Notes under the pieces: generated by a model
Database searches by the model: none
Told to the model about the DNA's origin: nothing
What the model saw: the letters and a program-made list of their open reading frames with translations, nothing else
Shown here: positions 1 to 64,000 of the stretch, in pieces
Position numbering within the stretch: position 1 is the stretch's first letter
Layout of the letters: each line of letters opens with the position of its first letter
NCBI RefSeq assembly: GCF_016127315.1
Contig: NZ_CP065997.1
Coordinates: 1,240,001 to 1,304,000, forward strand
DNA: 64,000 nucleotides
From: Achromobacter deleyi
Lineage (GTDB): Bacteria > Pseudomonadota > Gammaproteobacteria > Burkholderiales > Burkholderiaceae_B
Direction of reading: 5' to 3'
Made by a program: the position numbers and the translations under genes

Positions 1-522
1 CGGCGTCAGGTAGGCCACGTTCACGTCGGCATACGGCACGCCGGCGCGCTCCAGCTGCTTGACCAGCAGGTAGTGCACGTTGGAACCCTTGTTCAGCGCG
101 ACCTTCTTGCCTTTCAGGTCGGCCACGCGCTTGATCGGCGAGTCCTTGGGCACCAGGATGGCCTCGCTGGTGGGCGACGGCGGCTCGTTGCCCACGTACA
201 CCAGCGCCGCGCCGGCGGCCTGGGCGAACACCGGCGGCGCCTCGCCGACGGTGCCGAAGTCGATGGAGCCGACATTCAGGCCTTCCAGCAGCTGCGGGCC
301 GGCGGGAAACTCGGTCCACTTCACCGTGATGCCCTGCGCCGCCAGCCGCTTGTCCAGGTCGCCCAGCGCGCGCACGATGGTCAGCGTGCCGTACTTCTGG
401 AAACCGATGCGCAGCGTCTTGGCGTCCTGCGCCTGCGCGGCCGGCCACAACAGCGCCGCGCACAGCAGCGCCGCCAGCCAGCGGAAGACGGAAAGACGCG
501 ATATCCAGATCATGCTGCGCAT
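1..522 (-). CDS. ssuA: Aliphatic sulfonate ABC transporter substrate-binding protein (SsuA-like), 3' truncated by window edge
   Basis: Periplasmic receptor that delivers alkanesulfonates to an ABC importer during sulfur limitation. Only the first 174 codons are inside the window. A Sec signal peptide is visible (hydrophobic stretch to about residue 31, ending AQA before QD). The mature protein starts with the strand LRIGFQKYG, typical of SsuA/TauA/NrtA receptors, and continues with KGKKVALNKGSNVHYLL, the family's first ligand-binding segment. The start ATG at 522 is preferred; an in-frame ATG at 513 would leave a shorter n-region. It follows ssuE by 19 bases, so metQ-like, ssuE and ssuA look like one operon; the permease, ATPase and SsuD monooxygenase would be expected beyond the window edge. 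It could instead be a taurine or nitrate-type receptor, but ssuE next door favours sulfonates. Confidence 0.88.
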   Translation of the reverse strand, partial: MRSMIWISRLSVFRWLAALLCAALLWPAAQAQDAKTLRIGFQKYGTLTIVRALGDLDKRLAAQGITVKWTEFPAGPQLLEGLNVGSIDFGTVGEAPPVFAQAAGAALVYVGNEPPSPTSEAILVPKDSPIKRVADLKGKKVALNKGSNVHYLLVKQLERAGVPYADVNVAYLTP

Positions 523-541
523 GCGAGCCCCTTTGGTTGGT

Positions 542-1135
542 TCAGACGCTGAAGCCGCCCGCGAGCGCGAGCCGGCCAAGATCGAATGCTTCGTTGACGA
601 CGACGCCGCGCGGGCGCACCTGCTCGGCCAGGCGTTCCACCGAATCCTCCAGCCGCGTCCGCACGTCGTCGTCGATCACGCTGACGCCGTCGTCATCGAT
701 GCGCACCTGCTTGTCGGTGGCGTAGACGCCGGCCAGGATGTGGCGCGCGCCCAGCGCCGACAACACCGGCTTGAGGCCGTACTCCAGCGCCAGCAGATGG
801 GCCGGACTGCCGCCCGTGGCGATCGGCAGCACCACCTTGCCGGCCAGCGCCTTCTCGTCCAGCAGGTCCAGCACCGCCTTCAGGCCGCCCGAGAACGAGG
901 CCTTGTAGACCGGCGTCGAGATCAGCACCGCGTCGGCCGCCGCCACGCGCGCCCGCAGCGCATGCGCGGCCGGCCCGGCGTAATGGCCTTCGACCAGGTC
1001 TTCGGCGGGCAGGTCGCGCAGCCCCAGCTCGCTGATGGCCAGCCCGCGCGTGCGCAGCAGCTGCGCGGCGTGGCGCAGCAAGGCGGAAGAACGGGAACGC
1101 TGCGACGGGCTGCCCGCCAGGGTGAGGATGCTCAT
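542..1135 (-). CDS. ssuE: NAD(P)H-dependent FMN reductase SsuE
   Basis: Cytoplasmic flavodoxin-fold reductase, 197 aa, the usual length. It supplies FMNH2 to two-component flavin monooxygenases such as SsuD, which release sulfite from alkanesulfonates. The N-terminal strand-loop MSILTLAGSPSQRSRS carries the FMN-phosphate-binding loop, and TPVYKASFSGGLKAVLDLL near residues 75-93 is the conserved flavin-contact region of the SsuE/MsuE family. It lies between the metQ-like receptor (50-base gap) and ssuA (19-base gap), all in the same direction. The NtaA-type and SfnB-type flavoenzymes at 3.0-6.9 kb have no reductase of their own beside them, so SsuE may serve those too (inference). Confidence 0.9.
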   Translation of the reverse strand: MSILTLAGSPSQRSRSSALLRHAAQLLRTRGLAISELGLRDLPAEDLVEGHYAGPAAHALRARVAAADAVLISTPVYKASFSGGLKAVLDLLDEKALAGKVVLPIATGGSPAHLLALEYGLKPVLSALGARHILAGVYATDKQVRIDDDGVSVIDDDVRTRLEDSVERLAEQVRPRGVVVNEAFDLGRLALAGGFSV

Positions 1136-1185
1136 GTGGGTTGGCCGGTGTTGCGTTGAAGAATCGTGCGCGGCGCCAGGCCGGC

Positions 1186-1992
1186 TCAGAAGGCGGGAAT
1201 CAGCGAACCCTTGAATTCGCTGTCGATGAAGGTGCGTACTTCGGGCGACTGGTAGGCGGCCACCAGTTTCTTGACCCAGGGCTGGTCGCGGTCCTTGGTG
1301 CGCACCGCGATGATGTTGGCGTAGGGACCATTGGCGGCTTCGCGGCCGATGGCGTCGCGCGCCGGTTCCAGGCCGGCCTGGGTGGCGTAGTCGTTGTTGA
1401 TCGAGGCGGCGGTCAGGTCGTCGAGCGAACGCGGCAACTGCGCGGCATCCAGCGGCACCAGCTTGAGCTTGCGCGGGTTGGACACCACGTCCGAGGGCGT
1501 GGCGTTGTTCTTTTCCTCGGCCTCGGGCTTGAGGGTGATGAGCTTGTAGGCGGCCAGCAGGCGCAGCGCGCGGTTGCCATTGGACGGATCGTTCTGGATG
1601 CCGACCGAGGCGCCTTCGGGCAGGTCGTTGAGCGACTTGATCTTGCGCGAGTAGAAACCCAGCGGCGCGGTGACGGTCAGGCCGACCGGCACGATGTCGA
1701 AGCCGCGCGCCTTGATCTGGTTGTCGAGGAAGGGCTTGTGCTGAAAGGCGTTGGCGTCGAGGTCGCCGGCGTTCAGGGCGGCATTGGGAAGCTGGTAGTC
1801 GTTGAACTTGACCAGCTTGATCTCCAGGCCTTCACGGGCGGCGACTTGCTTGACGACGTCGAAGATCTTCTCGGTGGAGCCGACGGAGATGCCGACGGTG
1901 ATGGTCTTTTTTTCCTGCGTGTCGGCGTGGGCCGTGCCGATGAGGGTCAGGGCCAGGGTGGTGGCGGTGAGCAGGTGGCGGGTGAAGGACAT
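1186..1992 (-). CDS. MetQ/NlpA-family ABC transporter substrate-binding protein
   Basis: 268-aa periplasmic binding protein of the lipoprotein-9 (NlpA/MetQ) family, which binds methionine or related sulfur compounds. The mature start TITVGISVGSTEKIFDVVK and the segment NDYQLPNAALNAGDLDANAFQHKPFL are family hallmarks. The signal peptide ends around residue 23 (AHA before DT) and has no lipobox cysteine, so unlike E. coli MetQ it should be a soluble periplasmic protein. No metN or metI lies beside it. It is instead the first gene of an operon with ssuE and ssuA, so it probably belongs to the sulfur-starvation response and may feed a different transporter. The start ATG at 1992 sits directly before a typical signal sequence. 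Confidence 0.88.
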   Translation of the reverse strand: MSFTRHLLTATTLALTLIGTAHADTQEKKTITVGISVGSTEKIFDVVKQVAAREGLEIKLVKFNDYQLPNAALNAGDLDANAFQHKPFLDNQIKARGFDIVPVGLTVTAPLGFYSRKIKSLNDLPEGASVGIQNDPSNGNRALRLLAAYKLITLKPEAEEKNNATPSDVVSNPRKLKLVPLDAAQLPRSLDDLTAASINNDYATQAGLEPARDAIGREAANGPYANIIAVRTKDRDQPWVKKLVAAYQSPEVRTFIDSEFKGSLIPAF

Positions 1993-2189
1993 CTTGTTTT
2001 TCCGGCGGGATTCGAATGGGATGAGTGGATTCTGTCATTGCGAAATCTTTGGGAAAAATACTTAGTGGGTATGAGGATATGTGGTGTGGGTTGGATTCTG
2101 GTTTTGGGCTTTGGGGTTTGGAAATATGAGGGGATTGCTGGGGGCACATTGGGTGGGTGGGTTTTTGCCGAAGGGTTGGTTCTTAAGGC

Positions 2190-2354
2190 GCGCGTGGTGG
2201 GGTCGGTGGGGGATGGCGGGGCTACGATTGCGGTCCGGAGCGTTCGCTCCGGACTGCCCCTTCCTCATCCTCGTTGCCGCCTGCGGCGGCTGCCTTCGGA
2301 TTCCGTCGGGCGCATCTACACGCCCCGCCATCCCCCACCGACCCCACCACGCGC
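2190..2354. repeat. Long hairpin element 1: 33-bp perfect inverted repeat around a 99-base core
   Basis: Bases 2190-2222 are the exact reverse complement of 2322-2354 (33 bp). The loop of about 99 bases contains a nested palindrome, CGGAGCGTTCGCTCCG, near 2236-2251. The core (2225-2316) is related to the core of the element at 2813-2976 in opposite orientation: 39 bases (2225-2263) match 2940-2902 exactly and the rest matches with scattered differences. The stem arms of the two elements are unrelated in sequence. It lies upstream of the metQ-like gene. Function unknown; MITE-like element or structured RNA/DNA are both possible. Confidence 0.85.
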
Positions 2355-2446
2355 TCGCGATGAGGCTTAGCCTCGGGCTTTGGGGCGGGTGGTGTGCTTG
2401 GCGTGTTGGTGCAACGTCAGGGCGGGGGGAGAGATTTACGGGGCCC

Positions 2447-2480
2447 GCCCCAAAAGGCCGCGCGGGCGGCCGTTTGGGGC
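2447..2480. repeat. 14-bp-arm hairpin
   Basis: An 8-bp outer stem (2447-2454 with 2473-2480, GCCCCAAA/TTTGGGGC), one mismatch, then a 5-bp inner stem (2456-2460 with 2467-2471) around a 6-base loop. It has terminator-like strength but no T-run follows in either direction and no gene ends here. Confidence 0.7.
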
Positions 2481-2573
2481 TTACGCGATGTCTTGCGATC
2501 TGTGATGCCGCTCTCGCGTGTGGAAGCCGCGGAATCGTTTGCTATTGAAAGCCTGTCGTCACCTCGACTGTTT

Positions 2574-2628
2574 GTGGTCGGCGCGAGCGGCTCGTCACAC
2601 GCAACACGCTTTACGCCGCGCCGACCAC
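2574..2628. repeat. 12-bp inverted repeat
   Basis: GTGGTCGGCGCG at 2574-2585 is the exact reverse complement of 2617-2628, with a 31-base loop. It is part of the palindrome-rich non-coding region, and no flanking gene is close enough for it to be a simple terminator. Confidence 0.65.
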
Positions 2629-2715
2629 CACCGCCCCACCTCCCGACGTGAGGAACCATTAGAAAACTGCTCGTCACCCGCGCGCAGCGCACCCGCATCA
2701 CTTGCAGATACACCA

Positions 2716-2753
2716 ACGCCAATTGCGGCCGCCCGCGCGGCCACAATTGGCGT
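2716..2753. repeat. Hairpin with 10-bp outer stem
   Basis: ACGCCAATTG (2716-2725) pairs exactly with CAATTGGCGT (2744-2753). After one mismatch the stem continues GGCC/GGCC (2727-2730 with 2739-2742). It is the fourth strong palindrome within 600 bases of non-coding DNA. Confidence 0.65.
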
Positions 2754-2812
2754 CCCAGAAGTTCCATTCCCTGAACACAGGTCTAACAGCGCGACAAGCC
2801 AAGACGCACGTA

Positions 2813-2976
2813 GCCCCTCGGGCAGGCGGACCCGGTGGCGGGCAACCTCGATGCGCCCGAGGGAATCCGAAGGAGTCGCCGAAGGCGAGGACGAGGATGA
2901 CGAAGGGGCAGTCCGGAGCGAACGCTCCGGACCGCAATCGTGGGCGCCCGCCACCGGGTCCGCCTGCCCGAGGGGC
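2813..2976. repeat. Long hairpin element 2: 31-bp perfect inverted repeat around a 102-base core
   Basis: Bases 2813-2843 are the exact reverse complement of 2946-2976. The 102-base loop holds the palindrome CGGAGCGAACGCTCCG and is the inverted, diverged copy of the core of element 1. The arms share no sequence with those of element 1, although length and perfect pairing are preserved. The element begins 31 bases after the stop of the leftward flavin monooxygenase gene, so it would form the 3' end of that transcript and could act as a terminator or RNA-stabilising hairpin (inference). Confidence 0.85.
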
Positions 2977-3007
2977 GACCTACGAAGACCAACGACGCCA
3001 AGAAAAC

Positions 3008-4378
3008 CTAGGCAACCACCCGCCGATACTCCCCAGCAACATGCTCCCCAGGCAACAACGCCCTCCCCGCCCCAAACAGCTTCTCCCGCAACGCCCCCTC
3101 CGCATAAGCCGTCTTGTACACCCCGCGTTCCTGCAACTCCGGCACCACCAGATCGACGAAATCCGCATAGCACTCCGGCGTCACCGTCCTCGCCAGGTTG
3201 AAGCCGTCGATGTCTGTTTCTTCCACCCACGACGCCAGCTCATCGGCCACCTGCGATGCGCTGCCTACCAGCGCCGGGTAGCGGCCGCCCAGCGCCATGT
3301 CGGCCAGCAGGTCGCGCACCGTGCGGTCCGTGCGGGCCACCGTCAGGTTCTTTACCGCGGACTCGATCGCGTTGTTCTTCACGTAGCGGATTGGCTCGTC
3401 CGCCGCGTAGCGCGAAAAATCGATGCCGGTCGAACTGGCGTAATGCGCCAGGCCAGCCTCCGGGTTGGCGTAGCGCAGGTACTCCGCGTGCTTCTCGCGC
3501 GCCTCGGCCTCCGTGCGGCCCACCACCGCCGTCACGCCCATGAAGAACTTGATGTCGCGCGGGTCGCGGCCCTCGCGCGCCACCGACTCGCGCACGCTGG
3601 CCACCAGCTTGCGCAGGCCTTCCTTGGTCTGGCTCGACACGAACACGCATTCCGCGTGGCGCGCCGCGAAGGCCTGGCCGCGGCCTGATGAGCCGGCCTG
3701 GTACAGCACCGGCGTGCGCTGGGGCGAGGGTTCCGACAGGTGATAGCCCTGCACCTTGTAGTACCTGCCTTGGTGGTCGATGCGACGCACCCCGGCCGGA
3801 TCCGCATAGACGCGCGCGCGGCGGTCGGCGCGCACCGCGTCATCGTCCCAGCTGCCCTCCCATAGCTTGTAGGCCACCTCCAGGAACTCGTCGGCGCGGT
3901 CGTAGCGTTCGTCGTGCGCGATCTGTTCCGACAGGCCCATGGCGCGCGCCGCGCTTTCCAGGTAGCCGGTCACGATGTTCCAGCCGATGCGGCCGTTGGT
4001 CAGGTGGTCCAGCGTCGAAAAGCGGCGCGCCAGCAGGTAGGGCGCCTCGTAGGTCAGGTTCACCGTCACGCCGAAGCCCAGGTGACGGGTGACCGCGGCC
4101 ATGGCGGAGACCGTCAGCAGCGGGTCGTTGACCGGCAGCTGGATCGACTCGCGCAGCGTCAGGTCGGCCGAGTCCTGGTACACGTCGTAGACGCCGACGA
4201 TGTCGGCCAGGAACAGCCCATCGAACAGGCCGCGCTCGAGCAAGCGCGCCAGGTCGGTCCAGTAGTCCAGCGTCTTGTATTGCGTCGAGGTATCGCGCGG
4301 ATGGGTCCACAGGCCGTGGTTGATGTGGCCGACGCAATTCATGTTGAACGCGTTCAGGAGGATCTGCTTCTTCGCCAT
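3008..4378 (-). CDS. NtaA/SnaA/DszA-family FMN-dependent monooxygenase (luciferase-like)
   Basis: 456-aa cytoplasmic class C flavin monooxygenase of the bacterial luciferase fold. It uses FMNH2 from a separate reductase. Relatives oxidise nitrilotriacetate, EDTA, dibenzothiophene sulfone, dimethyl sulfide or alkanesulfonates. Family features are the start KKQILLNAFNMNCVGH, the motif RRFSTLDHLTNGRIGWNIVT around residues 120-140, and YQAGSSGRGQAFAARHAE in the middle. The start ATG at 4378 follows the stop of the upstream SfnB-like gene by 20 bases, and an open frame running further upstream is only a shadow of that gene. Co-transcription with two SfnB paralogues and proximity to ssuE point to a desulfurisation role (inference); the exact substrate cannot be read from sequence. 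Confidence 0.88.
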   Translation of the reverse strand: MAKKQILLNAFNMNCVGHINHGLWTHPRDTSTQYKTLDYWTDLARLLERGLFDGLFLADIVGVYDVYQDSADLTLRESIQLPVNDPLLTVSAMAAVTRHLGFGVTVNLTYEAPYLLARRFSTLDHLTNGRIGWNIVTGYLESAARAMGLSEQIAHDERYDRADEFLEVAYKLWEGSWDDDAVRADRRARVYADPAGVRRIDHQGRYYKVQGYHLSEPSPQRTPVLYQAGSSGRGQAFAARHAECVFVSSQTKEGLRKLVASVRESVAREGRDPRDIKFFMGVTAVVGRTEAEAREKHAEYLRYANPEAGLAHYASSTGIDFSRYAADEPIRYVKNNAIESAVKNLTVARTDRTVRDLLADMALGGRYPALVGSASQVADELASWVEETDIDGFNLARTVTPECYADFVDLVVPELQERGVYKTAYAEGALREKLFGAGRALLPGEHVAGEYRRVVA

Positions 4379-4398
4379 GGCGTGCCGTTCCGTAGGGA

Positions 4399-5616
4399 TC
4401 AGGTGGTGCCGACGCGGCCGGGCGCGGCGTCGTTCAGGTAGTAATTGCCGACCGCGTGGCGCTTCCAGCGCACCGGGTCGTGCAGCGTGTGGGTGCGGGC
4501 GTTGCGCCAGTGGCGATCCAGGTTCAACTGGTCGAGCGTGGCCTGGGTGCCGGCCAGCTCGAACAGCTTGGTGCCGGCGGCCAGGGCCGATTCCGTCGTC
4601 AGCGCGCGGGCCTCGGCCACCGCGATGGCGGCGGCCGCCACCAAGTGCGGTTGCGGATCGGCGGTGGCGACATCGAGGATGCGGCCGGCGCGGGCCACCA
4701 GCGCGCGGGCCGCGTCCAGGCGGATCGACAGGCGGCCGAACTCGCTGACGGTCAATGGATCGTCGGCGGCGCGCTCGACGCCCGCGTCGATCCACGGGCG
4801 CGAGCGCTCGCGCACGAAATCCAGCGCATCGGCCAGGGCGGCCTGGCCGATGCCCAGGTCGATCGCGGCGTGGATGATCTGCGCCAGCGGCTTGATGGTG
4901 TTGGGCGGCGCCGCCGGATCGATCAGCACCATCACGTCGGCGGCCGGCACGGCCACGTCCTTGAACAGCACGGTGCCGCTGCCCGTCACGCGCTGGCCGA
5001 AGCCCGACCAGTCGTCGATCACCTCCACGCCCGGGCTGTCGCGCCGCACGAAGGCCAGCCGCTGCAGGCCGTCCTCGCCCACCGTCGCGGTGGGGATCCA
5101 TTGCGCGTAGAGCGCGCCGGTGCAATAGAACTTGCTGCCGTTGATGCGCCAGCCGCCCTCGCCGTCGGCCGACAGGCGGGTGCGGCGCTCGGCGGCGGTG
5201 CGCGTGCCGATCTCGGCCAGCGCATTGCCGAAGCGTTCGCCGGCCAGGGCGCGGGCGTAGAAGCGACGCTGCTGGTCGGCGTTGCCGTTGACCCGTAATA
5301 CCTCCAGCGCGTAGTAATGGTTCTGCGGGATCTGGCCCAGCGAGCCGTCGGCGCCGGAGATGATCGCGGTGACTTCGGCCAGCGTCACGCGCGACACGCC
5401 CGCGCCGCCATGCTCGCGCGGCACGGTGATGCCCCACAGGCCGGACTGCGAATAGCGCTCCAGCTCCGGCAGCGGCAAACGCCGCTCGCGGTCGCGCACG
5501 GCAGCGTCGCGGGCGAAGTCCGCCGCCAGTTCACGCGCGACGTCGAGCGCCTCTGCGTCGCTGCCGATGATCGCGGCGCGCCGCGGCGCCAGGGTCGAGA
5601 TGGCGATGTCGGTCAT
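4399..5616 (-). CDS. SfnB-family sulfur acquisition oxidoreductase (DszC-like), copy 1
   Basis: 405-aa flavoprotein of acyl-CoA dehydrogenase fold. SfnB/DszC relatives are FMNH2-dependent monooxygenases used to obtain sulfur from dimethyl sulfone, sulfides or dibenzothiophene. Visible markers are GLWGITVPREHGGAGVSRVT in the N-terminal helical domain, GSKFYCTGALYAQWIP in the beta domain, and the C-terminal signature RHWRNARTHTLHDPVRWK. Only four bases separate its start from the stop of copy 2 at 5621, and the NtaA-type gene follows 20 bases downstream, so all three form one operon. Copies 1 and 2 are nearly identical in nucleotides over the last about 100 bases, which suggests an old tandem duplication with a constrained C-terminus. 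Confidence 0.87.
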   Translation of the reverse strand: MTDIAISTLAPRRAAIIGSDAEALDVARELAADFARDAAVRDRERRLPLPELERYSQSGLWGITVPREHGGAGVSRVTLAEVTAIISGADGSLGQIPQNHYYALEVLRVNGNADQQRRFYARALAGERFGNALAEIGTRTAAERRTRLSADGEGGWRINGSKFYCTGALYAQWIPTATVGEDGLQRLAFVRRDSPGVEVIDDWSGFGQRVTGSGTVLFKDVAVPAADVMVLIDPAAPPNTIKPLAQIIHAAIDLGIGQAALADALDFVRERSRPWIDAGVERAADDPLTVSEFGRLSIRLDAARALVARAGRILDVATADPQPHLVAAAAIAVAEARALTTESALAAGTKLFELAGTQATLDQLNLDRHWRNARTHTLHDPVRWKRHAVGNYYLNDAAPGRVGTT

Positions 5617-5620
5617 GGCC

Positions 5621-6862
5621 TCAGATCCAGGAATGGCGGTTGGGGCGGCGCCCGTTCAGCAGGTAATTGCCGACCGCGTGGTATTTCCAGCGCACCGGGT
5701 CGTGCAGCGTGTGGGTGCGGGCGTTGCGCCAATGGCGGTCCAGGTTGAATTCCGCCAGCGACGCGCGCGCGCCAGACAGTTCGAACAGCGTCTCGCTGGC
5801 CGCCAGGGCGATCTCGGTGGTCAGCGCCTTGGCCCGCGCCACCGCGATCGAGGCGGCGGCGACGTCGTCGCCGTCCAGCGTGCGCGGCGTGGCCGCGTCC
5901 AGGTGCGCCGCGGCCTCGGCCAGTACCGCCTGCGCCGCGTGCAGGTCGATGAACAGCCGGCCCACGTCGCCAATCACATAGGGGTCCTGCGTGGCACGCT
6001 CGACGCCGGCCTCGGCCCACGGCCGGGCGCGTTCTCGCAGGAATTTCACGGTGTCGTTCAGGGCGGCCTCGGCAATGCCGGCGTCGATGGCAGCCTGCAT
6101 CAGCTGCGCGAAGGGGCCCTGCAGCGCGGGCGTCTCCAGCAGCGTCCAGGCCGGCAGCACGGTGTCCGCCTCGACCCGCACGTTGTCCAGCAGCACCGTA
6201 CCGCTGGCGGTGGTGCGCTGGCCGAAGCTGGACCAGTCGTCCACCACCGTCAGGCCGGGCGCGCCGCGCTCGAGCAGCACCGTCACCAGCCGGCCCTCGG
6301 TATCCAGCGCCTTGGTCGGGATCCAGTGCGCGTACAGCGCGCCGGTCGAATAGAACTTGCGGCCCGACAGGCGGTAGCCGTCGCCATCCGCCACCAGCCG
6401 CGCCTGCACGTCGCGCGCATGGCGCGTGTGGCGTTCGGGGCCGGCGTTGCCCAGCCGCCGGCCGGCCAGCACGCCCTCGTAGTAGCGCCGCTTCTGCTGC
6501 GGCGTGCCGACCTGGCGCAGCAGGTTGAGCGCGCCGAAATGGTTCTGCGGGATCTGGCCCAGCGATGGGTCGGCCGCGCTGATGATGCGGAACACGTCGG
6601 CCAGCGTCACGTGCGACACCTGCGCGCCGCCATACTCGCGCGGCACCGTGATGCCGCCCAGGCCGCTGGCCGAATAGCGCTCGATCTCGCGCCACGGCAG
6701 GCTGCGCGCCTGGTCACGCTGCGCCGCGCCCTGGGCGAAGTCCGCCGCCAGCGCGTGGGCGGCGTCGATGGCCTCGCTGTCGCCGCGCAGACGGGCGGCG
6801 GGCACCACGCGCGGGGGCTCGTCGGATTCGATCGGCAGGGAAGAACTCGCGGCTTGTGGCAT
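5621..6862 (-). CDS. SfnB-family sulfur acquisition oxidoreductase (DszC-like), copy 2
   Basis: 413-aa paralogue of the downstream gene, with the same acyl-CoA dehydrogenase fold. It has GLGGITVPREYGGAQVSHVT, GRKFYSTGALYAHWIP and a C-terminal RHWRNARTHTLHDPVRWK. It is the first gene of the leftward operon SfnB2-SfnB1-NtaA. The ATG at 6862 is chosen because the open frame further upstream runs through a 54-bp tandem repeat and would encode a repetitive, arginine-rich leader. The substrate is probably an organosulfur compound, by family and context; catalytic details are inferred, not seen. Confidence 0.86.
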   Translation of the reverse strand: MPQAASSSLPIESDEPPRVVPAARLRGDSEAIDAAHALAADFAQGAAQRDQARSLPWREIERYSASGLGGITVPREYGGAQVSHVTLADVFRIISAADPSLGQIPQNHFGALNLLRQVGTPQQKRRYYEGVLAGRRLGNAGPERHTRHARDVQARLVADGDGYRLSGRKFYSTGALYAHWIPTKALDTEGRLVTVLLERGAPGLTVVDDWSSFGQRTTASGTVLLDNVRVEADTVLPAWTLLETPALQGPFAQLMQAAIDAGIAEAALNDTVKFLRERARPWAEAGVERATQDPYVIGDVGRLFIDLHAAQAVLAEAAAHLDAATPRTLDGDDVAAASIAVARAKALTTEIALAASETLFELSGARASLAEFNLDRHWRNARTHTLHDPVRWKYHAVGNYLLNGRRPNRHSWI

Positions 6863-6911
6863 GGGACGATGCGGACGAAGGGGGGAAAGGTGCAGCCTAT
6901 CGGCCCGCCGC

Positions 6912-7019
6912 GGCGCGCGGAAGGACGGATTTCTCATGCGGATATTTGGAATCGGTATATGCGCCGGCGCGCGGAAGGACGGATTTCTCATGCGGATATT
7001 TGGAATCGGTATATGCGCC
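6912..7019. repeat. 54-bp direct tandem repeat (two perfect copies) in a divergent promoter region
   Basis: Bases 6912-6965 and 6966-7019 are identical, followed by eight bases of a third copy. Each unit contains GATATTTGGAATCGGTATAT, which has the spacing ATA-N11-TAT seen in many LysR-type regulator sites. The repeat sits between the SfnB2 start (6862, leftward) and the ferritin-like gene (7149, rightward), so it duplicates whatever operator or promoter it holds. The exact match implies a recent duplication. Confidence 0.92.
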
Positions 7020-7148
7020 GGCGCGCGCCCATCCCCCCTTATTAGCAGCCCTCGCGCCGGCATATCCAAATCACGAAAGAGTGTTTGCGGCGCGCTTTGG
7101 CGCTTGCTTAGAGTCGAGCTTTTCTCCTGACCGCCTGGCGTTGCCCTC

Positions 7149-7976
7149 ATGCCCGAACTGGATCTGCCCATTGCCCTGGACTACGACGGCACGCTGGAAA
7201 CGCGCCTGTTCGACGACATCCGCCTGGCGGCCGCGCCAACCATTCCGGCCGCGCGCATCGATCCGCCGCGCGACCTGGCCAGCGCCGCCGAGCGGCACGC
7301 CGCCGGCGAATACGCCATCTGGAACACCGTGCATGACCTGTTCATCACCCAGGTGGCGGCGCACGCCATCGCCGGCCTGTTCCGCGACGACACCGATTTC
7401 CAGTTCGCGCTGGCGCGCCAGCTGGGCGATGACGCGGCCCACGCGGAATTCTCGCTGGCGCGCGCCACCCTGCTGCTGGAGCGCGATGTCCGGCCCGAGG
7501 TCGAGCAGGGCGTGCGCGACGCCTGGGACCTGGTCGGCGGCTTCGCGCTGCGCAACTGGCAGAACTTCCTGGCCTGGCAGTTCCACTACGAGCACTACAT
7601 CCTGGCGCGCCTGTTCGTGAACCGCCGCACCGCGCGGGTGCTGGATTTCGGCCATCGCGAATTCGGCGAGAACCGCATCCTGCCCGACGAAGAGGCGCAT
7701 CGCATCCGCATCACGCAGTGGTGGCTGCGCAAGCTGGCCGGCGCCAGCGAGACCGAACGCCACGAGTGGACCGAAGGCCTGATCCAGGCCGACGAGGACG
7801 TGCAGCGCCTCCTCGGCCCCTACCTGCGCGACTCCTGGCAGCTGAACCTGCGCGCCACCGGCCTGGATACCCGCAGCCACGTCGCGCTGTACGACGCCTG
7901 GCGGCGCGAACTGCTCGCCACCCTCCTGCGCGTGGCGCCCGACGACCTGCCCGCCCTGACCAGCCTGGCCGCCTGA
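7149..7976 (+). CDS. Ferritin-like diiron protein of unknown function, sulfur-acquisition locus
   Basis: 275-aa soluble protein not recognised as a named family. The helical pattern and spaced carboxylate/histidine pairs look like a four-helix ferritin-like diiron site: E54 in GEYAIWNTVHD, D95-x-x-H98 in DDAAHAEF, E148 in FHYEHYIL and E181-x-x-H184 in DEEAHRI. The second pair has Asp where Glu is usual. Proteins with this site are often oxygenases, oxidases or N-oxygenases. It is the first gene of an operon with a peptide/nickel-type ABC importer (37-base gap) and is divergent from the SfnB operon across the tandem repeat. A role in processing the imported compound is inference. The start ATG at 7149 has only a weak ribosome-binding site. 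Confidence 0.65.
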   Translation: MPELDLPIALDYDGTLETRLFDDIRLAAAPTIPAARIDPPRDLASAAERHAAGEYAIWNTVHDLFITQVAAHAIAGLFRDDTDFQFALARQLGDDAAHAEFSLARATLLLERDVRPEVEQGVRDAWDLVGGFALRNWQNFLAWQFHYEHYILARLFVNRRTARVLDFGHREFGENRILPDEEAHRIRITQWWLRKLAGASETERHEWTEGLIQADEDVQRLLGPYLRDSWQLNLRATGLDTRSHVALYDAWRRELLATLLRVAPDDLPALTSLAA

Positions 7977-8013
7977 CGCGGCCGCACTCCCCCTCACGAC
8001 CGAAGGAACCCGC

Positions 8014-9702
8014 ATGACCCAGCCCTTGCCCCCGGCGCCCGCCACCGACGCGCCGCAGGATGACGTCAACCCCCTGCGCCGCTGGCTGATGAGCGCCGGC
8101 GCGCTGATGGGCGCCGGCGCCCTCTTCCCCAACGTGATCTTCGCGCCCGCCTACGCCGATACCCAGAGCCTGCCGAACACGGTGCAGGGCGCGGCCAAGG
8201 GCGGCGTGCTGAACGCGGTGGTGCATCCCGAGCCGCCGACGCTGGCCTTCTACCTGAACTCGTCCACCCCCACCGGCGCCGTGGCCAGCAAGATCTTCGA
8301 CGGCCTGGTGGAATACGGCCCCGACCTGAAGCCGCGGCCGCAGCTGGCGGAAAGCTGGAGCGTGGCCGACGACGGCAAGACCATCACCTTCAAGCTGCGC
8401 CAGGGCGTGCAGTGGCACGACGGCAAGCCGTTCACCGCCGCCGACGTGAAATGGTCGGCCGAGGAAGTCTGGCTCAAGCACGCGCCCAGCGCGCGGCGCG
8501 TGTTCCAGTACCTGCAGCGGGTCGAGACGCCCGACGACCACACCGTGGTGCTGCACCTGTCGCAGCCCACGCCGGTGGCGCTGAACGCCATCGATTCGCT
8601 GGGCGCGCCGATCCTGCCGCGCCACCTGTTCGAGGGCACCGACATCCAGAACAACCCGTACAACAACAAGCCGGTGGGCACCGGGCCGTTCGTCTTCAAG
8701 GAATGGAACCGCGGCAACTACATCGTGCTGGAGCGCAACGAGCGCTACTGGCAGCCCGAACGCCCGTTCCTGGACCGCATCGTCTGGAAGATCGTGCCCG
8801 ACGTGTCCGGCCGCGCCACCGCGCTGGAGACGGGCGCGGTCTCGTATGGCGAGCGCAACCCGGTGGCGTTCACCGACGCCACCCGCCTGTCCAGGCTGCC
8901 CAAGCTGGCCGTGGACACCGCCGGCTACAACGGCTTCGCCGCCTGGCTGTGGCTGGAAGCCAACCTGCGCGACCCGATCCTGTCCAACCTCAAGGTGCGC
9001 CAGGCCATCGCCCACGCCGTCAACAAGCAGGCGCTGGTCAAGACCGTGTGGAACGGCTATGCCGAGCCGTTCGTCAGCCCGGTGCCGTCGCTGGTCAAGC
9101 CGTACCACAACCCCAACGTGCAACAGTACGCCTACGACCCTGCCCTGGCCGAGAAGCTGCTGGACGAGGCCGGCTATCCGCGCGGCGCCGGCGGCTGGCG
9201 CTTCGCGCTGACGCACGACTACATCCCGTTCGGCGACGACTACCGCCGCACCGGCGAATTCGTGCGGCAGGCGCTGCGCAAGATCGGCATCGACGTGACC
9301 CTGCGCGGCCTGGACCTGGCCACCTGGACCCGCAACGTCTTCACCGACTACAACTTCCAGCTCATCAGTTCGTGGGGCACGGTGCTGATCGACCCGCAGC
9401 TGGGCGTCGAGACGCGCTACTGGAGCAAGGCCGAGGCCCGCGGCACCCCCTGGTACAACGTGTCCGGCTACAACAACCCGGAGATGGATCGCGTCATCGA
9501 GGCGGCCCAGGTCGAGACCGATCCCAGGAAACGCATCGAGCAGTACAACGAGCTGCAACGGCTGGCGCAGCGCGACCTGCCGCTGATCGGCCTGTTCGAA
9601 TTCCGCTGGTTCGGCGTCTGGGACAAGCAGCTGCGCAACGTGACCGACGCCTCGTCGCACTCGCGCAACAACTTCGCCAACGTCTGGCTCGGCAAGGCCT
9701 GA
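8014..9702 (+). CDS. ABC transporter substrate-binding protein, peptide/nickel family (SBP_bac_5)
   Basis: 562-aa periplasmic receptor of the DppA/OppA/NikA class. The N-terminus has a twin-arginine-like signal (LRRWLMSAGALMGAGALFP) ending near PAYADTQS. The mature region shows family markers such as LAESWSVADDGKTITFKLRQ and GVQWHDGKPFTAADVKWS, then RYW and HAVNKQALVKTVWNG further on. A good ribosome-binding site (GAAGGA) precedes the ATG. It starts 37 bases after the ferritin-like gene and is followed by two permeases and a fused ATPase. In sulfur-scavenging loci such transporters can carry sulfur-containing peptides, glutathione or sulfonates; the substrate here is unknown. Confidence 0.9.
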   Translation: MTQPLPPAPATDAPQDDVNPLRRWLMSAGALMGAGALFPNVIFAPAYADTQSLPNTVQGAAKGGVLNAVVHPEPPTLAFYLNSSTPTGAVASKIFDGLVEYGPDLKPRPQLAESWSVADDGKTITFKLRQGVQWHDGKPFTAADVKWSAEEVWLKHAPSARRVFQYLQRVETPDDHTVVLHLSQPTPVALNAIDSLGAPILPRHLFEGTDIQNNPYNNKPVGTGPFVFKEWNRGNYIVLERNERYWQPERPFLDRIVWKIVPDVSGRATALETGAVSYGERNPVAFTDATRLSRLPKLAVDTAGYNGFAAWLWLEANLRDPILSNLKVRQAIAHAVNKQALVKTVWNGYAEPFVSPVPSLVKPYHNPNVQQYAYDPALAEKLLDEAGYPRGAGGWRFALTHDYIPFGDDYRRTGEFVRQALRKIGIDVTLRGLDLATWTRNVFTDYNFQLISSWGTVLIDPQLGVETRYWSKAEARGTPWYNVSGYNNPEMDRVIEAAQVETDPRKRIEQYNELQRLAQRDLPLIGLFEFRWFGVWDKQLRNVTDASSHSRNNFANVWLGKA

Positions 9703-9714
9703 GGGTCAGGCACC

Positions 9715-10692
9715 ATGCTCGCGCGCCTGCCCCGCCCCGTCCGCTACCTGCTGCAGATCCTGTTCGTGGTGGCCGCCACCGGGGTGGCCAACTTCTTCCT
9801 GCTCAAGCTGGTGCCGGGCGACCTGGTGGACGTGATCGCCGCCGAGAACAGCGGCATCACCCCCGCCCACGTGGCCGAGCTGCGCCAGGCCTACGGGCTG
9901 GACCAGGGCGTGCTGTCGCAGCTGGGGTATTACCTCAAGAGCCTGGCGTCGCTGGACCTGGGCTACTCGTTCCGCTATGGCGAGCCGGTGGCCGGCCTGA
10001 TCCTGGGGCGCCTGCCGGCCACGCTGGCCCTGATCGGCACCGGCCTGGCACTGTCGGTGGCGCTGGGCGTGCTGCTGGGCGTGCTGGCGGCGCGCCGGCC
10101 ACACGGCCTGCTGGACACGCTGCTGTCGGGCCTGGCCACGGCGGGCTATTCGGCGCCGATGTTCTGGACCGCGCTGATGCTGATCGTCGGCTTCGGCGTG
10201 CACCTGGACTGGCTGCCGGTGGGCGGCATCCGCGACGTCGGCGCCGCCTACACCGGCTGGGCGCTGTGGCTGGACTATGCGCGCCACCTGGCGCTGCCGG
10301 TGGTCACGGTGGCGATCTACTACGTCGCCATCTACGCGCGGCTGTCGCGCGCCTCCATGATCGAGACGCTGCAGGAAGACTACATCCGCACCGCCCGCGC
10401 CCGCGGCAACGGCGAGGCCCGCGTGATCTGGCGCCACGCGCTGCGCAACGCCATCCTGCCGGTGGTTACCATGCTCGGCCTGCAGAGCAGCGCGCTGCTG
10501 GGCGGCAGCATCGTGGTCGAGACCGTGTTCGCCTGGCCCGGCCTGGGCCAGCTGTCATTCGAGGCCATCGCCAGCCGCGACGTCAACCTGCTGCTGGGCA
10601 TCCTGCTGATGAGCGCGGCGCTGGTGGCGGCGATGAACATCGCCGTGGACGCCTGCTACGGCCTGCTCGACCCGCGAGTGAGAAAAGCATGA
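9715..10692 (+). CDS. ABC transporter permease, DppB type
   Basis: 325-aa inner-membrane permease of the peptide/nickel importer family. It has an N-terminal transmembrane helix and the DppB-like periplasmic segment LVPGDLVDVIAAENSG. The conserved cytoplasmic EAA-type loop EDYIRTARARGNGEARVIWR couples to the ATPase. Five to six hydrophobic segments are evident. Its stop codon overlaps the next start (ATGA at 10689), which indicates translational coupling with the second permease. It follows the receptor gene by 12 bases. Confidence 0.92.
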   Translation: MLARLPRPVRYLLQILFVVAATGVANFFLLKLVPGDLVDVIAAENSGITPAHVAELRQAYGLDQGVLSQLGYYLKSLASLDLGYSFRYGEPVAGLILGRLPATLALIGTGLALSVALGVLLGVLAARRPHGLLDTLLSGLATAGYSAPMFWTALMLIVGFGVHLDWLPVGGIRDVGAAYTGWALWLDYARHLALPVVTVAIYYVAIYARLSRASMIETLQEDYIRTARARGNGEARVIWRHALRNAILPVVTMLGLQSSALLGGSIVVETVFAWPGLGQLSFEAIASRDVNLLLGILLMSAALVAAMNIAVDACYGLLDPRVRKA

Positions 10693-11569
10693 AACGTCCC
10701 CTGCTTGCCCTGACGCGCCTGCTGCGCGCACCGTCCGCCGCCATCGGCGCGGCCGTCCTGCTGTTGCTGCTGGGCGCCGCGGCCACCGCCGGCTGGCTGT
10801 ATCCGGGCGACCCGCTCGAAATGGTCGGCGCCCCCTTCACCTGGCCGGGCGCCGACGCGGAGTTTCCGGCCGGCACCGACCTGATGGGCCGCGACATCCT
10901 GGCCGGCCTGTTCCATGGCGCCCGCATCTCGCTGCTGGTGGGCGGCGCGTCCGCCGCCATCGCCCTGGCGCTGGGGCTGCTGGTGGGCGCCATCGCCGGC
11001 TATGCCGGGCCGCGCGTGGACGCCGTGCTGATGCGCCTGACCGAACTGTTCCAGACGGTGCCCTCGTTCCTGCTGGCGATCGTGCTGGTGGCGATCCTGG
11101 GGCCGTCGCTGTCGACCATCATCTTCGCGCTGGGCGTGACCTCCTGGACAGGCATCGCGCGCCTGACGCGCGGCGAGTTCATCACCCTGCGCGAACGCGA
11201 ATTCGTGCGCGCCGCGCAGGCGCTGGGCGCCGGCCACGCCCGCATCATCTTCCGCGAGATCCTGCCCAACGCGCTGCCGCCCATCATCGTCACCACCGCC
11301 GTGCTGGTGGCCAACGCCATCCTGTCCGAGGCCGGCCTGTCGTTCCTCGGCCTGGGCGACCCCAACGTGGTCAGCTGGGGCAGCATGGTCGGCGCCGGCC
11401 GCGAAGCGCTGCGCACCGCCTGGTACATGACCGCCCTGCCGGGCCTGACCATCATGGCGGCCGTGCTGGCCCTGAACCTGCTGAGCGATGCCGTCAACGA
11501 CGCGCTCAACCCCAAGCTGCGGCGGCGCGCCGCCGCCGCGCCCGCCGCCCCGCTACCGACTTCCTCCCC

Positions 11570-11573
<4 letters not shown>
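10689..11573 (+). CDS. ABC transporter permease, DppC type
   Basis: 294-aa second inner-membrane permease. The start ATG overlaps the stop of the DppB-like gene by four bases. An N-terminal helix is followed by the DppC signature AGTDLMGRDILAGLFHGARI and the coupling loop EFVRAAQALGAGHARIIFRE. SEAGLSFLGLGDP near the C-terminal third is highly conserved in this subfamily. A much longer open frame covering it from 8412 is an artefact: its first part is an out-of-frame reading of the receptor and first permease. It also overlaps the ATPase gene by four bases. Confidence 0.92.
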
Positions 11574-13279
<1,706 letters not shown>

Positions 13280-13388
13280 CGCGGCCCTGCGCGGCGATCA
13301 TCCGAACGCGGTACTGGATTGCGGGCAGGGGCGGGCCTATACTGGATTCGCCCTTGCTGGACGTTCCTTTTCTCAAAGGAGACGCAAC

Positions 13389-13826
13389 ATGTACAGGCAT
13401 CTGCTCATCGCCGTGGATGGCTCGCTGCTGTCCGAGTCGGCGTTCAAGAAGGCGCTCCTTTTCGCCAAGGAAATGAACGCCACCGTCACCCTGCTGCGCG
13501 CCATTCCGGAAGACCACCTGACGGTCTACCAGGCCGAAATGCTCGGTGCCCACCAACCACAGCACACCGACCAGGCCCGCAAGAACGCCACCGCCTATCT
13601 GGAAGGCCTGGAAACCGAGGCCTGCCATGCGCTGGTGCCGTGCAATACCGCGGTAGTGGTCAACGACCATCCACACGAAGCCATCGTCGACACGGCGCAG
13701 CAACGCGGCTGCGACCTGATCGTGATGGGATCGCACGGCCGCCACGGCATGACCGGCTTCCTGCTCGGCAGCGAAACCCAGCGCGTGCTGGCGCGCACCA
13801 AGCTGCCGGTGCTGGTGTTCCGCTAG
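13389..13826 (+). CDS. Universal stress protein, UspA family
   Basis: 145-aa single-domain Usp of the ATP-binding type. The nucleotide motif G-x2-G-x9-G-S is visible in the segment GSHGRHGMTGFLLGSETQ near the C-terminus, and the N-terminal strand YRHLLIAVDGS carries the family aspartate. A strong ribosome-binding site (AAAGGAG) precedes the ATG. A -10-like TATACT is present at 13338-13343 but no matching -35 was recognised. It is a single gene, convergent with the reductase gene at 13851, and is probably a stress or stationary-phase protein unrelated to either neighbouring operon. Confidence 0.92.
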   Translation: MYRHLLIAVDGSLLSESAFKKALLFAKEMNATVTLLRAIPEDHLTVYQAEMLGAHQPQHTDQARKNATAYLEGLETEACHALVPCNTAVVVNDHPHEAIVDTAQQRGCDLIVMGSHGRHGMTGFLLGSETQRVLARTKLPVLVFR

Positions 13827-13850
13827 GCGGGCTTTGCCAGCGGCGTCGCC

Positions 13851-14867
13851 TTATGGCATCGCCGCCGTGGCTGGCGCGTGCTGAAAGGTGAAGCTGTCGG
13901 CGTAGACGTGGTCGAGGCTGGCGCCGCGCCCTGCCAGCAGCGCGGTCGCCTCGCTGATCATCGCCGGCGCGCCGCACAGATAGAAGGCGTGCTCGGACAG
14001 GTCGCCGTGGTCTTGCAGCACCGCCTGCTGCACGTGGCCGCGGCGGCCCTGCCAACCGGCGTCGGCGCGCGACAGCACCGGCACGAAATTGAACTCGTAC
14101 AGGCGACCCGCCCAGCCCGCGATCTGATCGCGCAGGTACAGGTCGGCCTCGGTCCGCATGCCCCAATAGAGCGTGACCGGCGGGCAATCGTCGTTGTCCA
14201 GCAGCGATTCCAGGATGGCCTTGATCGGCGCGATGCCGGTGCCGGTGGCCATCATGATCATCGGCCGCCAGTCTTCCTCGTGGTAGCTGAACACCCCCAG
14301 CGGCGCCTCGATCTCGAGCGCGGCGCCCGGCCGCGCCTGGCCCAGCCAATGGTCGGTGTAGCGGCCGCCCGGAATGCGGCGCACGTGGAAGTCCACCAGG
14401 TTGCCGGCGGGCGCCGAGGCCATCGAGAAGCTGCGGGTGGCGCCGTCCGGCAGCACCACGTTCATGTACTGCCCGGGCGCGTAGTCCAGCGGCGCGTCCG
14501 GCGGCAGCGCCAGCGTCAGGTGGGTGACGTCGTCGCACAGCGCCGCGATGCGGTGCACGGTGGCGTCCAGCCGCCGCGGCTCGGCGAACTGGCGGGTGTT
14601 GGCGACGCTGATGGTCAGGTCGGCGCACGGCCGCGCCTGGCAGGCCAGGGCATAGCCCTGGGCCGCCTCTTCCGGCGTCAATGCCATCGGAAACTCGTCG
14701 TAGGCGACCGTCCCTTCGGCCAGCTTGATACGGCAGGTGCCGCAGCCGCCGAAAGTGCATTCGTGCGGCAGCCGCACCGCGGCGCGCTCGGCCGCCGCCA
14801 GCACGGATTCGCCGGCCTCGGCCTCGAAGGTCTGGCCGGTCTCGAGCAGATGGACGCGATATGCCAT
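13851..14867 (-). CDS. Ferredoxin-NAD(P)H reductase with N-terminal [2Fe-2S] domain (BenC/phenol hydroxylase type)
   Basis: 338-aa electron-transfer flavoprotein. The N-terminal plant-type [2Fe-2S] domain has cysteines C37, C42, C45 and C76. A ferredoxin-reductase domain follows, with the FAD motif RSFSMAS and the NAD(P)-binding segment MMATGTGIAPIKAI, ending with YLCGAP. Such proteins move electrons from NAD(P)H to oxygenases. It is last in the leftward run ALDH - GlcG/HbpS - reductase (22-base gap), and is the only reductase near the diiron oxidase and two ferredoxins at 20.3-22.2 kb, so it probably drives that oxygenase (inference). Confidence 0.9.
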   Translation of the reverse strand: MAYRVHLLETGQTFEAEAGESVLAAAERAAVRLPHECTFGGCGTCRIKLAEGTVAYDEFPMALTPEEAAQGYALACQARPCADLTISVANTRQFAEPRRLDATVHRIAALCDDVTHLTLALPPDAPLDYAPGQYMNVVLPDGATRSFSMASAPAGNLVDFHVRRIPGGRYTDHWLGQARPGAALEIEAPLGVFSYHEEDWRPMIMMATGTGIAPIKAILESLLDNDDCPPVTLYWGMRTEADLYLRDQIAGWAGRLYEFNFVPVLSRADAGWQGRRGHVQQAVLQDHGDLSEHAFYLCGAPAMISEATALLAGRGASLDHVYADSFTFQHAPATAAMP

Positions 14868-14889
14868 GGAATTCCCCGCCAGCCGGCGC

Positions 14890-15369
14890 TTATTTCTTGA
14901 TGTCCGCCTGCACCAGCACCTTCATGCCGCGCGGCTCCAGCATTTCGGCCAGCGCCGTCAGCGCCGCCAGGCCCGCCTGGGTGTCCTGTTCGCCGTTGCC
15001 GCCGCTCAGGCCGACGCCGCCGATGACCTCGTCGTTGACCACGATGGGAAAGCCGCCCACGAACGCCGCGAACTTGCCCTCGAAGCTCCACTGGATGCCG
15101 AAGGCTTCGTTGCCGGGCAGCGCCGGCCCGTTGGGCGGCGTGGTGAACAGATGCGTCGAGCGCTTGTGGCCGGCGGCGGTGAAGGCCTTGTTCCAGGCGA
15201 TCTGCGGGCCTGTGATGCGGGCGCCGTCCATGCGTTCCAGCGCGATCGGGTAGCCGCCGTCGTCGACGATGCACACCGATTCCAGCACGCCGATCTGTTC
15301 CGATCGGGCGATGGCCGCGCGCACCATGGCGCGCGCTTCTTCCAGTTCCAGGCGATAGATCTGCTTCAT
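14890..15369 (-). CDS. GlcG/HbpS family protein (DUF336)
   Basis: 159-aa protein of the GlcG/HbpS fold, in which some members bind haem or cobalamin and others are found next to glycolate, diol or aromatic catabolism genes without known activity. The motifs LEEARAMVRAAIARSEQIGV, VDDGGYPIALERMDG and the C-terminal GGVGLSGGNGEQDT are typical. No signal peptide is seen, so it should be cytoplasmic. It lies between the aldehyde dehydrogenase (20-base gap) and the reductase (22-base gap), in the same direction, so it is probably part of the same catabolic unit. No specific role can be read from sequence. Confidence 0.88.
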   Translation of the reverse strand: MKQIYRLELEEARAMVRAAIARSEQIGVLESVCIVDDGGYPIALERMDGARITGPQIAWNKAFTAAGHKRSTHLFTTPPNGPALPGNEAFGIQWSFEGKFAAFVGGFPIVVNDEVIGGVGLSGGNGEQDTQAGLAALTALAEMLEPRGMKVLVQADIKK

Positions 15370-15389
15370 GTCTGTTCTCCAAAGGGCCG

Positions 15390-16850
15390 TCAGCCGGCGC
15401 GATAGACGGTCTTGATCTGGGTGTAGAACTCCAGCCCGACCCGGCCCGATTCACGGAAGGTCGAGGTGCTGGAGCTTTTCAGGCCGCCGAACGGCGCATT
15501 GATGAGATTGCCGGTGGTGGTGCGGTTGATCTTGACGGTGCCGGCCTGGATGTCGCGGGCGAAGCGATGGGCGTAGCGCGCGTCGGTGGTGGCGATGGCG
15601 GCGGCCAGGCCGTACTCGGTGTCGTTGGCGCAGGCGATGGCCTCGTCGTAGCCGTCCACCGCGATCAGCGCTAGCACCGGCCCGAAGATTTCCTCGCGCG
15701 CAATGCGCATCTGCTGCGTCACGTCGGTGAACAGGGCCGGAGTCACGTAATAGCCGCGCTCGTAGCCCGGGCCCTCCAGGCGATCACCGCCGATCAGATG
15801 GGTGGCTTCCTGCTTGCCCAGCGCGACGTAGCTCAGCACCGTGTCGAGCTGCTTGCGGGTGGCCAGCGGCCCCAGGTCGAAATTGCCCTCCAGGCCGTTG
15901 CCGATGGTCAGCTTGGCCATGCGCGCCAGCAGCTTCTCGGTGAACGCCGGCAGCACCTTGCGGTCGACCAGCAGCCGGCTGGTGCCGGTGCAAGCCTGGC
16001 CGCTGAGCGAGAACCCGCCCTTGACCGCCAGGTCCACCGCGCGATCCAGGTCGGCGTCGGCCAGCACGATCAGCGGGTTCTTGCCGCCCAGTTCCATCTG
16101 CGTGCGCGTGGTCAGGCCGGCGCCGCGGTGGATCTGCTCGCCGGCGGAGGTCGAGCCGGTGAAGGAGATGGCGCGCACCGCCGGCGCGGTGGTGATGGCC
16201 TGCCCCACCTTCGAGGCCAGCCCCGTCACGAAATTCAGCACCCCCGGCGGCAACCCCGCCTCGATCAGCGCCTGCGCCAGGCGATAGCCGGACAGCGGCG
16301 CGTCCGACGACGGCTTGAACACCACGGTATTGCCGGTGATCAGCGCCGGCGCGATCTTGCGCGCCGGAATCGAAATCGGGAAGTTCCACGGCGAAATCAC
16401 CGTCACCACCCCCAGCGGCTCGCGCTGGCTGTAGACCACCATGTCCGGATCGTCGTTGACGAAGGTCTCGCCGGTGAAGGACTGCCCTTCCACCGCATAG
16501 AAGCGCAGGGTCTGGGCCGAGCGCAGCACTTCGTCGCGCGCCAGCGCCAGGCCCTTGCCTTCCTCGCGGGTCAGTTCGCGCGCCACGCTGTCGGCGCGGT
16601 CTTCCAGCAGCTGGGCGGCGCGCAGCAGGATGGCGGCGCGCTTGGAGATCGGCGTGTCGCGCCAGGCGGGAAAGGCGGCGGCCGCCGCCGCCACGGCGCG
16701 GGCGCCATCGGTGGCGTCCGATTGCTGGAACCGCCCCACCACGTCGGCGCTGTCGGCCGGGTTCAGGTTCGGCGCCGTCGCGCCCGAAGCGCAGGCGACC
16801 CATTCGCCGCCGATGTGATTCAGAAATGCCTGCTGCGAAAGCTCGTCCAC
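15390..16850 (-). CDS. Aldehyde dehydrogenase, NAD(P)-dependent (semialdehyde-type)
   Basis: 486-aa enzyme of the ALDH superfamily that oxidises an aldehyde to a carboxylate. Numbered from the chosen start, the catalytic residues are N156 (SPWNFP), E253 (MELGGKNP) and C287 (SGQACTGTSR). The C-terminal INAPFGGLK resembles alpha-ketoglutarate-semialdehyde and vanillin/benzaldehyde-type enzymes. The GTG at 16850 is taken as start because AAAGGAAGGA lies seven bases upstream and the N-terminus then matches family length; an ATG at 16919 would overlap the shared promoter motif. It is the first gene of the leftward ALDH-HbpS-reductase operon. Its substrate is probably the product of the nearby diiron oxidase (inference). 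Confidence 0.88.
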   Translation of the reverse strand: MDELSQQAFLNHIGGEWVACASGATAPNLNPADSADVVGRFQQSDATDGARAVAAAAAAFPAWRDTPISKRAAILLRAAQLLEDRADSVARELTREEGKGLALARDEVLRSAQTLRFYAVEGQSFTGETFVNDDPDMVVYSQREPLGVVTVISPWNFPISIPARKIAPALITGNTVVFKPSSDAPLSGYRLAQALIEAGLPPGVLNFVTGLASKVGQAITTAPAVRAISFTGSTSAGEQIHRGAGLTTRTQMELGGKNPLIVLADADLDRAVDLAVKGGFSLSGQACTGTSRLLVDRKVLPAFTEKLLARMAKLTIGNGLEGNFDLGPLATRKQLDTVLSYVALGKQEATHLIGGDRLEGPGYERGYYVTPALFTDVTQQMRIAREEIFGPVLALIAVDGYDEAIACANDTEYGLAAAIATTDARYAHRFARDIQAGTVKINRTTTGNLINAPFGGLKSSSTSTFRESGRVGLEFYTQIKTVYRAG

Positions 16851-16912
16851 GGAAGTCCTTCCTTTGCCGGGCTGGCCGGGATGCCCTGAAATTGGCCGTC
16901 TGAGGTAATTTC

Positions 16913-16926
16913 TGAACATTGTATAC
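16913..16926. promoter_or_regulatory. Shared promoter/operator motif upstream of the aldehyde dehydrogenase
   Basis: TGAACATTGTATAC occurs here and, identically over 14 bases, at 22255-22268 upstream of the diiron oxidase gene. Read on the minus strand it is GTATACAATGTTCA, so the -10-like TATACAAT faces the ALDH gene 60-70 bases away. The GTATAC core is palindromic, as in many GntR-family operators. A GntR gene lies at 19.5 kb. Confidence 0.6.
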
Positions 16927-16967
16927 TTTAATCCAAATGGTTCGATCCGCGTAAACCCGAATCGGCG

Positions 16968-18500
16968 TCAATGCCAGATCAGCACGGCGCAGATCGTCGA
17001 CACGAACAGCGCCAGCAGCACGGGCAGCAGCAGCGCCCGCACCAGCGACAGCACGTGGACCCGGGCAAACCCCGCCACCGCGATCAAGGAGGACCAGGCG
17101 ATCAGCGTGCCGCCGCCCGTCCACACCGCGCCCATCTGACCCACCGCCGCCAGCGTGGCCGGATCCACCCCCACCACCGGTCCCAGCGCGCCCGACAGCG
17201 TGCCGGTCAACGGCAGGCCGGCGAAACCCGAGCCGTCGATGCCGGTGATCATTCCCACCAGCAGCACGCCGAACGCCACCAGGAAATGGTTCTCGGGAAT
17301 CAGGTGCTGACCCGCCGAGATCACTTCGAACAGCAGCCCGGGGGCCTGCGCCTGCGGCATGCCCAGGATCTGCGCGGCGGTCTCGTTGGCGCCGATGAAG
17401 AAGAAGCCGGCGATCGGCAGCACCGAGCCCATCGCCTTGAAGGCGAACACGAAGCCATCGGTGACGTGCTCGGGGCAGACGTCCAGCATCTTGCGCGGCC
17501 CTTCGGCGGCCAGCGTCACCAGCATCATCACCACGAACGCCACGCCGCCCACCAGCGCCGCCGCGTCGCCGCCGCGCAGCGCCGGCAACGACGGGAACAG
17601 CCGCGGCAGCACCATCACCGCGATCACGCCCAGGAAGGCCAGCGGCGTCACCACCGCGAACACGCGCGACCAGCGCACCCGGCGCCGTTCCTCGTCGTCC
17701 AGCCCGGGGCCGCGCGGCAGCGCCGGGTTGGCGCCCATGGTGCCGCGCGCCAGCTCGGCCTTGTCGAACGAGCCGGAATGCTCGATCTCGGCCAGGCTGC
17801 CGTCCTGGGCGCGCGCCTGCCAGGCCGACAACAGGCCCGCATTGGCGGGCACGATGTGCTTGCGGATCAACAGGTAGGCGACGGTCAGCGCCACCGCGCC
17901 GGTGATCAGCGACAGCACCAGCGCGCGGTCGGCCACCACCGCGGCGCTGACCGCGGCGCCGGCGGCCTTGGCGCTGATGCCGGGCGCCACGCCGATCACG
18001 TAGTCGGACGACAGCGCCATGCCCTGCCCGGCGATGGCGATGGCCATGGCGCCCGCCAGCGGCGGCAGCCCGGCCGCGATGGCCGCCGGCAGCAGGATCG
18101 CGGACACCAGCGGCACCGCCGGCGTCGGCCAGAAGAACAGCGAGATCACATAGGTACAGAGGGCGATGATGACGAACGACGAATGGCCGCCGCGCATCAC
18201 CCGCCGGAACGGCTGCACCATGCGCACGTCCGCCTGCAGCGTCTTGAGCGCGTTGAGCAGGGCGGTCATGAAAGTGATGACCAGGAAAATGTTGAAAAGC
18301 TCTTTGGCGGCCACGAAGCTGGCCGAGAAGATGCCGATCAGCGCGCTGATCGGGTTGCCGGTGATGGCCAGCACCACCAGAAAGGTGCCAATGACCGACG
18401 GCACCACCACGTTGGCCCGCAGGATCATCGTCAGGATGATGGCGGCGACGCTGACCAGGTACATCCAGTGAGCGGCGTTGAGGACGACGTCCGATTGCAT
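16968..18500 (-). CDS. Multispan membrane transporter, ion-transporter-superfamily-like
   Basis: 510-aa integral membrane protein with about 12 hydrophobic segments and a charged cytoplasmic loop in the middle (residues about 235-285). Re-entrant-like segments such as GITGIDGSGFAGLPLTGTLS-type glycine-rich stretches and QMGAVWTGGGTLIAWSS resemble carboxylate carriers of the GntP/DcuC/CitM ion-transporter superfamily. Not recognised as a specific family. The ATG at 18500 has a ribosome-binding site (AAGGGG). It is transcribed leftward towards the ALDH operon and is divergent from the TauE-like gene. It is a good candidate for import of the substrate of this locus (inference). Confidence 0.75.
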   Translation of the reverse strand: MQSDVVLNAAHWMYLVSVAAIILTMILRANVVVPSVIGTFLVVLAITGNPISALIGIFSASFVAAKELFNIFLVITFMTALLNALKTLQADVRMVQPFRRVMRGGHSSFVIIALCTYVISLFFWPTPAVPLVSAILLPAAIAAGLPPLAGAMAIAIAGQGMALSSDYVIGVAPGISAKAAGAAVSAAVVADRALVLSLITGAVALTVAYLLIRKHIVPANAGLLSAWQARAQDGSLAEIEHSGSFDKAELARGTMGANPALPRGPGLDDEERRRVRWSRVFAVVTPLAFLGVIAVMVLPRLFPSLPALRGGDAAALVGGVAFVVMMLVTLAAEGPRKMLDVCPEHVTDGFVFAFKAMGSVLPIAGFFFIGANETAAQILGMPQAQAPGLLFEVISAGQHLIPENHFLVAFGVLLVGMITGIDGSGFAGLPLTGTLSGALGPVVGVDPATLAAVGQMGAVWTGGGTLIAWSSLIAVAGFARVHVLSLVRALLLPVLLALFVSTICAVLIWH

Positions 18501-18542
18501 GCGCTATTCCCCTTGTGACGTGGCTGTTGAGTCGCCACTTCG

Positions 18543-18548
18543 GTATAC
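18543..18548. promoter_or_regulatory. GTATAC motif upstream of the transporter gene
   Basis: GGTATACTATA lies 43 bases upstream of the transporter start, in an AT-rich 223-base divergent region. It shares the GTATAC core, and on the minus strand GTATACCG, with the site at 22263. Probably part of the same local control circuit. Confidence 0.5.
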
Positions 18549-18700
18549 TATATTTCGTTTGAAGCCATACCAACCGAAATATGCGGTGCCTAGGGAAACC
18601 GATAATTCTGAAATTTCCATGAATATTCGAGGAAAATCAGTGCATTAAGTTGGCGCACAAGCCCAATCTTGGTGCATCGCCGGTTTTCAATCAGACTACC

Positions 18701-18706
18701 GTATAC
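18701..18706. promoter_or_regulatory. GTATAC motif upstream of the TauE-like gene
   Basis: CTACCGTATACATAAA ends about 12 bases before the TauE-like ATG at 18724. Its reverse complement (GTATACGGTAG) parallels GTATACCGTCTACC at the oxidase promoter. Its position suggests overlap with the -10 region and the transcription start. Confidence 0.5.
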
Positions 18707-18723
18707 ATAAAGAGTGATCTGGC

Positions 18724-19461
18724 ATGCCCTTTGCCCTTCCCGATCTCTGGCATTACGCCGCCATGGCCGCGGTCGTCTTCGGCGCCGCGCTGGCGCAGGG
18801 CGTGGGCGGCATCGGCTTCGCCATGTTCGCCGCGCCGGTGGCGGCGCTGTGCTTCCCGCAGCTCGCCCCCGGCCCGCTGCTGACGCTGGGCGGTTTCATC
18901 TCGCTGCTGACCGCGCTGCGCGAACGCGCCGCGATCGACTGGCCGGCGGTCGGCTACGCGCTGACCGGACGCGCCGCCGGCACGCTGATCGCCATCTATG
19001 CCATGGCGCGCTTCGCGCCGCAGGCGCTGGGCCTGCTGTTCGCCGCCATGATCCTGGCGGCGGTCGCCCTCAGCGCCGCCGGCCTGCGCTTTGCCGCCAC
19101 CCCGGGCCGGGTCTCGGGCGCTGGCGTGGCCTCGGGCATCATGGGCACCATGACCTCGGTCGGCGCCCCGCCGATCGCCCTGGTGCTGCAGCACGCCGAG
19201 CCGCCGCGGCTGCGCGCCACGCTGGGCATGGTGCTGTTCCTGGGGTCGATCTTCTCGCTGGCGATGCTGGCGCTGGCCGACCGCTACACCGGTTACCACG
19301 CCGCGCTGGCGCTCAGCCTGGCGCCGTTCCTGCTGGCCGGCTTCGCCGTTTCCGGCCGGCTGCGCTCGCGGCTGCCGCCGCGCGCGGTGCGCGCCGTGCT
19401 GCTGGGCGCCTGCGCCATCGGCGCGCTCGGGGTGATCGCCAAGGCCCTGTGGCTCGGCTGA
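18724..19461 (+). CDS. Sulfite exporter TauE/SafE-family (TSUP) membrane protein
   Basis: 245-aa inner-membrane protein with about seven to eight hydrophobic segments. It belongs to the TSUP family (former DUF81), whose members export sulfite, sulfoacetate or other small organic anions. Family markers are the N-terminal AAMAAVVFGAALAQGVGGIG and the second-half repeat SGIMGTMTSVGAPPIALVLQ. The start ATG at 18724 follows a GTATAC promoter motif. The GntR regulator gene follows in the same direction after about 75 bases and has its own motif. In sulfonate degradation loci TauE-like proteins often remove released sulfite, which fits the sulfite dehydrogenase genes at 23.3-24.8 kb; the actual cargo is not proven. 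Confidence 0.85.
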   Translation: MPFALPDLWHYAAMAAVVFGAALAQGVGGIGFAMFAAPVAALCFPQLAPGPLLTLGGFISLLTALRERAAIDWPAVGYALTGRAAGTLIAIYAMARFAPQALGLLFAAMILAAVALSAAGLRFAATPGRVSGAGVASGIMGTMTSVGAPPIALVLQHAEPPRLRATLGMVLFLGSIFSLAMLALADRYTGYHAALALSLAPFLLAGFAVSGRLRSRLPPRAVRAVLLGACAIGALGVIAKALWLG

Positions 19462-19497
19462 CGCCGCCCGCCGATGCCGTCGTCGCCCCGCCCGGTA

Positions 19498-19515
19498 ATA
19501 CAATGAAGACTGTAT
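19498..19515. promoter_or_regulatory. Candidate autoregulatory operator of the GntR gene
   Basis: ATACA (19498-19502) and TGTAT (19511-19515) form a dyad with an 8-base spacer, just before the regulator gene. The sequence TACAATGAAGAC (19499-19510) closely repeats TACAATGAATAC at 22390-22401 and its first part matches the minus strand of the motifs at 16913 and 22255. TACAAT would be a good -10 box. Confidence 0.55.
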
Positions 19516-19538
19516 CCATTCCGCCAGACCTGCTCGCC

Positions 19539-20255
19539 ATGACCACTTCGCCCGTCAGCTCGCAAGCCGTAGACACGCAGCAATCTGCTCCGCTGAAGAT
19601 CGGCGAGCAGCATCCGCAGTTGTTCGCGGTCATCCGCGACAAGCTGCGCGAGCGCATCCTCAGCGGCGAATTCACGCCCGGCGACCGCCTGGTCGAAGGC
19701 CGCCTGTCCGAGGAAATGGGCGTGTCGCGCATCCCGGTGCGCGAAGCCCTGCGGGCGCTGGCGGCCGAAGGACTGGTCACCATCGAGCCGCGCCGCGGCG
19801 CGTCGGTGTCGGTACTGTCGGACGCGGTGGCCTACGACATGGTGGAAGTGCGCGCCACGCTGGAAGGCCTGAACGCCAAGTTGGCCGCGCAGCGCCGCGA
19901 CGACAAGACTGTCGAACGCCTGCAGGCCTTCCTGCGCGAAGGCACCGAGGCCGCGCGCGGCGAACGGCTCGACAAGTTCCTGGCGCTGAATTCGCAGTTC
20001 CACGAAATGCTGGCCACCATCGGCGGCAACGTGGTGCTGACCGACCTGATGCGCTCGCTGCGCGACCGCACGGCGCTGCTGTTCGCCCCCAGCAACATGC
20101 ATCGCGCCAAGCAGAACTGGGACGAGCACTCGCAGATCCTGAATGCCGTCATCGCCGGCAACGGCGACCTGGCCGCGCTGCTGGCCAGCCAGCACGTGCA
20201 TAACGCCGCCAAGGCCTACACAGAAACGCGCCAGGCGCACTCCTCGGCCGCCTGA
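19539..20255 (+). CDS. GntR-family transcriptional regulator, FadR/FCD subgroup
   Basis: 238-aa DNA-binding regulator. The winged helix-turn-helix (about residues 30-95) has the GntR signature SGEFTPGDRLVEGRLSEEMG followed by SRIPVREALRALAAEG. The C-terminal FCD helical domain contains the metal/ligand histidines in the segments FHEML and HSQILNAV. FCD regulators usually repress catabolic operons and respond to an organic acid. The ATG at 19539 is preferred because the in-frame ATG at 19503 sits within a TACAAT box that matches -10 elements of the neighbouring promoters; the longer form would add 12 residues. It is probably the local regulator of the oxygenase, dehydrogenase and transporter genes (inference from the shared motif). 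Confidence 0.85.
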   Translation: MTTSPVSSQAVDTQQSAPLKIGEQHPQLFAVIRDKLRERILSGEFTPGDRLVEGRLSEEMGVSRIPVREALRALAAEGLVTIEPRRGASVSVLSDAVAYDMVEVRATLEGLNAKLAAQRRDDKTVERLQAFLREGTEAARGERLDKFLALNSQFHEMLATIGGNVVLTDLMRSLRDRTALLFAPSNMHRAKQNWDEHSQILNAVIAGNGDLAALLASQHVHNAAKAYTETRQAHSSAA

Positions 20256-20271
20256 GCGCAGGCCGTTACGG

Positions 20272-20299
20272 GCTGACCGTTGGCGCTGGAGCGGTCAGC
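20272..20299. terminator. Hairpin between convergent gntR and ferredoxin genes
   Basis: GCTGACCG (20272-20279) pairs with CGGTCAGC (20292-20299) across a 12-base loop, lying between two convergent genes. No T-run follows, so intrinsic termination is uncertain. Confidence 0.5.
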
Positions 20300-20308
20300 G
20301 CGCGGGCG

Positions 20309-20659
20309 TCATGGCGCGGCGGGCGCCGCTTGCGCCGCCGTGTCCGTCACCACGCCCTTGCCGTCGCGCACCTCCCACGACACGGCCACGTCGCCCAGCA
20401 CGAAGGTCTGGCAGGCCATGCGGTAGCCGGCCTCGAAGTCCTCGGGCCGCAGGTGCTTGCGTTCCTTGGGCTTGATGGCGTCGGTGTTCTCGATGCCCTG
20501 CTCGATGCGGCACTTGCAGGTGCCGCACAGGCCGCCGCCGCACTTGAACGGAATGCCACCCTTTTCCTTCAGCGACACCCGCAGCAGATTGCTGTTTTCC
20601 GGGGCCTGCGCCACCTTGCCGCCATTCGATAGAAACGTGATCTTGACCATGCTGCTCAT
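20309..20659 (-). CDS. Plant-type [2Fe-2S] ferredoxin, copy 1
   Basis: 116-aa soluble ferredoxin. Cluster cysteines C40, C45, C48 and C83 follow the plant/chloroplast pattern C-x4-C-x2-C-x(n)-C, in the context FKCGGGLCGTCKC and YRMACQ. Its ATG at 20659 overlaps the stop of the 113-aa protein gene (ATGA), so the two are translationally coupled. It is the last gene of the leftward run oxidase - ferredoxin 2 - 113-aa protein - ferredoxin 1. It probably donates electrons to the diiron oxidase (inference). Confidence 0.9.
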   Translation of the reverse strand: MSSMVKITFLSNGGKVAQAPENSNLLRVSLKEKGGIPFKCGGGLCGTCKCRIEQGIENTDAIKPKERKHLRPEDFEAGYRMACQTFVLGDVAVSWEVRDGKGVVTDTAAQAAPAAP

Positions 20660-20997
20660 TGCTCCGCGGCGACGCGGTCGGGATGCCGCGTCAGGGTGGT
20701 ATCGATACTGCCGAACCGGGTCAGGTGGACCAGCTCCTGGCGCGCGGCTTCCAGCGACGCGAAGGCCTCCAGGAACTTGGACGGCACCCGGTTCACCACA
20801 TAGGGCGGCGTTTCCTCGGTCACGACCAGCCGGCTCGGGCCGCGCAGCCGCGCGATGCTGAAGACCGCGCGCAGCCGGCCGTCGCAGGCGTAGTCGTAGG
20901 TCTCGACGATCTCGGCCAGCGCGTCCGCCTCGGTGCGGTACACGCCGGGCTTGGACGTCAGGATCACGAACACGGGGTCATTCGCGTCGCGGGTCAT
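20656..20997 (-). CDS. Unknown 113-aa protein between two ferredoxins
   Basis: Small soluble protein of unrecognised family. It has no signal peptide, membrane segment or cysteine cluster; the single cysteine is in ETYDYACDGRL. Alternating strand/helix character (VFVILTSKPGVYRTEAD, then RAVFSIARLRGPSRLVVTEE) suggests a compact alpha/beta fold. The start at 20997 is supported by AAAGGA upstream; a longer frame to 21090 has no such site. It is coupled to ferredoxin 1 by a 4-base overlap and lies 70 bases after ferredoxin 2. Its place suggests an accessory or coupling subunit of the oxygenase, comparable in size to effector proteins of other diiron systems, but no homology to those is visible. 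Confidence 0.72.
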   Translation of the reverse strand: MTRDANDPVFVILTSKPGVYRTEADALAEIVETYDYACDGRLRAVFSIARLRGPSRLVVTEETPPYVVNRVPSKFLEAFASLEAARQELVHLTRFGSIDTTLTRHPDRVAAEQ

Positions 20998-21067
20998 GCG
21001 CGGTTCCTTTGCAGATTGCGTTCGGGAAAAATCGGGGTTGCCTCGGCGTTGCCGATCGTGAAAGCGC

Positions 21068-21406
21068 CTAGCGCTGCTCGGCGGCGGCAACGGCCTCGCG
21101 CGGCGCCGCCGCCTCGACGTCCTGCGCCAGTTCGATGTCGTGGTCGAGCCATAGCTGGCAGGCCAGCCGGTAGCCCGCGTCGATGCGCTCGCCCAGCTGC
21201 TTCTTTTCCTTCCAGTTCACGGGCGGCAGGTGTTCCGCTCCCGCCAGCACGCGGCAGGCGCACTTGGCGCACTTGCCCATGCCGCATTCGTAGCGCAGGT
21301 GCGGAAAGGGAAACTGCCGGATGCCGGCGCGCACCACCAGGTTGGCGTTGTCCGGCACCATCCCGGTATGGGTCTGGCCGTCTTTGTGGAATACGACGGT
21401 AGGCAT
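21068..21406 (-). CDS. Plant-type [2Fe-2S] ferredoxin, copy 2
   Basis: 112-aa soluble ferredoxin with cluster cysteines C41, C46, C49 and C83, in the context YECGMGKCAKCAC and YRLACQLW. The two ferredoxins are clearly distinct in sequence, so this is not a recent duplication; they may have different potentials or partners. It starts 64 bases after the diiron oxidase stop and is followed by the 113-aa protein. The middle insertion PPVNWKEKKQLGERID parallels KPKERKHLRPEDFE in ferredoxin 1, which suggests that both belong to the same subgroup. Confidence 0.9.
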   Translation of the reverse strand: MPTVVFHKDGQTHTGMVPDNANLVVRAGIRQFPFPHLRYECGMGKCAKCACRVLAGAEHLPPVNWKEKKQLGERIDAGYRLACQLWLDHDIELAQDVEAAAPREAVAAAEQR

Positions 21407-21470
21407 GGATCAGGGTTCCGGTTGCGCCCGCCGCCGCCGCCCGGGCGGGCGGCGATGGCGGGCAGGAAGC

Positions 21471-22202
21471 TCAGGCCGCCAGGCCCAGTTCGGGCAGGGC
21501 GATTTCCTGCTGCACGTAGTCGGTGTAGAGCGCGGTGGTGTACAGCAGCCGCATCTGCGCGCCGATCTCGCAGATCTTCAGGCAACGCTGCTGCAGTTCC
21601 ACCGTGTTGGCATGCTCCAGCACGATCTGGTAGCCGCGCTCGCCATGGATCTCGTCGGACACGATGTGCAGGTCGAAGAATTCGACCTCCTCGTCGGTGA
21701 AGCCGTACTTCTCGCGCAGCGTCGGCGTCTGCTTGCGGTAGATCGACGGCACCTGCGATTCCAGGCCCACCACCAGGCCGGCCACGGCCACGATCGGGTC
21801 TTCGCGCATCGCCACCGCGTAGCACCAGCTTTGCAGCGCCCGCGTGGTGGGCGACATGTTGTCCGGATTGGTGACCCGTGCGCGGGTGGTGCCGCAGGCC
21901 TCGGCGAAGCGGATCAGCAGGTCGGTATGGCGGTCGCCGCCGATTTCCTCTTCGTACATGTTGGCCAGCAGGAAATCCTTGGCCTCGGTGTAGGTATCGG
22001 GCGTGCGGGCGTACAGGTAACCCAGGTAGTCGGCGAACGGGCCGACGTAGTGGTAGTGGTTCTCGGCCCAGCGCGACAGGTGCTCGCGGCTGAGCTTGCC
22101 TTCGGCCCAGGCGATCGAAAACGGCGAGGCGTTGGCGCTCTTGCCCTTGATTGCGTTTTCCAACGCGGTACGGAATTCATCTCGGTTCATCAGTTCAGCC
22201 AT
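21471..22202 (-). CDS. Haem-oxygenase-like diiron oxidase (HDO/TenA-PqqC fold)
   Basis: 243-aa all-helical protein of the PqqC/TenA fold. Six potential iron ligands are present with the spacing known for HDO proteins: E85 and H92 (EEEIGGDRH), E148 (VGLESQ), and H179, D183 and H186 (HIVSDEIH). This matches the set recalled for Chlamydia CADD (Glu81, His88, Glu142, His174, Asp178, His181) and the H-x3-D-x2-H motif of SznF. HDO enzymes use O2 for N-oxygenation, desaturation or C-C cleavage. It is not a TenA thiaminase, since that metal-free enzyme lacks this set. It is first in an operon with two ferredoxins and a 113-aa protein. The ATG at 22202 has GGAG upstream. The substrate is unknown. Confidence 0.85.
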   Translation of the reverse strand: MAELMNRDEFRTALENAIKGKSANASPFSIAWAEGKLSREHLSRWAENHYHYVGPFADYLGYLYARTPDTYTEAKDFLLANMYEEEIGGDRHTDLLIRFAEACGTTRARVTNPDNMSPTTRALQSWCYAVAMREDPIVAVAGLVVGLESQVPSIYRKQTPTLREKYGFTDEEVEFFDLHIVSDEIHGERGYQIVLEHANTVELQQRCLKICEIGAQMRLLYTTALYTDYVQQEIALPELGLAA

Positions 22203-22254
22203 GACGCGCTCCAGGTCTGGTGAGGGAGGGGCGGCCGAAGTCTTCGACCGATGA

Positions 22255-22268
22255 TGAACATTGTATAC
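22255..22268. promoter_or_regulatory. Shared promoter/operator motif upstream of the diiron oxidase operon
   Basis: TGAACATTGTATAC, identical over 14 bases to 16913-16926, lies 53 bases upstream of the oxidase start. On the minus strand it reads GTATACAATG, a -10-like box facing the operon. The palindrome AGGGACGGTCCCT at 22320-22332 lies further upstream and could be a second site. Confidence 0.6.
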
Positions 22269-22365
22269 CGTCTACCATTTTGATCGACTAGGGTATTCCC
22301 GCTGCGATTCGTTCATAAAAGGGACGGTCCCTCTGATATCAAGGACTTGGCGCGGGCAACCGGGG

Positions 22366-22395
22366 TTGGCGGCATGGGCGGCCGACTGGTACAAT
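22366..22395 (+). promoter_or_regulatory. Candidate sigma-70 promoter with the shared TACAATGAA motif
   Basis: TTGGCG (22366-22371), an 18-base spacer, then TACAAT (22390-22395). The sequence TACAATGAATAC continues over the expected start point and is almost the same as the element at the gntR gene. It faces the small open frame starting at 22427. Confidence 0.55.
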
Positions 22396-22426
22396 GAATA
22401 CACTTTCAATGCAATACGGAAATACC

Positions 22427-22636
22427 ATGACCACCCGCCATCCCCTGGGAGACGCCCCCATCGGCCAGCAGCTGCTGGCCCACTACGCCGGCCGCGATGC
22501 CGTGCGCCATGCCACGCCCTTGTTCCCCTCGTCGTGGTCGGAATGCCTGGCGCCGTTCCGCAACGCCCGGCTGCGGCCGCAAGCCGCGCCGTCGGTCCAG
22601 GCCGACGAGCGGACGCCGGCCATCCAGGTCGGCTGA
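22427..22636 (+). CDS. Small hypothetical protein (69 aa) divergent from the diiron oxidase
   Basis: Open frame with a plausible promoter 32 bases upstream. The protein starts MTTRHPLGDAPIGQQLLAHY and has no recognised domain, signal peptide or membrane helix. The ATG at 22427 is preferred to that at 22394, which falls inside the predicted -10 box. There is no clear ribosome-binding site. The promoter carries the same motif as the HDO locus, so if the gene is real it is probably co-regulated. It could also be a non-coding transcript. Confidence 0.4.
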   Translation: MTTRHPLGDAPIGQQLLAHYAGRDAVRHATPLFPSSWSECLAPFRNARLRPQAAPSVQADERTPAIQVG

Positions 22637-22708
22637 CGCCCGCCAGTCCATCACGACGGGCGCGATCCATCCGGGGCGCATTGCGCGCGCCCGGCCGGCC
22701 CCGATGGC

Positions 22709-23125
22709 CTAGGCCCCGGCGGCCCGGGAGCCGATCGATTGACGGCCCGACTGCCACCGGCGCCGCACCCCGGCCAGCAGCAGCACCAGGAAGAATCCCA
22801 GCGTGTAGGCCAGCACGTCCCACCAGTCCGGCACGCTGCCCAGCAGGATGCGCAGCACCGGCTGCTCCAGGCGCCAGCCGAACAGCCGCGCCAGGTACTG
22901 GCCGAACTCGACCGCGTAGCCGGTCAGCAGCGCCGCGACCGCCAGCGGCAGCACGCCGGCGCGGATGAAGCTGCGATACACCAGATAGGCCCAGCCCACC
23001 GCCACCACGTCGCCCACGAACCCGCGCAACAGCGGGTAGGGCTTGCCCAGGGTGGCGATCAGCACCTCCACGACGGTCACGGCAAGCAGGGCGACGAATG
23101 CCGGTGGGTTGAAGGTCAGTCGCAT
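22709..23125 (-). CDS. DUF2809 family membrane protein
   Basis: 138-aa integral membrane protein with four hydrophobic segments. The C-terminal motif SVPDWWDVLAYTLGFFLVLL and the central GYAVEFGQYL are characteristic of DUF2809, a small uncharacterised family. The ATG at 23125 begins a natural first helix; an upstream extension to 23278 overlaps the promoter of the divergent sulfite dehydrogenase and is rejected. It is convergent with the small frame ending at 22636. No function is known. Confidence 0.75.
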   Translation of the reverse strand: MRLTFNPPAFVALLAVTVVEVLIATLGKPYPLLRGFVGDVVAVGWAYLVYRSFIRAGVLPLAVAALLTGYAVEFGQYLARLFGWRLEQPVLRILLGSVPDWWDVLAYTLGFFLVLLLAGVRRRWQSGRQSIGSRAAGA

Positions 23126-23268
23126 CGGGAGGTCAGGCGCCCAGGGCGCCGAAAACGCGGTTATTGGAACGGCTGACGCAACTGTTAACGCATTTGTCAG
23201 GCCGGCGGGCGTAGCCTGATTCGGCCCCGCCGCAGGCGAGGGTACTAGAAAAACACAAGGAGACATGC

Positions 23269-24504
23269 ATGAGCGCATTCGATACGGATGGGCGCAGGCG
23301 CTTCCTGCGCCAGGCCTGTACCCTGGGCGCGACCGGCACGCTGGCCGGCCACGCCCTCACCAGCCTGGCGGCCCCCGCCACCGTCACCCTGCCGTTCGCC
23401 AATGGCGAGCGCGACCTGATCGCCTACCCCCAGAAACGCCCCCTGATCCGCCAGACCTCGCGGCCGCCGCAGCTGGAAACGCCATTCGCGGTCTTCAACG
23501 ACAGCGTGATCACGCCCAACGACGCCTTCTTCGTGCGCTACCACCTGGGCAACATCCCCACCGCCATCGACGCCGCCGCCTACCGGCTGCGCATCGGCGG
23601 GCGGGTGGGCACGCCGCTGGAACTGTCGCTGGCGGACCTGAAGCAGCAATTCGGCCAGCCGGTCGAGCTGGTGGCCGTGACCCAGTGCTCCGGCAACAGC
23701 CGCGGCTTCTTCGAGCCGCGCGTGGGCGGCGGGCAGCTCGGCAACGGCGCCATGGGCAACGCCCGCTGGCTCGGCATTCCGCTCAAGCGCGTGCTCGAGA
23801 AGGCCGGCATCCAGGCCGGCGCGCGCCAGGTCACGTTCCAGGGGCTGGACCGGCCGGTGCTGCAGGGCACGCCCGAATTCGTCAAGGCGCTGGACGCGGC
23901 CCATGCGCTGGACGGCGAGGTGATGCTGGCCTATGCCATGAACGGCGCCGACCTGCCGATGCTCAACGGCTATCCCGTGCGGCTGGTGGTGCCCGGCTAT
24001 TACGGCACCTACTGGGTCAAGCACCTGGCGGACATCACGGTGCTGGACAAGGAGTTCGACGGCTTCTGGATGCAGAAGGCCTACCGCATCCCCGACAACG
24101 ACTGCGCCTGTACGCCCGCGGGCAAGGCGCCGGAGAAGACCCGCCCCATCGGCCGCTACAACGTGCGCAGCTTCATCACCAGCCTGGCCGATGGCGCCCG
24201 CGTCGCCAAGGGCGCGCGGGTGCAGGTGCGCGGCATCGCCTTCGACGGCGGCCGCGGCATCCGCGAAGTGCAGTTCTCGGCCGACGACGGCAAAACCTGG
24301 CGCGCCGCCACGCTGGGCCAGGACCTGGGACGCTATTCCTTCCGCGAATGGCATGCCGACTTCACGCCGGCCCAGGCCGGCCGCTACGCGCTCAAGGTGC
24401 GCGCCACCAACCAGGCCGGCGAGACCCAGCCGCTGGAACCGCTGTGGAATCCGGCCGGCTACATGCGCAACGTGGTCGAAACCGTGCGCGTCGACGCCGC
24501 CTGA
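23269..24504 (+). CDS. sorA: Periplasmic sulfite dehydrogenase, molybdopterin subunit (SorA/SoxC-like)
   Basis: 411-aa enzyme of the sulfite oxidase family. It oxidises sulfite to sulfate and passes electrons to a cytochrome c. A twin-arginine signal (RRRFLRQACTLGATG) is present, as expected for a folded molybdenum enzyme. The molybdenum-ligating cysteine is C140 in AVTQCSGNSRGFF. The C-terminal Mo-co dimerisation domain contains FDGGRGIREVQFSADDGKTW. The cytochrome gene follows after 14 bases. It could belong to the SoxC group, but no sox genes are nearby, so a SorAB-type enzyme is favoured. It probably detoxifies sulfite released from sulfonates and related compounds. Confidence 0.88.
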   Translation: MSAFDTDGRRRFLRQACTLGATGTLAGHALTSLAAPATVTLPFANGERDLIAYPQKRPLIRQTSRPPQLETPFAVFNDSVITPNDAFFVRYHLGNIPTAIDAAAYRLRIGGRVGTPLELSLADLKQQFGQPVELVAVTQCSGNSRGFFEPRVGGGQLGNGAMGNARWLGIPLKRVLEKAGIQAGARQVTFQGLDRPVLQGTPEFVKALDAAHALDGEVMLAYAMNGADLPMLNGYPVRLVVPGYYGTYWVKHLADITVLDKEFDGFWMQKAYRIPDNDCACTPAGKAPEKTRPIGRYNVRSFITSLADGARVAKGARVQVRGIAFDGGRGIREVQFSADDGKTWRAATLGQDLGRYSFREWHADFTPAQAGRYALKVRATNQAGETQPLEPLWNPAGYMRNVVETVRVDAA

Positions 24505-24518
24505 GCCAGGAGCCCGCC

Positions 24519-24842
24519 ATGATCCCCTTCGCCCGCCTTGTCCTGGCCATGGCCGCCGCCGGCGCTGTCGCGCCCGCGTTCGCCCTGGACATCCAGCTGC
24601 CCCAGGAAACCGCCACCCTGCATCCCGGCGCCGGCCCCGGCGCCCAGGGCGCCACCCTGTGCCTGATGTGCCATTCGGTCGATTACCTGTCTTCGCAGCC
24701 GCCCATGCCGCTGGGCTTCTGGGATGCCGAGGTCAAGAAGATGGTCGGCACCTATGGCGCGCCGATTCCGGCCGAACAGGTGCCCCTGATCGTCGAGTAC
24801 CTGAACCAGGCCTACCCCGGCCCGGCCCCGGCCAAGCCCTGA
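24519..24842 (+). CDS. sorB: Monohaem cytochrome c subunit of sulfite dehydrogenase (SorB-like)
   Basis: 107-aa periplasmic cytochrome c. The signal peptide ends near residue 22 (AFA before LD). One haem motif, CLMCH (residues 48-52), is followed by a likely axial methionine in PPMPLGFW (M63). Length and gene order match SorB. It is co-transcribed with the molybdenum subunit (14-base gap) and is followed by a strong hairpin. It passes electrons from sulfite oxidation to the respiratory chain. Confidence 0.88.
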   Translation: MIPFARLVLAMAAAGAVAPAFALDIQLPQETATLHPGAGPGAQGATLCLMCHSVDYLSSQPPMPLGFWDAEVKKMVGTYGAPIPAEQVPLIVEYLNQAYPGPAPAKP

Positions 24843-24853
24843 GCGCGTCCCGC

Positions 24854-24882
24854 GCGCCGCGCGTCTCCGGGGCGCGCGGCGC
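24854..24882 (+). terminator. Hairpin after the sulfite dehydrogenase genes
   Basis: GCGCCGCGCG (24854-24863) pairs exactly with 24873-24882 around a 9-base loop, 11 bases after the cytochrome stop. It is followed by CTTGCCTTAA rather than a clean T-run, but its position supports a terminator. Confidence 0.65.
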
Positions 24883-24962
24883 CTTGCCTTAACCCGGCCT
24901 CTCAATAGGCGTACCATTGGACAGCCCCCGCCCGCCGTCGCCGGGTGATCACAGAGGCTTCC

Positions 24963-26666
24963 ATGCTCCAGCCCGTCTCGGCCAACAACGATCTTCCCCC
25001 CACCTCGCCGGGCGCGGCCGCCGCCGCCCCCAAACCCGTCCTGCGGGTCAGCACGCTATCCCCCTTCGCCTTCCCGGCGTTCCGCATTATCTGGATCGCC
25101 AACCTGTTCGCCAACCTGGGCACCTGGGCGCAGTCGGTGGCCGCGGCCTGGGTCATCACCACCGAGCAGAGCAGCCCGCTGATGGTGGCGATGATCCAGG
25201 TGGCCGCCGCCTTCCCGCTGGTGGCGCTGTCGATCCTGACCGGCGTGCTGGCCGACAACTACGACCGCCGCAAGGTCATGCTGGTCGGCATGCTGCTGGA
25301 GCTGGCCGGCGGCATCTTCATCACCGTGCTGGCATTCATCGGCCTGCTGCACCCCATCACCCTGATCGTGTCGGTCTTCTGCATCGCCATCGGCAGCGCC
25401 ATCGTCACGCCCGCCTGGCAGGCGGCGGTGGGCGAACAGGTGCCGCGCGAGCACATCGGCAGCGCGGTGCTGCTCAACAGCGTCAACTACAACGTGGCGC
25501 GCGCGGTGGGGCCGGCCATCGGCGGCCTGCTGCTGGGCGCCGCCGGCGCGCCCGTCGTGTTCCTGCTGAACTGCGTCTGCTACGGCGGCCTGATCTGGGC
25601 CATCTGGCGCTGGCGCCGCGATGTGCCGCTGCGGCGGCTGCCGCCCGAACGGCTGCTGGAGGGCGTGGTCGCCGCGCTGCGCTACACCCAGCATTCCACC
25701 GTGACCCGGGTGGTGATGTTGCGCGCATTCGCCTTCGGCCTGTCGGCCAGCGCGCTGTGGGCGCTGCTGCCGCTGCTGGCCTACGCCCAGGAAGACGGCA
25801 ACGCGCTGCTGTACGGCTACATGCTGGGCGCGCTCGGCGTCGGCGCCATCCTCGGCAGCGCCGTGGTGCGCCGGCTGCAGGCGGCCTGGGGCGCCAGCGG
25901 GCTGGTGACCGTCGCGGCGGGGCTGCTGGCCGCCTGCCTGCTGATCCTGGGGCTGACCAGCACGCTGTGGCTGGCGTTTCCGGCGCTGCTGGTGTCCGGC
26001 GCCTGCTGGATCGGCGTGCTCGCCACCTACAACACCACGGTGCAGATGCTGGTGCCCGACTGGGTCAAGGCGCGCTCGCTGGCGCTTTACCAGACGGCGA
26101 TCTTCGGCGGGCTGGCGGCGGGCTCGTTCATGTGGGGCCACTTCGCCGGCACCATGGGCGTGTCCGGCGCGCTGTCGGCCGCGGGCGTGATGCTGGCCAT
26201 CACCGTCGCGCTGCTGTACCGCTCGCGGCTGCCGGAGCAGGTCAACACGCAATCGCTGGCGCGCGCCGACACCACCGAGCCGGCGCTCTCGGCCGCCGGC
26301 TTCAACACCCAGCACGGCGCGGTGCTGGTGGCGGTGGAATACCTGATCCCCAAGGAAAAGCTGCCGGCCCTGATCGACGCGGCGCGCCCCCTGCGCCTGC
26401 TGCGGCTGCGCAACGGCGCGCAGCAATGGCAGCTGTTCCGCGACCTGGAGCGCGCAGGCGTCTGGCGCGAAGTGTTCCTGGTGGAAAGCTGGATGCAGTA
26501 CCTGCGCATGATCGACCGCATGACGCTGGCCGACAAGATGGTGCTGGACGGCCTGCTGGCGCTGCATGACGGCGACAAGCCGCCGGTGGTGTCGCGCAAC
26601 GTCAGCTATCTGGCGATGAACGAGGCGCAGGGCTTCTCGCTGCGCCGGGAACCCGAATCCCTCTGA
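24963..26666 (+). CDS. MFS exporter with C-terminal cytoplasmic domain (MFS_3/enterobactin-exporter-like)
   Basis: 567-aa inner-membrane protein. About 12 hydrophobic segments run to residue about 425, with the MFS loop motif LADNYDRRKVML. It matches the EntS-like MFS_3 group. A soluble tail of about 140 residues follows, with two strand-rich segments (GAVLVAVEYLIPKEKL and REVFLVESWMQYLRMIDRM) resembling an antibiotic-biosynthesis-monooxygenase/ferredoxin-like fold. The ATG at 24963 with AGAGG upstream is preferred; a GTG at 24945 would add six residues. It is followed after 16 bases by the Gcr-like gene. The exported compound is unknown. Confidence 0.85.
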   Translation: MLQPVSANNDLPPTSPGAAAAAPKPVLRVSTLSPFAFPAFRIIWIANLFANLGTWAQSVAAAWVITTEQSSPLMVAMIQVAAAFPLVALSILTGVLADNYDRRKVMLVGMLLELAGGIFITVLAFIGLLHPITLIVSVFCIAIGSAIVTPAWQAAVGEQVPREHIGSAVLLNSVNYNVARAVGPAIGGLLLGAAGAPVVFLLNCVCYGGLIWAIWRWRRDVPLRRLPPERLLEGVVAALRYTQHSTVTRVVMLRAFAFGLSASALWALLPLLAYAQEDGNALLYGYMLGALGVGAILGSAVVRRLQAAWGASGLVTVAAGLLAACLLILGLTSTLWLAFPALLVSGACWIGVLATYNTTVQMLVPDWVKARSLALYQTAIFGGLAAGSFMWGHFAGTMGVSGALSAAGVMLAITVALLYRSRLPEQVNTQSLARADTTEPALSAAGFNTQHGAVLVAVEYLIPKEKLPALIDAARPLRLLRLRNGAQQWQLFRDLERAGVWREVFLVESWMQYLRMIDRMTLADKMVLDGLLALHDGDKPPVVSRNVSYLAMNEAQGFSLRREPESL

Positions 26667-26682
26667 CCCGCGAGGTCCGACC

Positions 26683-28746
26683 ATGGCGACTTCCCTCTGG
26701 CGTAAATGGCGTGCCGCGCGCCATGGCGGCCCGCAGCTCGACACCCTGCTGTCGAGCGCCGACCCGGACGCGCCACTGGCGCAGCGCAACCTCTGGATGG
26801 TCGACCTGTGCCGCTGGATCGACCGGCCCGCGCGCGACCCGGCGGAAGACGGCCGCCATCCGCAACACGCCCGCCTGCGCTACGTGCTGCAGGTGCTCGA
26901 GAACAACCCGGCGCTGGCCGCGCCGGTGGCCGCCACGCTGCGCTCGCTCATCACCGACAACGACCCCACCTCGCTGCTGTGCGATACCGGCGTGGCCTCG
27001 CACCCCGGCTTCTGGGGCGAGTTCTGGGAGCGGGCGCAGGCGCGGTTGCTGCCGCCCCCGCCCAATCGCGGCGACATGTTCGGCCTGTTCTCGCTGATCT
27101 TCCGCAAGGCGCACGACGCCGCCTGGATCGAAGCCCTGGACGAAGAGACCCGCGCCCGCCTGCGCCGGCTGCTGCGGCACGGCGACGGCCTCGCCCACGC
27201 CGACCCGATGGCGCCCGAGCCGCCGCCGCAACACCTGGTCGATGCCCTGACCGGCAGCATCCAGGTATTGGCCAGCCAGGTGCGCGCCACCGGCCTGAGC
27301 CAGGACATCCGCAGCCGGCTGCCCGGCCGGGTACGCGAAAGCCCGTTCTTCGCGCTGGCCGCCGCCGCGGCCGAACTCTGCGACAGCAACCCCGATACGC
27401 CGCGCGACGTCTTCGGCAGGCGGCTGAACGTGTTCCGGGCGCTGCTGGACAGCTGCCGCGACGCCACCCGCGAGGTCTACGCCGAGCTGGAGCAGAACGG
27501 GGTATCGGTCGAAGTGGTGTTCCAGATCGAACGCATGAAGCTGCGGCTGGCCCGCATCGAACTGCTGCTGGGCGTGTGGGTCGACCCCACCCAGCGCAGC
27601 AAGTATGCCCACCTGATCGCCGAACTGGTCCGCTCGACCCAGGCGCGCAGCAGCATCCGCCACCTGGCCGCGTCGTCGTTCGCGCAACTGGCGCGCCGCG
27701 TCATGGAGCGCACCGCCGAGACCGGCGAGCACTACATCGCCCGCGACACCGCCGAATACCTGTCCATGCTGAAGGCGTCGGCGGGCGGCGGCCTGGTGAT
27801 GGTGCTGACCGTCTACCTGAAGTTCTTCATCGTCTCGCTGCACCTGGACAAGTTCATCGAAGGCCTGCTGGCCTCGCTCAACTATGCCGGCGGATTCCTG
27901 GCGATCCATTTCGCCCACTTCACGCTGGCCACCAAGCAGCCGGCCATGACCGGCCCGGCCCTGGCGCACCGGCTCGACGAGGCCAACACCCCCGAGGGCC
28001 GCGAGGCCTTCCTGGACGATACCCTGTCGATGATCCGCTCGAACGCGGCGGCCATCCTGGGCAACCTGGCGGTGGTGTTCCCGCTGGCCTGGGCCGTGCA
28101 GTGGGTGGCGCAGCACTGGCTGCAACGGCCCCTGATCGATGCCGCCAAGGCGCAGGCCACGCTCGACTCGTTCTCCCTCTGGGGGCCGACGCCGATCTAT
28201 GCCGCCGCCACCGGCGTGCTGCTGTGGCTGTCCAGCCTGATCGCGGGCTGGGCGGACAACTGGTTCGCCCTGCATCGCGTGCACGACGTCATGGCCTACG
28301 ACCGCCGCATCCGCCACCTGTTCGGCGCACGCGGCGCGGCGCGCTGGGCCGGCTTCTGGCAGCGCAATGTCTCCGGCATCGCCGGCAACGTGTCGCTCGG
28401 CCTGATGCTGGGCCTGGGGCCGGCCATCGTCAGCTTCTTCGGCCCGCACGTCGAAGTGCGCCACGTCACGCTCAGCGCCGGCCAGATCGGTTCGGCCATC
28501 GGCGCGCTGGGTTGGAACGTGGTGCACACGCATGCCTTCTGGATGGCGGTGGCGGGCACCGCGGTGACCGGCCTGTTGAACGTGGGCGTGAGCTTCGCGC
28601 TGGCCTTCAATGTCGCGTTGCGGTCGCGCAACCTGCGCCGCGGCGATCGCCAGGCGCTGGCGCTGGGGGTGCGTCAACGCATCTGGCAACGGCCGGCCAC
28701 GCTGTTCTGGCCGGTCAAGCCGCGCGTCGCGTCGCCCCCGGCCTGA
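26683..28746 (+). CDS. 'Gcr' site-specific recombinase family protein (probable membrane protein)
   Basis: 687-aa protein of the family named after the gonococcal gcr gene and annotated in databases as a site-specific recombinase. What is seen is different: a helical N-terminal half, then several hydrophobic segments from about residue 365 on (GGGLVMVLTVYLKFFIV, NAAAILGNLAVVFPLAWAV, IYAAATGVLLWLSSLIAGW, NVSLGLMLGLGPAIVSFFG). No serine- or tyrosine-recombinase catalytic motif is evident. It is therefore probably an integral membrane protein of unknown function. It follows the MFS gene by 16 bases and is convergent with the pilus operon. Confidence 0.8.
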   Translation: MATSLWRKWRAARHGGPQLDTLLSSADPDAPLAQRNLWMVDLCRWIDRPARDPAEDGRHPQHARLRYVLQVLENNPALAAPVAATLRSLITDNDPTSLLCDTGVASHPGFWGEFWERAQARLLPPPPNRGDMFGLFSLIFRKAHDAAWIEALDEETRARLRRLLRHGDGLAHADPMAPEPPPQHLVDALTGSIQVLASQVRATGLSQDIRSRLPGRVRESPFFALAAAAAELCDSNPDTPRDVFGRRLNVFRALLDSCRDATREVYAELEQNGVSVEVVFQIERMKLRLARIELLLGVWVDPTQRSKYAHLIAELVRSTQARSSIRHLAASSFAQLARRVMERTAETGEHYIARDTAEYLSMLKASAGGGLVMVLTVYLKFFIVSLHLDKFIEGLLASLNYAGGFLAIHFAHFTLATKQPAMTGPALAHRLDEANTPEGREAFLDDTLSMIRSNAAAILGNLAVVFPLAWAVQWVAQHWLQRPLIDAAKAQATLDSFSLWGPTPIYAAATGVLLWLSSLIAGWADNWFALHRVHDVMAYDRRIRHLFGARGAARWAGFWQRNVSGIAGNVSLGLMLGLGPAIVSFFGPHVEVRHVTLSAGQIGSAIGALGWNVVHTHAFWMAVAGTAVTGLLNVGVSFALAFNVALRSRNLRRGDRQALALGVRQRIWQRPATLFWPVKPRVASPPA

Positions 28747-28755
28747 GCGCGCGCC

Positions 28756-29745
28756 TCAGAACGTGATGGTGACCAGCACGGTGTCCTTGTAACTGCCCGG
28801 GCGCGGCGTGGTCTGCACGGGCACCCGTCCATACACCGTGAACACCTGGTTGGCGCCCGTTCCCGTGCGGTTGAGCGTGGCGCCGCCGGTCACGCCATCG
28901 CCCCATACCGTCGCGTAGTTCGCATCCTGGTACAGCTGATAGCCAACCGTATCGGCCGCCGTCGCGTGCTTCATCTTGCGCGCCGACACATTGTTGGCCA
29001 CCGACCCGCCATTAAGCGCCACCGAAAACGCATTGTTGTTGGTGCATCGCACCGTGACCTGCGCATTCCCGGTGACCGCCTGCGTGAGCAGGCCTTGCGG
29101 CGGAAACACCAGGTCGGTGGTGTTGATCGTGCAATTCTTCTGCACCGTGGCCTGCACGGTCAGCGGGATCGACAGCCGCACGGTCGGCGCGGCGATCGGG
29201 CAGTTCACCAGCAACGAGGCCAGCAGCCCGATCGCGATATCGACGTAGCCGGTGGTGGTGTAGGTCTCGCTGTAGAGCGTATTGGCGTTGCCGACGGTCG
29301 AGACCGTGTTCTGGCCGCCCGGCAGCTTGGCGTAGTAGGAAAACGTCGCCGACGCATTGCCCCCGAGCGCGGGGCCGGTCAGCAGTATCGAGGTCGGCGC
29401 CGTGGTGCCGGCCGTGCTCCACACCTGGCTATGGCCGCTGTCCGTGTAAAGGTTGTAGTTCATGCGGAACGCGCCAGCGCCCATGGCCCGCGCCGCGGTC
29501 GAGGGGCTGGTGGTGCCCACGCCCATGTAGAAACACAGCCGCGCCCCCAGCGCCAGCGCGGTGAAATTGCAGTTGACGACGACGCTGTTGGCATCCGCGA
29601 AGGTATCGGTGGACACCAGCGGATTGACCGTGCCGAAGTTGATCGTCGACGTCGTTCCCGCCCCCAGCGAGCACGAACTGGCCTGCGCATCGGCGACCAC
29701 GCCCAGCCCCAGCAGGGCGCCCACGGCGAACACCGCGGATTTCAT
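28756..29745 (-). CDS. Two-domain spore coat U (SCPU) protein, probable pilus tip adhesin (CsuE-like)
   Basis: 329-aa secreted protein with a signal peptide (cleavage near ASS, residue 23) and two SCPU domains. The first spans about residues 25-185. The second starts with VQATVQKNCTINTTDLVFPP and ends with the family tail RVPVQTTPRPGSYKDTVLVTITF-type donor-strand region. A two-domain organisation at the end of an archaic chaperone-usher operon fits a CsuE-like tip adhesin. The ATG at 29745 overlaps the usher stop (ATGA). It is last in the operon and convergent with the Gcr-like gene, nine bases away. Confidence 0.85.
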   Translation of the reverse strand: MKSAVFAVGALLGLGVVADAQASSCSLGAGTTSTINFGTVNPLVSTDTFADANSVVVNCNFTALALGARLCFYMGVGTTSPSTAARAMGAGAFRMNYNLYTDSGHSQVWSTAGTTAPTSILLTGPALGGNASATFSYYAKLPGGQNTVSTVGNANTLYSETYTTTGYVDIAIGLLASLLVNCPIAAPTVRLSIPLTVQATVQKNCTINTTDLVFPPQGLLTQAVTGNAQVTVRCTNNNAFSVALNGGSVANNVSARKMKHATAADTVGYQLYQDANYATVWGDGVTGGATLNRTGTGANQVFTVYGRVPVQTTPRPGSYKDTVLVTITF

Positions 29746-32087
29746 TGACCAGGCTCCTTCAAGGGCTGACAAATGAACGGCCCCAACGTGGGCAGCGGAC
29801 GCGCCGGATCGTGGCGGTACGGGAATTGCACCACGCACGACACTCCGCTGCCTTTCACGCGCAGGTGATTCTCGGCCAGCAGGTCTTCGACAAAGGCGAT
29901 GCCGTCGTAGCCCACCACCGACTGCTTGCCGCTTTCGACGTGGGCCACCCGCGCGCCCACCGGCAACACCGAGCCATCCGGCATATGCAGGATGACCGAT
30001 GCCGCCGCATAACGCTGCAACTGGAACTTGACCAGCACGCCGGAACCCGCCTGCGGCACCGCCACCGCCTTGGTCGACTCCAGTTTCATGTCGACCGGCA
30101 ATTCGTCCGGATCGATGGACAGGCGGTTGATCTGGTACGAATTCAGGTCCGGCACCAGCAGGTGGCCGGCGCTGTTGGTGCGGCCCAGCTTGCGGTTCTC
30201 GTGCAGCACCGCCACATCCGGCGTGCCATCGGTGCTGACCAGGGCGAAGCCGTCGTTGATGCGGCGCGACGGCGTCAGCGAACCGTCCATCAGCACCACC
30301 GCCCCGGTGGCCTGCAACGCCGCCTGGCTCTTGCCGCCGTAGTCCTGGCCCAGCGCGGTCAGCTGGCCATAGCGGCCCAGGAACTGTACCTTGCCCTGGT
30401 TGTACTGCATGCCACCACTACGGCCGTTCTCCACGCCCCAGCCCCAACCGCCGTCGTAGTCCACATTGCGCTGCGCGCCGACGCTATAGATGTCCTGGTC
30501 TCCTTGCCGGCCGACCGAGGCGTTGATCTGCGTGTTGTCGCCCAGCAGGATGGAAAAGCCGACAAAGACCCCGTGCGAATTGGTCTGCGCGAAATCGTTG
30601 TACGCGCTGACGTTCATCGACACGCGGCTGTGCAGGTTGGCGGTGTACGAGGCCGACCCGATCTTGGCGGCCGGCACCTGCGGCATGCGAAAGCCGATAT
30701 AGCTCAGCGCGACGCTCTGCGACTGGGTCAGCGGCAGCGAGAAAGTGACCCGGTCGGTCTGCCGCGGCACGGGCGCGTCCTCGCGCGAGCCGAGGTCGCC
30801 GTAGTTGCCCAGCGCACGCACGGTCTGCAGTTCGAGGCTGAAGGCTGGCTCGATGTATTGATAACCCAGGCTGACCTGGCCGCCGTTGTAGTGGCCGGCG
30901 CTGCCGGACAACGCGCCGTTGACCACGCCCGCCTGCCCCAGCCGCACGAGCGCGCCCGCGCCGACGTTGTAGACGCCGGCGCTAATTTCCGTGTGGCCTT
31001 CCAAGGTCAGCGCATCGTCCAGGCCATAGCGCCCCGACGCCGTGACGGCGGGCCGCTTGTCGTAATCGAACGAGCGCACGCTGAACTGGCGCCGCGCGAC
31101 GCCGACCTCGATGGAGTAGCTGGACAGGCCGGCCGCCAGCATGCGCGTGTCGATGTAGAGCGGCACCGACGTGCTGACGCTGCGGCCCAGCGCATCGCGC
31201 GTGACCAGCGTGGCCTGGCCCGAGCCGGTGACACCGGGAATCTGGTTGACCACGAACGGGCCGGCCGGCACGTTGCCGGAATACTGCTGCACGCCATTGA
31301 CGTACAGCGACACGGAAGAGGGCACCACCGACGAGGCGCTCAGCGACGACACCGGAAACGTCACCAGGTCCGGGCGCAGCGCGAAGTTGCGGCCCCACTG
31401 GATCCCGGCCACGCGCACCGAACGCGACCAGTTCAGCGACGAGGTGATGGTGTCGCCGACCCGCAGGGTGCGCAGCGTGTCCTGGTCGGAATGGGTCCAG
31501 TAGGTGTCATAGCGGATGTAGCGGTCGGCCCGCCCGCCCAGGTAGGCGGTGCCGGTGTTGTTCAGCGTGCCGTGCGGATCGAAGTAGCGCTGCTCGGTGT
31601 ACATCGACACCTTGTTGTAGGCATCGGTCTGCGCGTAGGCCTCGTAGTTCACGATCAGGCCGCGGCCCGAGGTCGCGGGCGGCGTCTGCGACAGGCCACG
31701 CGTGTCCACCTGGAACGGCCGGCGCAGCGCGTCTGGCACCACCAGGCTCACCGTCTGCATGGCGGCGTTGTAGGTGTAGCGCAAGCCGGCGATGTCATCG
31801 AGCGGGATCTCGCTGTCGCGCGGCGCGCCGAGCTTGCTCACGTCCACCCCGACGGACCCCAGCGCGCCGGGGCTGGCGGACAGCCGGCCCTGCGCATCGC
31901 GAAAACGCAACAGCTGCGTGGTGTTCACGCCGTTGATACTCACCTCCAAATAGACGTCGCGTTCGGCGATATTGCCGAACGACACCAGTTGGATGGGCAA
32001 ATCCGCCGCCGCCGCCGTCGCGCCGGACAATACGAGCGCGAGGCGGCAGGCGCAGCGCCCGCAAGCACGGATCGCGCGTACTGCCAT
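29742..32087 (-). CDS. Outer membrane usher of archaic chaperone-usher pilus (CsuD-like)
   Basis: 781-aa outer-membrane porin that assembles and secretes pilus subunits. The signal peptide ends near residue 28 (AAAA before DLPIQ). The N-terminal domain contains LEVSINGVNTTQLLRFRDA, the beta-barrel begins near residue 130, and the plug region contains VYVNGVQ-type sequence SLYVNGVQQYSGNVPAGPF. The end CVVQFPYRHDPARPLPTLGPF is typical of this subgroup. The start at 32087 has AGAAGG upstream; a longer frame to 32138 lacks this. It lies between the chaperone (55-base gap) and the adhesin (overlap). Confidence 0.9.
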   Translation of the reverse strand: MAVRAIRACGRCACRLALVLSGATAAAADLPIQLVSFGNIAERDVYLEVSINGVNTTQLLRFRDAQGRLSASPGALGSVGVDVSKLGAPRDSEIPLDDIAGLRYTYNAAMQTVSLVVPDALRRPFQVDTRGLSQTPPATSGRGLIVNYEAYAQTDAYNKVSMYTEQRYFDPHGTLNNTGTAYLGGRADRYIRYDTYWTHSDQDTLRTLRVGDTITSSLNWSRSVRVAGIQWGRNFALRPDLVTFPVSSLSASSVVPSSVSLYVNGVQQYSGNVPAGPFVVNQIPGVTGSGQATLVTRDALGRSVSTSVPLYIDTRMLAAGLSSYSIEVGVARRQFSVRSFDYDKRPAVTASGRYGLDDALTLEGHTEISAGVYNVGAGALVRLGQAGVVNGALSGSAGHYNGGQVSLGYQYIEPAFSLELQTVRALGNYGDLGSREDAPVPRQTDRVTFSLPLTQSQSVALSYIGFRMPQVPAAKIGSASYTANLHSRVSMNVSAYNDFAQTNSHGVFVGFSILLGDNTQINASVGRQGDQDIYSVGAQRNVDYDGGWGWGVENGRSGGMQYNQGKVQFLGRYGQLTALGQDYGGKSQAALQATGAVVLMDGSLTPSRRINDGFALVSTDGTPDVAVLHENRKLGRTNSAGHLLVPDLNSYQINRLSIDPDELPVDMKLESTKAVAVPQAGSGVLVKFQLQRYAAASVILHMPDGSVLPVGARVAHVESGKQSVVGYDGIAFVEDLLAENHLRVKGSGVSCVVQFPYRHDPARPLPTLGPFICQPLKEPGQ

Positions 32088-32142
32088 GGGCTGCCTTCTC
32101 TTACCCCGCGGCCGCCGACAGGGCGGCGCGGGACGCAATCAG

Positions 32143-32868
32143 TCAGTCGACTCGCGGCGTGATGGTGACGTTGCTCCCGTTCACCAGGGCCCGGATCCTG
32201 ATCTGGCCGGCCGCATCTTGTTTGGCGGGAAAGCGCCACTGCCGTTCGCGACGGGCCAGGGCATATCCCAGCAGGCCGTCCACTTTCGCCAGCGGCGCGT
32301 CGGCGCCGGACAGCAGTTGCAGCGACGCCACCTGCGCATAGCGGGTGCCGGAGTTGTCGAGCCGCAGGACCCATTCCTTGCCCTGCCGCGACAGGTGCCA
32401 GGCCAGCTCGGGCGCGGGCTCCGGCGTGGCGCCGGCCACGAACACGGGCACGGAGTAACGCATGCGCAGCACCACGCCATTGACCATCGGCGTGGACGGA
32501 TCGGGAATTTCGTCGATCACCAGCCGGTAGCTCTGTTCCAGCGCCGCCAGTTCCTTGCCGACGCGCACCAGACGCACCAGCTGTTCGCCGTTGGGCGGCA
32601 CCTGGATGATCGGCGGGCTGGCCTGGATGTCCTGCGTCGGCGTCAGTACGTCTTCGCCCTGCGTCTGGTCCCAGGCGTAGACGCGGACCTGGCCGTAGAT
32701 CGGCGTGGCGCCCGGGTTGCGCAGCTGGATGCCGGTGGCGCCCTGTTGCGGCGCCAGGTCCACCAGCACGGGAGAAATCTGCAAGGTGGCGGCCTGGACG
32801 GGCAGGGCCGCCAGGCTGATACCTCCCGCCAATATCGCGCTGGCCAGTATCCGGAAGGCGCGGGCCAC
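32143..32868 (-). CDS. Periplasmic pilus chaperone (PapD-like, CsuC type)
   Basis: 241-aa periplasmic chaperone with an Ig-like fold, which donates a strand to pilus subunits before the usher takes them. The signal peptide ends near residue 26 (VQA before ATLQ). The first domain has the conserved ATPIYGQVRVYAWDQTQGED segment, and RLVIDEIPDP matches the PapD consensus. The GTG start at 32868 shares its first base with the final base of the upstream stop (TAGTG), so start choice and coupling agree. Long F1-G1-like region and gene order place it in the archaic (sigma) group. Confidence 0.88.
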   Translation of the reverse strand: MARAFRILASAILAGGISLAALPVQAATLQISPVLVDLAPQQGATGIQLRNPGATPIYGQVRVYAWDQTQGEDVLTPTQDIQASPPIIQVPPNGEQLVRLVRVGKELAALEQSYRLVIDEIPDPSTPMVNGVVLRMRYSVPVFVAGATPEPAPELAWHLSRQGKEWVLRLDNSGTRYAQVASLQLLSGADAPLAKVDGLLGYALARRERQWRFPAKQDAAGQIRIRALVNGSNVTITPRVD

Positions 32869-33383
32869 TAGAAGTACACCGTCGCGGTGACGGTGGACGA
32901 GTACGTATCAGGCGCGGGCGTGGTCTGGGCGGGCACCGTGCCGTTCACCGTCAGCGCCTGCGACGAGCCGCTTCCCGTGCCGCCCACGCGGTCCGCGGTG
33001 CCGGTGTCGCCCCACACCACGGTCTGGTTGGGCGCGGGCTGGTACAGCTGATAGGACACGACGGACGCGGTATTGCCGGTGGTGGTGCCCTGCATGTAGC
33101 GGGTGGCGAATGTCGAACCGGTCCCGGTGCCGACGCTCAGGCCCACCGTATAGGGCGTGGTGTTGGTGCAGGTCACGTTGACCGTGGTGGTGTTGTTCAG
33201 CGCGGTATTGAGCACACCGTGGCTGCCGAAATTGAGATTATTCGCGCCGATCGTGCAATTCGCGGTGATGGTCAGCGTCACGGCCATGTTGGCCGTGGTC
33301 TGGGCACGCGCGGCGCCGGGCCATGCCCCGGCCACTGCCAGCGTCAAAGTCAGAGTCGTCGCGCACAAGGACAAGCGTTTCAT
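32868..33383 (-). CDS. Spore coat U (SCPU) domain pilus subunit (CsuA/B-like major pilin)
   Basis: 171-aa secreted protein with one SCPU domain. The signal peptide ends near residue 27 (ARA before QTT). The mature N-terminus ANMAVTLTITANCTIGANNL is the usual donor strand plus first core strand, and the end PDTYSSTVTATVYF is the family C-terminus. A single-domain pilin as first gene, followed by chaperone, usher and two-domain adhesin, defines a minimal archaic pilus operon. Many Csu operons have two or three more pilin genes; none is seen here. The promoter must lie in the AT-rich DNA upstream. Confidence 0.87.
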   Translation of the reverse strand: MKRLSLCATTLTLTLAVAGAWPGAARAQTTANMAVTLTITANCTIGANNLNFGSHGVLNTALNNTTTVNVTCTNTTPYTVGLSVGTGTGSTFATRYMQGTTTGNTASVVSYQLYQPAPNQTVVWGDTGTADRVGGTGSGSSQALTVNGTVPAQTTPAPDTYSSTVTATVYF

Positions 33384-33881
33384 GAATCACCCCCACGAAA
33401 TACTGCTGCACTGTCAGACCTGCATGAAGAATCATCGTATGACTAATAAACCGGCCTCGCACAATCTCGTTAATTTCCAACACCCCGCGCTTACTACTTC
33501 TCACCAACAGGATTAAGAATCGGAGCCAACGAATTGAATTCGTCTCTATGAAAACACGATTAATCCCGGAGCGGATAAATTGTTGTAATTCAGCACTCTA
33601 TGTAATTTCAATTAGTAACAAGCCAAGCCGAATCAGCGATTATTCCGGGCCGCCCGATTAATATTTCCGGATTATCTGGCGCCGATCCGGGGTGACCACC
33701 CGGTCGCATTAATCGCCATCGGTCGATAATCCTGCCGCGCCCGGCATTCCAACCACCGCCGGCATCCGGTTCGCGGCCCGGCAGCGCGCCTCCGGCTGAC
33801 GAAGCGTTGAATCGACATGTCGCACTAGAATCAACGCTCACCCACAGCCGTCGGCCCCGGCGTTTCGCCGCGCGTCTCCCC
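33384..33881. other. AT-rich intergenic region upstream of the pilus operon and MFS gene
   Basis: About 500 bases without a gene, markedly AT-richer than the rest of the window between 33430 and 33720. It contains a perfect palindrome, ACGAATTGAATTCGT (33529-33543), and several related GATTA(A/T)-rich stretches near 33635-33680. It should hold divergent promoters for the pilus operon and the MFS gene. An in-frame leader open from 33807 to the MFS start lacks a ribosome-binding site and is not taken as coding. Confidence 0.7.
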
Positions 33882-35291
33882 ATGTTCTCCTTCTCAAGCA
33901 ACACCATCCATCCGGCGGGCCGCGGCCTGCCGGCGTCCGAACGCCTGGGCGCGTTGCTGGCCGTCATGCTGGCGGTCTGCATGGCCAGCCTCGACACCGC
34001 CATCGCCAACACCGCGCTGCCCACCATCGCGCGCGACCTGCAGGCCAGCGACGCGGGTTCCATCTGGGTCATCAGCGGCTACCAGCTGGCGATGGTCGCG
34101 GGCCTGCTGCCGGCCGCGGCGCTGGGCGAGATCCTGGGACACCGCCGCGTCTACATGGTCGGCATCGTGGTGTTCACGCTGGCCTCGCTGGCCTGTGGCC
34201 TGGCGCCGTCGCTGCCGGTGCTGGTCGCCGCCCGCATCCTGCAGGGGCTGGGCGCGGCCGGCGTCATGAGCGTGAACGCGGCCCTGCTGCGCTTCATCTA
34301 TCCGGCCCCGGTGCTGGGTCGCGGCATGGGCCTGAACGCGATGGTGGTGGGCCTGTCATTCGCGGCCGGGCCGACCGCGGCCTCCACCATCCTGCTGCTG
34401 GGATCGTGGCACTGGCTGTTCCTGATCAACGTGCCGATCGGCCTGCTGGCGGTGGCGCTGGGCCTGCGCGGCCTGCCGCTGACCACGCGCGCGCCGCACG
34501 GCTTCGACGGCCTGGCCGCGGCGCTGTGCGCCATGACGCTGGGGTTGTTCGTGCTGGGCTCGAACGAACTGGCGCACAGCGCGCCGTGGCAGCGCGTGAC
34601 GCTGGAATGGGGCCTGGCCGCGGCCAGCCTGTGGCTGCTGATGCGGCGCCAGGCCGGCCACCCCGCGCCGATCCTGGCGGTGGACCTGTTGCGCCGGCCA
34701 CTGTTCGCGCTGTCCGCCGCCACCGCCGTGTGCGCGTTCGCGGCGCAGGCGCTGGCGTTCGTGTCGCTGCCATTCCTGTTCCAGACGGTGCTGGGCTACA
34801 CCCAGGTGCATACCGGTTTTCTCATCACGCCATGGCCGGTGGTGGTGGCGATCATGGCGCCCATCGCCGGGCGCATGTCGGACCGCTATCCGGCCGGCAT
34901 GCTGGGTGGCGTGGGGCTGGCGCTGCTGGCCCTGGGCATGGCGTCGCTGGCCGTGCTGCCGGCCGCGCCTTCGGCGTGGGACATCTCGTGGCGCATGGCG
35001 CTGTGCGGCGCCGGCTTCGGCTTCTTCCAGTCGCCCAACCTGCGCGCCATCATGACCTCGGCGCCGCCGTCGCGCGCGGGCGGGGCCAGCGGCATGATCG
35101 GCACGGTGCGGCTGCTGGGCCAGGCCACCGGCGCGGCGCTGGTGGCCGCCTGCTTCAACGTGTCGACCACCCACGGCGCCGTGATCGCGCTGTGGCTGGG
35201 CGGTTTGTGCGCCGCGCTGGCCAGCCTGGCGAGCTTCGCGCGGCTGCGCTTTGGCGCGATCGAACCGGCCGAAGCGCCCGCCGCACGCTGA
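33882..35291 (+). CDS. MFS multidrug exporter, DHA2 (EmrB/QacA-like) family
   Basis: 469-aa inner-membrane proton antiporter. About 13-14 hydrophobic segments are seen. DHA2 motifs are LDTAIANTALPTIARDL in helix 1, the loop LGEILGHRRVYMVGIVVF, and motif C-like GLSFAAGPTAASTI in helix 5. Members export antiseptics, dyes and antibiotics. The ATG at 33882 is chosen because it begins just before the natural cytoplasmic N-terminus; an ATG at 33807 would add a 25-residue basic leader. It is a single gene without an adjacent membrane-fusion protein or regulator, so the substrate is open. Confidence 0.87.
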   Translation: MFSFSSNTIHPAGRGLPASERLGALLAVMLAVCMASLDTAIANTALPTIARDLQASDAGSIWVISGYQLAMVAGLLPAAALGEILGHRRVYMVGIVVFTLASLACGLAPSLPVLVAARILQGLGAAGVMSVNAALLRFIYPAPVLGRGMGLNAMVVGLSFAAGPTAASTILLLGSWHWLFLINVPIGLLAVALGLRGLPLTTRAPHGFDGLAAALCAMTLGLFVLGSNELAHSAPWQRVTLEWGLAAASLWLLMRRQAGHPAPILAVDLLRRPLFALSAATAVCAFAAQALAFVSLPFLFQTVLGYTQVHTGFLITPWPVVVAIMAPIAGRMSDRYPAGMLGGVGLALLALGMASLAVLPAAPSAWDISWRMALCGAGFGFFQSPNLRAIMTSAPPSRAGGASGMIGTVRLLGQATGAALVAACFNVSTTHGAVIALWLGGLCAALASLASFARLRFGAIEPAEAPAAR

Positions 35292-35368
35292 AAAGACACT
35301 TTTATTACAGTTAATGTCGTTATATATCTCTGCCCGGCCGACACATACGTAAGATGTGCAACATGCGC

Positions 35369-35395
35369 TAAATATCAATGGGGCCGGGCCGTTGT
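35369..35395 (+). promoter_or_regulatory. Candidate sigma-28 (FliA) promoter of the chemoreceptor gene
   Basis: TAAA (35369-35372), 15 bases, then GCCGTTGT (35388-35395). The consensus is TAAA-N15-GCCGATAA, so spacing is exact and the second box matches at five or six of eight positions. It lies about 45 bases upstream of a methyl-accepting chemotaxis protein gene, the expected place. Confidence 0.6.
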
Positions 35396-35398
35396 CCG

Positions 35399-35423
35399 GG
35401 GTGTAGCAGTCTCCTCTACACCC
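35399..35423 (+). other. Leader hairpin of the chemoreceptor mRNA
   Basis: GGGTGTAG (35399-35406) pairs exactly with CTACACCC (35416-35423) over a 9-base loop, between the candidate sigma-28 promoter and the start codon. It would lie at the 5' end of the transcript. It may influence stability or translation; no known riboswitch or protein site is recognised. Confidence 0.55.
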
Positions 35424-35436
35424 TAGAACGACGCGT

Positions 35437-37059
35437 ATGACACAGTTCCTGAAAGACATCACCATCCGCCGCATGATCCTGGGCACGCTGCTCATGATCA
35501 GCGTCCTGTTCGCCGGCCAGGCGACCATCAGCGTCAACGGCCTGCGCCACGCCGGCGACGCCCTCGAAGCCAGCAACGATCTGCTGAACGAAGTTTCCTC
35601 GCTGTCCCTCGTCAACGACCAGATCATGCGGGCCCGCCTGCGGCTTGCCCGCCAGCTGGAATACGCCCGCGACGGCCTGGCCGCGCCGGCGGCCGAAGAA
35701 GGCCGCGCGATCGACGCGGCGCTGCAGGAAGCCCGCAAGAGCCAACAGGCGTTCCTGGAATCGGCCCAGAACGATACCCCCGCGTCGATCCTCGACCCGC
35801 TGCGCAACGACTTCGACGCGCTGGTCAATGGCGGCATCGCGGTGCAGCGCAATTTCCTGGCGCAGGACGATATCGAGAAGGCGCGCGCCCACGCCTCGGG
35901 GCCGGTCGTCACCGCCAGCCGCGCCTTCGGCAAGAGCATCGAGAACTACCAGGCCTACGCCAAGCAGCGCCAGGAAAACCTGATCGCCCGCTCAACGACC
36001 GAACGCCACGAGGCCTTCACGGGCATCGGCATCGTACTCGGCATCAGCCTGCTGCTGCTGGTGCTGGGCGACCGCTATGTCGTGCTCTTCATGCAGCGGC
36101 CCCTGAACGTGGTCAAGCGGCACTTCCAGCACATCGCCTCGGGCGATCTGACCGCGCCCATCGCCACCTACGGCAATAACTGCGTCGGCCAGTTGATCCC
36201 CTACCTGCAGGAAATGCAGGCCAGCCTGGTGCAGACCGTGCATTCGGTGCGCGACGGCGTGGCCGAGATCAACACCGGCTCCAGCGAGATCGCCGCCGGC
36301 AACCAGGACCTGTCCAGCCGCACCGAGCAACAGGCCGCCTCGCTCGAGGAAACCGCGGCCAGCATGGAAGAGCTGCTGTCCACCGTCACCAGCAACGCCG
36401 ACAACGCGCGCCAGGCCAACGCCATGGCCGCCGAGGCCTCGGAAGTGGCCCGTCGCGGCGGGGCCGCGGTGCAGAGCGCGGTCGCCACCATGCGCGAGAT
36501 CGCGCAGGACTCGGGCCGCATCGAGGACATCGTCGGCGTAATCGACGGCATCGCCTTCCAGACCAACATCCTGGCGCTGAACGCCGCGGTCGAGGCCGCG
36601 CGCGCCGGCGAGCAAGGCAAGGGCTTCGCGGTGGTGGCCGGCGAAGTGCGCTCGCTGGCGCAACGCAGCGCCAGCGCCGCCAAGGAAATCAAGCAGTTGC
36701 TGGGCGCCTCGGGCGCGACGGTGCAGGCCGGCGCGGTCCAGGTCGAGACCGCCGGCCGCACCATGGAGGAAATCCAGGCGGCGATCGAGCGGCTGACCAC
36801 GCTGGTCGGCGACATCGCCAGCGCCTCGCGTGAACAGGTGACCGGCATCGACCAGGTCAACACCGCCGTCACGCAGATGGATCAGGTGACGCAGCAGAAC
36901 GCCGCGCTGGTCGAACAGGCCGCCGCCGCGGCGGCCTCGCTGGAATCGCAGGCGCAACGTTTGCAGCAATCGGTCAGCACCTTCCGGCTGCCGGCCGGCC
37001 AGCAGGAATACGCGCCGCAGGCCTTGCCGATGCGCGAACGCCTGGCGCTGTCGGCCTGA
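35437..37059 (+). CDS. Methyl-accepting chemotaxis protein
   Basis: 540-aa transmembrane chemoreceptor. Helix 1 is at about residues 12-32, followed by a four-helix-bundle periplasmic sensor of about 155 residues, helix 2 at about 190-210 ([20 protein letters not shown]), a HAMP domain, then the signalling domain. The hairpin tip has [20 protein letters not shown] and the segment [17 protein letters not shown]. No C-terminal CheR/CheB pentapeptide is present. The ligand is unknown; being next to the hut genes may be meaningful, since receptors are often placed near catabolic genes for their ligand, but it has its own promoter and is convergent with hutI. Confidence 0.93.
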
Positions 37060-37068
37060 TCGCCGCGC

Positions 37069-37088
37069 GGGGCGCCGGCCGGCGCCCC
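37069..37088. terminator. Bidirectional terminator between chemoreceptor and hutI
   Basis: A perfect 20-base palindrome of GC only, starting nine bases after the chemoreceptor stop and ending two bases before the hutI stop. The genes are convergent, so it could end both transcripts. No T-run is present. Confidence 0.6.
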
Positions 37089-37090
37089 CG

Positions 37091-38308
37091 TCAGTCCAGC
37101 GTGGTCGCGCAGGCGGCCTGGCCGTGGCGGATGACCCGCTTGGGCAGTTCGCCGCCGATCCAGTACGCCAGCTCGGCGGGATGCGCGATGTCCCACGCCA
37201 CGAAGTCGGCGACCATGCCGGGCGCCAGCACGCCGTGGCTGGCCTGCAGCCCGAGCGCGCGCGCCGCATGGACCGTGGCGCCGGCCAGCGCCTCCTGCGG
37301 CGTCAGGCGGAACAGGGTGCACGCCATGCTCAGCATCAGCCGCAGCGACAACGCGGGCGAGGTGCCCGGATTCAGGTCGCTGGAGATCGCGATGGGCACG
37401 CCGTGGCGCCGCAACAGGTCGATCGGCGGCAGCTGCGTTTCGCGCAGGGCGTAGAACGCGCCCGGCAGCAGCACCGCCACCGTGCCGGCCGCGGCCATGG
37501 CGCGCACGTCGGCCTCGGTCAGGTACTCCAGGTGATCCGCCGACAGCGCGCCATAGCGCGCGGCCAGGCTGGCGCCGTGCAGCGATGACAACTGCTCGGC
37601 ATGCAGCTTGACCGGCAGGCCCAGCTGGGCCGCGGCCTGGAAGACACGCTCGACCTGCGCGGGCGAGAAGGCCAGGTGCTCGCAGAACGCGTCCACCGCG
37701 TCCACCAGGCCCTCGGCCGCCAGCACCGGCAACATGCGCCGCACGACCTCGTCGATATAGTCGTCGCCGCGGCCCGCGAATTCCGGCGGCAGGGCGTGCG
37801 CCGCCAGGCAGGTGGCGCGCACGGTCAGCGGCAGCGTCTGCCCGAGGTGGCGCGCCACCCGCAGCATCTTGCGTTCGTTGGGCAGGTCCAGGCCGTAGCC
37901 GGACTTGATCTCCAGCGTGGTCACGCCGTCCCGCAGCAGGTGCAGCGCGCGCCGCCGCGCGCTGGCGTACAGCGCCTGCTCGGTGGCGGCGCGGGTGGCG
38001 CGCACCGTGCTGGCGATGCCGCCGCCCTGGGCCGCGATCACCGCGTAGTCCACGCCCTGCAGGCGCTGCTCGAACTCCTGGCTGCGGTCGCCGCCGAACA
38101 CCAGGTGGGTGTGGCAGTCGATCAGCCCGGGCGTCACCCAGGCGCCGCCCAGGTCATGTTCGGCCGCCTCGTCGCCGCGCGGCAGGTCGGCTTCCGGGCC
38201 GACCCATTCGATATGCTGGCCGCGCGTCACCAGCGCGGCCCGTTCGATGGCGGCGTATTCGCCGCCGGCCATCGTCGCCACGTGGCAGTGGCGCCAGATC
38301 TGTTTCAT
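37091..38308 (-). CDS. hutI: Imidazolonepropionase HutI
   Basis: 405-aa amidohydrolase that opens imidazolonepropionate to N-formimino-L-glutamate, the third step of histidine degradation. Metal-binding HTH is seen in [39 protein letters not shown] and KLHAEQLSS contain further active-site residues, and [10 protein letters not shown] the metal-binding aspartate. Length is normal. It is last in the leftward hut operon, 28 bases after hutH. The following enzyme (HutF plus HutG, or a formiminoglutamase) is not in this cluster. Confidence 0.96.
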
Positions 38309-38336
38309 GGGCTCGCTCCCGTCATCATGGCCGCGC

Positions 38337-39866
38337 TCACAGGCTGGGCAGCAGGCCCGCCGGCACCAGCGCGTTCAGGTGGCGGCCGGCGATCAATTGG
38401 CTGGCGGCCTCGATGTCGGGCGCGAAGAAGCGGTCCTTCTCGTAGTGCGCGACCTTCTCGCGCAGCAGGCCGCGCGCGCGCTCCAGCTTGGGCGAGGTCT
38501 TCAGCCCGGCGCGAAAGTCCAGCCCCTGGCAGGCGCCCAGCCATTCGATCGCCAGGATGTCGCGCACGTTGTCGGCCATCGGCCAGAGCCGCTTGCCGGC
38601 GTTGGGCGCCATCGACACGTGGTCTTCCTGGTTGGCCGAGGTCGGCAGGCTGTCGACGCTGGCCGGATGCGCCAGCGCCTTGTTGTCGCTGGCCAGCGCG
38701 GCCGCCGTGACCTGCGCGATCATGAAGCCCGAATTGACGCCGCCGTTGCTCACCAGGAACGGCGGCAGTTGCGACATGTGCTTGTCCATCATCAGCGAGA
38801 TGCGGCGTTCGGACAGCGCGCCGATCTCGGCCAGCGCCAGGGCCAGGTTGTCGGCCACCAGCGCCACCGGCTCGGCGTGGAAGTTGCCGCCCGACAGCAC
38901 GTCGCCCTGTTCGGCGAACACCAGCGGGTTGTCGGACACGGCGTTGGCCTCGATCCCCAGCACCTGCGCCACATGGCGGACCTGCGTCAGGCAGGCGCCC
39001 ATCACCTGTGGCTGGCAGCGCAGCGAGTAGGGGTCCTGGACCTTGTCGCAATCGACGTGCGAATGGCCGACCTCGCTGTCTTCGGTCAGCAGGTCGCGAT
39101 AGACGGCGGCCACGTCGATCTGGCCGGGCTGGCCGCGCGCCTCGTGGATGCGGGCATCGAACGGCACGCGCGACCCGAGCATCGCTTCCACGCTCAGGCT
39201 GCCGCAGACCAGGCCGGCGGCCAGCAGGTCCTCGGTCTCGAACAGGCCGCGCAGCGCATAGGCCGTCGACACCTGGGTGCCGTTCAGCAGGGCCAGGCCT
39301 TCCTTGGCCGCCAGCGTCAGCGGCTCCAGGCCGGCGCGGGCCAGCGCAGCCTTGGCCGGCAGCCACTCGCCGTCGCAACGCGCGCGGCTTTCGCCCAGCA
39401 ACAGCAGCGACATGTGGGCCAGCGGCGCCAGGTCGCCCGAGGCGCCCACCGAACCCTTGAGCGGGATGTGCGGATAGACGCCGGCATTGACCAGCGCGAT
39501 CAGGCTGTCGATGACCTGGCGGCGGATGCCCGAGCGGCCGCGCGCCAGGCTGTTGATCTTGAGCACCATGATGAGCCGCACCATGGCGTCGTCCAGCGGC
39601 TCGCCCACGCCGGCCGCATGCGACAGCACCAGCGAGCTCTGCAATGCCTGCAGGTCCTCGCGCGCGATCTTGGTGGAAGCCAGCAGGCCGAAGCCGGTGT
39701 TGATGCCGTAGGCGGTGCGGCCCTCGGCGATGATGCGCTCGACGCAGGCGACGCTGGCGTCGATCGGGCCGTAGGCGGCCGGGTCCAGCGTCACGCGGCC
39801 CGCGTGCTGGTACACCTGGCGCAGTTGCGCCAGGGTCAGGTGGCCGGGGTTCAGGTGCAGATCCAT
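38337..39866 (-). CDS. hutH: Histidine ammonia-lyase HutH
   Basis: 509-aa cytoplasmic lyase that converts histidine to urocanate and ammonia. The residues that cyclise into the MIO prosthetic group, A142-S143-G144, are in [14 protein letters not shown]. The active-site tyrosine lies in YGINTGFG and the family motif [15 protein letters not shown] is intact. The start at 39866 gives the normal N-terminus [16 protein letters not shown]. It lies between the permease (29-base gap) and hutI. Confidence 0.97.
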
Positions 39867-39895
39867 TTCTTATTCTCCAGGACGGATATTCGATG

Positions 39896-41314
39896 TCATG
39901 CGATGTCGTGTCCGCGCCGGGCCGGGCGGGGCGCGGGCGCCTGCCCGCGGCGGGCGAACACGTAATAGAGCAGGCCGGGCACGATCAGGCCGATGATCCA
40001 CGAGATGTCCACGCCCCCCAGGCGCGCGACCATCGGGCCGGTATAGAGCTTGGTCGAGATGAAGGGCATCTGCACCAGCACCCCGAACACGTACACCAGG
40101 ATGCCGGGCCAGTTCCAGCGGCCATAGCGGCCGTCCGGATCCGACAGTGCCGCCACATCGTAGCGCTCGCGGTTGATGAAGTAGTAGTCCACCAGGTTGA
40201 CGGCGCTCCAGGGCGTGAAAAAGGCCAGCAGGAACAGGATGAACGACTTGAACGCGTTCAGGAACGAATGCTGGCCCACCAGCGCCACGCAGGTGGCCGC
40301 GCCGACGATCAGCAGCACGAACACCAGCCGCTGGCGCCGCGAGATCTCCACATGGCCGCGAAAGCCGCTGATGATGGTGGCGATGCACATGAAGCTGCCG
40401 TACGAGTTCAACGTCGAGATGGTGACCTTGCCGAAGGCGATGCTGAAGTACAGCAGCGCCGCGGTGGCGCCGGCGCCGCCCAGGCCGACGATGTACGCTA
40501 CTTCGCGGCCGGCGAATTGCCCGGCCGCCATGGCGGCCGCCAGCACGCCCAGGGTCATGGCGATCTGCGCGCCCACGACCGACCCCAGGCCCACCGCCAG
40601 GAAGGTCTTGAACGACGAGGTGCGGCTGGGCAGGTAACGCGAGTAATCCGCCACGTACGGGCCATAGGCGATCTGCCACGAGGCCGCCAGCGACACCGCC
40701 AGCAGGAACGAGGTCCAGCTGAAATGGCGGATCTGCAGCAACTGGCCGACGTCGCCCAGCGCGATCACGCGGCTGAACAGGTAGACGAACGCGATCAGCC
40801 CCAGCACGCTGGCGACCCGCCCGATGAGGTGGATCATGCGGTAGCCGAACACCGTGACCAGCACGATGACGGCGGCGAACAACAGGATGCCGGCGCTGTC
40901 GCTGACGCCCAGCAGCTGGCCGATGGCCTGCCCCGACAGCACGGTGCCGGTGGCCGTGAACCCCAGGTACATCAGGCACACCAGCACGATCGGAATGGCC
41001 GCGCCGTAGACGCCGAACTGCACGCGGCTGGAAATCATCTGCGGCAGGCCCAGCTTGGGCCCCTGGGCCGCGTGCAGCGCCATGACGGCGCCGCCGAAGA
41101 TCTGGCCGAGCAACAGCCCGATCAGCGACCAGAACACGTCGCCGCCCAGCACCACCGCCAGCGCGCCGGTGACGATGGCGGTGATCTGCAGATTGGCGCC
41201 CAGCCACAGCGTGAACTGGCTGTAGAGCCTGCCATGGCGTTCGGTTTCCGGAATGAAGTCGATCGAGCGCCGCTCGATCAGCGCCCCGTCGTGCGACCCG
41301 CTGTCCTGCTCCAT
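39896..41314 (-). CDS. NCS1-family permease in the hut operon, probable histidine/urocanate transporter
   Basis: 472-aa inner-membrane protein with about 12 hydrophobic segments, of the nucleobase:cation symporter-1 (CodB-like) family. The N-terminal FIPETERHGRLYSQFTLWLG and the motif YGPYVADYSRYLP are characteristic of NCS1. Although family members usually carry purines, pyrimidines or hydantoins, one embedded between hutU and hutH is expected to import histidine or urocanate (HutT-like role, inference). Spacing is 66 bases from hutU and 29 to hutH, so it is part of the operon. Confidence 0.85.
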   Translation of the reverse strand: MEQDSGSHDGALIERRSIDFIPETERHGRLYSQFTLWLGANLQITAIVTGALAVVLGGDVFWSLIGLLLGQIFGGAVMALHAAQGPKLGLPQMISSRVQFGVYGAAIPIVLVCLMYLGFTATGTVLSGQAIGQLLGVSDSAGILLFAAVIVLVTVFGYRMIHLIGRVASVLGLIAFVYLFSRVIALGDVGQLLQIRHFSWTSFLLAVSLAASWQIAYGPYVADYSRYLPSRTSSFKTFLAVGLGSVVGAQIAMTLGVLAAAMAAGQFAGREVAYIVGLGGAGATAALLYFSIAFGKVTISTLNSYGSFMCIATIISGFRGHVEISRRQRLVFVLLIVGAATCVALVGQHSFLNAFKSFILFLLAFFTPWSAVNLVDYYFINRERYDVAALSDPDGRYGRWNWPGILVYVFGVLVQMPFISTKLYTGPMVARLGGVDISWIIGLIVPGLLYYVFARRGQAPAPRPARRGHDIA

Positions 41315-41380
41315 GCGTTGTCTCCTGGCGGGCGCCGCGCGGCGGCGCCCGGGTGTTGTGCCGTGGCCGCCGGCCCCGGA

Positions 41381-43072
41381 TCAGCGTCGGGCGTTGACCA
41401 TGGGCAGATCCAGGCCCTGCTCGCGGGCGCAATCGACCGCGGCGTCATAGCCTGCGTCGGCATGGCGCATCACGCCGGTGCCCGGGTCGTTGGTCAGCAC
41501 GCGCGCGATACGCTCGGCCGCGGCATCGGTGCCGTCGCACACGATGACCATGCCGGCGTGCTGCGAGAAGCCCATGCCGACGCCGCCGCCATGATGCAGC
41601 GACACCCAGGTGGCGCCGCCCGCCGTGTTCAGCAGGGCGTTGAGCAGCGGCCAGTCGGACACCGCGTCGGAGCCATCGCGCATGGCCTCGGTTTCGCGGT
41701 TGGGGCTGGCGACCGAGCCGGAATCCAGATGGTCGCGGCCGATCACTACCGGCGCCGACAGCTCGCCGCTGCGCACCATCTCGTTGAACGCCAGGCCCAG
41801 CCTGGCGCGCTGTCCCAGGCCAACCCAGCAGATGCGCGCCGGCAGGCCCTGGAAGCGGATACGCTCGCGCGCCATGTCGAGCCAGCGATGCAGATGGTCG
41901 TCGTCAGGGATCAGTTCCTTGACCTTGGCGTCCGTCTTGTAGATGTCCTGCGGATCGCCCGACAGCGCGGCCCAGCGGAACGGGCCGACGCCGCGGCAGA
42001 ACAGCGGGCGGATGTAGGCGGGCACGAAGCCCGGGAAATCGAAGGCGTTGGCGACGCCTTCCTCTTTGGCCATCTGGCGGATGTTGTTGCCGTAGTCGAA
42101 CGTCGGCACGCCCTCCCGCTGGAACGCCAGCATGGCTTCGACGTGCACCGCCATCGACTGCTTGGCGGCCTTGACCACGGCGGCCGGCTCGCGCTTGGCG
42201 CGTTCGCGGTATTCGGCCCAGGTCCAGCCGGCCGGCAGGTAGCCGTTGAGCGGATCGTGGGCGCTGGTCTGGTCGGTCACCATGTCCGGACGCACGCCGC
42301 GCCGCACCAGTTCGGGCAGCACCTCGGCGGCGTTGCCGCACAGCGCGACCGACACCGCGCGGCCTTCCCGGGTATAGCGGGCGATGCGGGCCAGCGCGTC
42401 ATCCAGGTCGGCCGCCTGTTCATCGACATAGCGGGTGCGCAGGCGGAAATCGATGCTGGCCTGCTGGCATTCGATCGTCAGCGAGCAGGCGCCCGCCAGC
42501 GTCGCCGCCAGCGGCTGCGCGCCGCCCATGCCGCCCAGGCCGGCGGTCAGCACCCAGCGGCCGGCCAGCTTGCCGCCGTAGTGCTGGCGGCCCGCCTCGA
42601 CGAAGGTCTCGTAGGTGCCCTGCACGATGCCCTGGCTGCCGATGTAGATCCAGCTGCCGGCGGTCATCTGGCCGTACATGGCCAGGCCCTTGGCGTCGAG
42701 CTCGTTGAAATGTTCCCAGGTGGCCCAGTGCGGCACCAGGTTGGAGTTGGCGATCAGCACGCGCGGCGCGTTGGCGTGGGTCTTGAACACGCCCACCGGC
42801 TTGCCCGACTGCACCAGCAGGGTTTCGTCGTCTTCCAGGCGCTTGAGCGTCTCGACGATCTTGTCGTAGCAGTCCCAGTCGCGCGCGGCGCGGCCGATGC
42901 CGCCGTAGACCACCAGTTCCTTGGGGTTCTCGGCCACGTCCGGATCGAGGTTGTTCATCAGCATGCGCAGCGGCGCTTCGGTCAGCCAGCTCTTGGCGGT
43001 GAGCTGGTTGCCGCGCGGCGCGCGGATCTCGACGTCGCGGTATCGGTTCGATTGTTCCAAGGCAGTCTCCAT
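41381..43072 (-). CDS. hutU: Urocanate hydratase HutU
   Basis: 563-aa cytoplasmic enzyme that hydrates urocanate to imidazolonepropionate with tightly bound NAD+ as electrophile. Highly conserved segments are visible: [18 protein letters not shown] near the N-terminus, [20 protein letters not shown] (NAD-binding), [15 protein letters not shown] and YGNNIRQMA, with RIAWVG-like [15 protein letters not shown]. The ATG at 43072 gives the usual N-terminus; an upstream frame to 43120 is not used because it would enter the promoter region. It is the first gene of hutU-permease-hutH-hutI, 60 bases downstream of a HutC-type operator. Confidence 0.97.
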
Positions 43073-43132
43073 GATCGATGGCGCGGCGCGGGACGATGCG
43101 CGGCCTGTTGCCGGAATCATAGGATGCCTATG

Positions 43133-43146
43133 CTTGTATATACAAG
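43133..43146. promoter_or_regulatory. HutC operator upstream of hutU
   Basis: CTTGTATATACAAG is a perfect 14-base palindrome, the known type of HutC binding site in proteobacteria. It sits in the intergenic region between hutD and hutU, 60 bases before the hutU start. HutC repression lifted by urocanate is the established mechanism for this family. Confidence 0.85.
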
Positions 43147-43216
43147 TTGATTGGATGCCTTCCGGATAGGGGATTTCCCGTACGACGCCGCGCTTGGCGG
43201 GCGCCGCACGGCGGCG

Positions 43217-43824
43217 TCAGCCCTGGCGCGACTGCAGCTCGATCAGGCAGGCGTCGAGGGCCGTGGCCGATTCCAGGCGGTATTCCGCCAGGCCGCCGGC
43301 GTCGGCCGCGCTGTCCACGTGCAGGCAGTCGTAGCGCGCCGGCGCCGGCAGCGACTGGCCGTCGCGCCGCACGCTGAGCGCATCGCCGGCGTTCAACAGC
43401 AGCACGATGCTGGCCGCGCTGTGGAAGGTCCAGTCGCGCACGCCGCCGATCCATTGCAGCCGCGCGTGGTAATGGCGCGGCGAGTAGATCAGGTTGAAAT
43501 CGCGGATGGGGCCATCGAGCAGCCGGCAATCGACCCGCGCATCGCCCGAGAATGCATAGGCCTGGCGCGCCCGCAGCGGCGCCTGGGCCTGGCCGTCGAC
43601 GGTCAGCGCGATGCCCGCGCCTTCCAGCACGGTGATGACGCGCTGCAACCCGCTGAACGCGGAAAAGCCGCCGTCCTGCGCCACGTCGGCGATCGACAGG
43701 CGCCAGGTGAACGCGGCGCTGCTGCCGCCGGCATTGCACGCCACCTCCTGGGTGGTGCCGCCGCCATTGCGCCACGGCATGCGGGGATAGTCCTGTGCCC
43801 GGTACAGGCGCACGTCTGGCGAAG

Positions 43825-43828
<4 letters not shown>
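43217..43828 (-). CDS. hutD: HutD family protein
   Basis: 203-aa cupin-fold protein. HutD is widespread in hut loci and is thought to limit induction of the pathway, perhaps by binding formyl- or formimino-glutamate or urocanate. Family motifs are MPWRNGGGTTQEVA near residues 17-30, FTWRLSIADVAQDGGFSAFS, and DFNLIYSP with RDWTFHS-like text. The ATG at 43828 overlaps the hutC stop (ATGA), so hutC and hutD are coupled; a longer frame to 43966 is a shadow of hutC. Confidence 0.92.
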
Positions 43829-46130
<2,302 letters not shown>

Positions 46131-46148
46131 TCACGCACGACTGCCACG

Positions 46149-46184
46149 GCCACGGGCCCGGCGCGCGAGCGTCGGGCCCGTGGC
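46149..46184 (+). terminator. Rho-independent terminator of frmRA
   Basis: A perfect 12-bp stem (GCCACGGGCCCG at 46149-46160 with 46173-46184) and a 12-base loop, followed by GTTTGT. It begins 18 bases after the frmA stop. Confidence 0.85.
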
Positions 46185-46244
46185 GTTTGTAACGGCGCCC
46201 GGCCAGGCCCGGCGTTCATCTGCCCGTAGCCTTGGCCCGCGACC

Positions 46245-48170
46245 ATGTTGCCCATGATGGCACCCGGACGCGCGCGAATGACCCCATGGAGAATCCCCGC
46301 CGGCATGGCGGCCTCGAGCCTGCTGGCGCTGCTGGCCGCCTGCGGCGGTTCCGCGGGCGGCGCGCCCGCGGGCCGGCCCATGGAACTGACGATCCTGCAC
46401 ATCAACGATCATCATTCCAACCTGGACGCGCGTCCCGGGAACCTGCAACTGCGCAACGCCGCCGGCGCACGCGTCACCGTCGGCGCACAGATCGGCGGCT
46501 TCCCGCGGGTGGCCGCCGCCTTCAAGGCGCTGGCCGCGCAATCGCCCAACGTGCTGATGCTGCATGCCGGCGACGCCACCACCGGCACCATGTACTTCAA
46601 CCGCGCCGGCGAACCGGGGCAGGCCGACACCGCGTTGATGAATACGGTCTGCTTCGACGCCATGGCGCTCGGCAACCACGAATTCGACCTGGGCGACCGC
46701 GGCCTGCGGCGCCTCATCGAGCAGTTGCACGCGGGCCGGTGCCAGACGCCCGTGCTCAGCGCCAACGTCGCCTTCGGCGCCGATTCCGTCCTGAACCCCG
46801 CGCGCGCGCCCGGCATGGTGCTGCCGTCGGTGGTGCTGCAACGCGCCGGCCAGCCCATCGGCCTGATCGGCCTGACCATCGCCAACAAGACCCGGCAGTC
46901 GTCCAGCCCCGACCCCGGCACGCGATTCTCCGACGAGACCACCGCCGCGCAGCGGCAGATCGACGCGCTGCGCGGCCAGGGCGTCAACAAGATCGTCCTG
47001 GTCAGCCATATCGGCTATGACTACGACCGGCGGATCATTCCGCGGCTGAGCGGCGTGGACGTGGTGGTCGGCGGCGATTCGCACACACTGTTGGGCCCCC
47101 AGGCGCTGTCGACCTATGGCGTCGGCGCGCCCGCCGGCCCGTATCCCGCCGAACTGCGTGACAGGGACGGCAAGCGCGTCTGCCTGGTGCAGGCCTGGGA
47201 ATATTCGCAGGTGGTGGGCGAGCTGAAGGTCCGCTTCGACGGCAACGGCGACGTGACCGCCTGTTCCGGCACCCCGCATGTGCTGCTGGGCGATGCCTTC
47301 ACGATCGCCGGCGCGGCCCCCAGCCCCGTCGACCGGGCCGCCCTGCTGGCCGACATCGCCGCCAGCGGCTTCCTGCGGGTGCAGGCGCCCGACCCGCTCG
47401 CCACGGAGGCCTTGCGGCCCTTCAAGGCCCGGGGTGACGCCTTCAGCGCGAGCGTGGTGGCGACGGTGCCGCGCGAACTGTGCTCGCGGCGCGTGCCGGG
47501 CGGTCCGGGTTCGCGCGACTATGGCCGCTCCAGCGTCGCCTGCAATACCCTGGGCAACGTCGACCGGCACGGCGGCGACATCCAGCAGTGGGTCGCGCAG
47601 GCCTACCTGGAGATCGCCAATGCCCGCTATGGCGGCGCCGACATCTCGCTGCAAAGCGGCGGCGGCGTGCGCGTGCCGCTGCTGGGCCCGGTGACGGCGG
47701 CCAAGGTCGTCGAAGTGGTGCCGTTCGGCAGCCCGCTATGGCGGCTCGAGCTCAGCGGCGCCGAGGTCAAGCGCATGCTGGAGGATGGCATGCAGGCGGT
47801 CTACGGCCCCGGTGGCTCGACCGGCCCGTACCCCTATGCGGGCGGCTTGCGCTGGGACGTGAACGCCGCGCAGGCCGAAGGCAGCCGCGTGTCGAACATC
47901 GAGGTGCGCGACAACGCCAGCGGCAACTGGCTGCCGCTGGACCCGGACCGCACCTATAAGCTGTTCGTCCTGAGCTTCAACGCCAACGGCGGCGACGGCT
48001 ACAAGACCCTCGCCAAGGTGCCGGCCGCGCGGCGCCAGGACATCGGCGTGCTCGATGCGGATGTCCTGCAGGCCTACATCGACAAGCAGGCCAGGGACCC
48101 CGTGTCCGGCCTGCCGGTGCTGAACCTGCTGCCGATCAGCCAGTACAGCACCAAGACTTACAGCGAGTGA
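46245..48170 (+). CDS. 5'-nucleotidase/2',3'-cyclic phosphodiesterase-type lipoprotein (UshA-like)
   Basis: 641-aa two-domain metallophosphatase. A lipoprotein signal ends with LLAAC (C33), so it is probably anchored in the outer membrane facing the periplasm. The N-terminal metallophosphatase domain has LTILHINDHHSNLD, ALGNHEFDLG and VVGGDSHT, which hold the two-metal site. The C-terminal 5'-nucleotidase domain has LQSGGGVR and NANGGDGY, which bind the nucleotide. It hydrolyses extracellular nucleotides. Two closely spaced ATGs (46245, 46278) are possible; the second would still encode the full lipoprotein signal. Its end overlaps the convergent glycosyltransferase gene by 35 bases. Confidence 0.88.
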   Translation: MLPMMAPGRARMTPWRIPAGMAASSLLALLAACGGSAGGAPAGRPMELTILHINDHHSNLDARPGNLQLRNAAGARVTVGAQIGGFPRVAAAFKALAAQSPNVLMLHAGDATTGTMYFNRAGEPGQADTALMNTVCFDAMALGNHEFDLGDRGLRRLIEQLHAGRCQTPVLSANVAFGADSVLNPARAPGMVLPSVVLQRAGQPIGLIGLTIANKTRQSSSPDPGTRFSDETTAAQRQIDALRGQGVNKIVLVSHIGYDYDRRIIPRLSGVDVVVGGDSHTLLGPQALSTYGVGAPAGPYPAELRDRDGKRVCLVQAWEYSQVVGELKVRFDGNGDVTACSGTPHVLLGDAFTIAGAAPSPVDRAALLADIAASGFLRVQAPDPLATEALRPFKARGDAFSASVVATVPRELCSRRVPGGPGSRDYGRSSVACNTLGNVDRHGGDIQQWVAQAYLEIANARYGGADISLQSGGGVRVPLLGPVTAAKVVEVVPFGSPLWRLELSGAEVKRMLEDGMQAVYGPGGSTGPYPYAGGLRWDVNAAQAEGSRVSNIEVRDNASGNWLPLDPDRTYKLFVLSFNANGGDGYKTLAKVPAARRQDIGVLDADVLQAYIDKQARDPVSGLPVLNLLPISQYSTKTYSE

Positions 48171-49293
48171 GCGAACGCGGCTGGCTGGCTTCGTCATAGA
48201 TCCGCTCGGTACCGCGCACGAATGCCTCCAGCGAAAAATCCCGCACCGCCCGGCGCCGCGCGGCAGCCGCCATCCAGTCGAGCAGGATGCGGTTCTCCAG
48301 GATATCGGCCAGCGTCTCCGCCACCCGCGGCGGCGCCGACACCGGCACGATCCAGCCGTTGCCGCCTTCCATGACGTTCTCGGCCAGGCCGCCGGTGTCG
48401 CTGACGATGACGGGCCTGCCCGCCGCCATCATCTCGCGGCAGGCAAAGGAAATCGTCTCCAGCCGCGACGACAGCACGAAGCCCACGTCCATCGCCGCCA
48501 GCAGCGGCCGCACGTCGCGCAGCAGGCCCGTGAACACCACCGCGCCGGCCATGCCCAGCGCCTCAACCCGTCGCAGCTCGGCGGCCGAGGGCGGCAGGCC
48601 GGCGATCAGCACCGCGATCTGTTCGCGCTGCGCCGGCGGCAGCAAGGCCACGGCCGCCACCATGTCCAGCCAGTTCTTGTGGCTGGCCGTGCCGGCGTGG
48701 CTGCCAACCACCAGGCGCTCGCGCAACGCCGGCGGCAGCAATTGCTCACGCGCCCGGGCGGCCTCGCCAGGCGCCGCCGGGCGGTAGCGCGCCGTGTCGA
48801 CGCCGTTGCGCACCAGCCGCAGGTCCTGCGGGCGGAAGGCCGACCGGCCCATGCCATCGAAGGTGTGCTGGCTGACGCAGATGACGCGATCGGTCGCCAG
48901 CATGGCGCGCAGCCGCGCGCCCAGGCTGCGGGGATGACGGCCATTGTGCTGGGTGTAGACGATGAACGGCCGCGGCGGCCCCAGGCCGGCGGCCGCCAGC
49001 ATGCACAGGCGATGGTCCGCCGAGCCGTTGACGTGGATCACGTCGAACGCCTCGGCCCGCAACAGCGCGCGCAACTGGCGCAAGGCGCGCCATTGCCGCG
49101 CCGGCGCGCCCTTGAACTGCAGCGCGACCGTGCGCACGCCGGGCAGGGCGGCCGCTTCGTCAAGCAGTCGGCTGCCGCGCGGCGCGGCGACCGTGACGTC
49201 CGCGCGCGCGGCCAGCGCACGCGCCAGCGACATGACGTAGGTGGTGTGGCCGCCGCCGTCACCCAGGTGGAAGTTGGTGTACAGGATCTTCAT
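48136..49293 (-). CDS. Glycosyltransferase family 4 (GT-B fold)
   Basis: 385-aa enzyme that transfers a sugar from a nucleotide-sugar donor to a lipid or saccharide acceptor. The N-terminal segment NFHLGDGGGHTTYVMSLARA is the glycine-rich acceptor loop of GT4. The C-terminal domain has VVGSHAGTASHKNW and the E-x7-E motif region ETISFACREMMAAGRPVIVS, where the donor is bound. No signal or membrane helix is seen. It probably acts in surface polysaccharide synthesis, though no other such genes are adjacent. It follows the small exported protein gene by nine bases, and its 3' end overlaps the convergent nucleotidase gene by 35 bases. Confidence 0.87.
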   Translation of the reverse strand: MKILYTNFHLGDGGGHTTYVMSLARALAARADVTVAAPRGSRLLDEAAALPGVRTVALQFKGAPARQWRALRQLRALLRAEAFDVIHVNGSADHRLCMLAAAGLGPPRPFIVYTQHNGRHPRSLGARLRAMLATDRVICVSQHTFDGMGRSAFRPQDLRLVRNGVDTARYRPAAPGEAARAREQLLPPALRERLVVGSHAGTASHKNWLDMVAAVALLPPAQREQIAVLIAGLPPSAAELRRVEALGMAGAVVFTGLLRDVRPLLAAMDVGFVLSSRLETISFACREMMAAGRPVIVSDTGGLAENVMEGGNGWIVPVSAPPRVAETLADILENRILLDWMAAAARRRAVRDFSLEAFVRGTERIYDEASQPRSLTRCKSWCCTG

Positions 49294-49302
49294 CGCCCGC
49301 CC

Positions 49303-49671
49303 TCAATCCTCCTGTAGCGCCTGGCACAGGGCGGCGGCGTACTCGGGGCCGTTGCGCATCCGCACATAGGTCGCGTAATGCTGGCGGTAGCGCTCGCTGT
49401 AGACGTCCGGCAGGGGCCGCGCGCGCGACAGCTGCGACATGCCCGAGGCGCGCCACACCTCGACCTGCGCGCGCACCTCGGCGCGCGTGAGCGGTCCCTG
49501 CGCCTGCCGGCGCTCGAAGGCGTCGCGCACGAAATCCGGCAGATCGCACGCCCTGTTCGCCGCCGCCGGCGCGTCGCCGGCGCTCGCCGGCTGGGCCGCC
49601 GACGCCTGCGATCCGGCCATCAGCCCCGCCGCCACCGCGACGCAACCGGCCGCCTGTTTCCATCGCTGCAT
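49303..49671 (-). CDS. Small exported protein, possibly DUF4148-like
   Basis: 122-aa protein with a signal peptide (MQRWKQAAGCVAVAAGLMAG, cleavage near residue 25). The mature part has two cysteines (about C42 and C116) that could form a disulfide. The segment LTRAEVRAQVEVWRASGM recalls the repeat region of DUF4148 proteins, common in Burkholderiales, but the match is partial. It is nine bases upstream of the glycosyltransferase gene and in the same direction. No function is known. Confidence 0.65.
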   Translation of the reverse strand: MQRWKQAAGCVAVAAGLMAGSQASAAQPASAGDAPAAANRACDLPDFVRDAFERRQAQGPLTRAEVRAQVEVWRASGMSQLSRARPLPDVYSERYRQHYATYVRMRNGPEYAAALCQALQED

Positions 49672-49768
49672 CGCTGCTCCCTGGCGCCCACCCCGCGCCG
49701 CCGATGGGCGCGGCCGATGAACAGGAACAGTCTAGGAAGCGCGACGCGACAGGACGCGAACAGGCAGA

Positions 49769-51109
49769 TTAGTTTTCTGTAATGTGGCCGCCGGCGATCC
49801 AGAAGCCGATGGTGGTGACGCCGCCCTCGGAGCAGGCGAACGGACGCCCGCCATGCATGCGCGCGATGGCGGCGACGATGGCCAGTCCCAGGCCATGGTG
49901 ATTGGCGTCGAACGGCCGCGCCGCGTCCATGCGGTAGAAGCGGTAGAACAGCCGCGGCAGGTGTTCCTGGCCGATCGGCTCGCCATGGTTGCGCACCGCG
50001 ATGCGCACGCCCTGCTCGCCGCGGTCGATCAGCAGGTCGATGCGCGTGCCGCGATGGGCGTAACGCACGGCGTTGGACACCAGGTTGGACACGGCGCGCT
50101 GCAACAGCGGGCGGTCCACCTGCGCCGCCGCCTCGCCGGACACGGCGAACGACACGCCCGCGTCCATCGCCTCGGCCTCGTGGTAGTCGGCGATCTCGCT
50201 CACCACCTGCGCCAGGCTCGGCGTCCAGCTGCCGCGGGCGCGGGCGCCGCGATCGGCCTGCGACAGGAACAGCATGTCGTTGACGATGCCGGACAGCCGC
50301 TGCAGTTCCTCCAGGTTGGACCCCAGGATCTCGCGCAGCACCGCTTCGGGCCGCCTGGCGCTGAGCGCCAGCTCGGTCTCGCCGATCAGGGTCGCCAGCG
50401 GCGTGCGCATCTCGTGCGCCACGTCGGCATTGAAGCCTTCCATCTGCACGTAGGCGCGCTCCAGCCGCTGCAAGACCGCGTTGAACTGATGCACCAGCGG
50501 CCGGATCTCCTCGGCCTGGTGACTCTCGTCCAGCCGCTCGCCGATGCGGTCGGGCGACAGCCTGGCGGCCTGCCGCCCCAGCTCGTCGACCGGCGCCAGC
50601 GCCCGCCGCACCAGCCGCGTGCCGATCGCCGACACCACGATGGCGCCGGCCAGCGCGCAGCCCAGCAGCGTCCACGCCAGCGCCGCGCGCAGGTGCAGGT
50701 CGGAGGTGATGTCCAGCACCAGCTCCGCGTTCATCGAACCGCCCGGCGAACCCGGCACCGGCAGAGTGAAACTGATACGGCGGTCATGCCCGGCATCGCC
50801 ATCGTCGGGCGCGCCGTACACCACCCTGGCGCCATCGATCTCCAGCGCCAGCGAGAAATCAGGACGGCCGTAGAAGAAATCCTCGAGCTTGTGGCGCAGC
50901 GAGGCCGAGTCGCCCTTGGCGGCGTTTTCCTCGACCAGGTGCTTGATGACTTCCACCTTCTGCGCCAGCAGGGCTTCCTGGCGGATGGAGAGATTGCGGT
51001 TGGTGGCCCAATACACCGCCACGCACACCAGCCCCAGGCCGGCGAACGTCAGGATCGCCAGCCAGCGCGTGAGCCAGCGGCGCAAGGAACGGGGCCGCGC
51101 GACGGCCAT
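49769..51109 (-). CDS. Heavy-metal-type sensor histidine kinase (CusS/CzcS/IrlS-like)
   Basis: 446-aa inner-membrane kinase. The first membrane helix is at about residues 13-35, a periplasmic sensor of about 105 residues follows, then a second helix at 145-165, HAMP, and the H-box with H232 in FNADVAHEMRTPLATL. The N-box is LLQRAVSNLVSNAVRYA and the G-box HHGLGLAIVAAIARMHGG. It phosphorylates the response regulator whose gene immediately precedes it; the start overlaps that stop by one base (TGATG). The divergent czcCBA-type operon is the probable target. The signal is likely a divalent metal, inferred from context. Confidence 0.92.
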   Translation of the reverse strand: MAVARPRSLRRWLTRWLAILTFAGLGLVCVAVYWATNRNLSIRQEALLAQKVEVIKHLVEENAAKGDSASLRHKLEDFFYGRPDFSLALEIDGARVVYGAPDDGDAGHDRRISFTLPVPGSPGGSMNAELVLDITSDLHLRAALAWTLLGCALAGAIVVSAIGTRLVRRALAPVDELGRQAARLSPDRIGERLDESHQAEEIRPLVHQFNAVLQRLERAYVQMEGFNADVAHEMRTPLATLIGETELALSARRPEAVLREILGSNLEELQRLSGIVNDMLFLSQADRGARARGSWTPSLAQVVSEIADYHEAEAMDAGVSFAVSGEAAAQVDRPLLQRAVSNLVSNAVRYAHRGTRIDLLIDRGEQGVRIAVRNHGEPIGQEHLPRLFYRFYRMDAARPFDANHHGLGLAIVAAIARMHGGRPFACSEGGVTTIGFWIAGGHITEN

Positions 51110-51798
51110 CAGTCTTCCCGCACTTCCAGCACGTAGCCCATGCCGCGCACGGTGTGCAGCAGCTTCTTCTCGAACGGGTCGTCGACCTTGCCGCGCAGGC
51201 GCCGCACCGCCACCTCGACCACATTGGTGTTGCTGTTGAAGTTGATGTCCCAGACCTGCTCGGCCAGCTCCAGCCGCGACAGCACCTCGCCCTGCTTGCG
51301 CATCAGCAGGGCCAGCAGCGTGAATTCCTTGGCGGTCAGGTCCAGCCGGGTGCCGGCCCGATAGGCGCGCCGGCGCAGCAGGTCCAGCTCCAGGTCGCCG
51401 ATGCGCAACACGTTCTGGCCGCCGGCCTCGGCCACGTTGTGGCCGCTGCGGCGGCCCAGCGCCAATACCCGCGCGAGCAACTCGGACAGCGCGAACGGCT
51501 TGGCCAGGTAATCGTCGGCGCCGTCGCGCAGGCCTTTCACGCGGTCTTCCAGCTTGTCGCGGGCGGTCAGCATCAGCACGGGCACCCGGTCGGTCTTGCG
51601 CAACTCGTGCAGCACCGAAAAGCCGTCCATGCCCGGCAGCATCACGTCCAGCAGCACCAGGTCGTACTGGCTTTCACGCGCCAGGTGCAGACCGCTGACG
51701 CCGTCCATGGCCACGTCGACCACGTAGCTGTGCTCGGTGAGCGCGCGGCGCAGGTACTCGGCGAGTTTTTTTTCGTCTTCAATGACCAGTATCTTCAT
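51109..51798 (-). CDS. OmpR-family heavy-metal response regulator (CusR/CzcR-like)
   Basis: 229-aa DNA-binding regulator. The receiver domain has the acidic pair in VIEDEK, the phosphorylation site D51 in LVLLDVMLPGMDG, and the lysine in DYLAKPFA. The C-terminal winged helix has LTAKEFTLLALLMRKQGEVL and TNVVEVAVRRLRGKVDD. NSNTNVVEVAVRRLR is a hallmark of the heavy-metal subgroup. The ATG at 51798 starts the normal N-terminus. Palindromic sequences at 52457-52487, upstream of czcC, are candidate binding sites. Confidence 0.93.
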   Translation of the reverse strand: MKILVIEDEKKLAEYLRRALTEHSYVVDVAMDGVSGLHLARESQYDLVLLDVMLPGMDGFSVLHELRKTDRVPVLMLTARDKLEDRVKGLRDGADDYLAKPFALSELLARVLALGRRSGHNVAEAGGQNVLRIGDLELDLLRRRAYRAGTRLDLTAKEFTLLALLMRKQGEVLSRLELAEQVWDINFNSNTNVVEVAVRRLRGKVDDPFEKKLLHTVRGMGYVLEVRED

Positions 51799-51891
51799 GA
51801 GGCCCCGGATGGAGAAAGGGACGAACCACGACGCAGTGCCACCCCGCGGTGCCACCTATTCTACGTTCGCGGCGGCGAAAAGCGGCGCCCG

Positions 51892-51916
51892 CCGTCCGGG
51901 CGCCGCAGCGCGGGAC
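51892..51916 (-). terminator. Rho-independent terminator of the DUF4148 gene
   Basis: A perfect 10-bp GC stem (51892-51901 with 51907-51916) and a 5-base loop. Read leftward it is followed by TTTT (51888-51891 on the opposite strand). It lies 72 bases after the leftward DUF4148 stop and upstream of the response regulator. Confidence 0.75.
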
Positions 51917-51987
51917 GGCGAAAGCCAGGCCGGCCGAGCCGCCGGTGACGGCCGGCCCGCCGGCGGCATGGGAAGGGCGCGGCGCGG

Positions 51988-52326
51988 TCAACCCGGCGTG
52001 TAGATCGACGCCAGGCGGGCGCGCTCGGCCGGCGTCATCGCCTCGACTTCCGCCAGCGCGTCGGCGCGGGTGCGCGACGTGCCCTGCTTGACCCAGCCCG
52101 GCTTGCCCAGGTTGTAGTAGGTGAAGAACCACTGCCGCTTGTCGGCCTTGGCGGCCGCCAGCTCGCCGGCGACCTGCTCGCCGGTCTTGCCGGCCGTGGC
52201 GTGGCCCGGCGCGATGCTGTAGCCGATCTCGGTATCGGTCTGGTGCCAGGTGCTGTTGGCGCTGGCCAGGGCCGGCACGGCCAGGGCGCCGCACAGGGCG
52301 AGGGTGGCGACGATGCGTTGCTTCAT
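51988..52326 (-). CDS. DUF4148-type small periplasmic protein
   Basis: 112-aa exported protein with a signal peptide ending near residue 23 (ASA before NST). The mature part contains KTGEQVAGELAAAKADKRQW and ends SRTRADALAEVEAMTPAERA, repeated helical segments common in Burkholderiales DUF4148 proteins. Such genes often sit beside metal efflux and two-component systems, as here. It is divergent from czcC, sharing the palindromic region, so it is probably induced along with the efflux genes. A metal-binding role is possible but no obvious ligand cluster is present. Confidence 0.7.
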   Translation of the reverse strand: MKQRIVATLALCGALAVPALASANSTWHQTDTEIGYSIAPGHATAGKTGEQVAGELAAAKADKRQWFFTYYNLGKPGWVKQGTSRTRADALAEVEAMTPAERARLASIYTPG

Positions 52327-52456
52327 GAATATCTCCTAGTTCCGTTGACTTGCCGGGGCGGCTGGGATGCCGAGCCTGCACGCTTGCGGGGCTGACAGAC
52401 CCCAAGCGGTGAAGACACTTTACGGACGCGACCGCGTCAATTCGCCAACACGCCGA

Positions 52457-52487
52457 TTACGAATTCGTAAGGCGCGCGAACCTTACG
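52457..52487. promoter_or_regulatory. Palindromic operator region of the metal efflux operon
   Basis: TTACGAATTCGTAA (52457-52470) is a perfect 14-base palindrome. In addition CGTAAGG (52466-52472) and CCTTACG (52481-52487) form an inverted pair with an 8-base spacer. TTACGG occurs again near 52420. The sites lie between the divergent DUF4148 gene and czcC, where the metal response regulator should bind. Confidence 0.65.
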
Positions 52488-52591
52488 GAAATGTCATTTT
52501 TCTGTCGGGGATCTGACGAGGCCCGTTGGATAGAGTGCCCACCAATGCCTGCCTCAGCCCGAGTCCGTGGCGCCCTCCCTTGGTTGACCTC

Positions 52592-53845
52592 ATGCGTTTA
52601 TCCCCGATACCGCTCGCCCTGGCGGCCGCCCTGTGCCTCGCCCCGGCCTGGGCCCAGCCCGGCCCCGACCGTCCCGCCGTCCCGCTTCGCCCAGCGCCAG
52701 TCGCCCAGCCGCTGACCCTGGAACAGGCCCTGGCCACCGCTTATGAACGCAGCCCGCTGCTGGCGGCGGCGCGCAACGAGGCCGCGGCCAGCGAAGGCCA
52801 GCTGACCCAGGCCGGCGTCATCCCGAATCCCGCCATCGAGGTCGGCATCGACGACAACCGCCGCGCCACGCGCACCACCACCACCACGCTGAGCATGCCG
52901 GTGGAGCTGGGCGGCAAGCGCGCCGCGCGCGTCAAGGCCGCGGGCCTGGCGCGCGACATCGCCCAGCGCGACCTGTCGAGCGCGCGCGCCGACCTGCGCG
53001 CCGCCGTCATCGCCGCCTTCTTCGACGTGGCCGTGGCGCAGGAGACCGTGCGGGTGTCGCAGGGCACCGTGGAGATCGCGCAGAACGCCCTGCGCCTGGC
53101 CGAGCGGCGCGTGGCGGCCGGCAAGGCGCCGCCGCTGGAAGGCAGCAAGGCCCGCGTCGAGCTGGCCAATGCACGCATCGAGGCGCGCGCCGCCGACAGC
53201 GCGCTGGAGGCCGCGCGCCGCGCGCTCGGACAACTGTGGGGCGCGCCGCAGCCCGATTTCACGCGAGTCGGCGCCGACCTGGGCACCCTGCCGCGACGCG
53301 AGGCCATCGACGATCTGCGCGGCGCGCTGGCCACCTCTCCGCGCATGGAAGCCGGCCGCCTGTCGGTCGAGTTGGGCCGGGCGCAGCTGGAGGTCGAGAA
53401 AAGCAAGCGCTACCCCGACATCACCCTGAGCGCCGGCGTCGCGCGCGACAACGAGCAGGGCCGCAACAAGGCCCAGTTCGGCGTCGCGATTCCGCTGCCG
53501 CTGTTCGACCGCAACCAGGGCAATGTTTACTCGGCCACGATGCAGTCGTACAAGGCGCAGGACCTGTACCGCGAGCTGGAGTCGCGCCTGACCGCCGACC
53601 TGCTGCAATCCGTATCGCAGTTCGACCTGGCCGCCAATTCGGTGCGCGAGTACCGCGCCACCGTGCTGCCCGGCGCCACCGAAGCCTACGACAGCGCCCG
53701 CAAGGGCTTCGAGGCCGGCAAGGTCAGTTTCCTGGAAGTGCTGGACGCGCAACGCACCCTGTCGCAAGGAAACATCGGCTACCTGAATGTCCTGGCCAGC
53801 GCCTATCAGGCCGCCGCGGACATCGATCGCATTCTCGGACGTTGA
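52592..53845 (+). CDS. czcC: TolC-family outer membrane component of metal efflux (CzcC-like)
   Basis: 417-aa outer-membrane efflux protein with a signal peptide (MRLSPIPLALAAALCLAPAWA). Two internally related halves are seen, each with the long helices of the TolC channel; IPNPAIEVGIDD and IPLPLFDRNQGNVYSA are the corresponding beta-strand regions. It forms the exit duct for a three-part HME-RND pump with the two downstream products. The ATG at 52592 starts directly at the signal peptide; a longer frame to 52526 is unlikely. It is the first gene of czcCBA, 14 bases from czcB. Confidence 0.9.
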   Translation: MRLSPIPLALAAALCLAPAWAQPGPDRPAVPLRPAPVAQPLTLEQALATAYERSPLLAAARNEAAASEGQLTQAGVIPNPAIEVGIDDNRRATRTTTTTLSMPVELGGKRAARVKAAGLARDIAQRDLSSARADLRAAVIAAFFDVAVAQETVRVSQGTVEIAQNALRLAERRVAAGKAPPLEGSKARVELANARIEARAADSALEAARRALGQLWGAPQPDFTRVGADLGTLPRREAIDDLRGALATSPRMEAGRLSVELGRAQLEVEKSKRYPDITLSAGVARDNEQGRNKAQFGVAIPLPLFDRNQGNVYSATMQSYKAQDLYRELESRLTADLLQSVSQFDLAANSVREYRATVLPGATEAYDSARKGFEAGKVSFLEVLDAQRTLSQGNIGYLNVLASAYQAAADIDRILGR

Positions 53846-53859
53846 ACCCCACCACTGCC

Positions 53860-58282
<4,423 letters not shown>

Positions 58283-58317
58283 CCCTGCGGGCGCCACCTT
58301 GCGCAAATGTAATGTCG

Positions 58318-58341
58318 CCGTCCGCCTGCTGTCGCGGACGG
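58318..58341 (+). terminator. Hairpin after czcA
   Basis: CCGTCCGC (58318-58325) pairs with GCGGACGG (58334-58341) over an 8-base loop, 36 bases after the czcA stop and 75 bases before the next gene. The AT-rich CTCAATAAAG follows. It could be a terminator, or part of the next promoter region. Confidence 0.5.
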
Positions 58342-58415
58342 CTCAATAAAGTGGCGATGCGCCGGTGCCGCCCGGCCGGCGCGGCCCGACCGATCGACCC
58401 AAAGGCGTTCCGAAA

Positions 58416-59447
58416 ATGCGTCCCTATCCCGCTACCCCGATCCTGCCGCGCACCCCGCCGCGTCCGGTACAGCTGTCCGTCGTCATCTGCTTCCTGAACG
58501 AGCGCGAGGCGCTGCCGCTGTGCCACGCGCGGCTGCGGCAGGTGTTGGACGCCCTGGACGAGCCGTGGGAGATCGTGTTCGTCGACGATGGCAGCCAGGA
58601 CGGCAGCGCCGAATACGTCGCCGGACTGATGGCCCGCGAGCCCGGCCTGCAACTGGTGCGCCTGAGCCGCAACTTCGGCAAGGAAGCCGCCATGACCGCC
58701 GGCCTGGAACACGCGACCGGCGCCGCCGTCATCCTGCTGGACGCCGACCTGCAGGACCCGCCCGAGCTGATCCCCGACATGGTGCGCGCCTGGCGCGAGG
58801 GCGCCGACGTGGTCGGTATGCGGCGCCGCAGCCGCGCCGGCGAAGGCTGGTTCAAGCGCGCCTCGGCCTACGCCTACTACCGCCTGCTGAGCCGGCTGAG
58901 CCGCGCCGCGATCCCGCCCGACACCGGCGACTTCCGCCTGATGAGCCGGCGCGCCGTCGACGCGCTGCTGCGGCTGCCCGAACGCTGCCGCTACATGAAG
59001 GGCCTGTACGCCTGGATCGGCATGCCGACCCGCTTCATCGACTACGACCGCGCCCCGCGCGCCGCCGGCGCCACCAAGTGGAACGTCGTCGCGCTGCTGC
59101 GGCTCGCGCTGGAAGGCATCACCTCGTTCTCGATCGCGCCGCTGCGCTGGGCCACGGCCGCCGGCGTGACGGCCGCGCTGCTGGGGGCCCTGTTCGGTAT
59201 CGTCATCATCTTCAAGACGCTGATCCACGGCGACGACGTCCAGGGCTACCCCTCGCTGATGGCCATGATCACGTTCCTGAGCGGCATCCAGCTAATCACC
59301 ATCGGGCTGTTGGGCGAATACATGGGCAAGACCTACATGGAATCCAAGCAGCGCCCGGTCTACCTGGTGCGCGACGTACAGCACAGCGCCGTGGCCGCCC
59401 TGCCGCTGGCCGACACCGCCAAGGGTCCGCATGCGGTTAACTTCTAG
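58416..59447 (+). CDS. Glycosyltransferase family 2, ArnC/DPM1-like (lipid A modification, LgmA-like)
   Basis: 343-aa enzyme of GT-A fold with a C-terminal membrane domain of two helices. It should load a sugar onto undecaprenyl phosphate. The donor-binding motifs are VFVDDGSQDGS and LLDADLQDPPEL (DxD equivalent), with GDFRLMSRRAVDALLRLPER next. The pair with an ArnT-like transferase matches the first two genes of the Bordetella lgm locus, which adds glucosamine to lipid A phosphates. The start of the partner gene overlaps by 17 bases. The ATG at 58416 is chosen from the normal N-terminus. Confidence 0.87.
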   Translation: MRPYPATPILPRTPPRPVQLSVVICFLNEREALPLCHARLRQVLDALDEPWEIVFVDDGSQDGSAEYVAGLMAREPGLQLVRLSRNFGKEAAMTAGLEHATGAAVILLDADLQDPPELIPDMVRAWREGADVVGMRRRSRAGEGWFKRASAYAYYRLLSRLSRAAIPPDTGDFRLMSRRAVDALLRLPERCRYMKGLYAWIGMPTRFIDYDRAPRAAGATKWNVVALLRLALEGITSFSIAPLRWATAAGVTAALLGALFGIVIIFKTLIHGDDVQGYPSLMAMITFLSGIQLITIGLLGEYMGKTYMESKQRPVYLVRDVQHSAVAALPLADTAKGPHAVNF

Positions 59448-60885
59448 GGGCCTGCTGCTGGGCCTGGGCGGCATCCTGGCGCTGCGCCTGCTGGCGATGG
59501 CGATGATGCCGTTCGCCGACACCTCCGAACCGCGCTACGCCGAGATCGCCCGCCTGATGGCGACGACCGGCGACTGGATCACCCCGTGGTTCGAGCCGGG
59601 CGAGCCGTTCTGGGGCAAGCCGCCGCTGGCCTTCTGGGCCCAGGCGCTGTCCATCCGGCTGCTCGGCCTGTCGGAACTGGCGGTGCGCCTGCCGTCGTGG
59701 CTGGCCATGCTGGGCGTGCTGGCGCTGGTCCACCGCTGCGCGCGCCAGTTGCGCGGCGAGCAGGCCGCGCGCTGGGCCACGCTGCTGTTCGCCACCATGC
59801 TGCTGCCGTACGCCAGCGCCGGCGCGGTGCTGACCGACGCCTTCCTGGCCCTGGGGATCACGCTGTCGATGGTGTCGTTCCTGCTGGCGCCGCGCGACCC
59901 GCGGCCGCTGTGGCGCTATGGCTTCTTCGTCGGCCTGGCCATCGGCCTGCTTGCCAAGGGCCCGCTGGCGCTGGCGCTGACCGCCGGCGCGATGGTGCCG
60001 TGGATGCTGTGGCACCGCAATGCGCGCGCGCAATTACGCGCGCTGCCGTGGGCGGCGGGCATCGCCCTGACGCTGACGCTGGCGCTGCCCTGGTACATCG
60101 CGGCCGAACTGAAGACGCCCGGGTTCCTGCGCTACTTCATCGTCGGCGAGCACATCCTGCGTTTCGTCGATCCGGGCTGGGAGGGCGACCGTTACGGTTC
60201 GGCCCACCAGCGCCCCTATGGCAGCATCTGGCTGGACTGGCTGTTGGCGACCATGCCGTGGGGCCTGGCCTGGCTCGGCCTGCTGCTGTGGCCGCGACGC
60301 GACGACCCGCTGCGGCGCCGCGTCGCGGCGGCGGCGCGCGACCCCGACCTGACCTACCTGCTGGCCTGGGGGCTGGCCACGCCAGCGTTCTTCACCCTGT
60401 CGGGCAACATCCTGTGGACCTATGTGCTGCCGGCGCTGCCGCCCGTGGCGCTGGCGCTGGGCATGCAGGTGGCACGGTGGCGCGCCGCGCGCCCGGCCGG
60501 GCTGATATTGGCGGGCATGGCGCTGGCGCCCGCCGCCGCGCTGGTCCTGGCCCTGCTGGCCTGGGCGCAGCCGGCGCACTACAAGACGGAAAAGCAGCTG
60601 GTGCGGCGCGCCGAAGCCGCCATGCGGGCCGACGACCGGCTCTATTTCGTCGGCAGCCGCCCGTTCTCGGCGCGCTACTATTCGCGCGACACGGCCGGCC
60701 TGGTGGACGGCCCGCAGGCCCTGGCCGCGGTGCTGCCGGCCGCCGGCCAGCGGGTCTTCCTGGCCGTGCGCAAGCGCGAGGCCACCACGCTGCTGGCGAC
60801 CTGGCGCGGACGGGTCACGCCGCTGTATTCGAGCCGGCGCTACACCTTGCTGCAGGTGACGGGCGAGGGCGCCACGGCGCCCTGA
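59431..60885 (+). CDS. ArnT-like glycosyltransferase family 39 (lipid A sugar transferase, LgmB-like)
   Basis: 484-aa integral membrane protein with about 11-12 hydrophobic segments. The first periplasmic loop has FADTSEPRYAEIARLM and GEPFWGKPPLAFWAQAL, the catalytic region of GT39/ArnT enzymes. It would transfer a sugar from undecaprenyl phosphate to lipid A on the periplasmic side, reducing negative charge and raising resistance to cationic peptides. Its start lies within the end of the GT2 gene (17-base overlap), so the two are coupled. In Bordetella further lgm genes follow; here the next gene is an unrelated convergent one. Confidence 0.87.
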   Translation: MRLTSRGLLLGLGGILALRLLAMAMMPFADTSEPRYAEIARLMATTGDWITPWFEPGEPFWGKPPLAFWAQALSIRLLGLSELAVRLPSWLAMLGVLALVHRCARQLRGEQAARWATLLFATMLLPYASAGAVLTDAFLALGITLSMVSFLLAPRDPRPLWRYGFFVGLAIGLLAKGPLALALTAGAMVPWMLWHRNARAQLRALPWAAGIALTLTLALPWYIAAELKTPGFLRYFIVGEHILRFVDPGWEGDRYGSAHQRPYGSIWLDWLLATMPWGLAWLGLLLWPRRDDPLRRRVAAAARDPDLTYLLAWGLATPAFFTLSGNILWTYVLPALPPVALALGMQVARWRAARPAGLILAGMALAPAAALVLALLAWAQPAHYKTEKQLVRRAEAAMRADDRLYFVGSRPFSARYYSRDTAGLVDGPQALAAVLPAAGQRVFLAVRKREATTLLATWRGRVTPLYSSRRYTLLQVTGEGATAP

Positions 60886-60906
60886 CGGCGGGGCCGCGCC
60901 GCCACG

Positions 60907-61953
60907 TCAGCGCGCGCCGCGCCAGCGCATCAGGCTCAGGATCTCGAACAGGATCTGCGCGCCCGCGTGCGCCGTGTTGGCGGTGGCGTCGTACGACGGC
61001 GCTACTTCCACCAGGTCGCCGCCGATGATGTTCAGGCCGGCCAGCCCGCGCAGCATGGCCTGGGCCTCGCGCACGGTCACCCCGCCGACCTCGGGCGTGC
61101 CGGTGCCGGGCGCGAACGCCGGGTCCAGGCAGTCGATATCGAACGACACGTAGACCGGCCCGTCGCCGACCACGGCGCGCGCCTGGGCGATGATGGCCTC
61201 CACGCCCAGGCGTGCAATGTCCTCGGCGTGGATCACCGTCATGCCCGATTCGTACGAGAACTCCCACAGGTATTCGGCCGAGCCGCGGATGCCGATCTGG
61301 ATGGTGCGGGTGGGGTCGAGCACGCCTTCCAGCACCGCCTGCCGAAACGGCCCGCCATGATGGAAGCGGCTGCCGTCGAACGGCCCGCCGGTATCGCAAT
61401 GCGCGTCGAAATGCACCAGCGCCACCGGCTGCCGAGCGCCCAGCGCGCGCAGGATCGGCAGCGTCACGGAATGGTCGCCGCCCACCGACAGGGGGGTCAC
61501 GCCCGCCGCCACGATCTTGGCGTAGGCCGCGTGGATGTCCTCGTGCGACTGCTCCAGGCTGTAGCGGCTGCGCATCGGCACGTCGCCGATGTCGGCGACC
61601 CGCAGCTCGCGCACCGGCGCACATCGCAGCGCGTGGTTGTAGGGCCCCACCCGTTCGATGGCGCGCAACGCCCGCGGCCCGAAGCGGCAGCCGCTGCGAT
61701 TGCTGGCGCCCAGGTCCATCGGCACGCCCGTCAGCGCCACCTGCAGGTCGCCGAAATCGGGCCGGTCCCAGTCGATCTGCCGGGTTGGCGCGTCGAGCAG
61801 GGTCGGCATGCCGGCATAGGGCGCGCTGCGCGTGCCGCTTTCGTCGATGACGTTGGCCGCCACGGCGCGGAAATGCGGGTCGTGGATGACGGCCTCGTTG
61901 GCTCCGCCGAACCGGGCGCGCAGCGCGGCCAGCTTCTCGGGCGTGAAGGTCAT
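60907..61953 (-). CDS. Agmatinase/guanidinobutyrase-type ureohydrolase
   Basis: 348-aa manganese enzyme of the arginase/agmatinase family, which splits urea from a guanidino compound. Metal ligands are in GGDHS (H161), HFDAHCD (D183, H185, D187) and DIDCLDPAFAPGTGTPE. It is longer than E. coli SpeB by an N-terminal extension of about 40 residues. With a sodium:solute symporter in the same operon and a divergent LysR gene, the set resembles the gbu/gpu loci of Pseudomonas, which degrade guanidinobutyrate or guanidinopropionate. The substrate could thus be agmatine, guanidinobutyrate or guanidinopropionate. The start overlaps the symporter stop (ATGA) and has AGGA upstream. Confidence 0.85.
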   Translation of the reverse strand: MTFTPEKLAALRARFGGANEAVIHDPHFRAVAANVIDESGTRSAPYAGMPTLLDAPTRQIDWDRPDFGDLQVALTGVPMDLGASNRSGCRFGPRALRAIERVGPYNHALRCAPVRELRVADIGDVPMRSRYSLEQSHEDIHAAYAKIVAAGVTPLSVGGDHSVTLPILRALGARQPVALVHFDAHCDTGGPFDGSRFHHGGPFRQAVLEGVLDPTRTIQIGIRGSAEYLWEFSYESGMTVIHAEDIARLGVEAIIAQARAVVGDGPVYVSFDIDCLDPAFAPGTGTPEVGGVTVREAQAMLRGLAGLNIIGGDLVEVAPSYDATANTAHAGAQILFEILSLMRWRGAR

Positions 61954-63350
61954 GGAATGCTCCTGGAAGGGGTCTCGCCCGGGACAGGCGCGGCGGCCCG
62001 CCCCATCAGGCTGACGATGACAAAACTGAGGACGCTGACCGCCAGGCTGGCGTAGATGGGCGTGTTGGCCGCCAGGCCGTCCTTGATCATGAAGCCGATC
62101 GCGGTGCCGCAGCCCAGCAGCATGCTGGCGATGGCGCCCGGCGTGGTGGCGCGGCGCCACCAGATGGCGCCCAGTATCGGCACCAGCATGCCGCCCACCA
62201 GCAGGTTGTAGGCGCAGGTCAACGCGTTCAGCACGTCATCGACCGCCAGCGCGATGCCCAGCGTGGCCAGGCCGACCAGCAGCGTCACCAGGCGATGGCT
62301 GCGCACCTGCGTGAAACCGCGTCCGCCGCGCAACGCCGGCAACAGGTCTTCGGACAGCACCGTCGCCGACGCCAGCATCGCCGCGCTGGCCGTGGACATC
62401 ATCGCCGCCAGCGCCGCCGCGATCACCAGGCCGCGGATGCCTTCCGGCAGGCCCGCCTGCACGATGGCGGCAAAGGCGTTGTTGACGTTGGCCAGGTCGG
62501 GCAGCAGCACCTTCGCCGTCATCCCGATCAACGCGCACACCAGGCCGTAGAGGATGCAATACAGGCCCGCCGCCGCGCCCGCCACCCGCGCCACGCGCTC
62601 GCTGCGGGCGGTGAACACCCGTTGCCAGATGTCCTGGCCGATCAGGATGCCGAAGAAATAGATCAGGAAGTACGTCAGCACCGTGGGCCAGCCGATGCTG
62701 GCGAGCTCGAAGCTGGCCGCCGGCAGTTTGGCCACCAGCTGGTCCCAGCCGCCAACCCGCGACAGGCAGATCGGCAGCAGGATGAACATCAGGCCGACGG
62801 TCTTGATGAGGAACTGCACGATGTCCGTCAGCGTCAGCGACCACATGCCGCCCACCGCCGAGTACACCACCACCACGCCGCCGCCCACCAGGATCGACAG
62901 CCAGAAGGGCAGGTCGAACAGCACCTGCATCACGGTGCCGATCGCGATCACCGAGGTGGCCGCCAGCATCAGCGCGTAGGCCATCATCACCACCGCGCTG
63001 ACGTGCTTGGTGCGCGCGCTGTAGCGGTACTCCAGGATCTGCGTCACGGTGAAGATGCGCAGCTTCAGCAGCGGCTTGGCCAGGAACACATTGAGCACGA
63101 TGATGCCCAGGCCCAGCATGGCGCACAGCCAGAAGCCGGAAATGCCGTACACATAACCCAGCCGGACCGTGCCGACCGTGCTGGCGCCGCCCAGGACGGT
63201 GGCCGCCATGGTGCCCATGTAGAAGCCCGGCCCCAGGTTGCGGCCCGCCACCAGGAAATCCTCGTGCGTCTTCGCCCGCCGCATGCCGTACCAGCCCAGC
63301 AGCAGCATGGCGGCCAGGTACAGCATCACGACGCCTATGTCCAAAACCAT
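61950..63350 (-). CDS. Sodium:solute symporter (SSS family)
   Basis: 466-aa inner-membrane symporter with about 12-13 hydrophobic segments. The SSS motifs are RNLGPGFYMGTMAATVLGGA in helix 1-2, and the AAALAAMMSTASAAMLASAT region in helix 8, where a sodium ion is bound. The ATG at 63350 has GGAAGG upstream; an upstream frame is basic and not membrane-like. It is the first gene of a two-gene operon with the ureohydrolase, with a 4-base overlap, so it very probably imports the guanidino compound that is then cleaved. Confidence 0.88.
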   Translation of the reverse strand: MVLDIGVVMLYLAAMLLLGWYGMRRAKTHEDFLVAGRNLGPGFYMGTMAATVLGGASTVGTVRLGYVYGISGFWLCAMLGLGIIVLNVFLAKPLLKLRIFTVTQILEYRYSARTKHVSAVVMMAYALMLAATSVIAIGTVMQVLFDLPFWLSILVGGGVVVVYSAVGGMWSLTLTDIVQFLIKTVGLMFILLPICLSRVGGWDQLVAKLPAASFELASIGWPTVLTYFLIYFFGILIGQDIWQRVFTARSERVARVAGAAAGLYCILYGLVCALIGMTAKVLLPDLANVNNAFAAIVQAGLPEGIRGLVIAAALAAMMSTASAAMLASATVLSEDLLPALRGGRGFTQVRSHRLVTLLVGLATLGIALAVDDVLNALTCAYNLLVGGMLVPILGAIWWRRATTPGAIASMLLGCGTAIGFMIKDGLAANTPIYASLAVSVLSFVIVSLMGRAAAPVPGETPSRSIP

Positions 63351-63609
63351 GTCCTTCCCCTTGTGTCGCCGCGTGCGTCGGCGGGCGCGCACGCTGATTG
63401 ACCGCCGCCGGCAAACAACTACTTTCGTAGAAGTGAATCCGGAAAACTCGCGCATTCCGGCGCCGATCGGCTCGCTCGCCGCCGGCGGCGTCGGCGTCGA
63501 TCCAAATCGGCAACTCCGGTGGAATAATAGGAATCCGCTCTTTTTCCATCCATATCTGGTTCGGAAAATTCACATCGACGTCCATCAATGTTTAGTCGGT
63601 AGTTACCCT
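63351..63609. promoter_or_regulatory. Divergent promoter region between the symporter and LysR genes
   Basis: 259 bases without a gene. It holds the short dyad CTACTTTCGTAG near 63418-63430 and an AT-rich stretch near 63520-63600. LysR regulators usually bind in such a region and control the divergent operon. No precise operator can be fixed. Confidence 0.5.
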
Positions 63610-64000
63610 ATGCTCTCGAACGTCTCCGACCTCGACCTGCGGCTGATCCGCGTCTTCCTGACCATCGTCGACGCCGGCGGCGTGTCGGCCGCGCAGGCGC
63701 TGCTGGGCGTGGGCCAGTCCACCATCAGCAGCCAGCTCGCCACCCTCGAAACCCGGCTCGGCTTCACGCTGTGCGAACGCGGCCGCGGCGGCTTTCGCCT
63801 GAGCGCCAAGGGGCAGCGTTTCGACAAGCTGGCGCGCCGCGCGCTGGCCTCGCTGGACGACTTCAGCGCGCAGGCGCGCAACATGCACCGGCAACTGGTG
63901 GGCAACCTGACGCTGGGCCTGATCGGCAACGCGACCATGGCGCAGAACGCGCGCATCGGCCACGCCATCGAGAGATTCCGCCGGCGCGACGAAGCGGTGC
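63610..64000 (+). CDS. LysR-family transcriptional regulator, 3' truncated by window edge
   Basis: The first 130 codons of a LysR-type regulator. The winged helix-turn-helix spans about residues 5-65 (LRLIRVFLTIVDAGGVSAAQ, then STISSQLATLETRLGF). The start of the ligand domain follows (GNLTLGLIGNATMAQ). It is divergent from the symporter-ureohydrolase operon and so is its likely activator. The ligand domain is cut by the window end, so the effector cannot be judged. Confidence 0.88.
   Translation, partial: MLSNVSDLDLRLIRVFLTIVDAGGVSAAQALLGVGQSTISSQLATLETRLGFTLCERGRGGFRLSAKGQRFDKLARRALASLDDFSAQARNMHRQLVGNLTLGLIGNATMAQNARIGHAIERFRRRDEAV

Follow-up and report, generated by a model that had tools for sequence, protein, structure and literature searches.

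What does a haem-oxygenase-like protein (HDO) do when it is encoded beside two ferredoxins and an orphan protein, and which of the surrounding genes work with it? About a dozen HDOs have been functionally validated and tied to natural-product and cofactor biosynthesis, and none of those studied so far requires a protein effector (2026 review, PMC13108848). The locus considered here occupies positions 13851-22202 of a 64,000-nucleotide stretch of Achromobacter deleyi DNA (the window), where the list of open reading frames and Pfam place all ten genes named in the original prediction at their predicted positions. It probably encodes a multicomponent oxygenase with a haem-oxygenase-like diiron protein as its core, in a regulon that would be induced for the catabolism of an organic anion.

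The HDO (21471..22202, minus strand, 243 aa) carries a haem-oxygenase-like domain (PF14518, 133.4 bits against a cut-off of 28.9). In the alignment to CADD, placed with the ligand numbering of that protein, residues E85, H92, E148, H179, D183 and H186 form a set of three histidines and three carboxylates, kept in 120/120 relatives among the matches listed. From its sequence, the site would be diiron, as originally predicted, and the bound metal is presumably iron. The nearest solved relatives are CADD/PabS and PqqC (1.4e-17 and 1e-10); the self-sacrificing p-aminobenzoate synthases CADD/PabS (PDB 9pj4, 8va9 and 1rcw) are the closest HDO sequences, with the same six ligand positions by alignment. 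In all, 495 stretches encoding an HDO relative occur in one-per-species genomes, where database names include TenA regulator, PqqC and iron-containing redox enzyme.

The next three genes encode two small iron-sulfur proteins flanking the orphan. FdA (21068..21406, minus strand, 112 aa, CX4CX2C...C) and FdB (20309..20659, minus strand, 116 aa) are [2Fe-2S] ferredoxins scoring 36.7 and 47.9 bits against PF00111 (cut-off 21), and the four-cysteine motif is present in 99/99 FdA and 98/99 FdB sequences, one duplicate locus being included in the sample. Between them lies U113 (20656..20997, minus strand, 113 aa), a candidate effector or adaptor whose gene overlaps that of FdB by 4 bases. Public records name U113 a ferredoxin; a third ferredoxin is ruled out by the lack of any conserved cysteine, 64 of 99 sequences (again with one duplicate locus) having none at all. 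Neither Pfam nor NCBIfam matches U113 at E<=1, a fold search returned no usable match, and comparison with known effector families and folds gave no match, which speaks neither for nor against an effector, for example of the MmoB/DmpM type. The predicted fold of this small protein is beta-rich, and it carries no redox residues.

These four genes travel together, also in bacteria that are only distantly related. Among 268 genomes of the family, HDO is found in 76, U113 in 76 and FdA in 77, nearly the same set, with HDO and U113 together in 75. The sole Achromobacter genome of 43 without HDO (G393) also lacks U113 and FdA. One genome (G547) contains U113 and FdA and no HDO, on a contig that starts inside the aldehyde dehydrogenase gene; another (G606) contains HDO, both ferredoxins, an HbpS-like gene, the transporter and a GGT-like gene, and neither BLAST nor a profile finds U113 there, so U113 is not required everywhere. 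In 100 distinct loci the FdA-U113-FdB trio is contiguous in 98, close to HDO or apart, and this contiguity is therefore more than chance. HDO lies within 600 bp of the trio in 66 loci and farther away in the same locus in 32; since the trio is kept in both arrangements, the gene set survives rearrangement. Joint conservation is thereby upheld for HDO, U113 and FdA across the family genomes and, with FdB added, in the 100 loci. The Fisher test carries no correction for phylogeny.

The locus counts were made by tblastn with self-chosen identity thresholds for each gene, because greedy ORF calling missed or merged some genes, and the sample leans toward close relatives (best 80 of 495). Flanks were added from 16 of 23 genomes and from 1 of 3 in the order to which the Kaistia genome belongs, the rest being already in the set, on short contigs or left out; a contig present twice (L124 and L037) was counted once, and L084, a near-copy of L002, and L003, from the present genome, were excluded. 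HDO occurs only in the present genome in a class-wide draw of 369 genomes and in 3 of 397 genomes of the Kaistia order, and the cassette is therefore patchy. Cupriavidus metallidurans CH34 is among its carriers (L001).

The predicted joint conservation of the whole unit holds for this core and fails for its periphery. An HbpS-like gene is present in 95 of the 100 loci, the reductase in 69, the aldehyde dehydrogenase in 75 and TauE in 54; no reductase was found in the remaining 31, some of which are short contigs. The reductase, the aldehyde dehydrogenase and TauE are replaceable parts. Both the reductase and the aldehyde dehydrogenase are absent near HDO in 15/15 distinct Acetobacteraceae-type loci, and a reductase search of 9 whole genomes found nothing above 40% identity in 6 of them, so another electron source must operate there.

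By position and strand, the locus is divided into four transcription units: HDO-FdA-U113-FdB, TauE-GntR, the transporter, and aldehyde dehydrogenase-HbpS-reductase. A GTATAC palindrome stands in front of all four. Before HDO (22256..22268, minus strand, GTATAC at 22263-22268) and before the aldehyde dehydrogenase gene (16914..16926, minus strand, GTATAC at 16921-16926) it forms part of an extended operator-like box, GTATACAATGTTC; the strand-symmetric palindrome alone precedes the transporter (18543..18548) and TauE-GntR (18701..18706). The extended pattern, which was defined from the sites at the locus itself, occurs twice in the whole 7-Mb genome, both times at this locus, and its reversed-pattern control not once. 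Rfam detects no RNA at gathering scores at 13000-23500.

The palindrome is retained in relatives. Within 250 bp upstream, in the 100 distinct loci, GTATAC precedes HDO in 88/100, the transporter in 83/83, TauE in 47/54 and an amidase of a neighbouring operon in 21/21, and none of the controls: UspA (0/26), the sulfite-oxidase-like gene (0/16) and GMC (0/7). Each of eleven other palindromes precedes HDO in 0-5 of 101 loci, a sample with one duplicate locus, and motif counts in the 160 bp upstream agree with these 101-locus counts. The lower frequencies at the aldehyde dehydrogenase (28/75), GntR (47/90), OCD-like (ornithine-cyclodeaminase-like, 10/40), GGT-like (1/10) and reductase (0/69) genes are as expected for operon-internal genes, but are no proof of it. 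The shared boxes and the conserved core therefore mark out a single regulon, presumably under GntR control, with HDO, both ferredoxins and U113 at its centre. We infer that its regulator is the GntR/FCD protein encoded in the locus (19539..20255, plus strand, 238 aa; FCD 88.8 and GntR 75.2 bits in Pfam), which would pair with the GTATAC boxes. By the box counts, UspA (13389) and the sulfite-oxidase-like neighbour (23269) are ruled out as members. The gene set and the shared boxes thus support in part the catabolic unit originally predicted as complete, with redrawn boundaries and with the reductase, aldehyde dehydrogenase and TauE as replaceable members. Dpp-type ABC genes at 9.7-13.3 kb, upstream, are not counted in the set.

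The remaining genes outline a possible route for electrons and carbon. The reductase (13851..14867, minus strand) is BenC/MmoC-like, with Fer2, FAD_binding_6 and NAD_binding_1 domains; at 205 bits against the BenC model NF040810 (cut-off 430), it shares the domain make-up and is not an equivalog. The 159-aa HbpS/GlcG-like protein (14890..15369, minus strand, 109.3 bits in Pfam) belongs to the HbpS/GlcG/EfgA/NahX family (PDB 2a2l, 5cx7, 6bws and 9jth). EfgA senses formaldehyde, according to excerpts of PMC8153426, and by analogy a C1 aldehyde by-product is possible. The aldehyde dehydrogenase (15390..16850, minus strand; Aldedh, 544.7 bits) probably begins at GTG 16850, giving 486 aa, and not at 16919, which the longest frame reaches, because the longer start abuts the GTATAC box; automated calls give 481-489 aa in 13 of the 19 relatives' loci shown. 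Its best NCBIfam model, alpha-ketoglutaric semialdehyde dehydrogenase (NF042993, 540 bits), is the nearest model only, the cut-off being 770. The transporter (16968..18500, minus strand, 510 aa) has one Pfam match, under the cut-off, and no NCBIfam match; its modelled fold is that of the ion-transporter superfamily, with an isethionate TRAP carrier also matched. TauE (18724..19461, plus strand, 65.4 bits) is a TauE/SafE-family permease.

In the proposed scheme, the ion-transporter-type carrier would bring an organic anion into the cell. Electrons from NAD(P)H would pass through the FAD and [2Fe-2S] centres of the reductase to FdA, FdB or both, and on to the diiron site of HDO. U113 may dock on HDO, on a ferredoxin or on both, gating O2 activation or coupling electron delivery, as redox-inactive effectors do in multicomponent monooxygenases of the ferritin type. 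HDO would oxidise the substrate to a product from which an aldehyde arises, perhaps along with a by-product that is a C1 compound or an amide, and the aldehyde dehydrogenase would then oxidise the aldehyde. The GntR/FCD regulator, acting on GTATAC-type boxes, would control all four transcription units.

This scheme would work like sMMO and T4MO, whose layout is that of ferritin-type multicomponent monooxygenases: a diiron oxygenase, a small redox-inactive protein, a [2Fe-2S] carrier and an MmoC/BenC-type reductase. The locus differs from them in that its candidate oxygenase is haem-oxygenase-like and not ferritin-like, its small protein resembles no known effector in sequence, and it encodes two plant-type ferredoxins. 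Such monooxygenases are mentioned in passing in the excerpted text of PMC13108848. A closer counterpart within the HDO family is MboA-MboB, a mangotoxin HDO with a dedicated reductase, presented by its authors as possibly the first HDO-redox partner pair (2026, PMC13185094, excerpts). It combines 3-His/3-carboxylate ligands with an NAD(P)H, flavin and Fe2S2 reductase, and a reductase of this type is co-encoded at the present locus and in 69 of the 100 loci. MboA-MboB, however, is biosynthetic, and the excerpts name one partner and mention no separate ferredoxins or U113, whereas the regulon here looks catabolic and includes two ferredoxins together with an orphan protein. Searches of open-licence PMC papers named no described system with this gene set, and an oxygenase with its own electron-delivery proteins and a helper appears not to have been described for HDOs. 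Tentatively, and with somewhat less than even confidence, HDO-FdA-U113-FdB may be the first multicomponent oxygenase on a haem-oxygenase-like fold, served by two ferredoxins of its own and by U113 as an effector gating O2 activation. The methane-monooxygenase layout would then have been invented independently here, in a module for the catabolism of an organic anion common in the environment, and this module seems to have spread between Burkholderiales, Acetobacteraceae and Hyphomicrobiales. If so, an HDO equipped with a dedicated electron chain would serve catabolism, and U113 would be the first effector of an HDO, making O2 gating in HDOs testable by omitting one small protein, and a widespread gene set would gain a function.

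As to the substrate, an N-heterocyclic or amide-bearing carboxylate is possible, though on balance somewhat unlikely; ring or C-N cleavage would give a semialdehyde and an amide for accessory hydrolases. Homarine (N-methylpicolinate) is one such candidate and may already be published: a 2026 paper on its catabolism is cited in the excerpted text of PMC13390433, and PMC9870897 does not mention homarine. Unrelated amide or ester hydrolases recur next to the cassette, namely an amidase in 21/100 loci, all with the box, a GGT-like gene in 10/100, an isochorismatase in 7 loci, accompanied there by an SsuA-type importer (SsuA preceded by the box in 5/7), and an alpha/beta hydrolase in Caballeronia. 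An OCD-like reductase in 41/100 loci and the nearest model of the aldehyde dehydrogenase point the same way. However, each of these hydrolases is confined to a minority of the loci and may act outside the pathway to supply it, none was identified in the domain-searched part of the Acetobacteraceae-type loci, and the best solved relatives of the aldehyde dehydrogenase are betaine aldehyde dehydrogenases.

The ferredoxins and U113 could instead assemble or maintain HDO, reducing and loading a labile metal site while the substrate or some general donor supplies the electrons for catalysis. YfaE performs such maintenance for ribonucleotide reductase, and FdB and the reductase resemble the YfaE model below its cut-off of 75 (19.4 and 42.1 bits). 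Many HDOs have a labile cluster (PMC13108848), and the quartet is nearly indispensable where the reductase and aldehyde dehydrogenase are dispensable. We nevertheless consider this account unlikely: a full BenC-like reductase sits in the co-regulated unit of Burkholderiales loci, as would be expected for turnover, and two ferredoxins just for maintenance would be unusual.

A sulfonate substrate, desulfonated oxygenolytically with sulfite leaving through TauE and the aldehyde passing to the dehydrogenase, is decidedly improbable. The box before TauE, the SsuA-type importers (7 loci, 5 with the box) and the modelled match of the transporter to the isethionate carrier would suit it. Yet TauE is absent from 46/100 loci, TauE-family permeases also carry other anions, and the sulfite-oxidase-like neighbour, which lacks the box, is confined to 15 of 27 Achromobacter loci and one of Cupriavidus.

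That HDO acts in cofactor synthesis or modifies itself, like CADD/PabS or PqqC, its nearest solved relatives, is hardly credible, since it scores below the model cut-offs (99.3 against 200 for CADD, TIGR04305; 51.7 against 240 for PqqC, TIGR02111), its partners and context are other, and the sacrificed Tyr27 and Lys152 of CADD (PMC11965152) align with S29 and Q158, each invariant in 120/120 relatives among the matches listed.

The locus at 13851-22202 lies in a genome of one 6.99-Mb contig, and position and strand divide it into four transcription units. The HDO-FdA-U113-FdB unit (22202 to 20309, minus strand) encodes a haem-oxygenase-like, putatively diiron protein (HDO), two [2Fe-2S] ferredoxins and, between them, the 113-aa orphan U113, which overlaps FdB by 4 bases. 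The TauE-GntR unit (18724-20255, plus strand), the transporter unit (18500-16968, minus strand) and the ALDH-HbpS-reductase unit (16850-13851, minus strand) complete the locus. The gene names of the original prediction match Pfam and NCBIfam domain searches, in which U113 has no match and the transporter a single Pfam match below its cut-off. The ALDH start appears better placed at GTG 16850 than at ATG 16919, since the latter directly adjoins a GTATAC palindrome and the gene calls of 13/19 relatives give 481-489 aa.

HDO matches PF14518 at 133.4 bits (cut-off 28.9), and its closest solved proteins are the CADD/PabS-type pABA synthases (best 1.4e-17), followed by PqqC. When placed by alignment on the CADD ligand numbering, the six ligand positions E85, H92, E148, H179, D183 and H186 are identical in 120/120 database relatives among the matches listed and kept in 12/12 rows of the locus alignment. 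CADD sacrifices two of its own residues, according to PMC11965152. These align with Ser29 and Gln158 of HDO, again in 120/120 relatives among the matches listed; this speaks against a pABA synthase, and the protein is, judged by sequence, an HDO that shares CADD's aligned ligand positions but differs at its sacrificed sites. At cut-offs of 1e-20 or 1e-25, relatives from whole genomes share 79-100% identity with HDO, against ~25% for PqqC in plasmid records: a tight, well-separated sequence family. The HDO of Achromobacter dolens, insuavis and ruhlandii is 100% identical to this one. A second PF14518 match of 46 bits lies elsewhere in the genome (G000:C1:1832848-1833195). A Kaistia genome carries two HDO copies less than ~10 kb apart, both 88% identical to this one, and a Cupriavidus basilensis locus has two HDO-like ORFs.

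Among 268 genomes of the family, HDO (E<=1e-20) is found in 76, U113 (E<=1e-4) in 76 and FdA (E<=1e-20) in 77. HDO and U113 occur together in 75, comprising 42 of 43 within the genus and 33 outside it (Fisher p = 1e-64, kinship not corrected for); the remaining genus member, G393, yields neither HDO, U113 nor FdA. One genome mismatches each way. In G547, U113 is present and HDO is not found, the contig starting inside ALDH, upstream of which HDO is expected. In G606, a cassette of HDO, FdA, FdB, HbpS, transporter and a GGT-like gene has the ferredoxins adjacent, with no U113 detectable by blast or profile, and offers a natural test of the need for U113.

Gene content was compared in 80 loci from species genomes, 4 from plasmid records and 17 further ones, 100 being distinct after removal of a duplicate contig; the 80 are the best of 495, which biases the sample to close relatives. 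The FdA-U113-FdB trio is contiguous in 98/100, bearing out, with the 75 shared genomes, the expectation that HDO, ferredoxins and the 113-aa gene stay together. Of the two exceptions, L047 is cut by the end of its contig and L050, matched by coordinates to genome G565, has its trio ~64 kb off. HDO is <=600 bp from the trio in 66 loci and further in 32, 24 of them Cupriavidus. Per 100 loci, HbpS occurs in 95, GntR in 90, transporter in 83, ALDH in 75, reductase in 69 and TauE in 54, with accessory OCD-like (41), amidase (21) and GGT-like (10) genes. The 15 distinct Acetobacteraceae-type loci hold HbpS (13), GntR (7) and transporter (3), and ALDH and reductase in none; reductase is likewise found in 0/6 Bradyrhizobium loci. 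Searching nine whole genomes for the reductase gave >50% identity in three and none >40% in six. Five related Acetobacteraceae-type genomes (L127, L129-L132) carry, upstream of HDO, a molybdenum-hydroxylase-like gene (domain search in L129) and a gene for a protein of 471-493 aa that matches no Pfam model, possibly replacing the missing ALDH.

The palindrome GTATAC occurs five times in the 64-kb window against 1.55 expected, a count reached in 1/100 shuffles, and four of the five precede HDO, transporter, TauE-GntR and ALDH. The extended box GTATACANTRTNC, written from sites in this window, has two sites genome-wide, one preceding HDO and the other ALDH; its reversed control has none. Within 250 bp upstream of genes in the 100 loci (background mean 0.06 per 250 bp, same loci), the box precedes HDO in 88/100, transporter in 83/83, TauE in 47/54, GntR in 47/90, ALDH in 28/75, FdA in 10/98, OCD-like in 10/40 and HbpS in 3/95. 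It precedes reductase (0/69), U113 (0/98) and FdB (0/98), mostly inside operons, in no case. Neighbouring amidase (21/21) and SsuA-type importer (5/7) genes carry it; UspA (0/26), sulfite-oxidase-like (0/16), GMC (0/7), MFS (0/21), isochorismatase (0/7) and, with one exception, GGT-like (1/10) genes do not. Each of eleven other palindromes is found within 160 bp upstream of HDO in 0-5 of 101 loci (one duplicate included). The GntR protein presumably binds the box.

A multicomponent oxygenase is the most economical reading of the locus, whose parts, aligned ligands, linkage and shared boxes are directly observed. All its catalytic steps are putative: electrons would pass from the reductase through the ferredoxin(s) to HDO, U113 would serve as adaptor or effector, and ALDH would act on HDO's product. 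A weak pointer to the substrate comes from the recruited genes: several unrelated amide/ester hydrolases, an OCD-like reductase and an ALDH of the semialdehyde type would suit a carboxylate that contains nitrogen. ALDH's best solved relative is an NAD-type betaine aldehyde dehydrogenase, so this assignment stays a lead. According to a 2026 HDO review (PMC13108848), the HDOs examined so far do not depend on a protein effector, and the MboA paper (PMC13185094) presents MboAB as possibly the earliest case of an HDO paired with its own redox partner. A catabolic HDO with two ferredoxins and an effector would thus be new among HDOs. MboAB joins an HDO to a dedicated redox partner, whereas the candidate system would be catabolic, with two ferredoxins and a putative effector. 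The main threat to novelty is a conserved homarine pathway of environmental bacteria, published in 2026 (as cited in PMC13390433), which might include these genes.

Several public records (among P0128-P0158) call U113 (20656-20997) a 'ferredoxin', probably an annotation error; U113 has no conserved cysteine. The UspA gene (13389-13826), without a box, adjoins the reductase and is found in 26/27 Achromobacter loci and none of the other loci compared. Past the HDO operon lies a sulfite-oxidase-type molybdoprotein (PF00174, 23269-24504), also without a box, with relatives in 15/27 Achromobacter loci, and a DUF2809 protein (22709-23278) stands beside the locus.
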